In this document: piece by piece, positions 1-64,000 of the stretch | Position numbering within the stretch: position 1 is the stretch's first letter | How the letters are laid out: each line of letters opens with the position of its first letter | NCBI RefSeq assembly: GCF_022662335.1 | Contig: NZ_JAKNQJ010000014.1 | Span: 1-64,000, forward strand | Length of the DNA: 64,000 nt | Source: Sphingomonas sp. CROZ-RG-20F-R02-07 | GTDB lineage: Bacteria > Pseudomonadota > Alphaproteobacteria > Sphingomonadales > Sphingomonadaceae | Direction: 5' to 3' | The notes under the pieces: model-generated | The model's input: only the letters and a program-made list of their open reading frames with translations | What the model was told of the DNA's origin: nothing | Databases searched by the model: none | Made by a program: the position numbers and the translations under genes

Positions 1-87
1 GGAAGCGGCGAGCCGGAGAGCCGACGATGCGGGGAAGCGTAGAACCTCGGATACGGAAAGCCGCCGAAGCAGACTTCCAGACCCGGC

Positions 88-1302
88 CTATCCGACGCTG
101 GCGAGAAGCTTGGCGGCCTTGCCCTCCAGCTCCAGCCGCGCATCCTGGTGCGGCTTGTCGCGGGCGAGCGCGGTGATCCCCTGAACGAAGTCGAAGATCG
201 ATTCCGGCGGCCGGCCCTCCTCCTCCAGCACGGTGGCGATGATCTTCTCGGTCTCGGGACGCGAGAAGCCACGCTTGCGCAGGAACGTCTCGCGATCCTC
301 GTCCTTGCGCGCGACGATCGCCTCGCGCGCTGCGCGGATGCCGGCCATGAACGGCGCCGGCGACGATGTGGCGAACCGCTCCAGCGCGGGTGCCGCCTGA
401 TGCGCGAAGCGGTGGCCGGCAAACTTCGAATGCCGGATGCTGATCTCCTCGAAGCCTTCCGCACCCCAGATGTTGCGGTTCATGCAGACCGCACGGAGAT
501 AGAAGCTGGCCATGCCGAGCGTCTTCGAGCCAACCTCGCTGTTCCAGCAGTAGAAGCCGCGGAAGTAGAGATCGGGTTCGCCGTTCGGCAGGCGGCCGGC
601 CTCGATCGGGTGCGCATCGTCGACGAGGAACAGGAAGACGTCGCGGTCCGAGGCGTAGAGCGTCGTGGTGTCCTTGGTCACTTCGACGAAGGGGTTGTGG
701 GTCATGGTCGACCAGTCGAGCAGGCCCGGCACCTTCCAGCGCGTGTCGCCGGTGCCGTCGCCGGCGATGCGCATCACCGCCTCGACCAACTCGTGATCCC
801 AAATGCGGCCGTAATCCGGGCCAGTGACGGCACGGAGCTCGATGCGGCCATCGTCCGCTTCCAGCGTCTTCACCAACTCAGCGCGGTGCGAGAGCAACCC
901 GTGCTGCAGGTTGATGCCGGCGAGCGGCGCCGGGAGCTGGCGCATGTAGCTGGCAGGCGCGCCGACGAGACTGCACAGCTGGCCGTAGGACCAGTGGGTC
1001 GGCGCCACGGGCGTGTCCTGGCCCGGTACGATCAGGGCAAGGCGCTCGGCATCGTCGCGGCTCGCCTCGACGCGAAGCGCCTTGGTCTCGACGGTACGTG
1101 CGGTCGCCCGCTCGGCCCGGGCTCGCACCGCGGCGTGCAGCGCGCCGAGAGACAGGTAGCGCTCGTCGTCGGGGCGGCTGAACCACTCGGACGAGACGCG
1201 GCCGATCCGCTCGCCGCGGCTGATGTCAACTTTGTAGGCGCCGGTGGACGGCAAAGCCGGGCGAGCCGAATCGGTGCGGCGGGAAGGAAAGGTCTGAAGC
1301 AT
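88..1302 (-). CDS. DUF932 (phage/plasmid-like) protein
   Basis: This 404-residue protein resembles the DUF932 / phage-plasmid-like family, which is common on plasmids, prophages and integrative elements and has no established biochemical role. I chose the ATG that gives MLQTFPSRRTDS because a GGAGA lies 9 bases upstream; the frame is open further upstream, but that part is low-complexity Arg/Gly shadow sequence. The body is globular, with no signal peptide or membrane segment. It is divergent from the SRAP gene, with a 274-bp spacer (1303-1576), and both sit on the integrase side of guaA, so I read it as island cargo. The family call comes from overall sequence character and is fairly confident; its function is unknown. 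Confidence 0.75.
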   Translation of the reverse strand: MLQTFPSRRTDSARPALPSTGAYKVDISRGERIGRVSSEWFSRPDDERYLSLGALHAAVRARAERATARTVETKALRVEASRDDAERLALIVPGQDTPVAPTHWSYGQLCSLVGAPASYMRQLPAPLAGINLQHGLLSHRAELVKTLEADDGRIELRAVTGPDYGRIWDHELVEAVMRIAGDGTGDTRWKVPGLLDWSTMTHNPFVEVTKDTTTLYASDRDVFLFLVDDAHPIEAGRLPNGEPDLYFRGFYCWNSEVGSKTLGMASFYLRAVCMNRNIWGAEGFEEISIRHSKFAGHRFAHQAAPALERFATSSPAPFMAGIRAAREAIVARKDEDRETFLRKRGFSRPETEKIIATVLEEEGRPPESIFDFVQGITALARDKPHQDARLELEGKAAKLLASVG

Positions 1303-1576
1303 GGGAGGTCTCCGCGCGGGCCGGCCGGGAGCCTCTCTCTCGACCCTCAACCCGTCACGGCGACAGCCGCAGCCCTCTTCCTCTCTTCGGCCTCCCCCCA
1401 CCGAAAGGGCCCAGCACGATACCGTCGCCGCTGCGCGCGCGTTGCGCGCGCCCCCCCCGGACGGGCCGGCCGGCCGAGACGAGGCTCGGCCGAGGAAAGG
1501 CTTTTCCCTGCACGTTCCGGTCCGCCTGAACTACCCTGTCCCGCAGAAGCGGAACTCGGGCTTGGCGGAACAGTGG

Positions 1577-2170
1577 ATGTGCAACGACTACGAACAGCAC
1601 GTGAAGTGGCGCGAGTATCAAGACATGATGCAGGCGCTCGCCCTGGGCACACCTACAGACCAGTCCGAGCGCGACCTTCCGCAAGCCGACGACATAAGGA
1701 TCAACGACATCGGACCGGTCATGCGCGCGGCCGGGAACGGCATCGAGCTGGCACCCATGCGGTTCGGTTTTCCGCCATCGGGTCCGAAGGGCGGTCCGGT
1801 CTTCAACTTCCGGTCGGAAGGGCGGCGGTTCGACAAGAGCCACCGCTGCCTGATCCCTGCATCGGCTTTCTTCGAGTTCACCGGCTCGAAATATCCGAAG
1901 GCGAAGCATCGATTCACGCTGACCGACGCACCGTTCATGGCCATCGCGGGGCTGTGCCGCGAACGCGACGGGACCGAGCCTGCCGCTTTCACGATGCTGA
2001 CGACGGCCCCTGGGCCTGACGTGGCGCCGTATCACAACCGTCAGATCGTGGTGCTCCGGCCTGAGGATTGGTCCACATGGATCGACCTCAGCCGCCCCGA
2101 ATCAGAGCTGCTGCGCCCGCTTCCTGCCGGCGCGTTGAGCGTCGAGACGGTTCGGGCGGGCGCGACTTGA
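1577..2170 (+). CDS. SOS response-associated peptidase (SRAP/YedK/HMCES family)
   Basis: This 197-residue SRAP-domain protein belongs to the family that crosslinks through Cys2 to abasic sites in single-stranded DNA and protects them. I chose the start MCNDYEQ because the catalytic Cys must be residue 2 after Met removal; the in-frame sequence upstream is Pro/Arg-rich noise. Other active-site residues are visible: N77 in FNFRSEG, E100 in IPASAFFEF and H153 in PYHNRQ. The family often shows NARSE and a His-Asp-Arg-Met-Pro-like motif at the last two sites, so this is a divergent member. Its stop overlaps the start of the next small gene. It is probably island cargo used in DNA repair or defence. 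Confidence 0.88.
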   Translation: MCNDYEQHVKWREYQDMMQALALGTPTDQSERDLPQADDIRINDIGPVMRAAGNGIELAPMRFGFPPSGPKGGPVFNFRSEGRRFDKSHRCLIPASAFFEFTGSKYPKAKHRFTLTDAPFMAIAGLCRERDGTEPAAFTMLTTAPGPDVAPYHNRQIVVLRPEDWSTWIDLSRPESELLRPLPAGALSVETVRAGAT

Positions 2171-2487
2171 CGGAGTATCCGCGCACGCCTGATGGGCGCT
2201 ACTTCGTCGTCCGGGGGCGCCTCTGGAGGACCAGCAATCCCCACCTTTCGGCAAGCGAGCGGGAACGGCTCGTCCGCGAGCTGATGGCAGCACGGCGAGC
2301 CGTGCGTGACACCGCCGGCAGGCCTGCCGAAACCGCATCGGCGCGGACAGCCGTCGATGCAGCGAAGGTCGCGCTGGGCGAGCGAGGCCCCGTGTGGTGG
2401 GACGACGGCGCGCCCGATTACAACCGGCACATGGCAAGAACGACGCCTTATGCGGATTGGGCTGCGGCGCTGGACCCGACGGACTAG
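2167..2487 (+). CDS. conserved small protein coupled to SRAP gene
   Basis: The product is about 106 residues and begins TEYPRTPDGRYFVVRGRLWR after the initiator. It contains a Trp-rich GPVWWDDGAPD segment and ends shortly after TPYADWAAALD. I recognise it as a conserved hypothetical protein of alphaproteobacteria but know no function. The start is inferred as TTG at 2167, which overlaps the TGA of the SRAP gene (TTGA) and would give translational coupling. An in-frame ATG at 2068 would add 33 residues of unconserved, Arg-rich sequence lying inside the SRAP gene. No signal peptide or membrane segment is visible. The charged middle (residues about 30-65) is likely helical. Confidence 0.6.
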   Translation: MTEYPRTPDGRYFVVRGRLWRTSNPHLSASERERLVRELMAARRAVRDTAGRPAETASARTAVDAAKVALGERGPVWWDDGAPDYNRHMARTTPYADWAAALDPTD

Positions 2488-2597
2488 GGCCGCCCTTTTG
2501 CACGCTAGCGTTTCCCGCTGCACTTCTACGATCACCTTGGCCTTCCCGGGACCAACGAGCTGCCGTTTGGTGGCGATAGCTCACGACGGAGGCTGAG

Positions 2598-2906
2598 ATG
2601 ATTGATCTACATAGCTTGCCTGTTGCGGCAGTGCCGGCGAAACCGGGCGCATCGGCCAGCTACATGAAGCGGACCGTACGGCGGCCAGAACTTCGCCGCA
2701 TCGTTCCGCTGGCCGACACGACGATCTACGAGATGGAGCAGCGAGGCGAGTTTCCCCGCAGATTTTACCTGACACCCCGCTGCGCTGCGTGGGACCTCGA
2801 TGAGGTGGAGGCCTGGCTCGAGGCGCGTCGGCGGGCCTCGGAAGTGCCGACCAGGCCAGACGTGAAGCTGCGTCGTTCCAGACCTATGCGGACGTCTCAG
2901 GGTTGA
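2598..2906 (+). CDS. AlpA-family excisionase/transcriptional regulator
   Basis: This 102-residue protein has the AlpA/MerR-like winged-helix pattern found in phage regulators and excisionases: RRIVPLADTTIYEMEQRGEFPRR (residues about 33-55), followed by WDLDEVEAWLEARR. In the family, such proteins bind DNA near the attachment site and control integrase expression or excision. A good GGAGG lies just upstream of the ATG. The gene converges on the integrase, and its last 23 bp overlap the integrase C-terminal remnant in antisense. It belongs to the same island, and the TACCGTCA repeats beyond the integrase are candidate binding sites. Confidence 0.8.
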   Translation: MIDLHSLPVAAVPAKPGASASYMKRTVRRPELRRIVPLADTTIYEMEQRGEFPRRFYLTPRCAAWDLDEVEAWLEARRRASEVPTRPDVKLRRSRPMRTSQG

Positions 2907-4140
2907 GCAGCTCCAGCGACGGCGGATAGAGCTTGGGCGTGTACGTCCGTCCCTCCACCCACGCGTCGACGATGTTGGCCCACTCCTGAAGCATGTGCCG
3001 TCGCTGCGGCTCATACTCGGCCTTGTTGTAGACGCCGCGGGAGGATCTAGAGTCTTCGTGCGCGAGCGCCTTCTCGATCCAATCGCGGTTGAATCCGAGC
3101 TCGTTGAGCAGCGTCGATCCCGTCCGTCACAGATCATGGACCGTGAACGGCGCCAACGCCTGCCCGTTCGTCTTTGCCGCATCGACAACGGAGTAGGTGA
3201 CCCGGTTGAAGGTCGCGCGGGACATGGGAGCGTCCGCATCGTAGCGGGACGGCAGCAGGTAGCTCGAATTGCCGGCACAGGTCTTGAGCGCGATCATGAT
3301 GTCGAGCGCCTGCTGGGACAGGTAGACGTTGTGGGCCTTCGAGCGCTTCATCCGCTCCTTCGGAATCGTCCAGACCGCTCGCTCGAAGTCAATCTCGTCC
3401 CAGGTGGCATTCTGAAGCTCGCTCTTGCGAACCATCGTTAGCAGGAACAGCTTCAATCCCATGCGGATGGTGGGCAGCGTGGCGACTTTCTCGATCTGGG
3501 TCAGCAGGACGCAAATCTCCGCCGGCGACAGTGCCCGGTCCTTCGGCTCGAACGTGGCGATCGAGGCCGGACCGACCTCGTCGGCCGGATTGGGCACCTT
3601 CTCGCCATGCAGGATCGCAAAGCCGAAGATCTGTTTGACGATGTCGCGCACGTGGATCGCGGTCGCCGGTGCGCCTCGTTCTTTCACCTTGCCGCAGAGC
3701 TGACGAAGGTCGTCGGGCGAAATCTCCGATAGCCGCCGGTTCTTCCAAGCCGGCTCGATATCACGGTCGAAGATCGCCCTGCGCATGGACCGGGTGCTGT
3801 CGGCCATGCGTGCTTCCTTGAAGTAGCGAGCACCGACCTCGCCGAAACTGTGTTCTCCCGATACGCGCCGCTTCTCTCGCTGCTTTTCCAGCGCAGGCGA
3901 CTTCCCCTCGGCGACGAGCTTGCGGGCTATCATGCAGCGTTCCCGCGCCTCGGCAAGAGACAGCCCACCCGGACCATATTTGCCGAAGGTCAGCGTCTCG
4001 CGCCGTCCGTGCAGCCGGTAGTCATAGCGGAAGGCAATCTGGCCTGTCGGCGAAACCGCCGCGTACATACCGTCACGGTCAGCGACCTTGTACGTTTTTT
4101 CCAGTGGTTTCAGCCGCTTGAGAGCGAGGTCGGTGAGCAT
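2884..4140 (-). pseudogene. tyrosine integrase (DUF4102/P4 type), interrupted by a TGA at catalytic Arg
   Basis: The first 337 residues form the N-terminal arm-binding DUF4102 domain (residues 1-90), a core-binding domain and most of the catalytic domain, including the first catalytic Arg (R238 in TMVRKSEL). The frame then stops at TGA (3127-3129) directly after FTVHDL. The same frame continues for 80 more codons, with RTGSTLLNEL, ALAHED and the nucleophile region RGVYNKAEY (Tyr about 371), to TAG at 2884. In the family the motif is HxxR (HDLRRT), so the stop replaces exactly the second catalytic Arg; CGA to TGA is a single transition. The product is almost certainly inactive unless the stop is read through. 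The gene lies just downstream of guaA on the same strand. Confidence 0.9.
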
Positions 4141-4152
4141 GGATCGAGGCTC

Positions 4153-4340
4153 CTGACGGTAAAGCTAGGGCTCCGTCGATCTAAGCTTACCGTCAGAAAT
4201 TATACCGTCAATCTGTCCATTTTTGCTAGTAACAACAGTAGGATACGGGCGGATAGGAAATCCGTTTGACAATCGGTTTTGATGCCGTGGCATTTGAGCC
4301 TGATGAGCCACAAAAAAAATACCGTCGGCTATACCGTCAG
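4153..4340. repeat. TACCGTCA motif cluster upstream of integrase
   Basis: The 315-bp gap between the integrase and guaA (4141-4455) holds repeated copies of TACCGTCA. An inverted copy CTGACGGTAA lies at 4153-4162. Direct copies lie at 4188-4195, 4203-4210 and 4332-4339, with a near copy TACCGTCG at 4320-4327. The first two form an inverted repeat around the likely integrase promoter, and the direct copies are 12-15 bp apart within each pair. The gap is AT-rich compared with its surroundings. These are probably arm-type sites for the integrase or AlpA sites; this is inference from position and repetition. Confidence 0.55.
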
Positions 4341-4455
4341 GTGGCATCGCTTACCCGCAATTGCCAGCGATAGGTGGCGACGTCTAGGTTATTGATTTAT
4401 AACCGGATATGGGTCATAAACCGACTGTCGGCGATAGCTGCCGAACGACCCAGAA

Positions 4456-4485
4456 TCATTCCCACTCGATCGTGCCGGGCGGCTT
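4456..4485. other. probable island attachment site at guaA 3' end
   Basis: The 3' end of guaA is a known integration site for tyrosine-recombinase islands, and here an integrase lies directly downstream. The attachment core is inferred to lie within the last coding bases of guaA, including the TGA. No second copy of this sequence is visible between 1 and 4455, so the far end must lie left of the window. Confidence 0.45.
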
Positions 4486-6012
4486 GGACGTATAGTCGTA
4501 CGTCACCCGGTTGATGCCCTTCACCTCGTTGATGATCCGCGTCGTCACGCGCGGCAGGAAGTCGCCGGGGAAGGCGAAGGCCTCGGCCGTCATGCCGTCG
4601 GTAGACGTCACCGCGCGCAAGGCGAGCACGGAATCATAGGTTCGGGCATCGCCCATCACGCCGACGGTACGCACCGGCAGCAGCACCGCGAAGGCCTGCC
4701 AGATCGCATCGTAGAGGCCCGCGGCGCGGATTTCCTCCAGATAGATCGCATCAGCCTTGCGCAGGATGTCGCAGCGTTCCTTGGTCACCTCGCCCGGAAT
4801 GCGGATCGCGAGTCCCGGCCCCGGGAAGGGATGGCGGCCGACGAAAACCTCGGGCAGGCCGAGTTCGCGGCCGAGCAGGCGGACCTCATCCTTGAACAAT
4901 TCGCGCAGCGGCTCGACCAGCGCCATGTCCATCCGCTCGGGCAGGCCGCCGACATTGTGGTGGCTCTTGATCGTGACCGATGGGCCGCCGGTGAAGCTGA
5001 CGCTTTCGATCACGTCCGGATAAAGCGTGCCCTGCGCCAGGAACTTGGCGCCGCCGATCTTCTTGGCCTCCGCCTCGAACACATCGATGAAGGTCTTGCC
5101 GATGAACTTGCGCTTGGCTTCGGGATCGGTGACGCCGGCGAGCCCAGCCAGGAACGTATCCTCGACGTTCACATGCACCAGCGGGATGTTGTAGGCGCCG
5201 CGGAACAGGCTCACCACCTGATCCGCCTCGCCGGCGCGCAACAGGCCGTGGTCGACGAAGACGCAGGTGAGCTGTTCGCCGATCGCTTCGTGGATCAGCA
5301 CTGCGGCCACCGCCGAATCGACGCCGCCCGAAAGCCCGCAGATCACCTTGCCGTCGCCCACCTGCGCGCGGATCTCCGCGATCTTGGCGTCGCGGAATTC
5401 GGCCATCGTCCAGTCGCCGGTCAGCCCGCAGACATGGCGCGCGAAATTGGCGATCAGGCGGCCGCCATCGGGGGTGTGGACCACCTCGGGGTGGAACTGC
5501 ACGCCGTAGAAGCGCCGCGCCTCGTCCGCCACGATCGCATAGGGCGCGCCCGCCGAAGTCGCGACGGGCGTGAAGCCGGGCGGAATGGCGTCGACCTTGT
5601 CGCCATGGCTCATCCACACCTGGTGGCGCTCGCCCTTGGCCCATAGCCCCTCGAACAGCGCGCAATCCTCCGCGATATCGATGAACGCGCTGCCGAATTC
5701 GCCACCGTCGCCCGAGACGATCACGTTGCCGCCAAGCTGCGCCGACATGAGCTGCTGCCCATAGCAGATGCCGAGGATCGGCACGCCCGCTTCGAAGAGA
5801 CGCTGCGGCGCGCGCGGCGACGTCGCCTCCGTGACGGAGGCAGGGCCGCCCGACAGGATGATGCCCTTGGGCGCCAGGCGATCGAACGCCTCGTCGGCGG
5901 ACTGGAAGGGAGCGATCTCGCTATAGACGCCCGCCTCGCGGACGCGGCGCGCGATCAGCTGGGTCACCTGGCTGCCGAAATCGACGATGAGGATGGTTTC
6001 GCTATGGTCCAT
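4456..6012 (-). CDS. guaA: GMP synthase (glutamine-hydrolysing)
   Basis: GuaA makes GMP from XMP, ATP and glutamine in the cytoplasm. The 518-residue length is normal. The N-terminal class I glutamine amidotransferase domain shows [17 protein letters not shown] and the nucleophile motif GICYGQQ. The ATP-pyrophosphatase domain has the P-loop SGGVDSAV, and the C-terminal dimerisation domain ends in GTIEWE. I chose the ATG at 6012 ([13 protein letters not shown]); an upstream in-frame ATG adds nine residues not expected in the family. It sits 33 bp after the rplQ terminator hairpin. The intact GTIEWE end shows that island insertion preserved the coding sequence. Confidence 0.97.
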
Positions 6013-6043
6013 CCGCGCCGCATAGCAGACCGGGCCCACAACG

Positions 6044-6079
6044 AAAGAGGCCGCGCCTCCGGGTGGAAGCGCGGCCTCT
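6044..6079 (-). terminator. intrinsic terminator after rplQ
   Basis: An 11-bp perfect stem (AGAGGCCGCGC at 6046-6056 pairs with 6069-6079) with a 12-base loop follows the rplQ stop on the minus strand. The 3' side runs into a short T run (TTTCG). It ends the alpha operon just before guaA. Confidence 0.75.
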
Positions 6080-6103
6080 GTTCACCACTTGGGGGCTGCG
6101 GGT

Positions 6104-6526
6104 TTACGCGGCCTCGTCATACTGGTCGTCGTCCATCACCGGGCCGGAATCCTGGCCCTTGGCGGACATGTCGCGATCGACGAACTCGATCACCGCCATG
6201 GGCGACGCGTCCGATGCGCGAATGCCCGCCTTGATGATGCGCGTATAGCCGCCGTTGCGGCCGGCATAACGCTCGGCCAGCACGTCGAACAGCTTCACGA
6301 GCTGCGCGTCGTCGAGCAGCCGGGCATGCGCCAGACGGCGGTTCGACAGGCCGCCCTTCTTGGCGAGCGTGACGAGCTTCTCGATATACGGGCGAAGCTC
6401 CTTCGCCTTGGCGACGGTCGTCGTGATCTGCTCGTGCTTGATAAGCGCGGCGCTCATGTTGCGGAAGAGCGCGATGCGGTGGGCCGAGGTCCGCTGAAGC
6501 TTACGGCCGCCTACGCGGTGACGCAT
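6104..6526 (-). CDS. rplQ: 50S ribosomal protein L17 (bL17)
   Basis: bL17 of the large subunit, 140 residues. It starts with the family hallmark [17 protein letters not shown] and contains [17 protein letters not shown]. It is slightly longer than the E. coli protein because of an acidic C-terminal tail. It is the last gene of the alpha operon and is separated from rpoA by an unusually long 207-bp spacer containing three hairpins. A terminator follows at 6044-6079. Confidence 0.97.
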
Positions 6527-6602
6527 GGTCTGTCCTTCGTTCGTCAGGGGGCCGTCTCACGGAACCCCAAGCCGGGTGGCGACGCGGGCCACCCCATCTT
6601 AT

Positions 6603-6726
6603 CGTCATCCCGGCCGGAACCGGGACCCATCTCGTGCGGCCGGACCGCGGCGAAGCCGCGGCGTCGATCGGGCTGAACGCCCGCCGGCCGGGCTTTCGTC
6701 GTCTCGGAGCCAGCATCGCTGGCTCC
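6603..6726 (-). repeat. three hairpins between rpoA and rplQ (REP-like)
   Basis: In transcription order there are three palindromes. GGAGCCAGC/GCTGGCTCC at 6706-6726 has a 9-bp stem and 3-base loop. CCGCGGC/GCCGCGG at 6645-6661 has a GAA loop. CCCGG/CCGGG lies near 6609-6624 inside GTCATCCCGGCCGG. The last resembles the GTCATCCCGG-type extragenic palindromes common in alphaproteobacteria. No T run follows, so these are more likely RNA-processing, stability or REP elements than terminators. Confidence 0.5.
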
Positions 6727-6733
6727 GTGCGGC

Positions 6734-7801
6734 TCAGCCCATGATTTCCTGTTCCAGCTTCTTGGCCATTTCCTCGATGTTCTCGGGCGGCCAGCCGGGG
6801 ATTTCCATCCCCAGCCGAAGCCCCATCGACGACAGCACTTCCTTGATCTCGTTCAGCGACTTGCGACCGAAATTGGGAGTGCGCAGCATCTCGGCCTCGG
6901 TCTTGCCGACCAGATCGCCGATATAGATGATGTTGTCGTTCTTGAGGCAATTCGCCGATCGCACCGACAGTTCGAGCTCGTCCACCTTCTTGAGAAGGTA
7001 GCGGTTGATCTGCTGGGTGTCGCCCGTGACTTCGCCGGTCTGCGCAGGCGCCGCCTGCCCGATCGGTGCCGCGGTGCGCGCGACGCTCGAATCGTCGAAA
7101 TGCACGAACAGCGCGAGCTGGTCCTGAAGGATGCGACCGGCATAACCGACGGCATCCTCGGGCGTGATCGTGCCGTCGGTCTCGATGCTCAGCGTCAGCT
7201 TGTCGTAATCGAGCTCCTGCCCGACGCGCGTGTTCTCGACCTTGTACGACACCTGCCGAACCGGCGAGTAGAGCGCATCAACCGGGATCAGGCCGATCGG
7301 CGCATCCGCCGGACGGTTGGCGACCGCCGCGACATAGCCCTTACCGACATCGGCGGTCAGCTCCATGTTGAGCGTCGCACCCTCGTCGAGGTGGCAGAGC
7401 ACCAGCTTGGGGTTCATCACCTCGATGTCCCCCGACACCGCGATGTCGCCCGCCGTCACCGTAGTGGGGCCGGTGGCCGAAAGCTGGAGGCGCTTGGGCC
7501 CCTCGCCCTGCATGCGCAGCGCGATCTGCTTCACGTTCAGGACGATATCCGTCACGTCCTCGCGGACGCCGGCCAGTGACGAGAATTCGTGCAGCACGTT
7601 CTCGATGCGGATCGAAGTGACGGCGGCACCCTGAAGCGACGACAGCAATACGCGGCGAAGCGCATTGCCGAGCGTCAGGCCGAAGCCACGCTCGAGCGGC
7701 TCCGCGACGAACGTCGCCTTGCGCTTCGCGTCGCCGCCGGACTTGCGTTCCAGGCCGCTCGGCTTCTTCAGTTCCTGCCAGTTCTTTGCGTTGACAGACA
7801 C
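6734..7801 (-). CDS. rpoA: RNA polymerase alpha subunit
   Basis: Alpha subunit, 355 residues, the scaffold for RNA polymerase assembly. The N-terminal domain shows [19 protein letters not shown], used for dimerisation and contact with beta and beta-prime. The C-terminal domain (about residues 265-330, with [13 protein letters not shown] and the [12 protein letters not shown] helix) contacts UP elements and activators. A linker rich in Ala, Pro and Thr joins them. The length is slightly above the E. coli 329 because of the linker and a charged C-terminus. It lies between rpsK and rplQ in the alpha operon; rpsD is not present here. Confidence 0.98.
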
Positions 7802-7886
7802 ATGCTTCCCCTAGGTTGGGGGCCGACGCGACGCGCCGACCACGAAGGAACGGCCCGCGACGACTCGATGGCGCGCGGGCGAAAAA

Positions 7887-8276
7887 TCAGACGCGACGGC
7901 GCTTGGAGGGGCGAACGCCGTTGTGCGGGATCGACGTGACGTCGCGGATCGAAGTGATCTGGAAGCCGACCGCCTGAAGCGCGCGGAGCGCCGATTCGCG
8001 GCCCGAACCGGGGCCCTTCACTTCGACTTCGAGCGTGCGGACGCCGTGCTCGGCAGCCTTCTTGCCCGCGTCCTCGGCTGCGACCTGCGCCGCATAGGGG
8101 GTCGACTTGCGCGAACCCTTGAAGCCCATGGCACCCGCCGACGACCAGGAAATCGCGTTCCCCTGCGCATCGGTGATGGTGATCATGGTGTTGTTGAAGC
8201 TGGCGTTGACGTGGGCGACGCCCGACGTGATATTCTTGCGTTCGCGCCGACGAATGCGCTGCGGTGCTTGTGCCAT
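7887..8276 (-). CDS. rpsK: 30S ribosomal protein S11 (uS11)
   Basis: uS11, 129 residues, located on the platform of the small subunit. Signature sequences include [26 protein letters not shown] and the C-terminal [18 protein letters not shown]. The length is normal. It is the second gene of the alpha operon, with a 107-bp gap after rpsM and an 85-bp gap before rpoA. Confidence 0.98.
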
Positions 8277-8383
8277 TGATCTGAGATCCTGAACTTGGGT
8301 CGTGGTACGGAAACCGGGAGGCGATCAGCCTCGAACCTGTCTCCGACGGAGAAGAAGTAGAAATCGTCCCCCGGACGGTTTCG

Positions 8384-8752
8384 TTACTTCTTCTTCCCCG
8401 CGATCGGCTTCGCCTTGCCCTTGCGGGTGCGTGCGTTGGTGTGCGTACGCTGGCCGCGAACCGGCAGGCCACGACGATGGCGCAGGCCACGATAGCAAGC
8501 GAGATCCATCAGGCGCTTGATGTTCATCGCGGTCATGCGACGGAGATCACCCTCGACGGTGTGATCGGCATCGATCGTCTCGCGGATCTGCAGCACTTCC
8601 TGATCGGTCAGGTCCTGGACGCGCGCGGTTTCGGCGATGCCCAGCTTGGCGGTGATTTCCTTGGCCTTGGTCGAACCGATGCCGTGGATATAGGTCAGCG
8701 CGATCACCACGCGCTTGTTGGTGGGCAGATTGACGCCCGCGATACGTGCCAT
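8384..8752 (-). CDS. rpsM: 30S ribosomal protein S13 (uS13)
   Basis: uS13, 122 residues, in the head of the small subunit contacting tRNA and uL5. I chose the start [15 protein letters not shown]; the open frame upstream is leader sequence and a GGAG lies just before this ATG. The C-terminal [19 protein letters not shown] is diagnostic. It is the first gene of the alpha operon, with a leader of roughly 140 bases and a good sigma70-type promoter at 8901-8929. rpmJ is not next to it. Confidence 0.97.
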
Positions 8753-8900
8753 GGAATTTCTTCTCCTGCTCCACGGGGTACGGCATGGCTGCCACGTTCC
8801 CCATCTCGACGCGTTGACCCGACACCAAGGTTTCCCAAACGCACGAAGCGCGACGAACGCAAACGAGCGCCGCCGGAAACCGGAGTATCGGAGGGATGTG

Positions 8901-8929
8901 CAGTTAGGGTCGCGCAAACGCCGTGTCAA
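8901..8929 (-). promoter_or_regulatory. sigma70-type promoter of the rpsM-rpsK-rpoA-rplQ operon
   Basis: On the minus strand TTGACA (8924-8929) is followed after exactly 17 bases by TAACTG (8901-8906). The -35 is perfect and the -10 is moderate. The position, about 150 bp before rpsM and just past the histidine kinase stop, fits an independent start for the alpha operon. Confidence 0.65.
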
Positions 8930-8953
8930 GCGACGGGTTCCACAACCGAACCG

Positions 8954-10294
8954 TCATTCCGGCAGGACGATCCGCGCGACCAGACCCGGCCGATTGTCCG
9001 CCAGTTCGAAGCCACCGCCATGCAATCGCGCGACGGCTTCGATCAACGCCATGCCCAGGCCCGCGCCCGGAGTCGATCGCGCGCTGTCGAGCCGGACGAA
9101 GCGCTTCAACGCGCGCGCACGATCCGCCGCGGCGATGCCGGGCCCGCGATCCTCGACCTGGATCGCGATGCCCCGCGCGATCCGTACGATGCGGAGCGTC
9201 ACCTGCCCGCCCGCGGACGCGTGCTTCAGCGCGTTGTCGACCAGGTTCGTGATCGCCTGGCTCAGCAACTCCCGATGAAGCGGCAGCGGCGCGGGGCGAT
9301 CGTCGATCGCGGTCACGAAATCGAACCCCGCCTCTTCGGCCACCGGCTCGTAGAGTTCGGCGATCTCCTCCACCAGATCGGCAGGCGCGACCATCGTGAA
9401 GCGGTTGCGCGACGCCGACTCGGACCGGCTGATCTCGATCACCATCGTCAGCATTCGCATGACGAGGTCGGTCTCGACCAGCAGTCCGCCGAGCGCCGCC
9501 TCGCGCAAGGCCGGATCGGAAATCAGCACCGCCTGTTCGGTCTTGGTGCGCAGCCGCGCGAGCGGCGATCGCAGATCGTGTGCCAGGCTGTCGGTCACCA
9601 CGCGCAATTCAGCCATCACGCCTTCCAGCTTGCCCAGCATCGCGTTCAACCGCACCGACAGTCGATCGAAGGCGTCGCCCCGGCCGCCGACGGTCGCCAC
9701 GCGGCGCGACAGATCGCCCTCGCGCACCGCCTCCACCACTGCGGCGATCCGGTCGAGCCGCCCCGCCACGTAACGCGCCATCACGAGCCCCGCGATCACC
9801 CCGAAGGCCAGCGACAACAGCACCGCCAGCGCCAGCGCCCGCTCGATCGCCTGCTGCTCCGCCGCCACCAGATCGAGGCTGCGCCCGGTCAGCAGCCAGC
9901 GTTCGCCGATCGGATAAAGCGTATAGCCGACATCGGTCGTCCGCGGCGTGCCGTCGATATCCGCCACGCGGAACGCAGTCGGCACCCAAGGCACGCTGAT
10001 GACGTCAGGAGCGAAGCCGGCGACGCGGCGACCGTCGCGATCGATCACCGCCAGCAGCAGCGTATGGTCGCCCGGCGCGCGCGCCTTCTTGATCGCATTG
10101 GTGACGGCCGCGAGGCCGCCCGCGGCGAACACCGCGCGCATCGCATCGGATTGCTCGGTCGTCTCGCGGCGGACCGTGTCGATCGCCACGTCATGCGTCT
10201 GGCGCCAGACGAATCCCATGACGACCAGATTCGACAGCAAGGCGAGCGCGAACCCGAGCAGCGCGATCCGCGCCGTGACCGACAGGCCAATCAC
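8954..10294 (-). CDS. two-component sensor histidine kinase (HAMP-HisKA-HATPase)
   Basis: A 446-residue membrane sensor kinase. Two membrane segments (about 7-29 and 152-174) flank a periplasmic sensor region of about 120 residues. A HAMP linker follows (about 175-228). The HisKA phosphoacceptor is H239 in SLAHDLRSPLARLR. The ATPase domain has N350/N354 (N box), D382 in VEDRGPGIA (G1) and GAGLGMALIEAV (G2). Its ATG overlaps the regulator stop by 4 bp (ATGA), so the pair is translationally coupled. The stimulus cannot be read from the sequence. The pair lies between the adk terminator and the alpha operon promoter. Confidence 0.93.
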   Translation of the reverse strand: MIGLSVTARIALLGFALALLSNLVVMGFVWRQTHDVAIDTVRRETTEQSDAMRAVFAAGGLAAVTNAIKKARAPGDHTLLLAVIDRDGRRVAGFAPDVISVPWVPTAFRVADIDGTPRTTDVGYTLYPIGERWLLTGRSLDLVAAEQQAIERALALAVLLSLAFGVIAGLVMARYVAGRLDRIAAVVEAVREGDLSRRVATVGGRGDAFDRLSVRLNAMLGKLEGVMAELRVVTDSLAHDLRSPLARLRTKTEQAVLISDPALREAALGGLLVETDLVMRMLTMVIEISRSESASRNRFTMVAPADLVEEIAELYEPVAEEAGFDFVTAIDDRPAPLPLHRELLSQAITNLVDNALKHASAGGQVTLRIVRIARGIAIQVEDRGPGIAAADRARALKRFVRLDSARSTPGAGLGMALIEAVARLHGGGFELADNRPGLVARIVLPE

Positions 10295-10983
10295 CCCTCG
10301 GGCGAGAGCCGGTAACCCGCACCGCGCACCGTGTGCAGGATCGGCGTCGGAAAGCCTTCTTCCAGCTTGCGCCGCAGCCGGCCGATATGCACGTCGACCA
10401 CGTTAGAGCCCGGATCGAAGTGATAGTTCCAGATTTTTTCGAGCATCATCGTCCGCGTGACGACCTGGCCCGCATGGCGTGCGAGAAATTCGAGCAGGTT
10501 GAATTCGCGTGCGCCCAGCGGGATGGTGCGGCCAGCGCGAACGACGCTGCGCGCGAGCAGGTCGATCTCCAGATCCCCCACGGACAGCCGGGTTTTCTGC
10601 GGCTCGGCGGCGGAGCGATCGGAGCGGCGCACCAGCGCCTCGATCCGGGCCGACAGTTCGGCAAAGGAGAAGGGCTTGCAGAGATAATCGTCGGCGCCCG
10701 CCTTCAACCCGTCGACCCGGTCGTCGACGCTGGCGAGCGCGGACAGGATCAAGGTCGGCGTCGGAATGCCCGCCGCGCGGATCGCGCTGACCATCGAGAG
10801 CCCGTCTAAGCCTGGCAGCATGCGGTCGGCGATCACGAGATCGAAGATGCCCTCGCTCGCGAGGAACAGGCCGTCGCGCCCATCACGACAGCTCTCGACC
10901 GAATAACCCGCCTCGCTGAGCCCCTTGGTCAGATAGGCCGAGGTCGACACATCGTCCTCGACGATCAGGATCTTGCGGGTCAC
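10291..10983 (-). CDS. OmpR/PhoB-family response regulator
   Basis: A 230-residue regulator. The receiver domain (1-120) has the acidic pair E9/D10/D11, phosphoacceptor D53 in LVIADRMLPG, a Thr/Ser switch near residue 81 and K103 in CKPFSFAEL. The C-terminal winged helix (about 132-228) shows LGAREFNLLEFLARHAGQVV and VVDVHIGRLRRKLE. It would bind DNA as a phosphorylated dimer. It is encoded before its kinase with a 4-bp overlap. It starts 43 bp downstream of the adk terminator hairpin, so it needs either read-through or a promoter overlapping that region. Target genes are not evident. Confidence 0.93.
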   Translation of the reverse strand: MTRKILIVEDDVSTSAYLTKGLSEAGYSVESCRDGRDGLFLASEGIFDLVIADRMLPGLDGLSMVSAIRAAGIPTPTLILSALASVDDRVDGLKAGADDYLCKPFSFAELSARIEALVRRSDRSAAEPQKTRLSVGDLEIDLLARSVVRAGRTIPLGAREFNLLEFLARHAGQVVTRTMMLEKIWNYHFDPGSNVVDVHIGRLRRKLEEGFPTPILHTVRGAGYRLSPEG

Positions 10984-11020
10984 CTTGGCCTTCCCTCCAT
11001 GCGTTCGTCGGCATCAGACA

Positions 11021-11056
11021 CGAAAAGGCCGGCGGAAAGCAACCTTTCCGCCGGCC
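11021..11056 (-). terminator. intrinsic terminator after adk
   Basis: A perfect 13-bp stem (GGCCGGCGGAAAG at 11027-11039 with 11044-11056) and a 4-base loop are followed on the minus strand by TTTTCG. It ends transcription from the S10/spc superoperon about 210 bp after the adk stop. Confidence 0.85.
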
Positions 11057-11265
11057 CCAACGGCACCCCCGGGAGTGTCGGGCACCGAACTCGTGGATCG
11101 TCGACACGGGTTTCTCGCGCAGCGCGCCTGCGCGCCAAACGCCCGTATCAAGGTCGCTGGCGCGCTATGTCATGACTTTCCGTCGGCTCCGGTGAACCGG
11201 AGATGACATCATCGTCATTTTACATTTCGGACGATCCGCCCGGATTAAAGCGGCATTCCAGCGGC

Positions 11266-11913
11266 CTATGCGCCCAGGATCGACTCGATTGCCGCCGTGA
11301 CATGCGCGATATCGGCCATGCCGTCGACGCGGTGGACAAGGCTGCGTGCCTCGTAGATCGGCAGGATCGGCTGGGTCTTCGCGCGATATTCGGCCATGCG
11401 CGTGCGCACCGTTTCAGCATTATCATCGGGCCGGCGCTTGAATTCAGTGGAGGCGCACACGTCGCACACGCCGGCGACGGCGGGCTGTTTGAAGACGTCG
11501 TGATAGCCTTCGCCGCAATGCGCACAGGTGTAGCGGCCGACGATCCGCTCGATCAGCGCCGCTTCGTCCACCTCCAGCTCGATGACGTGATCGAGCGTCC
11601 GGCCGCGATCCGCCAGCAGGCCATCGAGCGCGTCGGCCTGGACGGCGGTGCGCGGATAGCCGTCGAAGATCACGCCGGTGCCGACGTCTTCCTGATCGAG
11701 CCGTTCGCCGATGATCCCGGAAACGATTGCGTCGGAGACGAGTTCGCCCGCCTCCATCACTGCCTTGGCCTGCAAGCCCACCGGCGTGCCTGCCTTGACC
11801 GCCGCGCGCAACATGTCGCCCGTGGAAAGCTGGACCATGCCGCGTTCGGCGACGAGCCGGCTCGCCTGCGTGCCCTTGCCCGCCCCCGGCGGCCCCAGAA
11901 GTATGATATTCAC
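11266..11913 (-). CDS. adk: adenylate kinase (zinc-lid type)
   Basis: Adk interconverts 2 ADP with ATP and AMP in the cytoplasm. The 215-residue length fits the long-lid form. The P-loop GPPGAGKGTQ follows the start. STGDMLR binds AMP, and the lid contains two CxxC pairs (CAHC and CDVC), so it probably binds zinc. The start is GTG at 11913 (VNIILLGPPGAGKG), preceded by a GAGGGAGAG Shine-Dalgarno; the upstream ATG in frame lies inside secY. It is the last gene of the spc block, 31 bp after secY. Confidence 0.96.
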   Translation of the reverse strand: MNIILLGPPGAGKGTQASRLVAERGMVQLSTGDMLRAAVKAGTPVGLQAKAVMEAGELVSDAIVSGIIGERLDQEDVGTGVIFDGYPRTAVQADALDGLLADRGRTLDHVIELEVDEAALIERIVGRYTCAHCGEGYHDVFKQPAVAGVCDVCASTEFKRRPDDNAETVRTRMAEYRAKTQPILPIYEARSLVHRVDGMADIAHVTAAIESILGA

Positions 11914-11944
11914 GCGCACGCTCTCCCTCGTCCGTGCCGGACCA

Positions 11945-13309
11945 TCAGCGCAGACGACCGCCCTTGAGCTTCGCCTTCTTGATGAGGTCGCCATATTGAT
12001 GGGCGAGCAGGTGGCTCTGTATTTGGGTCACCGTATCCATCGTCACGTTCACCACGATCAGCAGGCTGGTGCCGCCGAGATAGAACGGGATCTGCAACGC
12101 CGACACCAGATATTCGGGCAGCAGGCAGATGATGAGCAGATAGCCCGCGCCGATCACCGTGATCCGCGTCAGCACGTAATCGAAATAATTCTCCGTGTTC
12201 TTGCCCGGACGGATGCCGGGGATGAACCCGCCATAGCGCTTTAGATTGTCCGCGGTTTCCTCGGGATTGAACACCACGGCGGTGTAGAAGAACGAGAAGA
12301 ACACGATGCCCGCGCCGTACAGCAGCATATAGAGCGGCGCGCCGTGCTGGAGATACTGGTTCAGCGTGATGATGATATCGCCCCAGCGGCTCGTGCCCGC
12401 GACCCGGCTGCCCGCGAACTGCGAGATGGTGAGCGGCATCAGCAGCAGCGACGAGGCGAAGATCGGCGGGATTACGCCCGCGGTGTTGATCTTCAGCGGC
12501 AAATGGCTGCGATCGGCTTGCATGCCGCGCTGCGTCTGGCGCTTGGGATATTGGATCAGGATGCGACGCTGCGCGCGCTCCATGAAGCAGATGAAGAGGA
12601 CGAGTAGCACCACCGCGACGATGATGCCGATCAGCCGCACCGGATCGACCGAGCCCGAACGCCCGCCCTCCAGCAGGTTGAACAATGTCGTAGGCAGGTT
12701 CGCGACGATGCCCGCCATGATGATGAGCGACACGCCGTTGCCGATCCCGCGGCTGGTGATCTGCTCGCCCAGCCACATCAGGAACATCGTGCCGCCGATC
12801 AAGCTGACAACGGCGGCGACGCGGAACAACAGGCCGGGATCGACTACCGCCTGGATGCCCTGGTTCGCCCCCAGCGTCTCGAGGCCGACGGCAATGAAAT
12901 AGCCCTGGATCGCGGTCAGCAGCACGGTGCCATAACGCGTATATTGGTTGAGCTTCTTGCGCCCCGATTCCCCCTCCTTCTTGATCGCGGCGAGCTGCGG
13001 CGACAGCGAGGTCGCGAGCTGCACCACGATCGAAGCGGTGATATAGGGCATCACGCCGAGCGCGATCAGGCTCATGCGCTTCAGCGAACCGCCCGAAAAG
13101 GTATTGAAGAAATCGAGGACGCCGCCGTTCGTCTTCTGGCTCAGCAAGCCCAGCGCGGTCGGGTCGACACCCGGAAGCGGCACATAGCTCAGCATGCGGA
13201 ACACGATGAGCGCACCGATGGTGAACCACAGCCGCTTCTTGAGGTCGGTTGCCTTCGCGAACTTCGAAAGGCTGACGCTTTGCGCCATCTGGTCGGCTGC
13301 GGATGCCAT
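11945..13309 (-). CDS. secY: preprotein translocase channel subunit SecY
   Basis: SecY, 454 residues, forms the protein-conducting channel in the inner membrane together with SecE and SecG. Ten membrane segments are visible, starting with RLWFTIGALIVFRMLSYVPL. The MLWLGEQITSRGIGNG loop is diagnostic. A cytoplasmic loop with KRQTQRGMQADRSHLPLKIN precedes the GVIPPIFASSLL plug-contact region. It lies between rplO and adk, as is usual in the spc operon. A terminator-like hairpin lies in the 126-bp gap upstream. Confidence 0.98.
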   Translation of the reverse strand: MASAADQMAQSVSLSKFAKATDLKKRLWFTIGALIVFRMLSYVPLPGVDPTALGLLSQKTNGGVLDFFNTFSGGSLKRMSLIALGVMPYITASIVVQLATSLSPQLAAIKKEGESGRKKLNQYTRYGTVLLTAIQGYFIAVGLETLGANQGIQAVVDPGLLFRVAAVVSLIGGTMFLMWLGEQITSRGIGNGVSLIIMAGIVANLPTTLFNLLEGGRSGSVDPVRLIGIIVAVVLLVLFICFMERAQRRILIQYPKRQTQRGMQADRSHLPLKINTAGVIPPIFASSLLLMPLTISQFAGSRVAGTSRWGDIIITLNQYLQHGAPLYMLLYGAGIVFFSFFYTAVVFNPEETADNLKRYGGFIPGIRPGKNTENYFDYVLTRITVIGAGYLLIICLLPEYLVSALQIPFYLGGTSLLIVVNVTMDTVTQIQSHLLAHQYGDLIKKAKLKGGRLR

Positions 13310-13330
13310 GCGTGTCGGTGTCCTGGAAAC

Positions 13331-13365
13331 AAAAACGGCGGGATGCGCTTCAACCGCCCCCGCCG
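13331..13365 (-). terminator. terminator-like hairpin between rplO and secY
   Basis: On the minus strand CGGCGGG (13359-13365) pairs with CCCGCCG (13336-13342) across a 16-base loop and is followed by TTTTTGTTT. It lies 21 bp before the secY start. Since secY has no obvious promoter after it, partial termination (attenuation) is likely. Confidence 0.65.
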
Positions 13366-13435
13366 CTCATATAGTCATGCCGTCGGGCTTGTCTAATGCC
13401 GCGGCTCGCCGGCCCGCAAAAGCGGGCCGAACCGG

Positions 13436-13978
13436 TCAGGCCTTGAACGAGGCCTTGTGCGCGGCGCGCTCCTTGTACTTCACGCCCTTCTTGGCGGCGG
13501 CCTTCTCGGCGGCGGGCACGACATGGATCACGTCGACCGAACCACCGGCTTTTTCGACCGCCTCGATTGCGCCCTTCGACGCACCGGCGACGGTGAAGCT
13601 GAACTTGGCGGTCAGCTCGCCCTTGCCGAGCAGGCGCACGCCGTCCTTGCCGCCGCGTGCCAGGCCAGCGGCCTTCAGCGCGTCGTGATCGAGCGTGGCG
13701 CCGGCCTCGAGCTTGCCCGAGTCGACTGCCTTCTGGATCGCGCCCAGATTCACCTCGGCATAATCCTTGGCGAAGATGTTGTTGAAGCCACGCTTGGGCA
13801 GACGCATGTGGAGCGGCATCTGACCGCCCTCGAAGCCGGCGATGGACACGCCCTCGCGGCTCTTCTGGCCCTTCTGGCCGCGGCCGCCGGTCTTGCCCTT
13901 GCCCGAGCCGATGCCGCGCCCGACGCGCATCTTGGACTTGCGGGCACCCTGGTTGTCGCGAAGTTCGTTCAGTTTCAT
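13436..13978 (-). CDS. rplO: 50S ribosomal protein L15 (uL15)
   Basis: uL15, 180 residues. The Gly/Arg-rich N-terminus [20 protein letters not shown] runs into [18 protein letters not shown], which threads into the 23S rRNA, and [18 protein letters not shown] is diagnostic. It is longer than the E. coli protein (144) because of an Ala/Lys-rich tail of about 35 residues. A terminator-like hairpin sits between it and rpmD. Confidence 0.97.
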
Positions 13979-14014
13979 GATCTATGCACTCGCTTTCGCT
14001 TGTTACGCGCTGGA

Positions 14015-14041
14015 TAAAAGAAGGGGGCCTATAGCCCCCTT
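14015..14041 (-). terminator. terminator-like hairpin between rpmD and rplO
   Basis: An 8-bp stem (AAGGGGGC with GCCCCCTT, 14021-14028 and 14034-14041) with a 5-base loop is followed on the minus strand by CTTTTAT. It sits 37 bp before rplO. It looks like a genuine intrinsic terminator but lies within an essential operon. Confidence 0.6.
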
Positions 14042-14072
14042 CCCCGTGTTTGTCACCGGCATCGGCGAAGGC

Positions 14073-14249
14073 TCAGCCCTCGACCGACACCATATGCTGC
14101 ACCTTGCGGATCATCCCGCGAACCTCGGGGCTGTCTTCCAGCTCCCGCGTCTTGTGCATCTTGTTGAGGCCGAGGCCGATCAGCGTCGCGCGCTGGTCGG
14201 CCTTGCGGCGGATGGGGGACCCGGTCTGGGTGATCTTGATCGTCGCCAT
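14073..14249 (-). CDS. rpmD: 50S ribosomal protein L30 (uL30)
   Basis: This small gene encodes a 58-residue uL30: [20 protein letters not shown], then [20 protein letters not shown], ending in [14 protein letters not shown]. All are L30 features, including the SPI and GLGLNKM motifs. The length matches the family. It lies 5 bp after rpsE and before rplO, exactly where rpmD is expected. Confidence 0.96.
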
Positions 14250-14254
14250 GTCAG

Positions 14255-15064
14255 TTACTCCGCGATGGCCGCAGCATCCGCCTCGGCGGTCTGCGAACCA
14301 CCGCGGCCGAGCAGGTCGGCGATCTTCTTGCCACGACGCTGCGCGACGGCCTTGGGCGATGTCTGGTCACCCAGCGCTTCGAACGTCGCACGAATCATGT
14401 TGTAGGGGTTCGACGTACCGACCGACTTGGTCACCACGTCCGCCACGCCCAGCGATTCGAACACGGCGCGCATCGGGCCGCCGGCGATGATGCCCGTGCC
14501 CTGCGGCGCTGAGCGAAGCGTCACGCGACCCGCGCCGAAATGGCCGTTGCCGTCGTGATGCAGCGTGCGGCCTTCCTTCAGCGGAACGCGAACCATCTTC
14601 TTCTTGGCGGCAGCCGTCGCCTTGGAAATGGCCTCGGGCACCTCGCGCGCCTTGCCATGACCGAAGCCGACCCGGCCCTTGCCGTCGCCCACGACGACCA
14701 GCGCCGCGAAGCCGAAGCGCTTACCGCCCTTCACCGTCTTGGAAACACGGTTGATGTGGACGAGCTTCTCGATCAGCTCTTCGCCGCCATCGTCCTGACC
14801 GGGGCCACCACGACCGCGATTGTCGCGACCGCCGCGACCGCCGTCACGGCCGCCACGGTTGCCGCCGGGGCCACCGCCACGATTGCCGCCGGGGCCGCCA
14901 CGGCCACCGCCGCCGCCCGGACCGCCACGGCCGCGACCACCGCCGCCCTGGCCCTGATAGCCGCCACCGGCACCCGCGCCGGTGTTAGCGCCGGCATCGC
15001 CGGCGGAAGCCTCGACCGCGGCAGGATTGCCGGGCTGGGACTGGATATCGTTGGTATCGGCCAT
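14255..15064 (-). CDS. rpsE: 30S ribosomal protein S5 (uS5) with N-terminal RGG extension
   Basis: uS5, 269 residues, a small-subunit protein important for decoding fidelity. The ordinary core starts near residue 95 ([20 protein letters not shown]) and contains [20 protein letters not shown]. Ahead of it lies a tail of about 94 residues. Residues 33-90 are almost entirely Gly, Arg, Pro and Asn, with six RGG motifs (R46, R55, R62, R70, R77, R85). E. coli S5 is 167 residues and lacks this. The start [10 protein letters not shown] is 2 bp from rplR, so the tail is part of the gene and not a misread leader. Eukaryotic uS5 carries a similar RGG tail. Confidence 0.97.
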
Positions 15065-15066
15065 TC

Positions 15067-15423
15067 TTAGAACTCCAATCCGGCTTCGCGTGCAGCGTCA
15101 GCCAGAGCCTTCACGCGACCGTGGTAGAGAAAGCCACCGCGATCGAACACGACCTGGGTCACGCCCGCCGCCTTGGCCGCCTCGGCGACACGCTTGCCGA
15201 CCTCGGTCGCGGCTGCGATGTTGGCGCCGGTCGTGCCGCGCACGTCCTTCTCCAGCGTCGAGGCCGAGGCCACGGTCGTGCCGGCGACGTCGTCGATCAC
15301 CTGCGCGTAAATGTGCTTGCCCGAGCGATGCACCGACAAGCGCGGACGCGTACCGGCGCGCGCACGAAGCGCAGTGCGGTTGCGGCGACGCCGCTTGGCG
15401 AAAAGAGACAGTCCCTTGGTCAT
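15067..15423 (-). CDS. rplR: 50S ribosomal protein L18 (uL18)
   Basis: uL18, 118 residues, binds 5S rRNA together with uL5. It shows [18 protein letters not shown] and the C-terminal [26 protein letters not shown]. The start is the ATG at 15423, whose ATGA overlaps the rplF stop by 3 bp; a GTG one codon earlier is also in frame. The length is normal. Confidence 0.97.
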
Positions 15424-15956
15424 CACTTCTTCTTCCCTTCCTTGCGGAAGATGAACTCGCCGTCGTACTTGATGCCCTTGCCCTTGTAGGGCTCGGGCTT
15501 GCGCCAGCGACGGATCTCGGCGGCCAGCTGGCCAACCTTCTGCTTGTCCGAGCCGCTGATCTCGACGGTGGTGTTGTCCGGCGTCTTCACCTCGAGGCCT
15601 TCCGGCACGTCGATGTTGACGTCATGGCTGTAGCCGAGCTGCAGCTTCAGGTTGCGGCCCTGCGCGGCGGCACGATAGCCGACGCCGGTGATAAGCAGTT
15701 TCTTGGTGAAGCCGTCCGTCACGCCCGTCACCAGGTTCTGCACCAGCGTGCGCTGCATGCCCCAGAAGGCACGTGCCTGCTTGCCATCGTTGGCGGGCTG
15801 CACCGAAATGCCGCCATCCTCGATCGTGTAGGTGATCTCGTCGCGCATCGCGAGCTGAAGCGTGCCCTTGGGGCCCTTCACGCTCAGCGTGCCGTTGGCG
15901 ATGTTCGCGGTGACGCCGGCCGGAACCGGCACCGCCTTCTTACCGATGCGGCTCAT
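15423..15956 (-). CDS. rplF: 50S ribosomal protein L6 (uL6)
   Basis: uL6, 177 residues, near the sarcin-ricin loop. It starts [15 protein letters not shown] and carries [16 protein letters not shown] and the C-terminal [15 protein letters not shown] signature, ending in a Lys run. It overlaps the rpsH stop by one base (TGATG), indicating translational coupling. Confidence 0.98.
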
Positions 15957-16351
15957 CAGAACACCTCCGCGAGAACTTCGCCGCCGACATTCTGCTCACG
16001 CGCTTCGGCATCCGAGAGCACGCCGCGGGGCGTCGAGACGATGGTGATGCCCAGGCCGTTCATGATGCGCGGCAGCTCCTGCGAGCCGCTGTACACCCGG
16101 CGACCGGGCTTGGAGACGCGCGCGACATGCTTGATCGCGGGCTGACCCTCGAAATATTTCAGCTCGATGCGGATGCCGGCCGCGGGGCCCATCTGCTCTT
16201 CGCTGTAACCACGGATATAGCCTTCGCGCTGCAGCACGTCGAGCACGCGGACGCGCAGCTTCGACGCGGGCGTCAGAACGCTGTCCTTCTTCGCGCGCTG
16301 GCCGTTGCGGATGCGGGTGAGCAGGTCACCCAGGGGATCGGTCACTGCCAT
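15956..16351 (-). CDS. rpsH: 30S ribosomal protein S8 (uS8)
   Basis: uS8, 131 residues, binds 16S rRNA helix 21 and in enterobacteria is the spc operon repressor. It begins [18 protein letters not shown] and has the C-terminal [18 protein letters not shown] signature. It is coupled to rplF through TGATG and starts 9 bp after rpsN. Confidence 0.98.
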
Positions 16352-16360
16352 GATGCTTCC

Positions 16361-16666
16361 TTACCAGCTCGACTTCGTGACGCCGGGGATCAGGCCCTTG
16401 TTGGCCAGATCGCGCAGCTGGATACGGCACAGCCGGAACTTGCGGTAATAGGCGCGCGGGCGCCCGGTCAGCTCGCAGCGGTTGCGGATCCGGGTGGGAT
16501 TCGCGTTGCGCGGCAATTCCGCCATCTTGAGGCGCGCGATCAGGCGCTCGCCCTCGTCGAGCGTGGTGTCCGCCGCCATGGCCTTCAGCTTCGCGTATTT
16601 GGGCGCGTACTGCTTGACCATCGCCTTGCGGCGCTCGTTCTTGTTCACCGAACTCAGTTTCGCCAT
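16361..16666 (-). CDS. rpsN: 30S ribosomal protein S14 (uS14), zinc-free type
   Basis: uS14, 101 residues. I chose [13 protein letters not shown]; a GTG 11 codons upstream is in frame but adds sequence absent from the family. The [20 protein letters not shown] region lacks the paired CxxC motifs of the zinc form, so this is the long zinc-independent type. A nested GC-rich hairpin (16693-16723) lies in the gap after rplE, before the ribosome binding site. Confidence 0.96.
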
Positions 16667-16730
16667 CGACTTAAGTTCTTTCTTTCCTATGGCCGCCACC
16701 CCGGCCGGAGGCCGTGGTGGCGGGGATTGT

Positions 16731-17312
16731 TCAGGCCGCCTTCTTTTCCTCGGCGCCCTCTTCGATCGGGAAGGGGAAGCCGAACAAACGGAGCAGCTCG
16801 CGCGCCTCGTCGTCCGTCTTCGCCGTCGTCGTCACGATCACGTCCATGCCGCGGACCTTGTCGATCCGGTCATAGTTGATCTCCGGGAACACGATCTGTT
16901 CCTTGAGGCCGCAGGCATAGTTGCCGCGACCGTCGAAGCTCTTGGGGTTCAGCCCGCGGAAATCGCGCACGCGGGGCAGTGCGATCGTGATGAAACGGTC
17001 GAGAAACTCGTACATCCGCTCGCGGCGAAGGGTGACCTTCACGCCGATCGGCATGCCCTCGCGCAGCTTGAACTGCGCGATCGACTTCTTGGCCTTCGTC
17101 ACGACTGGCTTCTGCCCGGCGATCAGCTCCATCTCGGACGCCGCCTGGTCGACCTTCTTCTTGTCCTGGGTGGCTTCGCCGACGCCCATGTTCAAGACGA
17201 TCTTGTCGAGGCGGGGAACCTCCATGACGTTCTTGTAGCCGAACTTCTCGGTCATCGCTTTGGCGATCGAGTCGTCGTACATCGCCTTCATGCGGGGCTT
17301 GTAATCAGCCAT
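16731..17312 (-). CDS. rplE: 50S ribosomal protein L5 (uL5)
   Basis: uL5, 193 residues, a 5S rRNA-binding protein contacting uS13. It shows [20 protein letters not shown] and [14 protein letters not shown]. It is a little longer than E. coli L5 (179) because of an acidic/lysine tail. Its start overlaps the rplX stop by 8 bp. Confidence 0.98.
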
Positions 17313-17622
17313 CGATCTTATCCCCCGTCTTGACGGCGACGCGAACCTTCTTGCCGTCCTGCGTTTCGAAGCGGACGCGCGTCGGCTTGCCGTCGGCGGT
17401 CACGTGCGCGACCTTCGAGATGTGAAGCGGCGCTTCCTTGCGGACCAGGCCACCCTCGGGGGCCCCTTGCGTCGGCTTGGTATGGCGAACGGCGATGTTG
17501 ACGCCCTCGACCACGACCTTGCCGTCCTTGGGCATCGACACGGTCACGTTGCCGGTCTTGCCCTTGTCCTTGCCGGACAGGACGACGACACGGTCGCCCT
17601 TCTTGATACGAGCGGCGGCCAT
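17305..17622 (-). CDS. rplX: 50S ribosomal protein L24 (uL24)
   Basis: uL24, 105 residues, an early assembly protein with an N-terminal KOW motif ([20 protein letters not shown]). It overlaps rplE by 8 bp and touches the rplN stop by one base (TAATG), so the three genes are probably translationally coupled. Confidence 0.97.
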
Positions 17623-17990
17623 TACAGCACCTCCGGCGCGAGCGAGATGATCTTCATGTGCTTCTTGCCGCGCAGTTCGCGCACCACGGGTCCGAAGATA
17701 CGGGTGCCGATCGGCTCCTCGTTCTTGTTGACCAGGACGGCGGCGTTGCCGTCGAAGCGAATGACCGAGCCATCGGCGCGGCGGATGTCCTTGGCGGTGC
17801 GGACGATGACGGCGCGATGCACGTCACCCTTCTTCACCTTGCCGCGGGGCTGCGCTTCCTTGATGCTGACGACAATAATGTCGCCAACGCTTGCCGTCCG
17901 GCGCTTGGAACCGCCAAGCACCTTGATGCACTGCACCCGCTTCGCGCCGCTATTGTCAGCGACGTCGAGATTGGATTGCATCTGGATCAT
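17622..17990 (-). CDS. rplN: 50S ribosomal protein L14 (uL14)
   Basis: uL14, 122 residues, at the subunit interface. It begins [20 protein letters not shown] and contains [15 protein letters not shown] and [13 protein letters not shown]. It is the first gene after a strong terminator-like hairpin (18044-18079) in a 164-bp gap following rpsQ. This marks the S10/spc junction. Confidence 0.98.
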
Positions 17991-18043
17991 CGATCCGTAT
18001 CCCTTCTCTCATCTGGGGCCGATTTCTGACCGGCACCCGCCTC

Positions 18044-18079
18044 AAAAAATCACCCCGCCGCGGACAAACCGCAGCGGGG
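18044..18079 (-). terminator. terminator-like hairpin between rpsQ and rplN
   Basis: On the minus strand CCCCGCTGCGG (18069-18079) pairs with CCGCGGCGGGG (18053-18063) across a 5-base loop. The 11-bp stem has one G-U pair and is followed by TGATTTTTT. This has all features of a strong intrinsic terminator. Confidence 0.8.
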
Positions 18080-18154
18080 GGAGCGGCCCTTTAGCCACTC
18101 CGCGCAAGCGACGCAAGAGGGCGGGTGCGAACACCCTGCCCTCCCGATCCGGCT

Positions 18155-18427
18155 TCAGCCCTCGGCCGAAGCCCGTTCCGGCGTCGCGTGGGTGTTCACC
18201 CGCTCGATCACCTTCCACGTCTTCAGCTTGGAGATCGGCGCGGTCTCTTCGATCCGCACCGTTTCGCCCTGCTTGAATTCGTTGCCCTCGTCATGGGCAT
18301 GATACTTCTTCGAACGGCGGATGATCTTGCCGTAAAGCGCATGGCGAACCTTGCGCTCGACGTTCACAACCACCGTCTTGTCGGTCTTGTCCGAGACGAT
18401 CACCCCGGTCAGCACGCGCTTCGGCAT
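18155..18427 (-). CDS. rpsQ: 30S ribosomal protein S17 (uS17)
   Basis: uS17, 90 residues. It starts [18 protein letters not shown] and contains KYHAHDE and [20 protein letters not shown]. It is the last gene of the S10 operon, 11 bp after rpmC, and is followed by a terminator-like hairpin. Confidence 0.97.
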
Positions 18428-18438
18428 GTCTCTCGTCC

Positions 18439-18645
18439 TTACTTGGCAGCGTCAGCGCTGGTGCGCTGAGCCTGCAATGTCTTGATGCGCGCGATGTCGC
18501 GGCGGACTTCACGAACGCGACTCGGCTTTTCGAGCTGGTTCGTGGCGGCCTGGAAGCGCAGGTTGAACTGCTCGCGCTTCAGCTGGCCAAGCGACTCCGA
18601 CAGCTGGTCGTCGCTCTTCGTCTTCATGTCGTCGATACGAGCCAT
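18439..18645 (-). CDS. rpmC: 50S ribosomal protein L29 (uL29)
   Basis: uL29, 68 residues, a helical hairpin near the tunnel exit. [20 protein letters not shown] and [13 protein letters not shown] are diagnostic. It starts 4 bp after the rplP stop, as usual in the S10 operon. Confidence 0.97.
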
Positions 18646-18649
18646 GATG

Positions 18650-19084
18650 TCACTCGCCTCCCAGATGCGAGGTGTCGCCGAGACGGGCGATCACCTTTAC
18701 CTTGATCGGCAGCTTCATCGCCGCCCGCTCGAACGCCTCCGCCGCGATCTTGCCCTCGACGCCGTCGAGCTCGAACAGAATCCGGCCCGGCTTCACGCGT
18801 GCGGCCCAGAATTCCGGAGAACCCTTGCCCTTGCCCATGCGGACTTCGGCCGGCTTCGACGAGACCGGAACGTCCGGGAAGATCCGGATCCACAAACGCC
18901 CCTGGCGCTTGATGTGGCGCGTGATCGCGCGGCGGGCCGCCTCGATCTGACGTGCGGTGATCCGGTCCGGCTCCATCGCCTTCAGCCCGTAGGAGCCGAA
19001 GTTCAGGCTGGTGCCGCCCTTGGCGTCGCCGTGAATGCGTCCTTTGAACGCCTTACGGAACTTGGTCTTTTTCGGTTGTAGCAT
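18650..19084 (-). CDS. rplP: 50S ribosomal protein L16 (uL16)
   Basis: uL16, 144 residues, near the A-site tRNA elbow. It begins [19 protein letters not shown] and has [20 protein letters not shown] and [10 protein letters not shown]. It is slightly longer than the E. coli protein because of a short tail. It lies between rpsC and rpmC. Confidence 0.98.
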
Positions 19085-19112
19085 GTCTGTTCCTGCCCCT
19101 TAGCGGCGCCAG

Positions 19113-19820
19113 TTAGCGACGGTCGTCGCGCGGCGGACGCACGCCGGAGGTCTGTGCCTCCATCATGAGCCGGTCCTGCGACATCGGGTCATGGCCGAGG
19201 ATCTCGCCCTTGAAGACCCAGACCTTGACGCCGCAAACCCCATAGGAGGTGTGCGCGGTGGCCTCGGCATAATCGATGTTCGCGCGCAACGTGTGCAGCG
19301 GCACCCGGCCCTCGCGATAGCTCTCGGAGCGGGCGATTTCCGCACCGCCGAGACGCCCCCCGCAAGCGACGCGGATGCCCTCGGCACCGAGGCGCAGCGC
19401 GGATTGGACCGCACGCTTCATCGCACGGCGGAACGCGATACGGCGCTCCAGCTGATCCGCGATGCCCTGCGCGACGAGCTTGGCGTCGACCTCGGGCTTG
19501 CGGATCTCGACGATGTTCAGCGACACGGTCGAAGCCGTCATCTTGCCGATCGTCGAGCGCAGCTTCTCGATGTCCGCACCCTTCTTGCCGATGATGACAC
19601 CGGGGCGCGCGGCGAAGATCGAGATGCGCGCCAGCTTGGCCGGACGCTCGATCACCACCTTGGAGATCGCGGCCTGCGGCAGCGACTTCATGATGAACTG
19701 GCGGATCTTCAGATCCTCCAGCAGCAGGCGGCCATAATCGGCGCCCTCGGCGAACCAGCGGCTGTCCCAGGTGCGGTTGATCTGCAGCCGAAGCCCGATC
19801 GGATTGCTCTTCTGACCCAT
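19113..19820 (-). CDS. rpsC: 30S ribosomal protein S3 (uS3)
   Basis: uS3, 235 residues, at the mRNA entry tunnel. The start [20 protein letters not shown], the KH domain with [15 protein letters not shown], and the C-terminal [14 protein letters not shown] are typical. Its start overlaps the rplV stop by one base (TAATG). Confidence 0.98.
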
Positions 19821-20200
19821 TACGCTTCCTCTTCCTGCTCGCGCACGACGATGCGGACGCGGCTGAACGGCTTCAGGATGCGCGTCGACTTGCCGCGGCC
19901 GCGGGTCGCGAAGCGCTTCATGACGATGCCCTTGCCTACCGAGGCCTCGGCGACGACGAGCGCGTCGACGTCGAGATTGTGGTTGTTCTCCGCGTTGGCG
20001 ATCGCCGAGGCGAGCACCTTGCGCACGTCCACGGCCATGGCCTTGGTCGAGAACTGGAGAATGTTCAGCGCATCGCCGACCGGCTTGTTGCGGATCATTG
20101 CCGCGACCAGGTTCAGCTTCTGCGCCGAACCGCGGATCTGCGTGCCCACCGACAAGGCTTCCTTGTCGCCGACCTTGCGCGGGCTTGCTTGCTTGCTCAT
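19820..20200 (-). CDS. rplV: 50S ribosomal protein L22 (uL22)
   Basis: uL22, 126 residues, lines the exit tunnel. Family features are the [20 protein letters not shown] segment, [14 protein letters not shown] and the beta-hairpin tip [13 protein letters not shown]. It overlaps rpsS and rpsC by one base on each side. Confidence 0.97.
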
Positions 20201-20475
20201 CAGCGCTTGCCCTTCTTGTCGGCGGCGTGGCCGGGGAAGTAGCGCGTGGGCGCGAACTCGCCGAGCTTCATTCCCACCATGTCCTCGTTGACCGAGACCG
20301 GCACGAACTTGCGACCGTTATAGACGTTGAACGTGAGCCCGACGAAGGTCGGCAGGATCGTCGAGCGGCGCGACCAGGTCTTGATCGGCGCGCGCGCGTT
20401 GGTGTCCTGCGCGGTTTCTGCCTTCTTGAGCAGGTGGAGGTCCACGAACGGACCCTTCCAGACGGAACGAGCCAT
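20200..20475 (-). CDS. rpsS: 30S ribosomal protein S19 (uS19)
   Basis: uS19, 91 residues, in the head of the small subunit. It starts [20 protein letters not shown] and contains [13 protein letters not shown] and HMVG-like ending [14 protein letters not shown]. It lies 4 bp after rplB and overlaps the rplV start (TGATG). Confidence 0.98.
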
Positions 20476-20479
20476 TCGT

Positions 20480-21316
20480 TTAGCCCTTCTTCTTCGCGTG
20501 ACGCGACCGGATGATCATCTTGTCGGTCGACTTGTTGTGACGGGTGCGCGCACCCTTCGTCGGCTTGCCCCACGGCGTGACCGGATGACGGCCGCCCGAG
20601 GTGCGGCCTTCACCACCGCCATGCGGATGGTCGACCGGGTTCTTGGCGACGCCGCGCGTCAGCGGACGGATGCCCATCCAGCGCGAACGTCCCGCCTTGC
20701 CGAGGTTCTGGTTCTGGTTGTCGGGGTTCGACACCGCGCCCACCGTCGCCATGCACTCGCTGTGGATGTAGCGCTGCTCGCCCGAGTTGAGGCGGACGAT
20801 CACCATACCGCGATCGCGGCCCACGACCTGCACATAGGTGCCGGCCGAACGCGCGATCTGGCCACCCTTCATCGGCTTCATCTCCACATTGTGGACGATG
20901 GTGCCGACGGGCATCTGGCCCAGCTCCATGGCGTTGCCCGGCTTCACGTCGGTCTTCTTGCCGGCGATCACCTTGTCGCCGACGGCAAGCCGCTGCGGCG
21001 CGATGATATAGGCCTGCTCGCCATCGGTGTAGCTGACCAGCGCGATGAACGCGGTGCGGTTGGGATCATATTCCAGCCGCTCGACGGTGCCTTCGCTGTC
21101 CCACTTGCGACGTTTGAAGTCGATATAGCGGTAGCGCTGCTTGTGGCCGCCCGCGATGCCGCGGCTGGTCACATGGCCCTTGTTGTTGCGGCCGCCGGTC
21201 TTGCGCTTGCCTTCGGTCAGCGCCTTGACGGGCCTGCCCTTCCACAGCGACGACTTGTCGACGAGGATGAGGCCGCGGCGCGCCGGGCTGGTCGGATTGT
21301 AATGCTTGAGTGCCAT
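20480..21316 (-). CDS. rplB: 50S ribosomal protein L2 (uL2)
   Basis: uL2, 278 residues, needed for peptidyl transferase activity and subunit joining. The start is [15 protein letters not shown]; the frame is open upstream within rplW but that part is unrelated. The conserved C-terminal [20 protein letters not shown], which includes the key His, is intact. It follows rplW by 5 bp. Confidence 0.98.
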
Positions 21317-21321
21317 GACCC

Positions 21322-21633
21322 TCAGATCCCCGTCGTAACGTCGATGGACTGGCCGTCCTTGAGCGTGACGATCGCCTTCTTCATGTCGGAGCGCGTGTAG
21401 TTCGCGCCCTTCCACTTCTTCGTCTTGCCCTTCTGGACGATCGTGTTCACGCCCGTCACGGTGACGTCGAAGAGAGCCTCGACGGCAGCCTTGATCTGCG
21501 GCTTGGTCGCGTCGTTGTGGACGCGGAACACGACGGCGTTGTGCTCGCTGAGCAGCGTCGCCTTCTCGGTGATGTGCGGTGCGACGATCACGTCATAGTG
21601 ACGGACGTCGATCGCCTTTTGCGGCTTAGCCAT
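21322..21633 (-). CDS. rplW: 50S ribosomal protein L23 (uL23)
   Basis: uL23, 103 residues, at the tunnel exit, where it docks trigger factor and SRP. It shows [20 protein letters not shown] and [15 protein letters not shown]. Its start overlaps the rplD stop by 8 bp. Confidence 0.97.
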
Positions 21634-22252
21634 GGAAGCGGGCCTCCAGCTTCTCGACCGCGGCGCGCGTCAGCACCAGCGTGTCATGCTTCAGAATGTC
21701 GTACACATTGGCACCGGCCGCCGGCATCACGTTGATCGTGTGCAGGTTGCCCGCGGCCAGCGCGAAGCTCGTTTCAACCATGTCGCCGTCGATGACGAGC
21801 GCGGTCTTGCCGAAGCCAAGCTGTGCCCAATCCGCCATCAGCGTCTTGGTCTTGTTCTCGGCGACGCCCAGGCTATCCATGACGACCAGCGTGCCGGCCT
21901 TCGCATGGCTGCTGAGCGCCATCTTCAGGCCGAGCGCACGGACCTTCTTGTTCAGCGACGGGTTGAAGTCGCGGACACGCGCGCCGTGCGCCTTACCACC
22001 GCCGATAAAGATCGGGGCGCGGCGATCGCCGTGACGGGCGGTACCGCCACCCTTCTGCCGACCGAAACGCTTGCCGGTCCGTGCGACGTCGGAACGCTCG
22101 CGCGTGCCGCGGGCCGTCTCGCGGCGCTTTTCGAGCTGCCAGGTGACGACGCGGTGCAGGATGTCGGCGCGCGGATCGAGGCCGAAGACCTCGTCGTTGA
22201 GCTCGATCTCGGTGCCGTTGCCGCCCGAGAAGGACTTGGATTGAATCTTCAC
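21626..22252 (-). CDS. rplD: 50S ribosomal protein L4 (uL4)
   Basis: uL4, 208 residues, with a loop reaching the exit tunnel ([20 protein letters not shown]). In E. coli it represses its own operon. The start is GTG at 22252 ([10 protein letters not shown]), 5 bp after the rplC stop. It overlaps rplW by 8 bp. Confidence 0.97.
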
Positions 22253-22257
22253 GACGA

Positions 22258-23121
22258 TCAGCCCTCCTGGCCGGTGGTGGGGCCGTTGTCGGCCGGGGGG
22301 ATACTGCCCGGGTCGACCATGCCGGCGCCCGCAGCGTCGGCAGCGGCGACACCGGCCTCGACCTCTTCGGCGCTCGGCAGCGGCGCGAGCTCATGAACCG
22401 CGTCACCTTCGACAGCGGCGATCACATGCTCTTCATTGGCGTGGCGCGGATCGCGAAGGCCGGCGGGGAACGGCGCGTCGGCGTGACGCGCGACCTTCAC
22501 CGCATCCTTGACGATCAGCCAACCGCCCTTGGAGCCGGGAACCGAGCCCTTGACGAACAACAGGCCGCGCTCGACGTCGGTCGAGACTATCTCGAGATTC
22601 TGCTGGGTACGGTTCTTGTCGCCCATATGACCGGCCATCTTCTTGTTCTTGAAGACCTTGCCGGGATCCTGGCGCTGACCGGTCGAACCGAGCGAACGGT
22701 GCGATACCGACACGCCGTGCGTCGCGCGCAGACCGCCGAAGCCCCAACGCTTCATGCCACCCTGGAAGCCCTTGCCCTGCGTCCGGCCCTGAATGTCGAC
22801 GAGCTGACCGGCGACATAATGCGCCGCCGAAATCTCGGCACCGACCGCGAGCAGGCCGTCCGCGTCGACGCGGAATTCGGCCATGATCGCCTTGGGCTCG
22901 ACTTCGGCCTTGCCGAAATGGCCGCGCTGCGGCTTCGATAGGTTCTTGGCTTTGGCGCTGCCTGCGCCAAGCTGAACGGCGGTATAGCCGTCACGATCTT
23001 CTTCGCGAACGGAAACGACCTGCACGCCATCGAGCTGCAGAACGGTGACCGGCACGTGCCGACCGTCGTCCTGGAACAGGCGGGTCATCCCCATCTTCTT
23101 CGCGATCACGCCGGTGCGCAT
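22258..23121 (-). CDS. rplC: 50S ribosomal protein L3 (uL3) with long acidic C-tail
   Basis: uL3, 287 residues. The core begins [20 protein letters not shown] and includes [21 protein letters not shown], the loop with the methylatable Gln, and [17 protein letters not shown]. After [18 protein letters not shown] (about residue 222) a tail of about 63 residues follows, rich in Ala, Glu, Asp and Pro and ending GPTTGQEG. E. coli L3 is 209 residues and has no such tail. I chose the start because three residues upstream (GTG/Met-Trp-Ile) are not in the family. A 256-bp gap separates it from rpsJ. Confidence 0.96.
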
Positions 23122-23253
23122 GATCCACACTCCTCACAGAGGCACATCGCGGGATTGCGACATGCGTGCCGGGCGCCACCGGACCGATCCGATGATGCCC
23201 GTCCAGCCCGGAAATGCGAAGCGTGCCCCCGTCCCGGGCTGGTTGCCTCCAAT

Positions 23254-23270
23254 TTCCCGGACACCGGGAA
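23254..23270 (-). other. hairpin in the rpsJ-rplC spacer
   Basis: TTCCCGG/CCGGGAA with a 3-base loop lies in the 256-bp spacer between rpsJ and rplC. No T run follows. It may be an RNA regulatory or processing element of the S10 operon; no known L4-leader structure can be asserted. Confidence 0.35.
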
Positions 23271-23377
23271 GTTCAGAAACATGACGGGAGACGCTGCCCC
23301 GGCGACGAGCGCCGGCGGTATCTCTAAAATGCCACAGCGCCGCGGGACCGGAGTCGACCGCAGCGCGTCACAGCCCT

Positions 23378-23686
23378 TTAGGCGAGCTTGATCTCGACGT
23401 CAACGCCCGCGGCGAGGTCGAGCTTCATGAGCGCGTCCACGGTCTGCGGGGTCGGCTGGACGATGTCGAGCATGCGCTTGTAGGTACGGACCTCGAACTG
23501 CTCGCGCGACTTCTTGTCGATGTGCGGGCCACGGTTGACCGTGAACTTCTCGATGCGCGTGGGCAGCGGGATCGGACCGCGGATAAGGGCACCCGTGCGA
23601 CGGGCGGTGTCGGCGATGTCGCCGGTCGCCTGATCGAGCACGCGATGATCGAACGCCTTCAGACGAATGCGGATGTTGCTGTCCAT
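23378..23686 (-). CDS. rpsJ: 30S ribosomal protein S10 (uS10) / NusE
   Basis: uS10, 102 residues, a ribosomal protein that also acts in antitermination complexes as NusE. It shows [20 protein letters not shown] and [20 protein letters not shown]. It follows tuf by 146 bp and precedes the S10 operon genes. Confidence 0.98.
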
Positions 23687-23832
23687 GGATCCCTACCGAT
23701 GCGAAAGAGCGGGCGCCTCCCCGATCGGCGATGCCGACGACGAAGGAGCCAGAAACTCGTGATGCTTACATTAAAAGCGAAGGGTCGACACCGGTTGCCC
23801 GATGCCGACCCCCCGACAGGCTTGCGCCTATA

Positions 23833-25026
<1,194 letters not shown>

Positions 25027-25190
25027 GATGTCCTACCTTCTGAGTCGAATGTCGGTGCCGCTTAGGGGCTCACGCGAACGCGGCCCAATAGCGGGTGATG
25101 ATGGGGAACGCCAGCCCTTCGCGATTTTGCCGTGAAGGGCGGCTTTGGACGGATCGGGACTGAGTCGCCTCGGCCCCGATCGCCCTGAGC

Positions 25191-27287
<2,097 letters not shown>

Positions 27288-27384
27288 GATCGTGCTTCCT
27301 TGAAGATATGGGGAGCAGGCCTGACGGCCGGCTCCCCAATATATAGGTGGTTAAGCTACCGGTGAAAAGCCACCAGCGGCCCGG

Positions 27385-27855
27385 TTACCAGCGGTAGTGC
27401 GAGAAGGCGCGGTTCGCTTCCGCCATGCGGTGCGTGTCTTCGCGCTTCTTCACCGCGTTGCCGCGGTTGTTGGCGGCGTCCATCAGCTCGCCCGACAGCC
27501 GTGCGGCCATCGTGTTCTCGCTGCGGGCACGCGCCGCCGAGATCAGCCAGCGGATCGCCAGCGCCTGGGCGCGCTCGGGACGCACCTCGACGGGCACCTG
27601 ATAGGTGGCACCGCCGACGCGACGCGAGCGGACCTCGATGCCGGGCTTGATGTTGTTCAGCGCGTCGTGGAACACGCCGAGCGGCTCGCGCTTGGCGCGG
27701 GTCTCGACGGTTTCCATCGCACCATAGACGATCAGTTCGGCGACCGACTTCTTGCCGTCATACATGACGGAGTTCATGAACTTGGAGAGAACCTCATCAC
27801 CAAAACGGGGATCAGGCAGGATTTCCCGCTTTTCGGGACGACGACGACGAGCCAT
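27385..27855 (-). CDS. rpsG: 30S ribosomal protein S7 (uS7)
   Basis: uS7, 156 residues, nucleates assembly of the small-subunit head. It begins [20 protein letters not shown] and contains [17 protein letters not shown] and the C-terminal [20 protein letters not shown]. It lies 42 bp after rpsL. Confidence 0.98.
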
Positions 27856-27897
27856 GCTGGGCTAACCTTTCAAATCAGCTGGAAGAACGGGAGCGGC

Positions 27898-28269
27898 TTA
27901 CTTGGGCCGCTTCGCACCGTACTTGGAACGCGACTGGCGCCGGTCCTTCACACCCTGTGTATCGAGCACGCCGCGCAGGACGTGGTAGCGGACGCCGGGA
28001 AGATCGCGGACACGGCCGCCACGGATCAGGACCACCGAGTGCTCCTGAAGATTGTGGCCCTCGCCCGGGATGTAGCTGATGACTTCGCGCTGGTTCGTCA
28101 GGCGGACCTTGGCCACCTTGCGCAGCGCCGAGTTCGGCTTCTTCGGCGTCGTCGTATAGACACGGGTGCAAACGCCGCGCTTCTGCGGGTTCTGCTCCAT
28201 CGCAGGGACCTTGGACTTGGCCTTCTGCGGTTCGCGGCCCTTGCGGACCAGCTGGTTGATCGTCGGCAT
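27898..28269 (-). CDS. rpsL: 30S ribosomal protein S12 (uS12), Arg88 variant
   Basis: uS12, 123 residues, in the decoding centre. The start is [14 protein letters not shown]; the open frame upstream is leader. [13 protein letters not shown] carries the normal Lys43. The second classical streptomycin site reads [13 protein letters not shown], so residue 88 is Arg (codon CGC) where E. coli has Lys. K88R is a known streptomycin-resistance substitution in other bacteria. It is the first gene of the str operon, with a leader of about 150 bases after a strong promoter. Confidence 0.97.
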
Positions 28270-28428
28270 TGAAGCCTTCACCTTTCCATTGGTTACTTTG
28301 CTGGAGCCACGCGGCGCCTGAGAATACAAAAAGGACCATCGGGCGTCGTTCGACTCCCTCAAGCCCTGGAATGCATCCAGCAATGTTCATGCATGTCTGG
28401 CGGGAACGGTCCCGTCGAACAGGGCGCG

Positions 28429-28457
28429 CCTATACGCATGCCGTCCCGATCGGTCAA
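28429..28457 (-). promoter_or_regulatory. sigma70-type promoter of rpsL (str operon)
   Basis: On the minus strand TTGACC (28452-28457) is followed after exactly 17 bases by TATAGG (28429-28434). It lies about 160 bp before rpsL and overlaps no coding gene. Both boxes are near consensus. Confidence 0.75.
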
Positions 28458-28513
28458 CTGGCGCGGCATCGGCTTAACCGCCTCGCAACCCGGCGGCGTG
28501 CAGAGGGATCGCC

Positions 28514-29161
28514 ATGCGCATCCCCTATCCTCGTCCGCTGCCGATCACCGCTTCGAAGCGCGGCCGGACGATCGCATGTGCGATGGGTGGCGAGCGCGGC
28601 ATAACGCGCCAGCCTGACACCCTGTCCACCATGGCCATACCGCTCGGGGCGCTGATCGCCATAAGCGGCTTTGTGGCAACCGGCGCGCGATCGCCGGCGA
28701 TCGGCCTCTGGCCCCTCGCCGCACAGGCGCCGGACGGTGGCCGAAGCGTGTTCGCGCTGCTGGTCGCCCTGCTGGCGGGAACGCTCGCCTGGCTGACCGC
28801 GACCATCGTCGCGAAGCCCGCGTCGCCACCCGATTCGCGCTATGCACTGCGCGCCAGTCTGGCCTTGGCGCTGCTCGCGCCCGCGATGGCGCCCCTCCTT
28901 GTCCTGCCCATCGGAATCGCGATTGTCGAGCGGCGACCCGCGCTGGGCATGGCGGTCGTCGCGGCGCTCGTTCTCGCGATCGACGGCCGACCCGTCTACG
29001 CCACGCTGGCGTTGATCGCGGCAGGTGCGACGCTCATGCCGCCCCCCGCACCGGTCGCGGCCAACGACAATGGCCGGATACGCCCCCTGCCCTATCGTCC
29101 CTGGCGCCCCTTCAGCACGCCGAGCAGCGCGGCATCGAACCGCGCGGGATCCTCGACCTGA
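28514..29161 (+). CDS. small multi-pass membrane protein, unknown function
   Basis: A 215-residue protein, Ala/Leu-rich, with about four to five hydrophobic segments (41-58, 78-100, 112-136, 144-175). A cytoplasmic-looking tail carries VAANDNGRIRPLPYRPW; the AANDN string is common in short alphaproteobacterial proteins and supports a real gene. A GAGGGA lies 7 bases before the ATG. It is divergent from rpsL. Its last 70 bp overlap the convergent alpha/beta hydrolase gene. I do not recognise the family. An alternative start at 28631 would keep all the membrane segments. Confidence 0.5.
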   Translation: MRIPYPRPLPITASKRGRTIACAMGGERGITRQPDTLSTMAIPLGALIAISGFVATGARSPAIGLWPLAAQAPDGGRSVFALLVALLAGTLAWLTATIVAKPASPPDSRYALRASLALALLAPAMAPLLVLPIGIAIVERRPALGMAVVAALVLAIDGRPVYATLALIAAGATLMPPPAPVAANDNGRIRPLPYRPWRPFSTPSSAASNRAGSST

Positions 29162-30114
29162 GGCGCATGGCCCAGTCCGTCGAGCGGCATGACGACGGCG
29201 TTCTTCATCTGCCGCGCCGCATCGGGCGCGATCAACGGGATGGCCAGTAGGAAACGCCGGAGCGTCGGCGGTGTCTGCGCGCGCCCGAACGCGGTGCGGT
29301 CGAGCGTACCGATCAGCAACGTGGTGGGCGGCGCGATCCGGCCGAGCTCGTGCGCGACCGGCTGCGTCTTCACCATCTCGCTGGTTTTCGCCTGGGCCAG
29401 CGCCACCATGTCGCGTCCGGCACCCGCATACATGCCGGCCAGCATCCACACCCAGCGATCATAGGCCGGCTTCCAGGTGCCGTGATAGTAATTCTCCTGC
29501 TGATACGCCTTGATGGAGGCATAGCTCGTCCGGCGCTCGCCCGCCCAGAGCGTGTCGACATCGACATAGGGCAGCCCCTCTTCCGAACGGTCCTTCAGCC
29601 CGAGCGGGTTGACGAGCACGAGTCGCTCGACCGAATCCGGAAAGAGGATGGCGTAGCGCATCGCGAGCATGCCGCCGAACGAATGGCCGACGATCGTGGC
29701 GCGCGTCACCCCCCGCGATTCGAGCAGCCGGTGGGTAAGCGTCGCCAGCAGTTCGAAGCTGTATTGCGCCGCCCGCGGCTTGGACGATTTGCAGAAGCCC
29801 AGCTGGTCGGGCACGATCACCCGGTAGCCCGCATCGGTGAGCGAGCGGACGCTATGCTCCCAGGTGGCGCCGCAGAAATTCTTGCCGTGCAGCAGCACGA
29901 CGGTGCGGCCGTTCGGCCGTGCCGCCGCGACATCCATGAACGCCATCTGCACTGGCGCCCCCACCACGTCGACGGTCATCGTCTGGACGGGCCAGGGATA
30001 GGTGAAACGCTCCAGCATCGGGCCGAAATCGGGGCTCGCGGCCGGGGTGTCGGCGCCGGCCAGCAGGGCGGCCAGGGGAAGCGCCAGGACGGCGAGCAAG
30101 AAAGAACGTGGCAT
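29092..30114 (-). CDS. secreted alpha/beta hydrolase
   Basis: A 340-residue alpha/beta-hydrolase-fold protein. A signal peptide is likely (1-22, LLAVLALPLAALLAG). The catalytic triad is visible: S145 in the elbow GHSFGG, D272 in IGTLDRTAF and H316 in GLGHAPQ. LLHGKNFCG near residue 74 forms the oxyanion loop. The family includes esterases, epoxide hydrolases and haloperoxidase-like enzymes; the substrate cannot be told. It acts in the periplasm or outside the cell. It is a single gene upstream of tRNA-Trp, in opposite orientation. Confidence 0.88.
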   Translation of the reverse strand: MPRSFLLAVLALPLAALLAGADTPAASPDFGPMLERFTYPWPVQTMTVDVVGAPVQMAFMDVAAARPNGRTVVLLHGKNFCGATWEHSVRSLTDAGYRVIVPDQLGFCKSSKPRAAQYSFELLATLTHRLLESRGVTRATIVGHSFGGMLAMRYAILFPDSVERLVLVNPLGLKDRSEEGLPYVDVDTLWAGERRTSYASIKAYQQENYYHGTWKPAYDRWVWMLAGMYAGAGRDMVALAQAKTSEMVKTQPVAHELGRIAPPTTLLIGTLDRTAFGRAQTPPTLRRFLLAIPLIAPDAARQMKNAVVMPLDGLGHAPQVEDPARFDAALLGVLKGRQGR

Positions 30115-30159
30115 GATCGCCCGATGATCGATTCGCAGGCGAAACGCTAGTCTTTCATA

Positions 30160-30187
30160 TTGCCCGCGGCATCGTCCGGCGTTATGG
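30160..30187 (+). promoter_or_regulatory. possible promoter of tRNA-Trp/secE
   Basis: TTGCCC (30160-30165) and TTATGG (30182-30187) are 16 bases apart, 12 bases before the mature tRNA. The match to consensus is only moderate. Confidence 0.35.
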
Positions 30188-30199
30188 GCAGCCCCGCAC

Positions 30200-30276
30200 A
30201 GGGGTGTAGCTCAGTTGGTTAGAGCGTCGGTCTCCAAAACCGAAGGCCCTCGGTTCGAGTCCGAGCTCCCCTGCCA
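30200..30276 (+). tRNA. tRNA-Trp (CCA)
   Basis: A full 77-base cloverleaf including an encoded CCA end. The D arm is GCTC/GAGC. The anticodon stem TCGGT/ACCGA carries loop CTCCAAA with anticodon CCA at 30234-30236. The T arm is CTCGG/CCGAG with loop TTCGAGT. The acceptor stem AGGGGTG/CTCCCCT has one T-T mismatch at the sixth pair. It lies just upstream of secE, a common place for tRNA-Trp in proteobacteria. Confidence 0.93.
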
Positions 30277-30439
30277 CCGCCGCTGCCGGCGCTCCGCACC
30301 CCCTTGCCTTCCCTGGCGTGCGAAGCTAGATGCGCAAACCATCCGATAGCGAGGACGGCCTAGCGCCTCCGCCCAAGAGGGCGGCGGGGCGGGGTTCCAT
30401 GCCTCGATATCCTCATCCGTTTGGCGGGCTCACAGACAC

Positions 30440-30637
30440 GTGGCGAAGACGACACCCCTCGAATTCATCCAGCAGGTTCGCGCCGAAACCGCGAAGGTCG
30501 TCTGGCCGACGCGGCGCGAGACGGTGATGACCGGCGTGATGGTTGTCGTGATGACGACGATCCTGGCCGTGTTCTTCCTCGGTGTGGACACGATCTTCGA
30601 AGCGATCGTCGCCGCGCTGCTCAAGCTGGCCCAGTAG
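30440..30637 (+). CDS. secE: preprotein translocase subunit SecE
   Basis: SecE, 65 residues with a single membrane segment, the short form typical of most bacteria. FIQQVRAETAKVVWPTRRET is the conserved amphipathic helix, followed by a membrane segment (about 31-50). It clamps SecY. The start is GTG at 30440. It begins the secE-nusG-rplK-rplA cluster, after tRNA-Trp. Confidence 0.95.
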   Translation: MAKTTPLEFIQQVRAETAKVVWPTRRETVMTGVMVVVMTTILAVFFLGVDTIFEAIVAALLKLAQ

Positions 30638-30648
30638 AAAAGGTTCCC

Positions 30649-31185
30649 ATGGCGCGCTGGTACATCATTCACGCCTATTCGGGTTTCGAAGGCAAGGTTC
30701 GCGACCAGATCATGGCCGACGCGACGCGGCTCGGCCTCGACCAGCTGGTCGAGCAGATCGAAGTGCCCACCGAAACGATCACCGAGGCCCGTCGCGGCAA
30801 GAAGATCGCGGTCGAGCGCAAGTTCATGCCGGGCTATGTGCTCGCCAAGCTGAACATGAACGACGATGTCTATCACCTGGTGAAGAACACACCCAAGGTG
30901 ACGGGCTTTCTCGGCAGCATGGGCAAGCCACAGGCGATCAGCGAAGCCGAAGCCGCGCGGATGCTGAATTCCAAGGAAGAGGCGGCCGCCGCACCCAAGC
31001 ACAAGGTGAAGGTGGATTACGAGATCGGCGACGCCGTGAAGGTGCTCGACGGCCCGTTCGCGAGCTTCAACGGCACCGTGGAGGAACTTGATTTCGACCG
31101 CAGCCGCGTGAAGGTTTCGGTCAGCATCTTCGGTCGTGCCACCCCGGTCGAGCTCGAATTCGAGCAGGTCGAGCGCAGCAAGTAA
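30649..31185 (+). CDS. nusG: transcription elongation/antitermination factor NusG
   Basis: NusG, 178 residues. It begins MARWYIIHAYSGFEGKVRDQ (the NGN domain, which binds RNA polymerase) and contains RKFMPGYVLAKLNMND. The C-terminal KOW domain has GDAVKVLDGPFASFNGTVEE and binds Rho or uS10. The start was chosen by the conserved N-terminus, 11 bp after secE. Confidence 0.97.
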   Translation: MARWYIIHAYSGFEGKVRDQIMADATRLGLDQLVEQIEVPTETITEARRGKKIAVERKFMPGYVLAKLNMNDDVYHLVKNTPKVTGFLGSMGKPQAISEAEAARMLNSKEEAAAAPKHKVKVDYEIGDAVKVLDGPFASFNGTVEELDFDRSRVKVSVSIFGRATPVELEFEQVERSK

Positions 31186-31228
31186 GGCGCGGCCTGAGCG
31201 GTCAGGTCAGCAGGCGTACCCCCAATCG

Positions 31229-31260
31229 AACGGCGGGCGGCTTTACAGCCGCCCGCCGTT
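31229..31260 (+). terminator. strong hairpin between nusG and rplK
   Basis: A perfect 14-bp stem (AACGGCGGGCGGCT with AGCCGCCCGCCGTT) and a 4-base loop lie in the 199-bp spacer. Only TT follows, so termination is uncertain; attenuation or RNA processing is as likely. Confidence 0.5.
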
Positions 31261-31384
31261 CGGCTATCGGCCGCCGCTTCCCAAGCAGACGCTGACGGAA
31301 AAACATCGCGGGAGGGCGTGCCGTCGGCATGCCCGTTCGAACCGCTCGACTTGATCGGGGCATCGCCCCTCGAAAGAGAGTGAC

Positions 31385-31816
31385 ATGGCAAAGAAGATTA
31401 CGGGTTACATCAACCTCCAGGTGCCGGCCGGCGACGCCAAGCCAGCACCGCCGATCGGCCCCGCACTGGGTCAGCGCGGCGTGAACATCATGGAGTTCTG
31501 CAAGGCGTTCAACGCGAGCACCACCGAGCTGACCAAGGGAACGCCGATCCCCACGCGGATCACGGTCTATGCCGATCGCAGCTTTTCGTTCGAGACGAAG
31601 TCGCCGCCGGCCTCGTTCCTCATCAAGCAGGCCGCCGGCCTGAAGTCGGGCTCCAAGGAGCCGGGCAAGGTGTCGGCGGGCACGATCGCGCGCAGCAAGC
31701 TGAGCGAGATCGCCCAGGCCAAGATGAAGGACCTGAACGCCAACGATATCGAGGCCGCGACCAAGATCATCGAAGGCAGCGCCCGCGCGATGGGCCTCGA
31801 AGTGACGGAGGGCTGA
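31385..31816 (+). CDS. rplK: 50S ribosomal protein L11 (uL11)
   Basis: uL11, 143 residues, at the GTPase-associated centre; needed for RelA activation. It contains [20 protein letters not shown] and [15 protein letters not shown], and the C-terminal RNA-binding domain has [12 protein letters not shown]. It lies 4 bp before rplA. Confidence 0.98.
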
Positions 31817-31820
31817 TCCC

Positions 31821-32513
31821 ATGGCCAAGCTGACCAAGAAGCAGAAGACGATCACCGTGGACTCGCTGAAGCTGCACGGCGTCGACGAGGCGATCGCGCT
31901 GGCGCGTTCGGGCGCCACGTCGAAGTTCGACGAGACGATCGAAGTGGCGCTGAACCTGGGCGTCGATCCCCGCCATGCGGACCAGATGGTGCGCGGCGTG
32001 GTCAACCTGCCCAAGGGCACCGGCAAGACCGTCCGCGTCGGCGTGTTCGCCCGCGGCGCGAAGGCGGAGGAGGCGCTGGCCGCCGGTGCCGACGTCGTGG
32101 GGGCCGAGGACCTGATGGAGACCATCCAGGGTGGCACGATCGATTTCGACCGCTGCATCGCGACGCCCGACATGATGGGCATCGTCGGGCGTCTCGGCAA
32201 GGTGCTGGGCCCCAAGGGCCTGATGCCGAACCCGAAGCTCGGCACGGTGACGATGAACGTCGCGCAGGCGGTCAAGGACGCCAAGGGCGGCCAGATCGAA
32301 TATCGCGTCGAGAAGGCCGGCATCATCCATTCGGGCATCGGCAAGGCGAGCTTCCCGGCCGAGGATCTGCGCGCGAATTTCGACGCGCTGGTCGATGCGG
32401 TGGTGAAGGCCAAGCCGTCGGGCGCAAAGGGCAAATATGTCCGCAAGGTCGCGATCTCGTCGACGATGGGCGCGGGCATCAAGGTCGACACGACCGAGGT
32501 CGCCGGCGCCTAA
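31821..32513 (+). CDS. rplA: 50S ribosomal protein L1 (uL1)
   Basis: uL1, 230 residues, forms the mobile L1 stalk and in E. coli represses its operon. It shows [20 protein letters not shown], the middle domain with [10 protein letters not shown], and [20 protein letters not shown]. It is the last gene before a strong terminator. rplJ and rplL, which usually follow, are not here. Confidence 0.98.
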
Positions 32514-32543
32514 GCCGCGACGATCGACAGGATCGACGAATGA

Positions 32544-32570
32544 GGGCCGGGAGCGATCCCGGCCCTTTTT
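32544..32570 (+). terminator. intrinsic terminator after rplA
   Basis: GGGCCGGGA/TCCCGGCCC, a 9-bp stem with a 4-base loop, is followed by TTTTT, 30 bp after the rplA stop. It separates rplKA from the following genes. Confidence 0.88.
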
Positions 32571-32641
32571 CGTAAGTTACGCCGCCACCTTCACGCAAAA
32601 TTAGCCACTGCGATCTACCGGTCTCCGCAGGGAGACGTGTG

Positions 32642-33229
32642 ATGGCATCGGCAGCACAGCGATCGGGCAAGCCGCGGCGCGGCTGGCGCAGCATCGTACC
32701 CGCGCGCGACGGCGCCACGATCATCGAATTCGCGCTGGTGGTGACACCCTTTTTCGCGGTTCTGATGGCCATTCTCCAGACCAGCCTGATCTATTTCAGC
32801 CAGGAGGCGCTCGAGACGAGCGTCGAAGCCGCCGCACGCAGCGTCGTCACCGGAAAGGCGCAGGCCGCCGACGCGACCGGTTCCAGCAGCGGCATGAGCC
32901 CAGCGCAGCTCCAGACCCGGTTCCGCAACGCCGCATGCGCGACGCTGCCCGGCTATATGTCGTGCGCCAAGCTGCTGGTTGACGTGCGCAGCGCGACCAG
33001 CTGGAACGCCATGGACACCAGTATGCCGACGATCACGTTCGATGCGAACGGCAACCCCAACAACACGCTGAGCTACAGCCTCGGCAGCCAGGGCGCCGTC
33101 GTGCTCGTGCGGCTGATGTATCTCTGGCCGATCCAGGCGGCGCCGATGCAGCTGGGGCTCGTCAACGTGGGCAACGGGCAGCGACTGATCGTCGCCACCT
33201 CGGTCGCCAAGACGGAGAGCTATTCGTGA
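32642..33229 (+). CDS. TadE-family pseudopilin-like protein
   Basis: A 195-residue TadE-like protein. The motif RDGATIIEFALVVTPFFAVL (about 22-41) with Glu29 is the TadE/TadG N-terminal membrane segment; minor pseudopilins of Flp/Tad pili are made this way. The rest (55-195) is a periplasmic domain with two Cys. A GGAGA lies 6 bases before the ATG. It overlaps the next gene by 4 bp (GTGA). No Tad ATPase, prepilin peptidase or Flp pilin gene is in the window, so the assembly machinery must be elsewhere if the proteins are used in a pilus. Confidence 0.82.
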   Translation: MASAAQRSGKPRRGWRSIVPARDGATIIEFALVVTPFFAVLMAILQTSLIYFSQEALETSVEAAARSVVTGKAQAADATGSSSGMSPAQLQTRFRNAACATLPGYMSCAKLLVDVRSATSWNAMDTSMPTITFDANGNPNNTLSYSLGSQGAVVLVRLMYLWPIQAAPMQLGLVNVGNGQRLIVATSVAKTESYS

Positions 33230-33759
33230 CGTCGCGCAAGCTCGCCACAGACACGCGCGGCCTCGCGCTCATCGAATTCGCGATCGTCCTGCCGATCCTG
33301 CTGACGCTTTATCTCGGTGGGTTCCAGCTGGGCGATGGAATCGCATGCAGCCGCAAGATCACCATCGCAACGCGCGCGATCGCCGATCTGATCGCACAGA
33401 ACCAGTCGGGCTCGACGACCGCCAGCGAAGTGGACAGCAACCTGTCCGCCGCGACGCAGGTGCTCGCCCCCTACGCGGCCAGCAATGCGGTCATCCGGAT
33501 CACCGAGGTCGGCACCGACTATAATCTGAAGACCACGGTGCAATGGAGCCGTGCCGCGAATGGCGCCGCCTACAAACCGGGCGCGGTCGCCACGATCCCG
33601 CTCGCGATGCGCATACCGGGCACGTACTTCCTGTTCGCCGAAACATCCTATGCCTACACGCCGTCGGTCAATTTCGGTTTCGTCAACGCCATGAACCTGT
33701 CGGATTCGCTGTACATGCTGCCGCGCAATTCGAACAGCATCACTTGCACGGATTGCTGA
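33226..33759 (+). CDS. second TadE/TadG-family pseudopilin-like protein
   Basis: A 177-residue protein with the same N-terminal pattern (TRGLALIEFAIVLPILLTLY), then a periplasmic domain ending in CTDC. The start is GTG at 33226, inside the previous stop, so it is translationally coupled. It is a distinct member of the family and not a duplicate of the first. It is followed 2 bp later by the vWA protein gene. Confidence 0.82.
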   Translation: MTSRKLATDTRGLALIEFAIVLPILLTLYLGGFQLGDGIACSRKITIATRAIADLIAQNQSGSTTASEVDSNLSAATQVLAPYAASNAVIRITEVGTDYNLKTTVQWSRAANGAAYKPGAVATIPLAMRIPGTYFLFAETSYAYTPSVNFGFVNAMNLSDSLYMLPRNSNSITCTDC

Positions 33760-33761
33760 AG

Positions 33762-35090
33762 ATGACGATCATGCGCCCGCTCCTCCATCTGGCGAAGCGG
33801 CTGCGGCACGATCGCCGCGGCAACGTCTTCATGATCTTCGCCTTCGCGCTCATCCCGCTGACGTTCGCCACGGGCATGGGCATCGATTACGCCCGCGCGA
33901 TGAAATCGCAGACCAAGCTCAACGCGGTCGCCGATGCCGCCGCGCTGGTGGCGGTCAGCAAGACGGTGATGAGCTTGGATGACAACAGCGCCGCGGGTTA
34001 CGCCACCCAGATGTTCCAGATCCAGAGCCAGAGCGTTCTCAACAACGGCTCGGTCAAGCTGACAAGCCTGTCGACCAGCGCGCCGACGGATTCGACCGGC
34101 CGTCGCACCGCGACCGTCAGCTATGTCGCCACGTCGTCGAACATCTTCGCCAATATCCTGGGCTTGCCGTTGCTGACCATCCACGGCACCTCCCAGACCA
34201 CCAACGCCACCGCGCCCAACATCGATTTCTACATGCTGCTCGACGTATCAGGATCGATGGCGCTTCCCACCACGACGGCCGGGCTGAGTAAGGTGGGTGC
34301 GAGCAACGGCAACGGATGCCAGTTCGCCTGCCATTCGACGAACGATCTGAAGGGGAAGGATGCGAACGGCAACATGCAGGATCTGTATGGCGTGGCCAAA
34401 TCCTACGGCCTCACACTGCGCATCGACGACGAAGGCACCGCCGTCTCAAAGCTGACGGCGGATGCGCAGAGCACGTCGAGCAAAAACGGCGCGAACTACC
34501 GGATGGCGATCCATTCGTTTCATGGCGCCGGCGGATTTTCGATGATCCAGTCGCTCACGGCCAATCTGTCCTTGGCCGCGACCACGACTACCAACCTGAA
34601 GCCGAGCAATTACTACAGCAACGGTTGCCCGACCCAAGCCTGCAAGAACACCGATGTCGGCTATAACGATCAGGACACGGGCAGCAGCGACGCCTTCGAC
34701 CAGATGAACAAAGTCATCACCCCGTCGCCGGGAACGGGGCTGAACGGCGCTCAACCCCAAGCCATCATGTTCCTCATCACGGACGGCATGCGTGACGAGT
34801 CCCGCCCCGGCGGCCGTCCGGAAATCGGGTTCGACACTGCCAAGTGCACCACGATCAAGAGCCGGGGAATTCGGATCGCGGTTCTCTATACCGAATATCT
34901 TCCCCAGGCGCTGGCCAACGACAGCTGGTCGCAGGCCAACGTCGCGCCCTATCTCAACCAGATCGAACCCGCGCTTCAGGCCTGCGCGTCGCCCGGACTC
35001 TATACCAAGGTGTCGACCGATCAGGATATCTACACCGCGCTCGACACGCTGTTCCAGAACGCCGTCGCGACCGCCCGAATTTCGGGGTGA
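33762..35090 (+). CDS. TadG-like protein with von Willebrand factor A domain
   Basis: A 442-residue protein. An N-terminal membrane segment (about 22-42, NVFMIFAFALIPLTFATGMG) with the following DYARAMKSQTKLNAVADAAA is typical of TadG (Flp pilus-assembly TadG-like). The vWA domain begins near 154, with the MIDAS motif DVSGS (D161, S163, S165) and a later Asp in FLITDG (D341). It would bind a divalent metal and probably a protein partner in the envelope. There are several Cys in the insertion (186-295). It is the last gene of the three-gene Tad set; the next gene is convergent, 25 bp away. Confidence 0.85.
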   Translation: MTIMRPLLHLAKRLRHDRRGNVFMIFAFALIPLTFATGMGIDYARAMKSQTKLNAVADAAALVAVSKTVMSLDDNSAAGYATQMFQIQSQSVLNNGSVKLTSLSTSAPTDSTGRRTATVSYVATSSNIFANILGLPLLTIHGTSQTTNATAPNIDFYMLLDVSGSMALPTTTAGLSKVGASNGNGCQFACHSTNDLKGKDANGNMQDLYGVAKSYGLTLRIDDEGTAVSKLTADAQSTSSKNGANYRMAIHSFHGAGGFSMIQSLTANLSLAATTTTNLKPSNYYSNGCPTQACKNTDVGYNDQDTGSSDAFDQMNKVITPSPGTGLNGAQPQAIMFLITDGMRDESRPGGRPEIGFDTAKCTTIKSRGIRIAVLYTEYLPQALANDSWSQANVAPYLNQIEPALQACASPGLYTKVSTDQDIYTALDTLFQNAVATARISG

Positions 35091-35115
35091 TGCGGCGCCG
35101 GGCAGCCGCCTCCAA

Positions 35116-36213
35116 TCAGCGCTCGAGCAAGACCGCGTGGGAGCGCGCGGCAACCGCATCCTGCATCCGCGGCGGGACATCGAGCCAGAAGGGCGCGAGC
35201 TTGGACGAATCCACGCGCTCCACGCCCACCGCGAATGCCTGCACCGTCTGGCCGAGGCCCCCGTGTCCCGCCGCATAGATCACGTTCAACGCGGCAAGCG
35301 GGATGAACATGGGGCGACCGTTCGCGCTCAGCGCCTCGATCGCGTCGCGCGGCAGCGCCATGACGATCCGAAGCCGACGCTCCTCGCCTGGGGCCAGGGC
35401 GAAGGTCGGCGCGGCCGGACGTGCGATCGGCTCGGCCGCAAACCCGCTCACCGCCGCCTCTTGCCCCGAGGATGCACTGAGCAACTGGGCCCTCAGGCGG
35501 ATATCGGTGGCGGGAGCGTCGCCCCGGTTCGTCACGGTCACCTCGCAGTCGACGGTCGCGCTCAGCATGTTGAGCCCCGCGCGCGTCGGCCGCAACGCAA
35601 GCGCGAGCCTGCCGCGCGGGACGATCGGCGTGAGCGGCGCCACGGCCACCGTATCCGAGCCGCCCTCACCGGTCTCCGCCTTCGCCCCGCGGCGCCGCGA
35701 CCACAGCCCCGCCCCGCCGAGCGCAACCGCCAGCGCGCCGACACCGGCCAGCCATGGCCATGGCCATGCCACCTGCTGCGGTGACGCAGGCGGTAGCGTG
35801 ATGCCCGGCGTCGGCGTCGGCATTGGCGTCGGCGTCGCGACGGCAGCAGGCTGTGCTGCCGCGGCGGACGACGGCGTCGGAACCGGTGCCGGCGTGGACG
35901 TCGGGGCGACATCGGGGGTCGGGGTGGCACGCGGCGTGGGCGTGGCACGGGGGGATGGCGTGGGCTTGGGCGTGGCGGTCGCCCGCCGCTGAGGCGTTGG
36001 CGTGATCGCCGGCAGCGACAAGGGCGATGCGAGCGGCACCGGCGTCGCATAGGGCGTCGGGCTCGCCTGGGGTTGGGACGGCGTGAGACTGAAATTGCCG
36101 AGATTGGGTATGGTCCGCACGGCGTCCTGCGCGCCGGCCCGTCCGCCAAGTGCCGCCAACGCTACGGCGAGGATTGGCGCGGCCGATACCGCACGGCGCC
36201 TCTCGAATGTCAT
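35116..36213 (-). CDS. Pro/Thr-rich single-pass membrane protein, unknown function
   Basis: A 365-residue protein. A probable signal peptide (1-28, cut near AGAQ) is followed by a Thr/Pro-rich repeat region (about 41-146, many TPTP and ATPTP units). A membrane segment follows (about 151-170, WPWPWLAGVGALAVALGGAG), then a basic stop-transfer RRR. The C-terminal domain (195-365) has a beta-sandwich look (VTVTNRGDAPATDIRLRAQL), like CARDB/DUF11 folds. I know no function. The start is ATG at 36213. It is convergent with the vWA gene and divergent from rpoB. Confidence 0.72.
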   Translation of the reverse strand: MTFERRRAVSAAPILAVALAALGGRAGAQDAVRTIPNLGNFSLTPSQPQASPTPYATPVPLASPLSLPAITPTPQRRATATPKPTPSPRATPTPRATPTPDVAPTSTPAPVPTPSSAAAAQPAAVATPTPMPTPTPGITLPPASPQQVAWPWPWLAGVGALAVALGGAGLWSRRRGAKAETGEGGSDTVAVAPLTPIVPRGRLALALRPTRAGLNMLSATVDCEVTVTNRGDAPATDIRLRAQLLSASSGQEAAVSGFAAEPIARPAAPTFALAPGEERRLRIVMALPRDAIEALSANGRPMFIPLAALNVIYAAGHGGLGQTVQAFAVGVERVDSSKLAPFWLDVPPRMQDAVAARSHAVLLER

Positions 36214-36339
36214 GATCGCGAATTCCCTGATGATCGTTTCTGCCGCCACGGCGCGACCAGCGGTGCAAGCCGGGTTGCGACGAGCCGCGCCGTGGCGGCG
36301 GTGAAGCACGCACGGGGCGCTACCAGCAGATGCCCGCGT

Positions 36340-36368
36340 TTGACAGCCGGCAACACGGCACCTATATC
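36340..36368 (+). promoter_or_regulatory. consensus-like sigma70 promoter of rpoB
   Basis: TTGACA (36340-36345) and TATATC (36363-36368) are exactly 17 bases apart. They lie in the 343-bp gap (36214-36556) before rpoB, giving a leader of about 180 bases. It makes rpoBC independent of the rplKA cluster. Confidence 0.78.
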
Positions 36369-36556
36369 GCGGGTTCGCCACAGCATCCGGGAAATGAGCG
36401 GCCGTCGCGCAGCCGATCGATCGAATGGGATGCCGGGGTTACCGGACGCCGAACGCCGCCGCATCCCGTATGCGAGCGGCTTTTCGGCGTCTTCGCACGC
36501 CCCGCCCCGGAGGTCTCCGGGCAGAGATTAGACGGCTGACGAGGCAAAACGATCCT

Positions 36557-40735
<4,179 letters not shown>

Positions 40736-40808
40736 GGGAACGGGGGCGGCCGGATGGTCGCCCCCTGCCCCCGCGCGCACGGAATTTACCCCTAGAGGGA
40801 ATTGAAAC

Positions 40809-45098
<4,290 letters not shown>

Positions 45099-45130
45099 TC
45101 CGCCGGGCACTGCGGTGCCGGGATCTAGAA

Positions 45131-45167
45131 GCCGCCGCCCGGGATGCCGGGCGGCGGCTTTTTGTTT
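45131..45167 (+). terminator. intrinsic terminator after rpoC
   Basis: A 12-bp perfect stem (GCCGCCGCCCGG with CCGGGCGGCGGC) and a 4-base loop are followed by TTTTTGTTT, 32 bp after the rpoC stop. Confidence 0.93.
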
Positions 45168-45276
45168 GCAGTTCCGCTACTCGGAAAACCAATCGCCTGG
45201 TATGTTCATATTGCTAATCAATAATCCTCTTGCCGTTTATCGATAAACTGCCATTCTGAAGCGACAGGAGGCAGGC

Positions 45277-45795
45277 ATGCGGAAACGGTCGCGGCTGATA
45301 GCAATGTTCGGCACCATCATCGGCATCTTGCGTGTCGCCAACATCGCGGTTCTAGGCATCGCGATCCTCGCTCTCACGGCTACGTTCGTGTGGGCGACTC
45401 CGCTGCTGGAGCATCTGCGGGGGCAATATGGCCCCACCGGTCACGCCGCGCTGCTCTACATCCGCGTTCTGATGATCAGCTCTGCACCGCTCGCATTTAT
45501 CGCCGAGCGGCTGTTCCGCGCGCTTGCCGATGTGATCGGAACGCTGCGTCGAGGCGAGCCGTTCGCGGCGGCCAATGCCGGCAGGCTGCGAATCATCGGC
45601 TGGGCGCTTCTCGCACTCCAGATAGTCGATGCAATGCTGGGTCTGACGATTTGGTGGGCGAAATCGGAGCATATGCGCGTGCTCGACTGGACGCCGTCAT
45701 TGACTGGCTGGCTCGGCGTGCTCGTTGCGTTCGTGCTTGCGCAGGTATTTGCGCAGGGCGCCGCCCTGCGCGCCGATCTGGAGGGCACCATCTGA
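45277..45795 (+). CDS. DUF2975 membrane protein
   Basis: A 172-residue protein with four hydrophobic segments (about 15-40, 58-82, 105-128, 142-165) and the pattern of DUF2975. Such proteins are often encoded directly before a small XRE-type regulator, and the same is seen here: the stop overlaps the next start (TGATG). The function is unknown. The gene follows an AT-rich stretch downstream of the rpoC terminator that probably carries its promoter. Confidence 0.78.
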   Translation: MRKRSRLIAMFGTIIGILRVANIAVLGIAILALTATFVWATPLLEHLRGQYGPTGHAALLYIRVLMISSAPLAFIAERLFRALADVIGTLRRGEPFAAANAGRLRIIGWALLALQIVDAMLGLTIWWAKSEHMRVLDWTPSLTGWLGVLVAFVLAQVFAQGAALRADLEGTI

Positions 45796-46016
45796 TGCCG
45801 GTGCGCATCCATCTCGATGCACGGCTTTATGATCGGCGCATGACACTGACCGAGCTCAGCGAGGCAGTGGACATCACCCTGGCGAACCTGTCGATCCTGA
45901 AAACGGGCAAGGCAAAGGCGATCCGCTTCTCGACACTGGAAGCGATCTGCCTGGCGCTCGACTGCCAGCCGGGCGACATTCTGGCCGTCGAGGCCGAAGC
46001 GGGGGACGAGCCATGA
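45795..46016 (+). CDS. small XRE-family helix-turn-helix regulator (YozG-like)
   Basis: A 73-residue Cro/CI-type DNA-binding protein. The helix-turn-helix covers about residues 17-45 (MTLTELSEAVDITLANLSIL), followed by FSTLEAICLALDCQPGDIL, typical of minimal XRE regulators. It overlaps the DUF2975 gene by 1 base and the next gene by 4 bases, so the three are translationally linked. It likely autoregulates the set. Confidence 0.88.
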   Translation: MPVRIHLDARLYDRRMTLTELSEAVDITLANLSILKTGKAKAIRFSTLEAICLALDCQPGDILAVEAEAGDEP

Positions 46017-46762
46017 TGACCATCATCCGCAGCGCGGCGGGAGGAAGCGCAAGACGCATCGCCCTCGCCTATCGACTTGGCGGCCGAGCGCTGGTTTTTG
46101 CGCCCATGCTCGTCTTCCCGGCGATCGTCACCGAGCTTGTGCAGCATGCCGCGGAGATTCATCTCGGCATGTTCGCGTCGTTGGCCGCCTTTCGCGGATT
46201 GGCGATGGATCCGACACGGTGGGCGTTCGGCTATGCAAAGGTCGCTGGCTTCCTGCTTACGACGCTGCTGGTGGCGCGTTTCTGGGCGGTGGATGGCGTG
46301 ATGGCGCGCATACCGCGGATCAGTGGTCGTGCCGGTGGGCGGCTGGCGCTCGGGATACTCGCTTCGTTCGCGATCGCCGCGGCCGACCACGGACTCGCTC
46401 GCCAAGGCGGCCCGATCGCGGTGGCGGCAAGCATCATTGACTTCCTGATCTCCACCGCGCTGACGCTCTACCTCATGGGTGCGCTGCTCGACGACGAGCG
46501 CATTACCCTTCGCTGGAGCTTCACGGCGGGATGGCCGAAGGCCGTCATGATGACCTTGCTTGCCGTTACCGTCTTCGTCCCATGCCAGCTTCTGCACCTG
46601 CTCGATCATCGGCTCGCGATCGGATCACCCTTGGCAGTCGTCATGCCGATCATGATCTGGGACGCGCTGTTCGTCGGCCTGTTCGCGGCGCTCGTCGGAT
46701 CGGCGGCGTTCGTCGGATTTCGCTACGGGCCGAATTGGCGCGGCTGGGATCGCAAGCCCTGA
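46013..46762 (+). CDS. multi-pass membrane protein, unknown function
   Basis: A 249-residue protein with about six hydrophobic segments (27-47, 73-90, 107-125, 131-155, 175-197, 212-240). I do not recognise a family. It begins MMTII inside the XRE gene stop (ATGA), so it is made together with the two preceding proteins. It ends 4 bp before the convergent metallophosphoesterase. Confidence 0.7.
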   Translation: MMTIIRSAAGGSARRIALAYRLGGRALVFAPMLVFPAIVTELVQHAAEIHLGMFASLAAFRGLAMDPTRWAFGYAKVAGFLLTTLLVARFWAVDGVMARIPRISGRAGGRLALGILASFAIAAADHGLARQGGPIAVAASIIDFLISTALTLYLMGALLDDERITLRWSFTAGWPKAVMMTLLAVTVFVPCQLLHLLDHRLAIGSPLAVVMPIMIWDALFVGLFAALVGSAAFVGFRYGPNWRGWDRKP

Positions 46763-46766
46763 CGGA

Positions 46767-47519
46767 TCAACCCATCCGTTGGTCCGCCGCCTCCATCGCC
46801 CGGGCGATCGTTTCCAGCCGGCCGGCCTCGATGCGGAGTTCGTTGAACGCCGGGGGCGAGTGGCGGACGCGTTTGGACAGCGTGCCTGCGCCGATCATGC
46901 GCAGCGTGCGACCGGCGCGCTCGACGGGAACGTCGAAGGGATCATGGACGTGGCCCGACAGGACCGCATCGGCGCCGGCTTCGGCCAGCGCGATCAACGC
47001 GGCGTCGCCATGCCGGGTGCGCGCGGAGCCCTTGGTCGGCCCCTCGATCAGGGGGTGATGCGCGGCGACGAGGATCAGGTTGCCGCTCGGCGCCGCCGCG
47101 ATCAACGCCAGCGTGCGGCGCAGCGCGCCCGGGCTCACGCGGCCCTTCGACCAGTTCCACCGCCACTGCGCGCGCACGATGGTCGTGAGCGGCACGATCG
47201 TCACGCCCGGCAATTCGAGCGGCCGCTCGATCATCCGCTCCACGGCGTGGTAACGCTGATAGGGAGAGAAAAGCCGGCGGAACGGATCCCAATAATAGGG
47301 GATGTCGTGATTGCCGATCTCGAGCGTGACCGGCACGCCCAGCCCGCGCAGCCACGCCCCCCCCGCCTCGAACTCGCGCTTGGTCGCGCGCATCGTCAGG
47401 TCACCGGTCATGATGACCGCATCGGGACGCTCCGCCGCGACCAGCCCGTCGAACCAGGCGATCGCGGCAGGATCCTCCGCGCCGAAATGAACGTCGCTGA
47501 CGTGGAACAGTCGAATCAC
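46767..47519 (-). CDS. calcineurin-like metallophosphoesterase
   Basis: A 250-residue metallophosphoesterase. All metal-binding motifs are present: D9 and H11 (SDVHFG), D40 (TGD), N70-H71 (GNHD), H154 (AHHP), and H190/H192 (SGHVH). The members closest in pattern are cyclic-nucleotide or other phosphodiesterases; the substrate is unknown. The start is GTG at 47519, overlapping the catalase stop by 4 bp (GTGA), so it is translationally coupled to it. Confidence 0.9.
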   Translation of the reverse strand: MIRLFHVSDVHFGAEDPAAIAWFDGLVAAERPDAVIMTGDLTMRATKREFEAGGAWLRGLGVPVTLEIGNHDIPYYWDPFRRLFSPYQRYHAVERMIERPLELPGVTIVPLTTIVRAQWRWNWSKGRVSPGALRRTLALIAAAPSGNLILVAAHHPLIEGPTKGSARTRHGDAALIALAEAGADAVLSGHVHDPFDVPVERAGRTLRMIGAGTLSKRVRHSPPAFNELRIEAGRLETIARAMEAADQRMG

Positions 47520-48625
47520 GCGAGTTCGGCCAACCGGCCCGGCTCGTGCATCGGGCAGCCGTTGAACGACCCGCGGAAGTTCGCGGAGAACTTGTAGGTA
47601 TCCTTGCGAACGCGGTTGACGCCGCCGAGCGGCCGATGCTCGGCGATGCCATGCCACACGCTGTACGAAAGCGCGTCGTCGGTATGTTCGGTGACGCCAT
47701 GCTCCCACGACAATTGCGGCTCCACCACCAAAGTCGCGACGGTCACGAAGGGGCTCGCCTTCTGGTCCCATTCCTTGGAAGCATCCTCGATCGGCATGGC
47801 GTCGAGATCGGTGGCAAGCTGCACGCGCAACTCCCAGGTGCCGCCCTGCTCGATCAGATCCTCGCGCACCGCCTCGCGGATCGCATCGGGCTTGCCGCTC
47901 GCGTCGATGGTGGTGTCGGTGAGGCTGGTCAGCCCTTCGGACACCGGGAAGAGCGCGAATTTGGCGATGTTGTTACCATAGCGGAACGGCGTCTGCGAAT
48001 AATAGGTCTGGCCGAGCGGGTGGACCTGCGGGGCACCACCCAATTGCCGGATCGTCGCCGATTCCACGCCGACGCTGCTCAACACCGCATCGAACGCGCG
48101 CAGCACGCCCGAGAGCGCCTTTTTCGCACCCTCGGCCCGATCCGTCGTCTTGGACAGCAGCGTCAGGTTCTTGAGAAAGGCTTTGGGTTCGGGCGCGGCG
48201 AAAACGGGACCGTTGACCATGATGAAATCCTGCGTCGTGTCGCCCTCCGATCCCGGCAGGCGCTCGCCCTGAACGTCGAGGATCTTGAGTGCGAGACCGC
48301 GCGGCAACGCGATACTGTCATCGAGAATGTCGCCGGGATTGGTCGAGATGCGCAGGATGGCCTCGTGGCTGCCGGGTTTCGCGAACATGCCTTGCGCGAG
48401 TGCCGCGGGCAGCCCCTCCGCGATGGTCAGCGTGCCACGTGCGATGCCGTGGGCCTTCGCGTGCACGGCACGCACCGCGTGATCGTAATCCTGCGAGGTG
48501 GTCTCCAAGATCGATCGAAACTGTTCCTCCAGTTGCCGGATCGTCTCCGCCTCGTCGGAAGGAATGGTTTCGACGTCGTTCGAATAAAGAACGGGCGTCG
48601 AGTGGTTAACGGGCTGGTTGGACAT
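47516..48625 (-). CDS. catalase-family heme protein
   Basis: A 369-residue protein of the catalase-like superfamily. It is shorter than classical catalases (about 480-700). Family features include AHGIARGTLTI with the likely distal heme His59, LPRGLALKILDVQGERLP, DFIMVNGPVF and a Tyr in VRKDTYKFSANFRG that could be the proximal heme ligand. Members act as peroxidases or catalases. No signal peptide is visible. It is divergent from the phytochrome gene (90 bp between starts) and coupled to a metallophosphoesterase. Confidence 0.82.
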   Translation of the reverse strand: MSNQPVNHSTPVLYSNDVETIPSDEAETIRQLEEQFRSILETTSQDYDHAVRAVHAKAHGIARGTLTIAEGLPAALAQGMFAKPGSHEAILRISTNPGDILDDSIALPRGLALKILDVQGERLPGSEGDTTQDFIMVNGPVFAAPEPKAFLKNLTLLSKTTDRAEGAKKALSGVLRAFDAVLSSVGVESATIRQLGGAPQVHPLGQTYYSQTPFRYGNNIAKFALFPVSEGLTSLTDTTIDASGKPDAIREAVREDLIEQGGTWELRVQLATDLDAMPIEDASKEWDQKASPFVTVATLVVEPQLSWEHGVTEHTDDALSYSVWHGIAEHRPLGGVNRVRKDTYKFSANFRGSFNGCPMHEPGRLAELA

Positions 48626-48715
48626 CCGGGGCTCCTTTGGCGACCTCCATCCAACCCTAGGGCGGCGCTTGAGTTCCGTTACCGCAACCTGTTGATCTGC
48701 CGCGGATCGCGTGCA

Positions 48716-50878
48716 ATGGCAGGATCAACCGACCAACGACGGACCCATATGCACCTCTCTGCCTCGGCCGTCGACATCACCGCGTGCGACCGCGAACCCA
48801 TCCACATTCCGGGCTCGATCCAGCCGCACGGGCTTCTGCTCGTCGTGGACGCCGCCACCTTGGCGGTCGTTGCCGGTGCCGGCGCCATAGAAGCGCGGCT
48901 CGCCGGGGAATGGCTGGGCCGGCCGCTCGACGCGCTGGTCGGTCCGGCCGTAATGGCGACCATCGCCGCGGCGGAAGGCGACCGAATCACCGGCCACGCC
49001 ATCGTCGAAGGCACGACCGAGCGTTTCGCGGTGACGATCCACCGCGCGGGAGACCGGTGGCTCATCGAGCTGGAGCCCGTTATCGGCGAGCCGGCAAGCG
49101 CCGCCACGGTGCTCGGCTGGCTGGATGCCGCCGCCGCCGGGTTCGAACGCGCGGGCGATCTGCAGACGCTGTGCGAACGCGCCGCCATCGCGTTTCGCGG
49201 CCTGACCGGCTTCGATCGCGTCATGGTGTACCGGTTCCTCGACGACGAGGCCGGACGCGTCCTGGCCGAGGATCGTGCACCGCATCTGCACGGCTTTCTC
49301 CACCATCATTTCCCGGCGACCGACATTCCGGCGCAGGCGCGCGCGCTGTATGTGCGCAACCGGACGCGCGCCATTCCCGATATCGACTATACGCCCGCAC
49401 CGATCCGTCCGGAGGGTTTCGCCGATCTCGATCTGGGTGACGCGGCGCTGCGCAGCGTCTCGCCGATCCATATCCAGTATCTGCGTAACATGGGGGTGAA
49501 GGCCTCCGCGTCGATCTCGATCGTGAAGGACGGGCTGTTGTGGGGGCTGATCGCCTGCCACCATCATAGCCCGCGGATGCTGCCGCCCGATATGCGGACC
49601 ACCGCCGCGACGCTGGCGGGCGGGCTCGCACGCCAGATCCGCGCGAAGGAAGAGGCCGAAACCTATCGCGAGCGGCTGCGCCTCCATGCCGACGAAACGC
49701 TGCTGACGGCGCGGCTCGCGGTCGATCTGCCGCTGCGCGACATCGTGCAGGGCATGAGCGACGATCTGTGCCGGATGTTCACCGCTGACGGAGTCGCGTT
49801 CGTGCAAGGCGGCACCATCGACCGTTATGGCAGTTGCCCCGATACGGACGTGGTGGACGACATCGCTTGCTGGCTGCGCGCCCGCGGCACCGGCGAGCCG
49901 CTCGCCACGCACGAGCTGTCCGCACTGATGCCCGCCATGACCGAATGGCGCGCGCAGGCGAGCGGGCTGCTGGCGATGCCGCTGCCCGAGGGCGGTGCGA
50001 CCCTGCTGTGGTTTCGTGCCGAGCTAGTCGAAGAGGTGGAATGGGCCGGAAACCCGCACAAGGCGGTCACCCTGACGCCCGGCGAGACGCTGTCGCCCCG
50101 CGCCTCCTTCGACAGCTGGACGCAGACCGTGCGCGGCCGATCGCAGCGCTGGACGCTGGAAGAGGTGGCCGCTGCCCAACGCCTGCGCCGCGCCTTCGCC
50201 GACGCCTATCGCAACCGCCGCCTGCTTGCGCTCAACCGCGATCTGCAGCGTGCGCTGGCCGAAAAGGACGCGCTGATCGCGCAGAAGGACATCCTGATGA
50301 AGGAGGTCAACCACCGCGTCCAGAACAGCCTTCAGCTCGTCTCCGCGTTCCTGCGCCTGCAATCCAAGGCGGCGGGGCCGGGCGAGGCGGCGGATCACTT
50401 GGCCGAAGCACAGGCGCGGCTCTCGGCCGTGGCGCTGGTCCATCGCCGACTCTACCGCGACGACGAGGTCCAGACGGTCGATCTCTCGCGGTACGTGGAC
50501 GAGCTGGTGGGCGACATGAAGGGATCGCTCGGCGCCGAATGGGCCGGGAACATCCGCCTCGACCTCGCGCCCGTGCTGATGCCGACCGATCGCGCGGTGA
50601 ATATCGGGCTGATCCTGACCGAACTGGTCATCAACGCGACCAAATATGCCTATGACGGCGCGAGCGGCCCCCTGACGATCGCGGTGCAGCAGCATCGCAC
50701 CCGGATGCGCCTGATCGTCGCCGATCACGGGCGCGGCAAGACCGGAACGGGGCAAGGCTTCGGCAGCCGGATGATGAACGCGATGGTGGAGCGGCTGTCC
50801 GGAACGATCGATTTCGCCGACAACGCGCCGGGGCTGCGCGTGATCCTGACGGTGCCGATCGAGGAACCCAGCCGCTAA
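48716..50878 (+). CDS. bphP: bacteriophytochrome histidine kinase
   Basis: A red/far-red light sensor kinase of 720 residues. The PAS domain carries the biliverdin-binding Cys24 in ITACDREPIHIPGS. The GAF domain shows VYRFLDDEAGRV and PATDIP (D203), with conserved His in CHHHSPR. The PHY domain has the tongue motif PRASF (461-465). The kinase module is of the HisKA_2 type, with H533 in EVNHRVQNSLQLV, N640 in TELVINATKYAY and D670 in VADHGRG. The start is uncertain: ATG 48716, or ATG 48749 eleven residues later. No response regulator is adjacent. The heme oxygenase that makes its chromophore is convergent. Confidence 0.95.
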   Translation: MAGSTDQRRTHMHLSASAVDITACDREPIHIPGSIQPHGLLLVVDAATLAVVAGAGAIEARLAGEWLGRPLDALVGPAVMATIAAAEGDRITGHAIVEGTTERFAVTIHRAGDRWLIELEPVIGEPASAATVLGWLDAAAAGFERAGDLQTLCERAAIAFRGLTGFDRVMVYRFLDDEAGRVLAEDRAPHLHGFLHHHFPATDIPAQARALYVRNRTRAIPDIDYTPAPIRPEGFADLDLGDAALRSVSPIHIQYLRNMGVKASASISIVKDGLLWGLIACHHHSPRMLPPDMRTTAATLAGGLARQIRAKEEAETYRERLRLHADETLLTARLAVDLPLRDIVQGMSDDLCRMFTADGVAFVQGGTIDRYGSCPDTDVVDDIACWLRARGTGEPLATHELSALMPAMTEWRAQASGLLAMPLPEGGATLLWFRAELVEEVEWAGNPHKAVTLTPGETLSPRASFDSWTQTVRGRSQRWTLEEVAAAQRLRRAFADAYRNRRLLALNRDLQRALAEKDALIAQKDILMKEVNHRVQNSLQLVSAFLRLQSKAAGPGEAADHLAEAQARLSAVALVHRRLYRDDEVQTVDLSRYVDELVGDMKGSLGAEWAGNIRLDLAPVLMPTDRAVNIGLILTELVINATKYAYDGASGPLTIAVQQHRTRMRLIVADHGRGKTGTGQGFGSRMMNAMVERLSGTIDFADNAPGLRVILTVPIEEPSR

Positions 50879-51411
50879 CGACCGGGCCGCGTCGGGCCGT
50901 CATCGGGCGCGACGCCGGCCGCCGCCGCATAGAGCGCGAAGGTCGCGCGTGCGCCCGCGACGGCGGCGGCGATCGCGTCCTCGCCCAGGACCGCGGCATC
51001 GATCGCGGCAAGCAGCACCCGCCACGCGCCCGTGCCATGCCGGGCGGACAGATAGGCCGCCGGCAGCCCCTGCCCCACCCGGCCGGCCAGCATGATCCCG
51101 CCCAGCCGCGACCCTTCCGCGACATAGAGCGCGCCCCAGGCAGCGGCCGGACCGATCGCGAACGGCAGCGGCGGCGGCATCGGCACGCCCAGCGCGGCGA
51201 GATCGTCGGCAAGCAGCGCAGTACGCGCGGGGGTGGCAGGCAAGCCCGCGATCCCTGCCATCGCCGCTTCCACCGCCGGCAGCGCGCGCGCATGGGCGAT
51301 CAGGAACGCGGTGTAATCGCGCCGGTCGGCCAGATCGAAGCCGCCGAAAGCGGCATCGACGATGTCGTGGTCGGGGGCAGTGGAAGCGCGAAGTTTCTGG
51401 ACGGCGGTCAT
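50875..51411 (-). CDS. bphO: biliverdin-forming heme oxygenase
   Basis: A 178-residue heme-oxygenase-fold protein of the BphO type. The proximal heme ligand is probably H15 (LRASTAPDHDIVD), and the distal helix has LYVAEGSRLGGIML with the flexible Gly (100-105). It degrades heme to biliverdin, the phytochrome chromophore. The stop codon overlaps the bphP stop on the other strand, so the two genes are convergent and not co-transcribed. The family call is inferred from these motifs and the position. Confidence 0.88.
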   Translation of the reverse strand: MTAVQKLRASTAPDHDIVDAAFGGFDLADRRDYTAFLIAHARALPAVEAAMAGIAGLPATPARTALLADDLAALGVPMPPPLPFAIGPAAAWGALYVAEGSRLGGIMLAGRVGQGLPAAYLSARHGTGAWRVLLAAIDAAVLGEDAIAAAVAGARATFALYAAAAGVAPDDGPTRPGR

Positions 51412-51513
51412 CGATTGCACGCCTGCAATCCGACGGTAACCTTGTCCAGCCAAGATGGAACTTGACGCCCCCCCATGCGCTATGCTGCAACGCACAAAAT
51501 GCCGGAGATCCCC

Positions 51514-51849
51514 ATGTCCGCCCAAGCGCCCGCCAATCCCAGTGCGCTCCTTCTCGAAGCCATCGCGCTGCGCAAGTGCGTCGAGGCGACCTATAACCGG
51601 ATGGTCGTGAAGCTGGCCCCGCACATCCTCTACACGCGCCACGACGAGCTCTATGTCGATGCGGTGACGCTCGAACGCGACGGCCAGCCGCCACGCGAGA
51701 AGAAGATCGGGACGTTCAAGCTCGATGGCCTGCGCGCGCTGGGCTTTGCCGGCAATCCGTTCCATCCGGAGCCGATCTTCGATCCGGCCGCCGAGAAATA
51801 TCGCGGCGTGACCTTGTTCGCCGTGGACGCCGCCCCCGCCAACGCCTGA
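51514..51849 (+). CDS. conserved small protein, WYL-like, unknown function
   Basis: A 111-residue protein starting MSAQAPANPSALLLEAIALR, with a GGAG just before the ATG. The pattern ATYNRMVVKLAPHILYTRHD followed by IGTFKLDGLRALGF resembles WYL domains, which bind small molecules or nucleic acid in regulators. No helix-turn-helix is attached, so this would be a stand-alone domain. It is divergent from bphO and convergent with the MFS gene. Confidence 0.65.
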   Translation: MSAQAPANPSALLLEAIALRKCVEATYNRMVVKLAPHILYTRHDELYVDAVTLERDGQPPREKKIGTFKLDGLRALGFAGNPFHPEPIFDPAAEKYRGVTLFAVDAAPANA

Positions 51850-51856
51850 CAGCCCT

Positions 51857-51886
51857 CTCTCCACCCAGTAGAAAACGGGTGGAGAG
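51857..51886. terminator. hairpin between convergent genes
   Basis: A 10-bp stem (CTCTCCACCC with GGGTGGAGAG) and a 10-base loop lie between the small WYL-like gene and the MFS gene. No T run is present; it may act as a weak two-way terminator. Confidence 0.45.
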
Positions 51887-51903
51887 ACGGTGCCACCTCC
51901 GCA

Positions 51904-53466
51904 TCAGTCCGCCGCTACGGGCCCTTGTGGGGGCGAAGCGCGCCGGGTGAACCAGACGATCGCCACCAGCACCAGGCACAGCCAAGCCGAGAGGCGGAAC
52001 AGATCGGTCGAGGCGAGCAGATACGCCTGCCCCACCATCTGCCGCGTGATCGCGCCGGCGGCCTGCACGTCCGTCATTCCCATCCGCATCAACTGATCGC
52101 GCGCGGCCTGGAACGGCGCACCGGTCGACACCGCTTCCGACAGCCGGCTCTGGTGCAGCGTCTCGCGCCGGTCCCAGGCCGTGGTGATGAGCGACGCGGC
52201 GAAGCTGCCCGCGGTGATCCGCGCGAAGTTCGAGATGCCCGTCGCCGATGGCAGACGCTCCGCCGGAATGCGGTCGAGCGAGATGGTGAGCATCGCGAGG
52301 AAGAAGGTGCTCATCGCGATCCCCTGCACCATCATCGGCAGCGCCAGATCGTAGAAGCTCGCATAGGTGGTGTAGCCCGAGCGCAGATAATAGGAATAGG
52401 CGAACGAGGCGAACGCCACCGTCGCCAGGATCCGCGCATCGATCTTGCCCGACAGCCGCGCGACGAAGGGTGTAAGCAACACCGCCACCGCCCCGCTGGG
52501 TGCGGCGACGAGCCCGGCCCAGGTCGCGGTATAGCCCATCTGCGTCTGCAGCCAGAGCGGCAGCAGCAGCGTGTTGGCGAAGAACACCGCATAGCCGAGG
52601 CAGAAGGCGATGGTGCCGATCGCGAAGTTGCGGCTCTTGAACAGTGACAGGTTCACCGCGGGGCTGGCATCGGTCAGTTCCCAGATCAGCCATGCGACGA
52701 AGCCGATCGCGGCGACGACCGCGAAGATCACGATGCGCTGCGACTGGAACCAGTCGTCGTTCTTGCCGAGATCGAGCACGCATTGCAGCGCGAACACCCA
52801 CATGACGAGCAGGATCAGCCCCATCCGGTCGATCGGCAGCACGCGAAGCGGCGTCTCGCGCGATTTCAGGCCGCGCCAGCATATGAACGCGCAGAAGATC
52901 CCGACCGGCACGTTGATGAGGAAGATCCAGCTCCAATGATAATTGTCGGAGATATAGCCGCCGAGGATCGGCCCCATGATCGGCGCGACCAGCGTCGTCA
53001 TCGACCAGATGCCGAGCGCGGTGGAGCGTTTATGCGGCGGAAAGATCGCGATCAGCAGCGCCTGGCTGCCTGGGATCATCGGCCCCGACACGCCGCCCTG
53101 GATCACGCGGAACAGGATCAGCGAAGGCAGATTCCACGCGATCCCGCATAGGAACGACGCGATCGTGAACAACAACACCGAGGTGCAGAAGGTGCGCACC
53201 ACGCCGAACCGCCCCATCAGCCAACCCGTGAGCGGCACCGCAACACCGTTCGCCACCGCAAAGGCGGTGACGATCCAGGTGGAATTGTCGCTGCTGACGC
53301 CGAGATTGCCCGCGATTGTCGGCAACGACACGTTGGCGATCGTGGTGTCGAGCACCTGCATGAAGGTGCCGAGCGCCAGCGCGAACGCGATCAACGCGAG
53401 CGAGGCGCCTTGCAGCGGCGCCGGCATCGCGGGAGGATTGGGGGCGGACATCGATCGCTCCGTCAC
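51904..53466 (-). CDS. DHA2-family MFS efflux transporter (EmrB/QacA type)
   Basis: A 520-residue transporter with about 14 membrane segments. The motif QVLDTTIANVSLPTIAG in the first segment and GWLMGRFGV (motif A) are typical of EmrB-type drug/H+ antiporters, and the length matches. It is the last gene of a MarR-OMF-HlyD-MFS operon and overlaps the adaptor gene by 4 bp (ATGA). It would work with the adaptor and outer-membrane channel to export amphipathic toxicants. Confidence 0.95.
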   Translation of the reverse strand: MTERSMSAPNPPAMPAPLQGASLALIAFALALGTFMQVLDTTIANVSLPTIAGNLGVSSDNSTWIVTAFAVANGVAVPLTGWLMGRFGVVRTFCTSVLLFTIASFLCGIAWNLPSLILFRVIQGGVSGPMIPGSQALLIAIFPPHKRSTALGIWSMTTLVAPIMGPILGGYISDNYHWSWIFLINVPVGIFCAFICWRGLKSRETPLRVLPIDRMGLILLVMWVFALQCVLDLGKNDDWFQSQRIVIFAVVAAIGFVAWLIWELTDASPAVNLSLFKSRNFAIGTIAFCLGYAVFFANTLLLPLWLQTQMGYTATWAGLVAAPSGAVAVLLTPFVARLSGKIDARILATVAFASFAYSYYLRSGYTTYASFYDLALPMMVQGIAMSTFFLAMLTISLDRIPAERLPSATGISNFARITAGSFAASLITTAWDRRETLHQSRLSEAVSTGAPFQAARDQLMRMGMTDVQAAGAITRQMVGQAYLLASTDLFRLSAWLCLVLVAIVWFTRRASPPQGPVAAD

Positions 53467-54623
53467 CGGTTCGCCGCGATGATCTGGCGGATGCGCGCCT
53501 CGACCGCGGGGTCGGTCTGGTCGCTCGCGAGCCCCTTATAAGCAGCCTGCGCCGGCGCGCCGATCCGCGCGCCCGAGGCGTCGGTCGTGTCCACGGTCGC
53601 ATTCACCGACAGGCCGACGCGCAGCGGGTTGCGGCGCAATTCGCCCTTGTCGAGCCCGATTCGCACCGGAACGCGCTGGACGATCTTGATCCAGTTGCCG
53701 CTGGCATTCTGCGCCGGCAGCAGCGCGAAGGCGTTGCCGCTGCCAGCGCCCAGCCCGATCACCCGGCCATGATAGGCGATACCGCTGCCATACATATCGG
53801 CCACCACGGTCGCCGGTTGGCCGATGCGCAGATCCTTCAGCTGCGTTTCGCGGAAATTGGCATCGACCCACACCCGGTCGAGCGGCACGACCGCCATCAG
53901 CGGCGTTCCCGCCGCGACCTGCTGGCCAAGCTGCACGGTGCGCTGCGCCACCACGCCGTCGATCGGCGCGACGATGTGCATGTGGCTGAGCGTGATCGCG
54001 GAGCGGCGATAGGCGGCGATCGCGGCGAGCACGGCAGGGTTGGTCGAAACGGTGGTGCCCTGCACGCCGGTTTGCGACTGCGCCTGCTGGCTGAGCGCGA
54101 GATCGAGCGTGGCGCGCGCCACCTTCACCGCATCCTCGGCATGCGCCAGTTCCTCGCCCGAGATCGCACCCTGCGCGGCGGCACCGCGGCGACGGGCCAG
54201 ATCGTCGCGTGTGCGCGCCAGCTCGGCACGCGCCTGCACGACGGCCGCGCCGGTCTGGTTGAGCTTCGAGAAGTCGGACCGGGTCGATCGCACCGCACGC
54301 GCCAGCTCAGCCTCGGCCGCAGCCAGGTTCACATTGGCGGTCGCGGCGTCGAGGTCGAGCAGCGGCTGTCCCGCCTTCACCGCCTGCGTGTTGTCGGCGT
54401 GGATCGCGGTCACCTGCCCCGCATCGCGCGCGGTGATCGCCACCACGTCGCCCGCGACATAGGCGTCGTCCGTCTCCTGTTCGGGGGTGGCGAGCAGCAG
54501 GTGGAATACCGCCCAGACGATCGCGCCGATCACCACCACGGCACCCAGCAGCAGCAATCCGTTGCGCCGCGCGCGCGGCTTGGCGGCCGGCGGCAGCGGG
54601 GCGGATGTTTCGGTATCGGTCAT
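53463..54623 (-). CDS. HlyD/EmrA-type membrane-fusion adaptor
   Basis: A 386-residue adaptor. One N-terminal membrane segment (about 21-44) is followed by the biotinyl-lipoyl-like motif TDDAYVAGDVVAITARDAGQ. A long Ala/Leu/Gln coiled-coil hairpin follows (about 90-180), then beta-barrel parts with ARV-type sequences (VAPIDGVVAQRTVQLGQQV). It bridges the inner-membrane pump and the outer-membrane channel. It overlaps both neighbours by 4 bp. Confidence 0.94.
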   Translation of the reverse strand: MTDTETSAPLPPAAKPRARRNGLLLLGAVVVIGAIVWAVFHLLLATPEQETDDAYVAGDVVAITARDAGQVTAIHADNTQAVKAGQPLLDLDAATANVNLAAAEAELARAVRSTRSDFSKLNQTGAAVVQARAELARTRDDLARRRGAAAQGAISGEELAHAEDAVKVARATLDLALSQQAQSQTGVQGTTVSTNPAVLAAIAAYRRSAITLSHMHIVAPIDGVVAQRTVQLGQQVAAGTPLMAVVPLDRVWVDANFRETQLKDLRIGQPATVVADMYGSGIAYHGRVIGLGAGSGNAFALLPAQNASGNWIKIVQRVPVRIGLDKGELRRNPLRVGLSVNATVDTTDASGARIGAPAQAAYKGLASDQTDPAVEARIRQIIAANR

Positions 54624-56020
54624 CGCGGGGTTTCCTGTCGATTGTCATAGCCGCCACCCAGCGCCATCACGAGCGCCACGCGGGCGTCGGCGGCATCAGC
54701 GGCGAGATCGGCATCGTCCTGTTGGGCAGCGAGCGTGCGGACGTCGTTGTCGACGAGGTCGAGCTTGGAATCGAGACCGCTCGACACGCGGATCGCGTTC
54801 AGCCGGCCGGTGGCGGAGAAGCCGCGCACGACCTCGCGCGAGCGCTGACGTTCGGCGTCCAGCGCACCGATCCGCGCGCTCGCATCCGCCGCCTCGCGCA
54901 CCGCGCGCACGACTCGCTCGTTGTAATCGGCGATGGCCAGATCGACCAAGGCGGTGGCGCCCGCCAATTGCGCCTTTAGCCGGCCATTGTCGAAGATCGG
55001 CAGATGCACCGCCGCGCCGCCGCCCGCGGTCACCGCATCGCCGGTCAGCACGTTGCCGATGCCGATCGCCTGCAGACCCGCCAGCGCCATCAGGTTGACG
55101 TTGGGATAAAAGGCTTTGCGCGCCACCTCGCGCCCCTTGGCGGCGGCATCGATCCGCGCCAGCGCGGCGGCGATGTCGGCGCGCCTTGCGAGCAGATCCG
55201 CGGGCAACGTCGCGGGAAGCGCCATCGGCGCGTCGAGCCGCATCCGGGTCGCCGCGATGGTGGCGGGATAATCCGCCCCGCGTCCGGCGAGTGCGGCCAG
55301 CGCGTTCTTCGCCAGCGCTTGGCTCGCCTGCGCCTGCACTAGCGCCAGCCGCGCCTGTGCCAGCAAGGTGCGCGCCGCCTCGGTCTCCAGCCCGCTCGCC
55401 AGCCGGTTGCGCACGCGCACGTCGACCAGCCGCAGCGAATTCGCCCGCGCCCCGATGGTGGCCTGCGCGATCGCCGCCTGCCGTTCGGCGCGTGCCAGCT
55501 CGACATAGGCCTGGACCACCGATCCGGCGAGCGCCAGCCGCGCCGCGGTCACGTCGAGCACCGCCGCCCGGGTGGAGTCGCGCGCGGCCTCGATCGCGTC
55601 GCGCTGCCGGCCGAACAGATCGAGCGTCCAGTCGAGATTGAACTGGTCCTGCGAGATGAAGCGGGTCGTGCCGGCAAAGGGCGGCGGGATCTCGTATTTG
55701 CCCGACAGCCGCGCATATTGCTGGCTCGCATCGAACGTCGCATTCGGGCCGTTATCAGACCGGCGCGACGCGAGCGTGGCGCTCGCCTGGCGCACGCGGG
55801 CCAGTGCGGTCGCGAGCGTGGGATTGCCCGCGAGGGCATCGTCCACCACCCGATCGAGCTGCGGATCGTCATAGACACGCCACCACTGGGCATCGATCGC
55901 GGGCGCGGCCGCCCCCACCAAGCCGAGCGCGGTAGCAGGCGTCGGTGCGAGCGCGGGCTTGGAAGCCGGGATCGCGCAGCCGCCGAGCAACAGCGCGACG
56001 AGGAGGATCTTCAGGCGCAT
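54620..56020 (-). CDS. outer-membrane efflux lipoprotein (NodT/TolC family)
   Basis: A 466-residue outer-membrane channel. The N-terminal LLVALLLGGC lipobox (Cys15) predicts lipidation. Two outer-membrane efflux repeats follow, rich in Ala and Gln (ARVRQASATLASRRSD, ALAGLQAIGIG). It is the exit duct of the operon. The start overlaps the MarR gene end by 10 bp. Confidence 0.93.
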   Translation of the reverse strand: MRLKILLVALLLGGCAIPASKPALAPTPATALGLVGAAAPAIDAQWWRVYDDPQLDRVVDDALAGNPTLATALARVRQASATLASRRSDNGPNATFDASQQYARLSGKYEIPPPFAGTTRFISQDQFNLDWTLDLFGRQRDAIEAARDSTRAAVLDVTAARLALAGSVVQAYVELARAERQAAIAQATIGARANSLRLVDVRVRNRLASGLETEAARTLLAQARLALVQAQASQALAKNALAALAGRGADYPATIAATRMRLDAPMALPATLPADLLARRADIAAALARIDAAAKGREVARKAFYPNVNLMALAGLQAIGIGNVLTGDAVTAGGGAAVHLPIFDNGRLKAQLAGATALVDLAIADYNERVVRAVREAADASARIGALDAERQRSREVVRGFSATGRLNAIRVSSGLDSKLDLVDNDVRTLAAQQDDADLAADAADARVALVMALGGGYDNRQETPR

Positions 56021-56475
56021 GGAGCCTCCGTCGTTTCGAGCGTGGTACGCAGGCGCTGGAGCAACGTCAGCAACATCGCCGCCTCCTCCTTTTCCCAATC
56101 GATCAGCCATCCATTCCAGCATTCGGCGACAGTGGCGCGACACTCCTTCGCCACCGCCTGACCCGCCTGGGTGAGCACCAGCTTCACGACGCGCCGGTCT
56201 TCGAGACTACGGCGTCGCTCGACCCACCCTTTCTCCTCCAGGACGTCGAGCAGCCGGGTGGTCGCGCCGCTGTCGTGCGCGATGGCCCGCGCCAATTCGG
56301 CGCAGGTCATCTCGCGCCCCCACCAGATCGCGACCAGCGCAGACCATTGCAGGTATGTCGTTCCCGCCGCTGCGAACACCGGCTCCAGCCGCTGGGCCGC
56401 CAGTTGCTGGATGCGTTTGGTCAGGTAACCGACCGATGTCTCGGGGGTGAAGCCATCGGATTCGTAAAAAGGCAT
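56011..56475 (-). CDS. MarR-family transcriptional regulator
   Basis: A 154-residue winged-helix regulator. The DNA-binding part spans about 55-100 (MTCAELARAIAHDSGATTRL), followed by the wing RRRSLEDRRVVKLVLT. Helices at both ends form the dimer. It is the first gene of the efflux operon, so it probably represses the operon until it binds an inducer. A short palindrome CAATCATTG (56489-56497) lies in its promoter region and is a candidate operator. Confidence 0.92.
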   Translation of the reverse strand: MPFYESDGFTPETSVGYLTKRIQQLAAQRLEPVFAAAGTTYLQWSALVAIWWGREMTCAELARAIAHDSGATTRLLDVLEEKGWVERRRSLEDRRVVKLVLTQAGQAVAKECRATVAECWNGWLIDWEKEEAAMLLTLLQRLRTTLETTEAPCA

Positions 56476-56488
56476 TTCGTTGCTTTGG

Positions 56489-56497
56489 CAATCATTG
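56489..56497. promoter_or_regulatory. possible MarR operator
   Basis: CAATCATTG, a 9-bp palindrome, lies 14 bp upstream of the marR-type start, between it and the divergent gene. Identification is by position and symmetry only. Confidence 0.25.
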
Positions 56498-56599
56498 TCC
56501 CAGCAGTCAATATGCGACTAGGATCCAGCGCCCGTCGGTCGCGGGGAACACCGGCGCAACGTGATCGTTGGCCTGCCAGAACGATCAGGAGACGATGAC

Positions 56600-57235
56600 A
56601 TGAAGACCGCACCCCTTCTCGCATCCGCGCTGGGTTTCCTCGCCATCACCGCCGCACCCGCGCTTGCCGAGGGGAAGGCGGATCGCGCCCGCGCCGCGAT
56701 CGCCGAAGCGTCGGGCAAGCTCGACGCGTCCGCCAAGGTGGGCACGGGCGGCGACGCGCCGCGCCTCCAGGCCCAGGCGCAGGCCGCGCTGCGCACCGCG
56801 CAGGAATCGCTCGCGAGCGGCCACAAGGAAGACGCCATCGCGCAGGCGAACCATGCCTCCGAACTCGCCGACATGGCGCTGAACGAAGCGCAGCGAAACC
56901 GCACCATGGCCGAACGCGCCCAGCGCACACAGGCCAATAGCGTTGCCGTCAGCGCGCAGGCCGATGCCGCCGCCGCGAACGCGCGCGCCGATCAGGCAGA
57001 GCAGGCCGCCGCGGCCGCCGCCGCCGATGCCGCCGCCGCGCGCGCGGCGCCCCCCGTCGTCGTCGCCGCACCGCCGGCGCCGACCACGACGGTGACGACG
57101 GAGACGACCAAATCCACCGCGGCGACCGCCACCACCACCAAGCCGGCCGTGCGCCGCGTCGTTCACCGCGTCACCCACGCCAAGCCACGCGTCGCCACCA
57201 CCGAGAAGACGACCACCACCGTCACCACCAACTGA
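56600..57235 (+). CDS. secreted Ala/Thr-rich coiled-coil protein, unknown function
   Basis: A 211-residue protein. A signal peptide (1-24, cut after APALA) is followed by a helical, Ala/Gln-rich region (about 25-155, with AAADAAAARAA), probably a coiled coil. A low-complexity Thr/Val/Lys-rich tail follows (155-211). An AGGAGA precedes the ATG at 56600. It is divergent from marR and convergent with the TonB receptor. I do not recognise a function; it may be a periplasmic or cell-wall-associated structural protein. Confidence 0.7.
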   Translation: MKTAPLLASALGFLAITAAPALAEGKADRARAAIAEASGKLDASAKVGTGGDAPRLQAQAQAALRTAQESLASGHKEDAIAQANHASELADMALNEAQRNRTMAERAQRTQANSVAVSAQADAAAANARADQAEQAAAAAAADAAAARAAPPVVVAAPPAPTTTVTTETTKSTAATATTTKPAVRRVVHRVTHAKPRVATTEKTTTTVTTN

Positions 57236-57243
57236 GCCAAGCC

Positions 57244-57268
57244 GCCGCCGCCCGATCTGGGCGGCGGC
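57244..57268. terminator. two-way hairpin between convergent genes
   Basis: A 10-bp GC stem (GCCGCCGCCC with GGGCGGCGGC) and a 5-base loop lie between the Ala-rich protein gene and the TonB receptor gene stop. There is no T run on either side. Confidence 0.5.
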
Positions 57269-57270
57269 GC

Positions 57271-59550
57271 TTACAACCGCGCGGTCACCTGGGCCGATAC
57301 GGCTCGCTGCGGGAACGGGTGGAACAGGAAATACCGGTCGTTCCCGACATTATCGACGCCCAGCGCAAAGCTGTATCGCGGCGTGGCGCGGATCACCGCG
57401 CGTAGATCGACCACGCAATAGCGGTAGAAGCCGCCATAGGTGTTCCCGACCGCATCGCTGTTGTCGAGCGTGCCGTAATTGCGGCTGGCATAGCGCACCG
57501 CCGCCGTCAGCGACACCGCGGAGACCGGGCGCCACGTCGCGACCCCACTCGCCTTCCACCGCGGCACGGAGGGAAGCAGATGCCCCACCGCCGCCGGAAA
57601 CGCCGCGTCCGCGCGCGTGATCGCATCGGCATAGGTCGCGCTACCCGACAGATCGACGCCCGCCAGCGGCCAGTTCGTGCGCGCGAACGCCACCTCCACG
57701 CCCCGCGCGCGCGTTCGGTCGACATTCTGCACATAGGCGTAGAGCGTGCCCGATCCCGCCACCAGCGGCGCGGATTGCGAGATCAGCGCATCCGCCACGG
57801 TTTCGGCGAATAGCGACACCCGTGCGCTGCCATGCGCATCGACGCGTTCGATGGCGAGTTCCTCCGACAGCGCGCGCTCGGGCCGCAAATTCGGATCGGG
57901 TACGCTCAGCACCGCACCCGTCGACACCGTCTGGTACAGCTCGCCGACCGTGGGAAAGCGATAGGCCTTGCCGAACGACGCGCGCACGCTCCAGTGCGGG
58001 TCGATCGCATAGGCCAGCGCCGCCTTGGGCGAGAAGCCGCGCGCACGACGTTCGGGCTGCACCACCGCGAGCGCTGGCGTCAGCGCGAAATTATAGCCGT
58101 CATAGGCACGCCACCATTCGTAGCGCCCACCCAGGGTGAGCGTCAGCGGCGGTGCGAGCGTCCACGCATCCTGCGCCCATAGCGCCCGGGTTTGCGTCCG
58201 CCCGCGCGAGGCGAGGTCGATCGGCCCCTCGCCGCCCCCCAGCCAGTCGGTTGTCCGGTAGCGGTCGCTTTCCACCACGAAGCGATCGTCATGCGCGCCG
58301 CCGCTCAGCACATGGCCGCCGCCCACCCGCCACGTCACGTTCGTGTCGATCGTGTACCAGCCAGTGCCCTCCATCCGCGTGATCGTTCCCGCGCCACCCG
58401 CCGACGCACCGGGCAAGGTGGTGGCAGGGCTGCGCAGCACGTCATGCGCATATTCGTACAGCGTGCCGATCACCGCCCAGTCGAATGCCTGCCCCGTGCT
58501 CCGGGCCGAAACGGCATGCGACCAATGGCGCTCGTCATACCGATACACCCCGCCCGCAAACGCGCTCGCTGCGACCGTGTAGGGATAGCCCGCGATGGTC
58601 AGACTGCCGGCATAGACGGGAAGCCCCGATGCGGCGCCCGTCAGATATGTCTCCGCCGTCGCATCGGTGTCGTTCAGGAACAGGCCGCCCACATAGGTCA
58701 GCCGCAGCTTGGCGGTCACGTCGAGCGCGGCCTTGAGCTTGAAATTGCCTTGCCGCTGATGCTCGATGCCAGAGGCGCCGAGCACGCGGATCGCGGCGCC
58801 GGTGCGGTTGGCTGCGTCATATCCGCCGGTCGTGGCGCCCCCCCCAGACCCCGCCGCCGCCGGGCGCGTGGCGGTCACATAGGTGAGCGGCTGGCCGTTG
58901 CTGGTCGTCTCCACCGCGCTGGCAAAGAGCGACAACGGCCCAAAGCGATCGCCGAGCGTCGCGCCGATCTGGCCGCTCGGCAGCGTCGCTTGCGTGCCAT
59001 ATTGGTCATAGGTCTGCACCGTCGTGCCGGCGGTGAGCGTCCCCTCCAGCCGGTCGGGCAGCCGCGTGGTGATGTTGACCACCGCCCCGATCGCATTGCC
59101 GGGATAGGCCGCGGCGAACGGGCCGTAGAGCACGTCGATCCGCGCGATCTCCTCGGGGCTTACCAGGCCCCAGCGCGGGCTCGCCGTGCCGTTGTTGTTG
59201 CCGATCAACGCCGACAGCAGCGCCCCGTCGGCATAGACGAGGCTGCGCGCGCTGGAGCCGAGCCCCGAGGTGCGCGTGGCAAGCGGCGCCTGCGTATCGC
59301 CGATATGCCGTTTGCGGACGACGAGGCTCGGCATGTATTTAAGCGTATCTTCGACATTGGTGGCGTTGACAGTCTCGGCGATCATATCGGCATCGATGCT
59401 CGCACGCGTCGGCGCGGGAGCCTCCGCCTGCCGGCGGGCGATCACCAGCACATCGCCGGGCTTCGGTGCGGCCTCTTGCGCATGGGCGGCGGCCGACGTC
59501 GCGCACGCCACGAGTGCGAGCGTGGACGCCCGCGAAGACAGGCGGATCAT
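57271..59550 (-). CDS. TonB-dependent outer-membrane receptor
   Basis: A 759-residue receptor. A signal peptide (1-24, cut after AHA) is followed by a TonB-box-like DVLVIARRQ, a plug domain (about 45-165, with NVEDTLKYMPSLVVRKRH and IDVLYGPFAAAYPGNAIGAV) and a beta-barrel to residue 759. The barrel ends RAVSAQVTARL rather than in the usual terminal Phe. It imports a scarce ligand across the outer membrane with TonB energy. It follows a DUF2946 gene by 57 bp, and DUF2946 proteins are linked to copper or other metal handling, so a metal ligand is likely. Confidence 0.92.
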   Translation of the reverse strand: MIRLSSRASTLALVACATSAAAHAQEAAPKPGDVLVIARRQAEAPAPTRASIDADMIAETVNATNVEDTLKYMPSLVVRKRHIGDTQAPLATRTSGLGSSARSLVYADGALLSALIGNNNGTASPRWGLVSPEEIARIDVLYGPFAAAYPGNAIGAVVNITTRLPDRLEGTLTAGTTVQTYDQYGTQATLPSGQIGATLGDRFGPLSLFASAVETTSNGQPLTYVTATRPAAAGSGGGATTGGYDAANRTGAAIRVLGASGIEHQRQGNFKLKAALDVTAKLRLTYVGGLFLNDTDATAETYLTGAASGLPVYAGSLTIAGYPYTVAASAFAGGVYRYDERHWSHAVSARSTGQAFDWAVIGTLYEYAHDVLRSPATTLPGASAGGAGTITRMEGTGWYTIDTNVTWRVGGGHVLSGGAHDDRFVVESDRYRTTDWLGGGEGPIDLASRGRTQTRALWAQDAWTLAPPLTLTLGGRYEWWRAYDGYNFALTPALAVVQPERRARGFSPKAALAYAIDPHWSVRASFGKAYRFPTVGELYQTVSTGAVLSVPDPNLRPERALSEELAIERVDAHGSARVSLFAETVADALISQSAPLVAGSGTLYAYVQNVDRTRARGVEVAFARTNWPLAGVDLSGSATYADAITRADAAFPAAVGHLLPSVPRWKASGVATWRPVSAVSLTAAVRYASRNYGTLDNSDAVGNTYGGFYRYCVVDLRAVIRATPRYSFALGVDNVGNDRYFLFHPFPQRAVSAQVTARL

Positions 59551-59607
59551 GGGAATAACCTTGGATCGGCGCGAAGCGGGTCGCGCGGGGAAGCGGGCGG
59601 GCGAGGT

Positions 59608-60003
59608 TCAGGCCCGCGCCGGCGGCCCCTGCGACGGCGGTCGCCAGCGGATGGCGTCACGCCTCGGCCAGCGCGCCAGCGGACGCAACCCCGCCGCGAG
59701 CACGGCCACCACCACCGCCACGACCCACGCCGCATCCGCGCCGGCGATCGACGGCAAGGACAGCCCCGCGAACGGACAGGCGGTGTCGGTCTTGCCGGGC
59801 GATTCCCGACCATGCCCGTGATGCATGGCCGCCATTGCCACCGGCACCGCGCCGGCGGCCGGGCACGGCATGATCGCCACGCCCGACGCGGTCGCCACCG
59901 GCATGAAGCCCAAAGGCACCGCCAGCCGCACCGCAAGCGCCATCAGCACCACCAGCGCAGCGCCAAAGCGATGACCGCGAAGAAAAAGCCGAACCGCCCC
60001 CAT
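59608..60003 (-). CDS. DUF2946-family small membrane protein
   Basis: A 131-residue protein with two hydrophobic segments (about 12-34 and 91-106). Between them lie metal-ligand-like residues: Cys47, the MHHGH cluster (60-64) and CPFAGL (Cys76), the DUF2946 signature. Members of this family are often encoded next to copper-linked TonB receptors; the exact role is unknown. It is the first gene of a two-gene operon with the TonB receptor. Confidence 0.75.
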   Translation of the reverse strand: MGAVRLFLRGHRFGAALVVLMALAVRLAVPLGFMPVATASGVAIMPCPAAGAVPVAMAAMHHGHGRESPGKTDTACPFAGLSLPSIAGADAAWVVAVVVAVLAAGLRPLARWPRRDAIRWRPPSQGPPARA

Positions 60004-60782
60004 CCCCCCCGCTAACGCGCGGCGGCCGGGCTGTCACGGCAGGAATTGGGGGAGTGTGGAGCGGGTGAAGGGAATACGCCGTTGCCGGAATTGGCTGGTG
60101 GCGGAGGCTTGATCGGCCAGAGAAGACTGGATGTTCCGCTTACACGTGGTGGAAAACGGTACGGCCGCTTCCGGAAGTCGAGCGTAGTGCGTTGCCGTTC
60201 GTCCAGGCTCGGGTGATCCGCGGCTTCACACACAAGCCAGGGTAGTCGGACGACTTGAGGGTTGCCCCATCAGATATGATGTGAGACACCGTAGCAGGGT
60301 CGACCCAGCCAACCCGAGAAATCTCGGCGACCATTGGGCAGATCGACGGGGCGTTGTCGTCCGAGCAGGTCCCAAGGCCATCGTAGAAGCGATGCCTGGT
60401 GCGTTGATCGACGGCGTCTGGAAGACGCGGACCGTCGAGCGACGCAAGCTGGCGAGACCGTCACCGATTATCTTGAAGCGAAGAGAATTCGGGATCGCAG
60501 CCCATGTGCAACGACGGATGATAGTCGCTGCGGAGCTTCGCCTTTTACTTGGAAACCGCACTCAGGTAATCCGGCATGCGTCGCGCCAGCGCCGCGAGCG
60601 GTCACGCGGCGGAAGATCAACGCCGCAGATCTGGCGCAGAGGACGGGCCCGCCCGCGGATGCGATCCGATCGGCGATGACCATTCACATGCCGAATTCGG
60701 CCGCCGGGGGCATCCGCTTTCGGCTCCACCACCGCTCTAACAGACACCCCCTGCCTTGACTCGATTACACCGGCCCGCGGCA
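60004..60782. other. 779-bp stretch without a convincing gene
   Basis: Several frames are open for 60-140 codons on both strands, but none has a recognisable family, good start or ribosome binding site. The longest plausible one is on the minus strand, about 60140-60465; its only ATG (60334) would leave 64 residues. The composition is less GC-biased than the flanking genes. The stretch must hold the DUF2946 operon promoter near its left end. It may be a decayed gene. Confidence 0.5.
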
Positions 60783-63700
60783 TCAGAACGAAGCAATCAG
60801 GCTGCCCATCAGGCTGTGATACGTCGTCCGCTTTCCAAACTCTCCGCCGTAGCTGATCCGAGCCGAGAAGCCGTGGCCGAGCGAACCGGTGAGGTTGGCA
60901 TCCACCGTCCCGGTGTCGCGGTCGAGGAACGCGCGCGTGACAAACGGACTCACGTTCGTCGGCGCGCCGACGAAGACGGCGCTGACGCCGACATCGTCGA
61001 ACCGGTGCATGTAGCCGCCCCGCACCGCCAGCCGCATCGGCGTGCCGTATACCGAGAAGGCATGCGACACATCGAGGCTGGGACGGACGAAGGCCAGACC
61101 TTCGACCCCGACGTCACCGACAGCAAGCGACAGCGGACCGGCACCCTGTTCGACGATCCGCTGCTGATCCCAATAGGCGTAACCGCCCTCGACACCCGGG
61201 CGCACCGTCACCGCGCCGAGATCGAAGCGGTAGCCGACGTCGCCGCCGAGCTGACCGAAATCGAACCGTTGCTGTGCAGAGGCCACCGTGGGAGCCGCCG
61301 CGATCGCAGCCGGCGCGGCTACCGGTCGCGTGGTGGAAACGCTGGCGTGACCGAGCGTGCCGTACACCGCGACATCGAGCGCCTGGCCGCGATAGCCGAG
61401 CGAGAGGCCGAGCTGGTAGCGGTCGCCCTTGCCCCGGCCACCGCCGTCCTCGATCGCGGCCTCGACGGTTTCGTAGGACCCACCGACGCCGAAATGCAAT
61501 CCGCCGCCACCTAGCACATGTTCGATACCGCCCTGAATATGCGTGCCCATGTCACGATAAGCGGCATTGTCGAACGTCGTACTCTGGCGGAAGCGGTCCC
61601 CACCGGCCGAGAGCCACATGCAACCGCCCCGCGCATCGAGGATGCCGCTGCTTGCGCAATCGGACAGCCGCCCTGCGAACCGCTCGCCACTGTAGCTGGC
61701 CGAGGCGATCTGGTCCGCGTAGACCTCGCCGCCGAAGCTGTCGTAGATCCGACCCAGCGTCGCCGTGTCGCGCGTGTAGAACAGTTGCGTGACGACCGGG
61801 GCCAGCACGTCGCTCGACCCGGCCGCCTGGATGCGGTTGACGTAATCGCCCACCGCGGTCCGATTGCGGTTGAGCGGACGGCCGACACCGGCGAAATCGA
61901 CATTGGCGCGCAGCAACAACTGCTGACCCGCGGTTTCCAGCCCGAACGCCGCGACGGCCGAGGTCGGCACGTCGAGCGCCAGACCCCCGTTGGTGATGCC
62001 GCCTGCGGCATCGACCAGCACGCTGGTCCGGTTGCCGGCCTGGATCGAGGGGACGTTTGCGACGACCGTCGACACGCGGCCGGCCAGCCGCGCGCTCCCG
62101 GTCGCATTCACCCGATCGGTGAACTGCGCCTGGCGTGCCGGTGCGAAGTCGAGATCGGTGACGTAGCTGCCGCTCGTCGACTGATTGAGGCTGCCGCCCA
62201 GCGCGACGGTCTGGAGCCGACCGACGTCGCCCGGCGTTAACCGCCCGGCGTTGTCGAGCACGCCCGCGGCACCCAGCGCGACGGTGTCGAAGGGCACGAA
62301 GGTCGCGCCCACGGCGTTGTTGAAGCGATTGACCTCGCCCGCCACGGCGCCGCCAGTTCCGACCAGACGGACGTTGCCATAAACCAGGCCGGCGTTGTTC
62401 ACCGTATCGTTGCCGCTGGTGCCGGTGATCGCCAGATTCGATACCGCCGACACCGATCCGGCGATTGCCAGCACGTTGTTTGCGCCACCGTCAAAAGCCA
62501 CGCCGACACCGCTGCCGCTGCCGCCACGGACCGTTCCGGTCGAGCCGACGGTGATGTCGCCCGCTCCATTCGCGCCCACGCTCTGCGCCAGCACCGCGGT
62601 CGATCCTGCGCCGGTGGCGAACACGTCGCCGCCGAGGTTCAGCGTCACCGCGCCGCCGCGCCCCTGGCCACCAGCGGTGCCGGCGAACAACCCATCGACG
62701 AAGCCGCCACCGCCACCGATCGACTGGGCGACCACGCCATAGGCGCCGTCACCGGTCACGACTACGTCGCCGGTCTGGGTGAAGGCGACCGCGCCGCCAT
62801 CGCCGCTGTTGCCGCTGCGCAGCGCAAGCCCCGCGAAGCCGGCACCCAATGCGGCACCGCCGCCTCCACCGATCGACTGGAGCAACACCCCGTGCGAACG
62901 CACGCCGGTGGTGCGGATCAGACCGGCGTTGGTGATCGTCACGCTGCCCCCGGATCCACTGACGCCCGCCGCGCCGCCAAGCGACGTTGCCGCCGTCCCG
63001 ATATCGGCTAGGCGCACGTCGCCGCCACCGCCACCGATGGATTGGGCGAACAGGCCGGCGCTATAATCGCCGTTGGTCTGCACGCCGGCATAGGTCCCGG
63101 CGATCGCCCCGCCGTCGGCGCCGCTGCCACCGTTGCCGCCGAGCGCCACCGTGGCGATCGAACCGAGCGAAGCGCCGCTCGCCAGCCGTACGCCGGCCGA
63201 GCCGCCGCCGCCGCCGATCGACTGGAGGATCGCACCCGGCGCGATCAGCCCTTGGGTGGCGATCAAGCCGCGCTGCGTCACGGAGACGACGCCGCCCGGC
63301 GAGCTTGCGGTGCCGGTGCCGCCAAGAGCGATGTCGATCGCTCCCGGCGTCGCCTTCGTCGTGTCGAGCAACGCGCTGGTCCGGCCGCCGCCACCGCCGA
63401 TCGACTGGACGAGCTGGCCCGGCGTATCGCTGCCGATCGCCGTCACCTGCCCGGTCAGCGCGATCACCGCCGCGGCGCCCGCATTGTTGCTGCCGCCGTT
63501 ACCGCCCTGTCGGATCGTCACGTCGGATGCCAATTGCGGCGTGGATGTCGCCATCGCCCGCAATACCGCCGATTGCAGTACCGGCGCCCCCGCCGACGCG
63601 GTGCTGGCGGTCTGAGCCGACGAGTCGCTCGCCTTGGGCATGAAGGCCAGGTTGAGATAGGCGGTGCCGCCGCCGCCACCGATCGACTGCACGCCCGAAC

Positions 63701-64000
63701 CGCTGCCGCCGGCGCCCGCCACGGCCTGGTTGCCGACCACGTTGACCGTGATCGGTGCCGCCGCATCGTCCTGCGCCGCGTCCGCTCCCAGGCTGGAGTC
63801 GAACTTCGAGCGCAACGCCGCCGTCAGACTCTGCGGCAAACCCGGCAGGTCCGTGATCCCCGACAGATCGAGCGACAACGTACCGCCACCGCCGCCGATC
63901 GCCTGGACGAAGGTCGCACTCTTGTTGTCGCCCAAGACGACGATCGAACCCCGCTGGTCGAGCGTCACCACGCCGGCCTTGCCGCCCTTGCCGCCGCCGA
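60783..64000 (-). CDS. autotransporter with IGGGGG repeats, 5' end outside window
   Basis: Over 1070 codons are visible and the frame continues past 64000, so the N-terminus and signal peptide are not in view. The passenger consists of repeats of about 50-90 residues, each with a Q(S/A)IGGGGG core (seven clear copies and one degenerate QSVGANG), rich in Gly, Ala, Thr and Val. These repeats are typical of large sphingomonad and rhizobial adhesin-like autotransporters. The last 300 or so residues form an autotransporter beta-barrel and end in the expected terminal Phe (SLIASF). It is probably an outer-membrane adhesin. Confidence 0.9.
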   Translation of the reverse strand, partial: GGGKGGKAGVVTLDQRGSIVVLGDNKSATFVQAIGGGGGTLSLDLSGITDLPGLPQSLTAALRSKFDSSLGADAAQDDAAAPITVNVVGNQAVAGAGGSGSGVQSIGGGGGTAYLNLAFMPKASDSSAQTASTASAGAPVLQSAVLRAMATSTPQLASDVTIRQGGNGGSNNAGAAAVIALTGQVTAIGSDTPGQLVQSIGGGGGRTSALLDTTKATPGAIDIALGGTGTASSPGGVVSVTQRGLIATQGLIAPGAILQSIGGGGGSAGVRLASGASLGSIATVALGGNGGSGADGGAIAGTYAGVQTNGDYSAGLFAQSIGGGGGDVRLADIGTAATSLGGAAGVSGSGGSVTITNAGLIRTTGVRSHGVLLQSIGGGGGAALGAGFAGLALRSGNSGDGGAVAFTQTGDVVVTGDGAYGVVAQSIGGGGGFVDGLFAGTAGGQGRGGAVTLNLGGDVFATGAGSTAVLAQSVGANGAGDITVGSTGTVRGGSGSGVGVAFDGGANNVLAIAGSVSAVSNLAITGTSGNDTVNNAGLVYGNVRLVGTGGAVAGEVNRFNNAVGATFVPFDTVALGAAGVLDNAGRLTPGDVGRLQTVALGGSLNQSTSGSYVTDLDFAPARQAQFTDRVNATGSARLAGRVSTVVANVPSIQAGNRTSVLVDAAGGITNGGLALDVPTSAVAAFGLETAGQQLLLRANVDFAGVGRPLNRNRTAVGDYVNRIQAAGSSDVLAPVVTQLFYTRDTATLGRIYDSFGGEVYADQIASASYSGERFAGRLSDCASSGILDARGGCMWLSAGGDRFRQSTTFDNAAYRDMGTHIQGGIEHVLGGGGLHFGVGGSYETVEAAIEDGGGRGKGDRYQLGLSLGYRGQALDVAVYGTLGHASVSTTRPVAAPAAIAAAPTVASAQQRFDFGQLGGDVGYRFDLGAVTVRPGVEGGYAYWDQQRIVEQGAGPLSLAVGDVGVEGLAFVRPSLDVSHAFSVYGTPMRLAVRGGYMHRFDDVGVSAVFVGAPTNVSPFVTRAFLDRDTGTVDANLTGSLGHGFSARISYGGEFGKRTTYHSLMGSLIASF

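Follow-up and report, generated by a model that had tools for sequence, protein, structure and literature searches.

A conserved folded leader RNA upstream of rpoBC and a family-wide loosening of the rplJL-rpoBC link in Sphingomonadaceae

Results

Genes between rplA and rpoB

The locus was read in a window of 64,000 nucleotides, which is the whole stretch of DNA analysed (first contig positions, forward strand, of Sphingomonas sp. CROZ-RG-20F-R02-07). A tRNA-Trp gene (30200-30276), secE (30440-30637) and nusG (end at 31185) precede rplK (L11; 31385..31816, + strand; Pfam PF00298/PF03946) and rplA (L1; 31821..32513, + strand; PF00687). An intrinsic terminator lies 3' of rplA at 32542..32570 (+ strand); it is a GC-rich hairpin with an 11-bp stem, the loop GCGA and a U-run, and it folds far more stably than shuffled sequences (z -6.0), in agreement with the terminator that the earlier note had placed after rplA. 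In the output of a simple promoter/terminator scan neither this terminator nor the rpoB promoter appeared. Three Tad-type genes follow on the + strand, all with Pfam matches above cut-off: a TadE-type gene (32639..33229, alternative ATG at 32642; PF07811, E 3.5e-9), a second TadE-type, TadF-like gene that overlaps the first by 4 nt (33226..33759; PF07811, E 1.4e-6), and a TadG-like gene (33762..35090; PF13400, E 4.1e-9), the product of which presumably carries a von Willebrand-type motif. A gene for a Pro/Thr-rich membrane protein (35116..36213) stands on the - strand, and rpoB (36557..40735, + strand, ATG at 36557) is followed by rpoC.

The classical rplKAJL-rpoBC arrangement, with rplJL directly 5' of rpoB on the same strand, is therefore not present here, and the earlier claim of a broken rplK-rplA-rplJ-rplL-rpoB-rpoC order, with rplJL outside the window, was confirmed by reading out the genes. 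Its description of the gap as holding three Tad-type genes and a Pro/Thr-rich gene also stood, except that the third Tad-type gene is not a pseudopilin gene and is TadG-like (PF13400). For the Pro/Thr-rich protein no Pfam or NCBIfam match was obtained; tblastn gave 28-57% identity in genomes of the genus, partly over low-complexity sequence, and in several of these genomes weakly similar genes stand in reversed orientation 5' of rpoB.

Relocated rplJ-rplL

The whole genome was searched for the two missing genes, and a single rplJ match and a single rplL match were found, both at ~238 kb on contig C34 (rplJ at 9735-10256 and rplL at 10321-10698 of the fetched locus L002); rplJL were thus elsewhere, as had been supposed, and absent from the window. 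Downstream of the relocated rplL lie a terminator-like hairpin and then a tRNA-Leu gene; upstream of rplJ lie a ComM-type fragment and genes for TniQ, TniB and a Mu-type transposase. A conserved pattern 5' of rplJ was found in its looser form at 58/66 Sphingomonadaceae loci, in linked and unlinked genomes alike, at 3/7 loci from other families of the order, at 5/50 other loci and in 19/5000 random windows; the stricter form was found at 47/123 loci. Since the relocated copy of this genome also retains the pattern, control by L10/L12 was probably relocated together with the rplJL genes. The Rfam covariance model of the L10 leader gave no match at the rplJ locus or at the rpoB leader described below.

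Promoter-like sequence and leader of rpoBC

A sigma70-like promoter (TTGACA, 17 nt, TATATC) is predicted at 36340..36368 (+ strand), and the same TTGACA-N17-TATATC arrangement occurs ~196-244 nt 5' of rpoB in most of the aligned sequences of the genus. It is followed by a structured leader RNA of ~125 nt (36367..36491, + strand), which scored 113.7 bits (E 8e-21) with the covariance model R1 and 100.6 bits with the widened model R2, the window copy having belonged to the training sequences of the models that score it. Because the first bases of the model match overlap the -10 box, the transcript should begin a few nucleotides later. Across loci, the promoter-like pattern was found just 5' of the leader in 70/88 cases and in 52/8800 random windows; it is missing from the remaining 18/88 leader loci. 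Promoter and leader lie at the edge of, or just past, the stretch with which the earlier note was concerned.

The leader consists of three helices, all on the + strand. P1 (36383-36388 with 36428-36433) spans ~45 nt around a conserved internal loop of the CGGGAAAUGA / AUCGAAUNG type, and within it hairpin P2 (36395-36402 with 36412-36419) closes the loop CGUCGCGCA (36403-36411); both helices show covariation, and 7/8 P2 pairs are kept in the window copy. The third, P3 (36445..36491), is a terminator-like hairpin of the form GACGC ... GCNGC ... GCNGC-UUUU ... GCGUC. At least four consecutive Us are present in P3 in 59/66 leaders and absent in 7/66, and the U-run sits within an extended stem, unlike that of a plain terminator. 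The distance from the leader match to the rpoB start was 11-133 nt with a median of 70 (family loci, same strand).

Covariation and folding

For analysis of the fold, 25 sequences were aligned with plain MAFFT, not fitted to any structure, and folded with RNAalifold. Across P1, P2 and P3 this alignment gave 25 pairs, 15 of which show double-sided changes; 95.3% of cells were paired, compared with 32-48% when the partners were slid by 1-3 columns, and 68 double-change cells were counted against 20.2 in shuffles. In the alignment of 66 sequences, which was fitted to the model, all 25/25 pairs had double changes. In held-out sequences, again in an alignment fitted to the model, 95.1% of cells were paired and 182 double-change cells were found against 45.7 in shuffles. 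Throughout the family the paired positions of P1 and P2 covary while the loop letters between them are conserved, and G-U pairs are frequent (UG at the P2 base in 22/65 and 17/39 sequences). The leader thus has a conserved secondary structure with compensatory changes. Folding of six single sequences against shuffles gave z values of -0.8 to -3.9 (-1.5 for the window); as single-sequence folds only sometimes beat shuffles, the case for the leader rests on covariation. When 12 leaders were folded with and without their 3' part, P1/P2 and P3 formed together in most of them and no consistent antiterminator was seen. A leader peptide was also considered and set aside, an ATG being present in the 5' internal-loop region of only 40/66 sequences.

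Distribution of the leader

Two covariance models were used, R1 built from the 25 sequences and R2 widened to 66 sequences. A scan with R1 of 3.04 Mb, made up of rpoB neighbourhoods and further loci, gave matches at E <= 0.05 that were all directly 5' of rpoB and all in Sphingomonadaceae or Sphingomonadales records. With R1 and R2 combined, a leader match was found 5' of rpoB in 88/89 family loci, a count that includes near-duplicates (e.g. L081 and L095, seemingly one genome) and three weak matches (L057, E 0.063; L104, 0.05; L036, 0.024). The leader-bearing records include those titled Sphingomonas abaci, Stakelama sediminis, Sphingopyxis panaciterrae, Sphingosinicella terrae, Novosphingobium clariflavum and Sphingorhabdus rigui. 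At E <= 0.05 no leader was found in seven loci from other families of the order or in another 54 rpoB loci of named records, which were almost exclusively alphaproteobacterial.

The models were then applied to 80 held-out regions upstream of rpoB, 20 from the genus, 20 from other genera of the family and, as controls, 20 from other families of the order and 20 from other orders of the class. R2 matched 40/40 family regions at E <= 6e-4 and 0/40 controls at E <= 0.05 (best control 0.32); R1 alone, at E <= 0.05, matched 31/40 family regions and 0/40 controls. A held-out genome may share its species with a named training record, and L204 equals L205 over the match. For one other genus, five members (L194, L195, L199, L200 and L201) had only short matches, 71-75 nt, and the leader structure may be partly reduced there. 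No Rfam 15 family matched the window leader or 20 of its relatives at E <= 1.

Linkage of rplJL and rpoBC across taxa

Linkage was called classical when rplJ lay upstream of rpoB on the same strand with a gap of <=2 kb between the L10 and rpoB domains, gaps being measured between domain matches and not between genes. The sampled family was taken as Sphingomonadaceae and the genus as Sphingomonas from the named records within the rpoB tree. The rest of the class supplied 127 pairs (127 of 134 genomes, three own-family genomes and four without one of the two genes being left out), of which 113 were classical, 11 were on different contigs and 3 were 2-8 kb apart. At the level of the order, 93 pairs were obtained from the best 150 matches per domain, of 247 genomes. 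Among these listed matches, 38/38 pairs from other families of the order were classical; in the own family 4/55 were classical, 23/55 were on the same strand but 2-10 kb apart, 22 had rplJ on the opposite strand (21 upstream, 1 downstream), 3/55 were far apart and 3/55 were on different contigs. In the genus, 60 of 61 genomes gave a pair (one lacked an L10 match), of which 1/60 was classical, 35 were 2-13 kb apart, 4 were on opposite strands, 10 were separated by >20 kb and 10 were on different contigs. Pairs on different contigs (3 in the family, 10 in the genus, 11 in the class) were scored as non-classical and may be assembly breaks; for G389 the rpoB match adjoining rplJ was used, and for G291 one of two copies.

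In the 53 family loci that were fetched (L006-L058), rplL is directly 5' of rpoB in four (L017, L019, L022 and L056), and the contents of the gap between rplJL and rpoB differ from genome to genome within the family. The loosening of the rplJL-rpoBC link is thus family-wide and not particular to this genome. The possibility that the same order is found in all alphaproteobacteria, raised in the earlier note, was refuted by the remainder of the class, in which 113/127 pairs are classical. The loss of the link that it described stands, rplJL being located elsewhere; its suggestion of a changed coordination of ribosome and polymerase synthesis is supported indirectly, by the promoter-like sequence and the conserved leader 5' of rpoB.

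Position of the Tad genes

TadE matches are present in each of the 61 genomes sampled from the genus, and in this genome both TadE matches are those of the window, no other having been found. Among the 150 matches listed for the genus, inspection by eye gave only those of the window as TadE matches within 50 kb of rpoB on the same contig. In three relatives (G272, G257 and G270) a Tad trio lies at a common site, flanked by a trmFO-type gene on one side and pyruvate dehydrogenase genes on the other, and is 36-50% identical to the trio of the window. As the trio occupies another site in these relatives and the TadE matches of the window are the sole ones found here, the trio was moved or replaced in this lineage. 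A swap of rplJL with the usual site of the trio was considered and rejected, the relocated rplJL adjoining a ComM-type fragment and Tni genes and not trmFO or pyruvate dehydrogenase genes.

The proposed search for cpaF and flp genes gave, in this genome, an ATPase resembling TadA and two matches to Flp pilin. The ATPase is located at ~41 kb on contig C34 (best model TIGR03819, 344 bits, below the cut-off of 373) and has no neighbouring Tad genes on C34; the two pilin matches adjoin accA at ~199 kb on contig C1. The Tad parts examined (trio, ATPase and pilins) thus lie at three separate places and form no single cluster. A search for named relatives of the TadG protein returned 29 pattern matches, none of which was a relative. 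In five close relatives (G272, G292, G262, G295 and G259) rplKA stand with rplJL, whereas rpoBC lies at another place, and ten stretches compared in them contained no Tad match. Relatives without Tad matches at the junction are also split, by other genes, by an inverted rplJL or by the departure of rpoBC itself; together with the family-wide looseness this speaks against the Tad genes as the cause of the split, and the trio is a passenger in the gap between rplA and rpoB.

Probable order of leader gain and operon break-up

A tree of RpoB proteins was computed with a quick method from 68 rows (six of the 74 chosen rows were too short and were omitted) and drawn with midpoint rooting. A branch with full support sets the seven outgroup rows apart, and L019 (G045) branches beside the other 60 family rows with a support of 99. 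L019 is the sole family locus without a leader match, and the classical order is kept there, as in the outgroups. Leader and a close rplL-rpoB junction occur together in L017, L022 and L056 and, judged by the domain gap, also in G179 and G173; none of the examined family loci is both split and without a leader match. As L019 is the deepest locus, classical and leaderless, this distribution suggests that the leader was gained at or before the operon break-up. The simplest reading is that leader and promoter came first and that rplJL and rpoBC were separated later; a common cause behind the leader gain and the separation is possible. The tree contains a single gain of the leader, too few for a statistical test of cause and effect.

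Discussion

The observations can be joined in one explanation, which is regarded as probable: rpoBC would form a transcription unit of its own, and leader gain, operon break-up and a protein-controlled attenuation in cis would belong together. In Sphingomonadaceae this independent unit would have its own sigma70-like promoter and a folded leader of ~125 nt, made up of a sensor-like part (P1, internal loop and P2) and then the terminator-like P3, which ends ~70 nt 5' of rpoB. The leader would have arisen early in the family, close to its base, at a time when rplJL and rpoBC were neighbours; the selection for an adjacent rplJL would have eased when rpoBC acquired a start and control of its own, and varied break-ups would have followed. 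In this genome rplJL would have departed with their own leader pattern, and the Tad trio would have come to lie between rplA and rpoB. The read-through at P3 would be set by a protein on P1-P2, for which RNA polymerase or a protein associated with it is the likeliest candidate, so that beta/beta' output would be tuned without a shared operon. The gene orders, the leader with its covariation and distribution, and the place of the promoter-like sequence rest on observation; in this explanation we infer the transcription start, termination at P3, the ligand, the regulatory effect and the order of causes.

The leader is likened to attenuation leaders for its sensor-like domain, its terminator-like hairpin and the ~70 nt to the start codon, and by this analogy it is most likely a cis-acting attenuator that would give rpoBC separate control. 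Since P1/P2 and P3 form together in most of the 12 folded leaders and no consistent antiterminator was found, the folds argue against a simple two-state switch and favour either a bound factor or RNA processing. In a more specific form, which is considered improbable at present, the leader would found an RNA family of its own, with RNA polymerase as the thing sensed, P1-P2 binding the transcribing or free enzyme and thereby deciding on read-through at P3, in the manner of a put-like element or an inverse-attenuator loop.

The account that comes closest in plausibility, and which is nonetheless held to be the less likely one, is that gene order drifted in the ordinary way and that the conserved RNA works constitutively, as a 5' UTR element for mRNA stability, translation or processing by RNase III, and not as a switch. 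Drift of this kind is in line with PMC8046335, which describes for this cluster in Gammaproteobacteria and Bacilli a gene insertion and then a separation, and with the freely varying content of the gap here, and the extended stem of P3 could serve as a processing site. Against it, P1 and P2 covary family-wide around conserved loop letters, from which the fold itself appears to be selected, a role beyond stability being a further step; moreover, apart from the deepest branch every family locus sampled has a leader match, three of these being weak. The same pairing data bear on the idea that the inverted repeats work at the level of DNA instead of RNA, as an operator to which a transcription factor binds. 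The near-palindromic form of P2 and its place immediately 3' of the promoter-like sequence would suit an operator, but the frequent G-U pairs at the P2 base (22/65 and 17/39) and the ~45-nt span of P1 around a conserved loop fit RNA pairing better than a DNA palindrome, and this idea is judged very unlikely. Lower still is the probability given to an invasion of the rplA-rpoB gap by the Tad genes with displacement of rplJL in this lineage: the trio and the missing rplJL do coincide in this genome, but the five close relatives are split, with rpoBC apart, and gave no Tad match in the ten stretches, G272, G257 and G270 hold the trio at another common place, and the link is loose throughout the family. 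The attenuator reading, with the leader gained at or before the break-up, is retained as the preferred one.

Control of the amount of RNA polymerase is an old question that is still partly open and has mostly been studied where rpoBC shares an operon with rplJL. Sphingomonadaceae are a natural experiment in this respect, the link being mostly gone and a compact, family-specific leader being present to which control could have moved. As the leader is short, suited to reporters and gained on one branch, the sequence of new control first and break-up after is directly testable. If polymerase is indeed sensed, beta/beta' synthesis would be under a direct RNA thermostat, the gain of which would have let one bacterial family dismantle one of the most conserved operons.

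Comparison with known systems

The Tad (Flp) pilus system is matched by the trio of TadE, TadF and TadG types and, at other places of the genome, by the ATPase resembling TadA and the two Flp pilin matches; it differs in that the parts examined are scattered here, the trio before rpoB, the pilins beside accA and the ATPase without Tad neighbours.

In Lactobacillales, the Lacto-rpoB RNA motif, a candidate structured RNA, sits upstream of rpoB. It is tabulated for this order as RF01709 in PMC2864571, so that, as far as this table goes, an RNA motif named after rpoB is already known. Kind of element and gene context seem alike in the two groups; the Lacto-rpoB model gave no match at the window leader or at 20 of its relatives at E <= 1. 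A search of open-licence papers for the gene order, for a leader of rpoB and for transcription start sites in Sphingomonas, Zymomonas or Novosphingobium gave nothing relevant to this family. A family-wide rpoBC leader in Sphingomonadaceae is thus contained neither in Rfam 15 nor in the open-licence literature searched.

The leader of rplJL is bound by L10(L12)4, with translational repression in E. coli and attenuation in Bacillus subtilis, according to PMC4538822. It resembles the present leader as a structured leader, with a terminator in B. subtilis, before a gene of the same operon, and from what is described there (PMC4538822) it offers a model for how the rpoBC leader could act. It differs in belonging to rplJL, Sphingomonadaceae having a separate pattern 5' of rplJ (58/66 loci), and no motif common to the rplJ and rpoB leaders was seen by eye.

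The separation of rplJL from rpoBC is itself known in kind: passages of PMC8046335 describe gene insertion and then separation in the rplJL-rpoBC cluster of Gammaproteobacteria and Bacilli and, in Haemophilus influenzae Rd, a relocation of rplJL out of the rpoBC operon. The split in H. influenzae Rd, as given there (PMC8046335), concerns a single species, whereas in Sphingomonadaceae the loosening is family-wide and is accompanied by a leader found 5' of rpoBC in this family only.

The displaced rplJL genes lie on a separate stretch of the same genome (L002, contig C34), a few hundred bases downstream of a segment (L002:4894-9459) in which genes for TniQ, TniB and a Mu-type transposase adjoin a C-terminal Mg-chelatase/ComM-type fragment; the move of rplJL might have been helped by a mobile element. 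In stretches from five close relatives (L083-L087 and L074-L078), rpoBC is the part set apart and secE-nusG-rplKA-rplJL is kept as one group, with a distance between rpoBC and rplJL of, for example, 111-112 kb in G262 and G292.

The Pro/Thr-rich membrane protein gene before rpoB (window 35116-36213) is reversed and is without a family match. Several other genomes of the genus carry reversed genes of weak similarity to it ahead of rpoB, and in others such genes are located close to rplJL.

Downstream of rpoC, window 45038-45165 was matched weakly by an sRNA family (25.1 bits; gathering threshold 40) and by R2, the widened covariance model of the rpoB leader RNA (17.3 bits, E 0.11); both matches probably represent a terminator hairpin. 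At window 63030-63124 ARAGORN called a tRNA-Tyr whose anticodon, ATA, is unusual; the call is probably false, because no tRNA was found there by Rfam search at E <= 1.

Among the fetched rpoB loci of the family, rplJL lies divergently upstream of rpoB in 17 (L024, L028-L030, L032, L034-L036, L038-L041, L046, L048, L052, L054 and L055), and two promoters and two leaders may therefore face away from each other at these loci.
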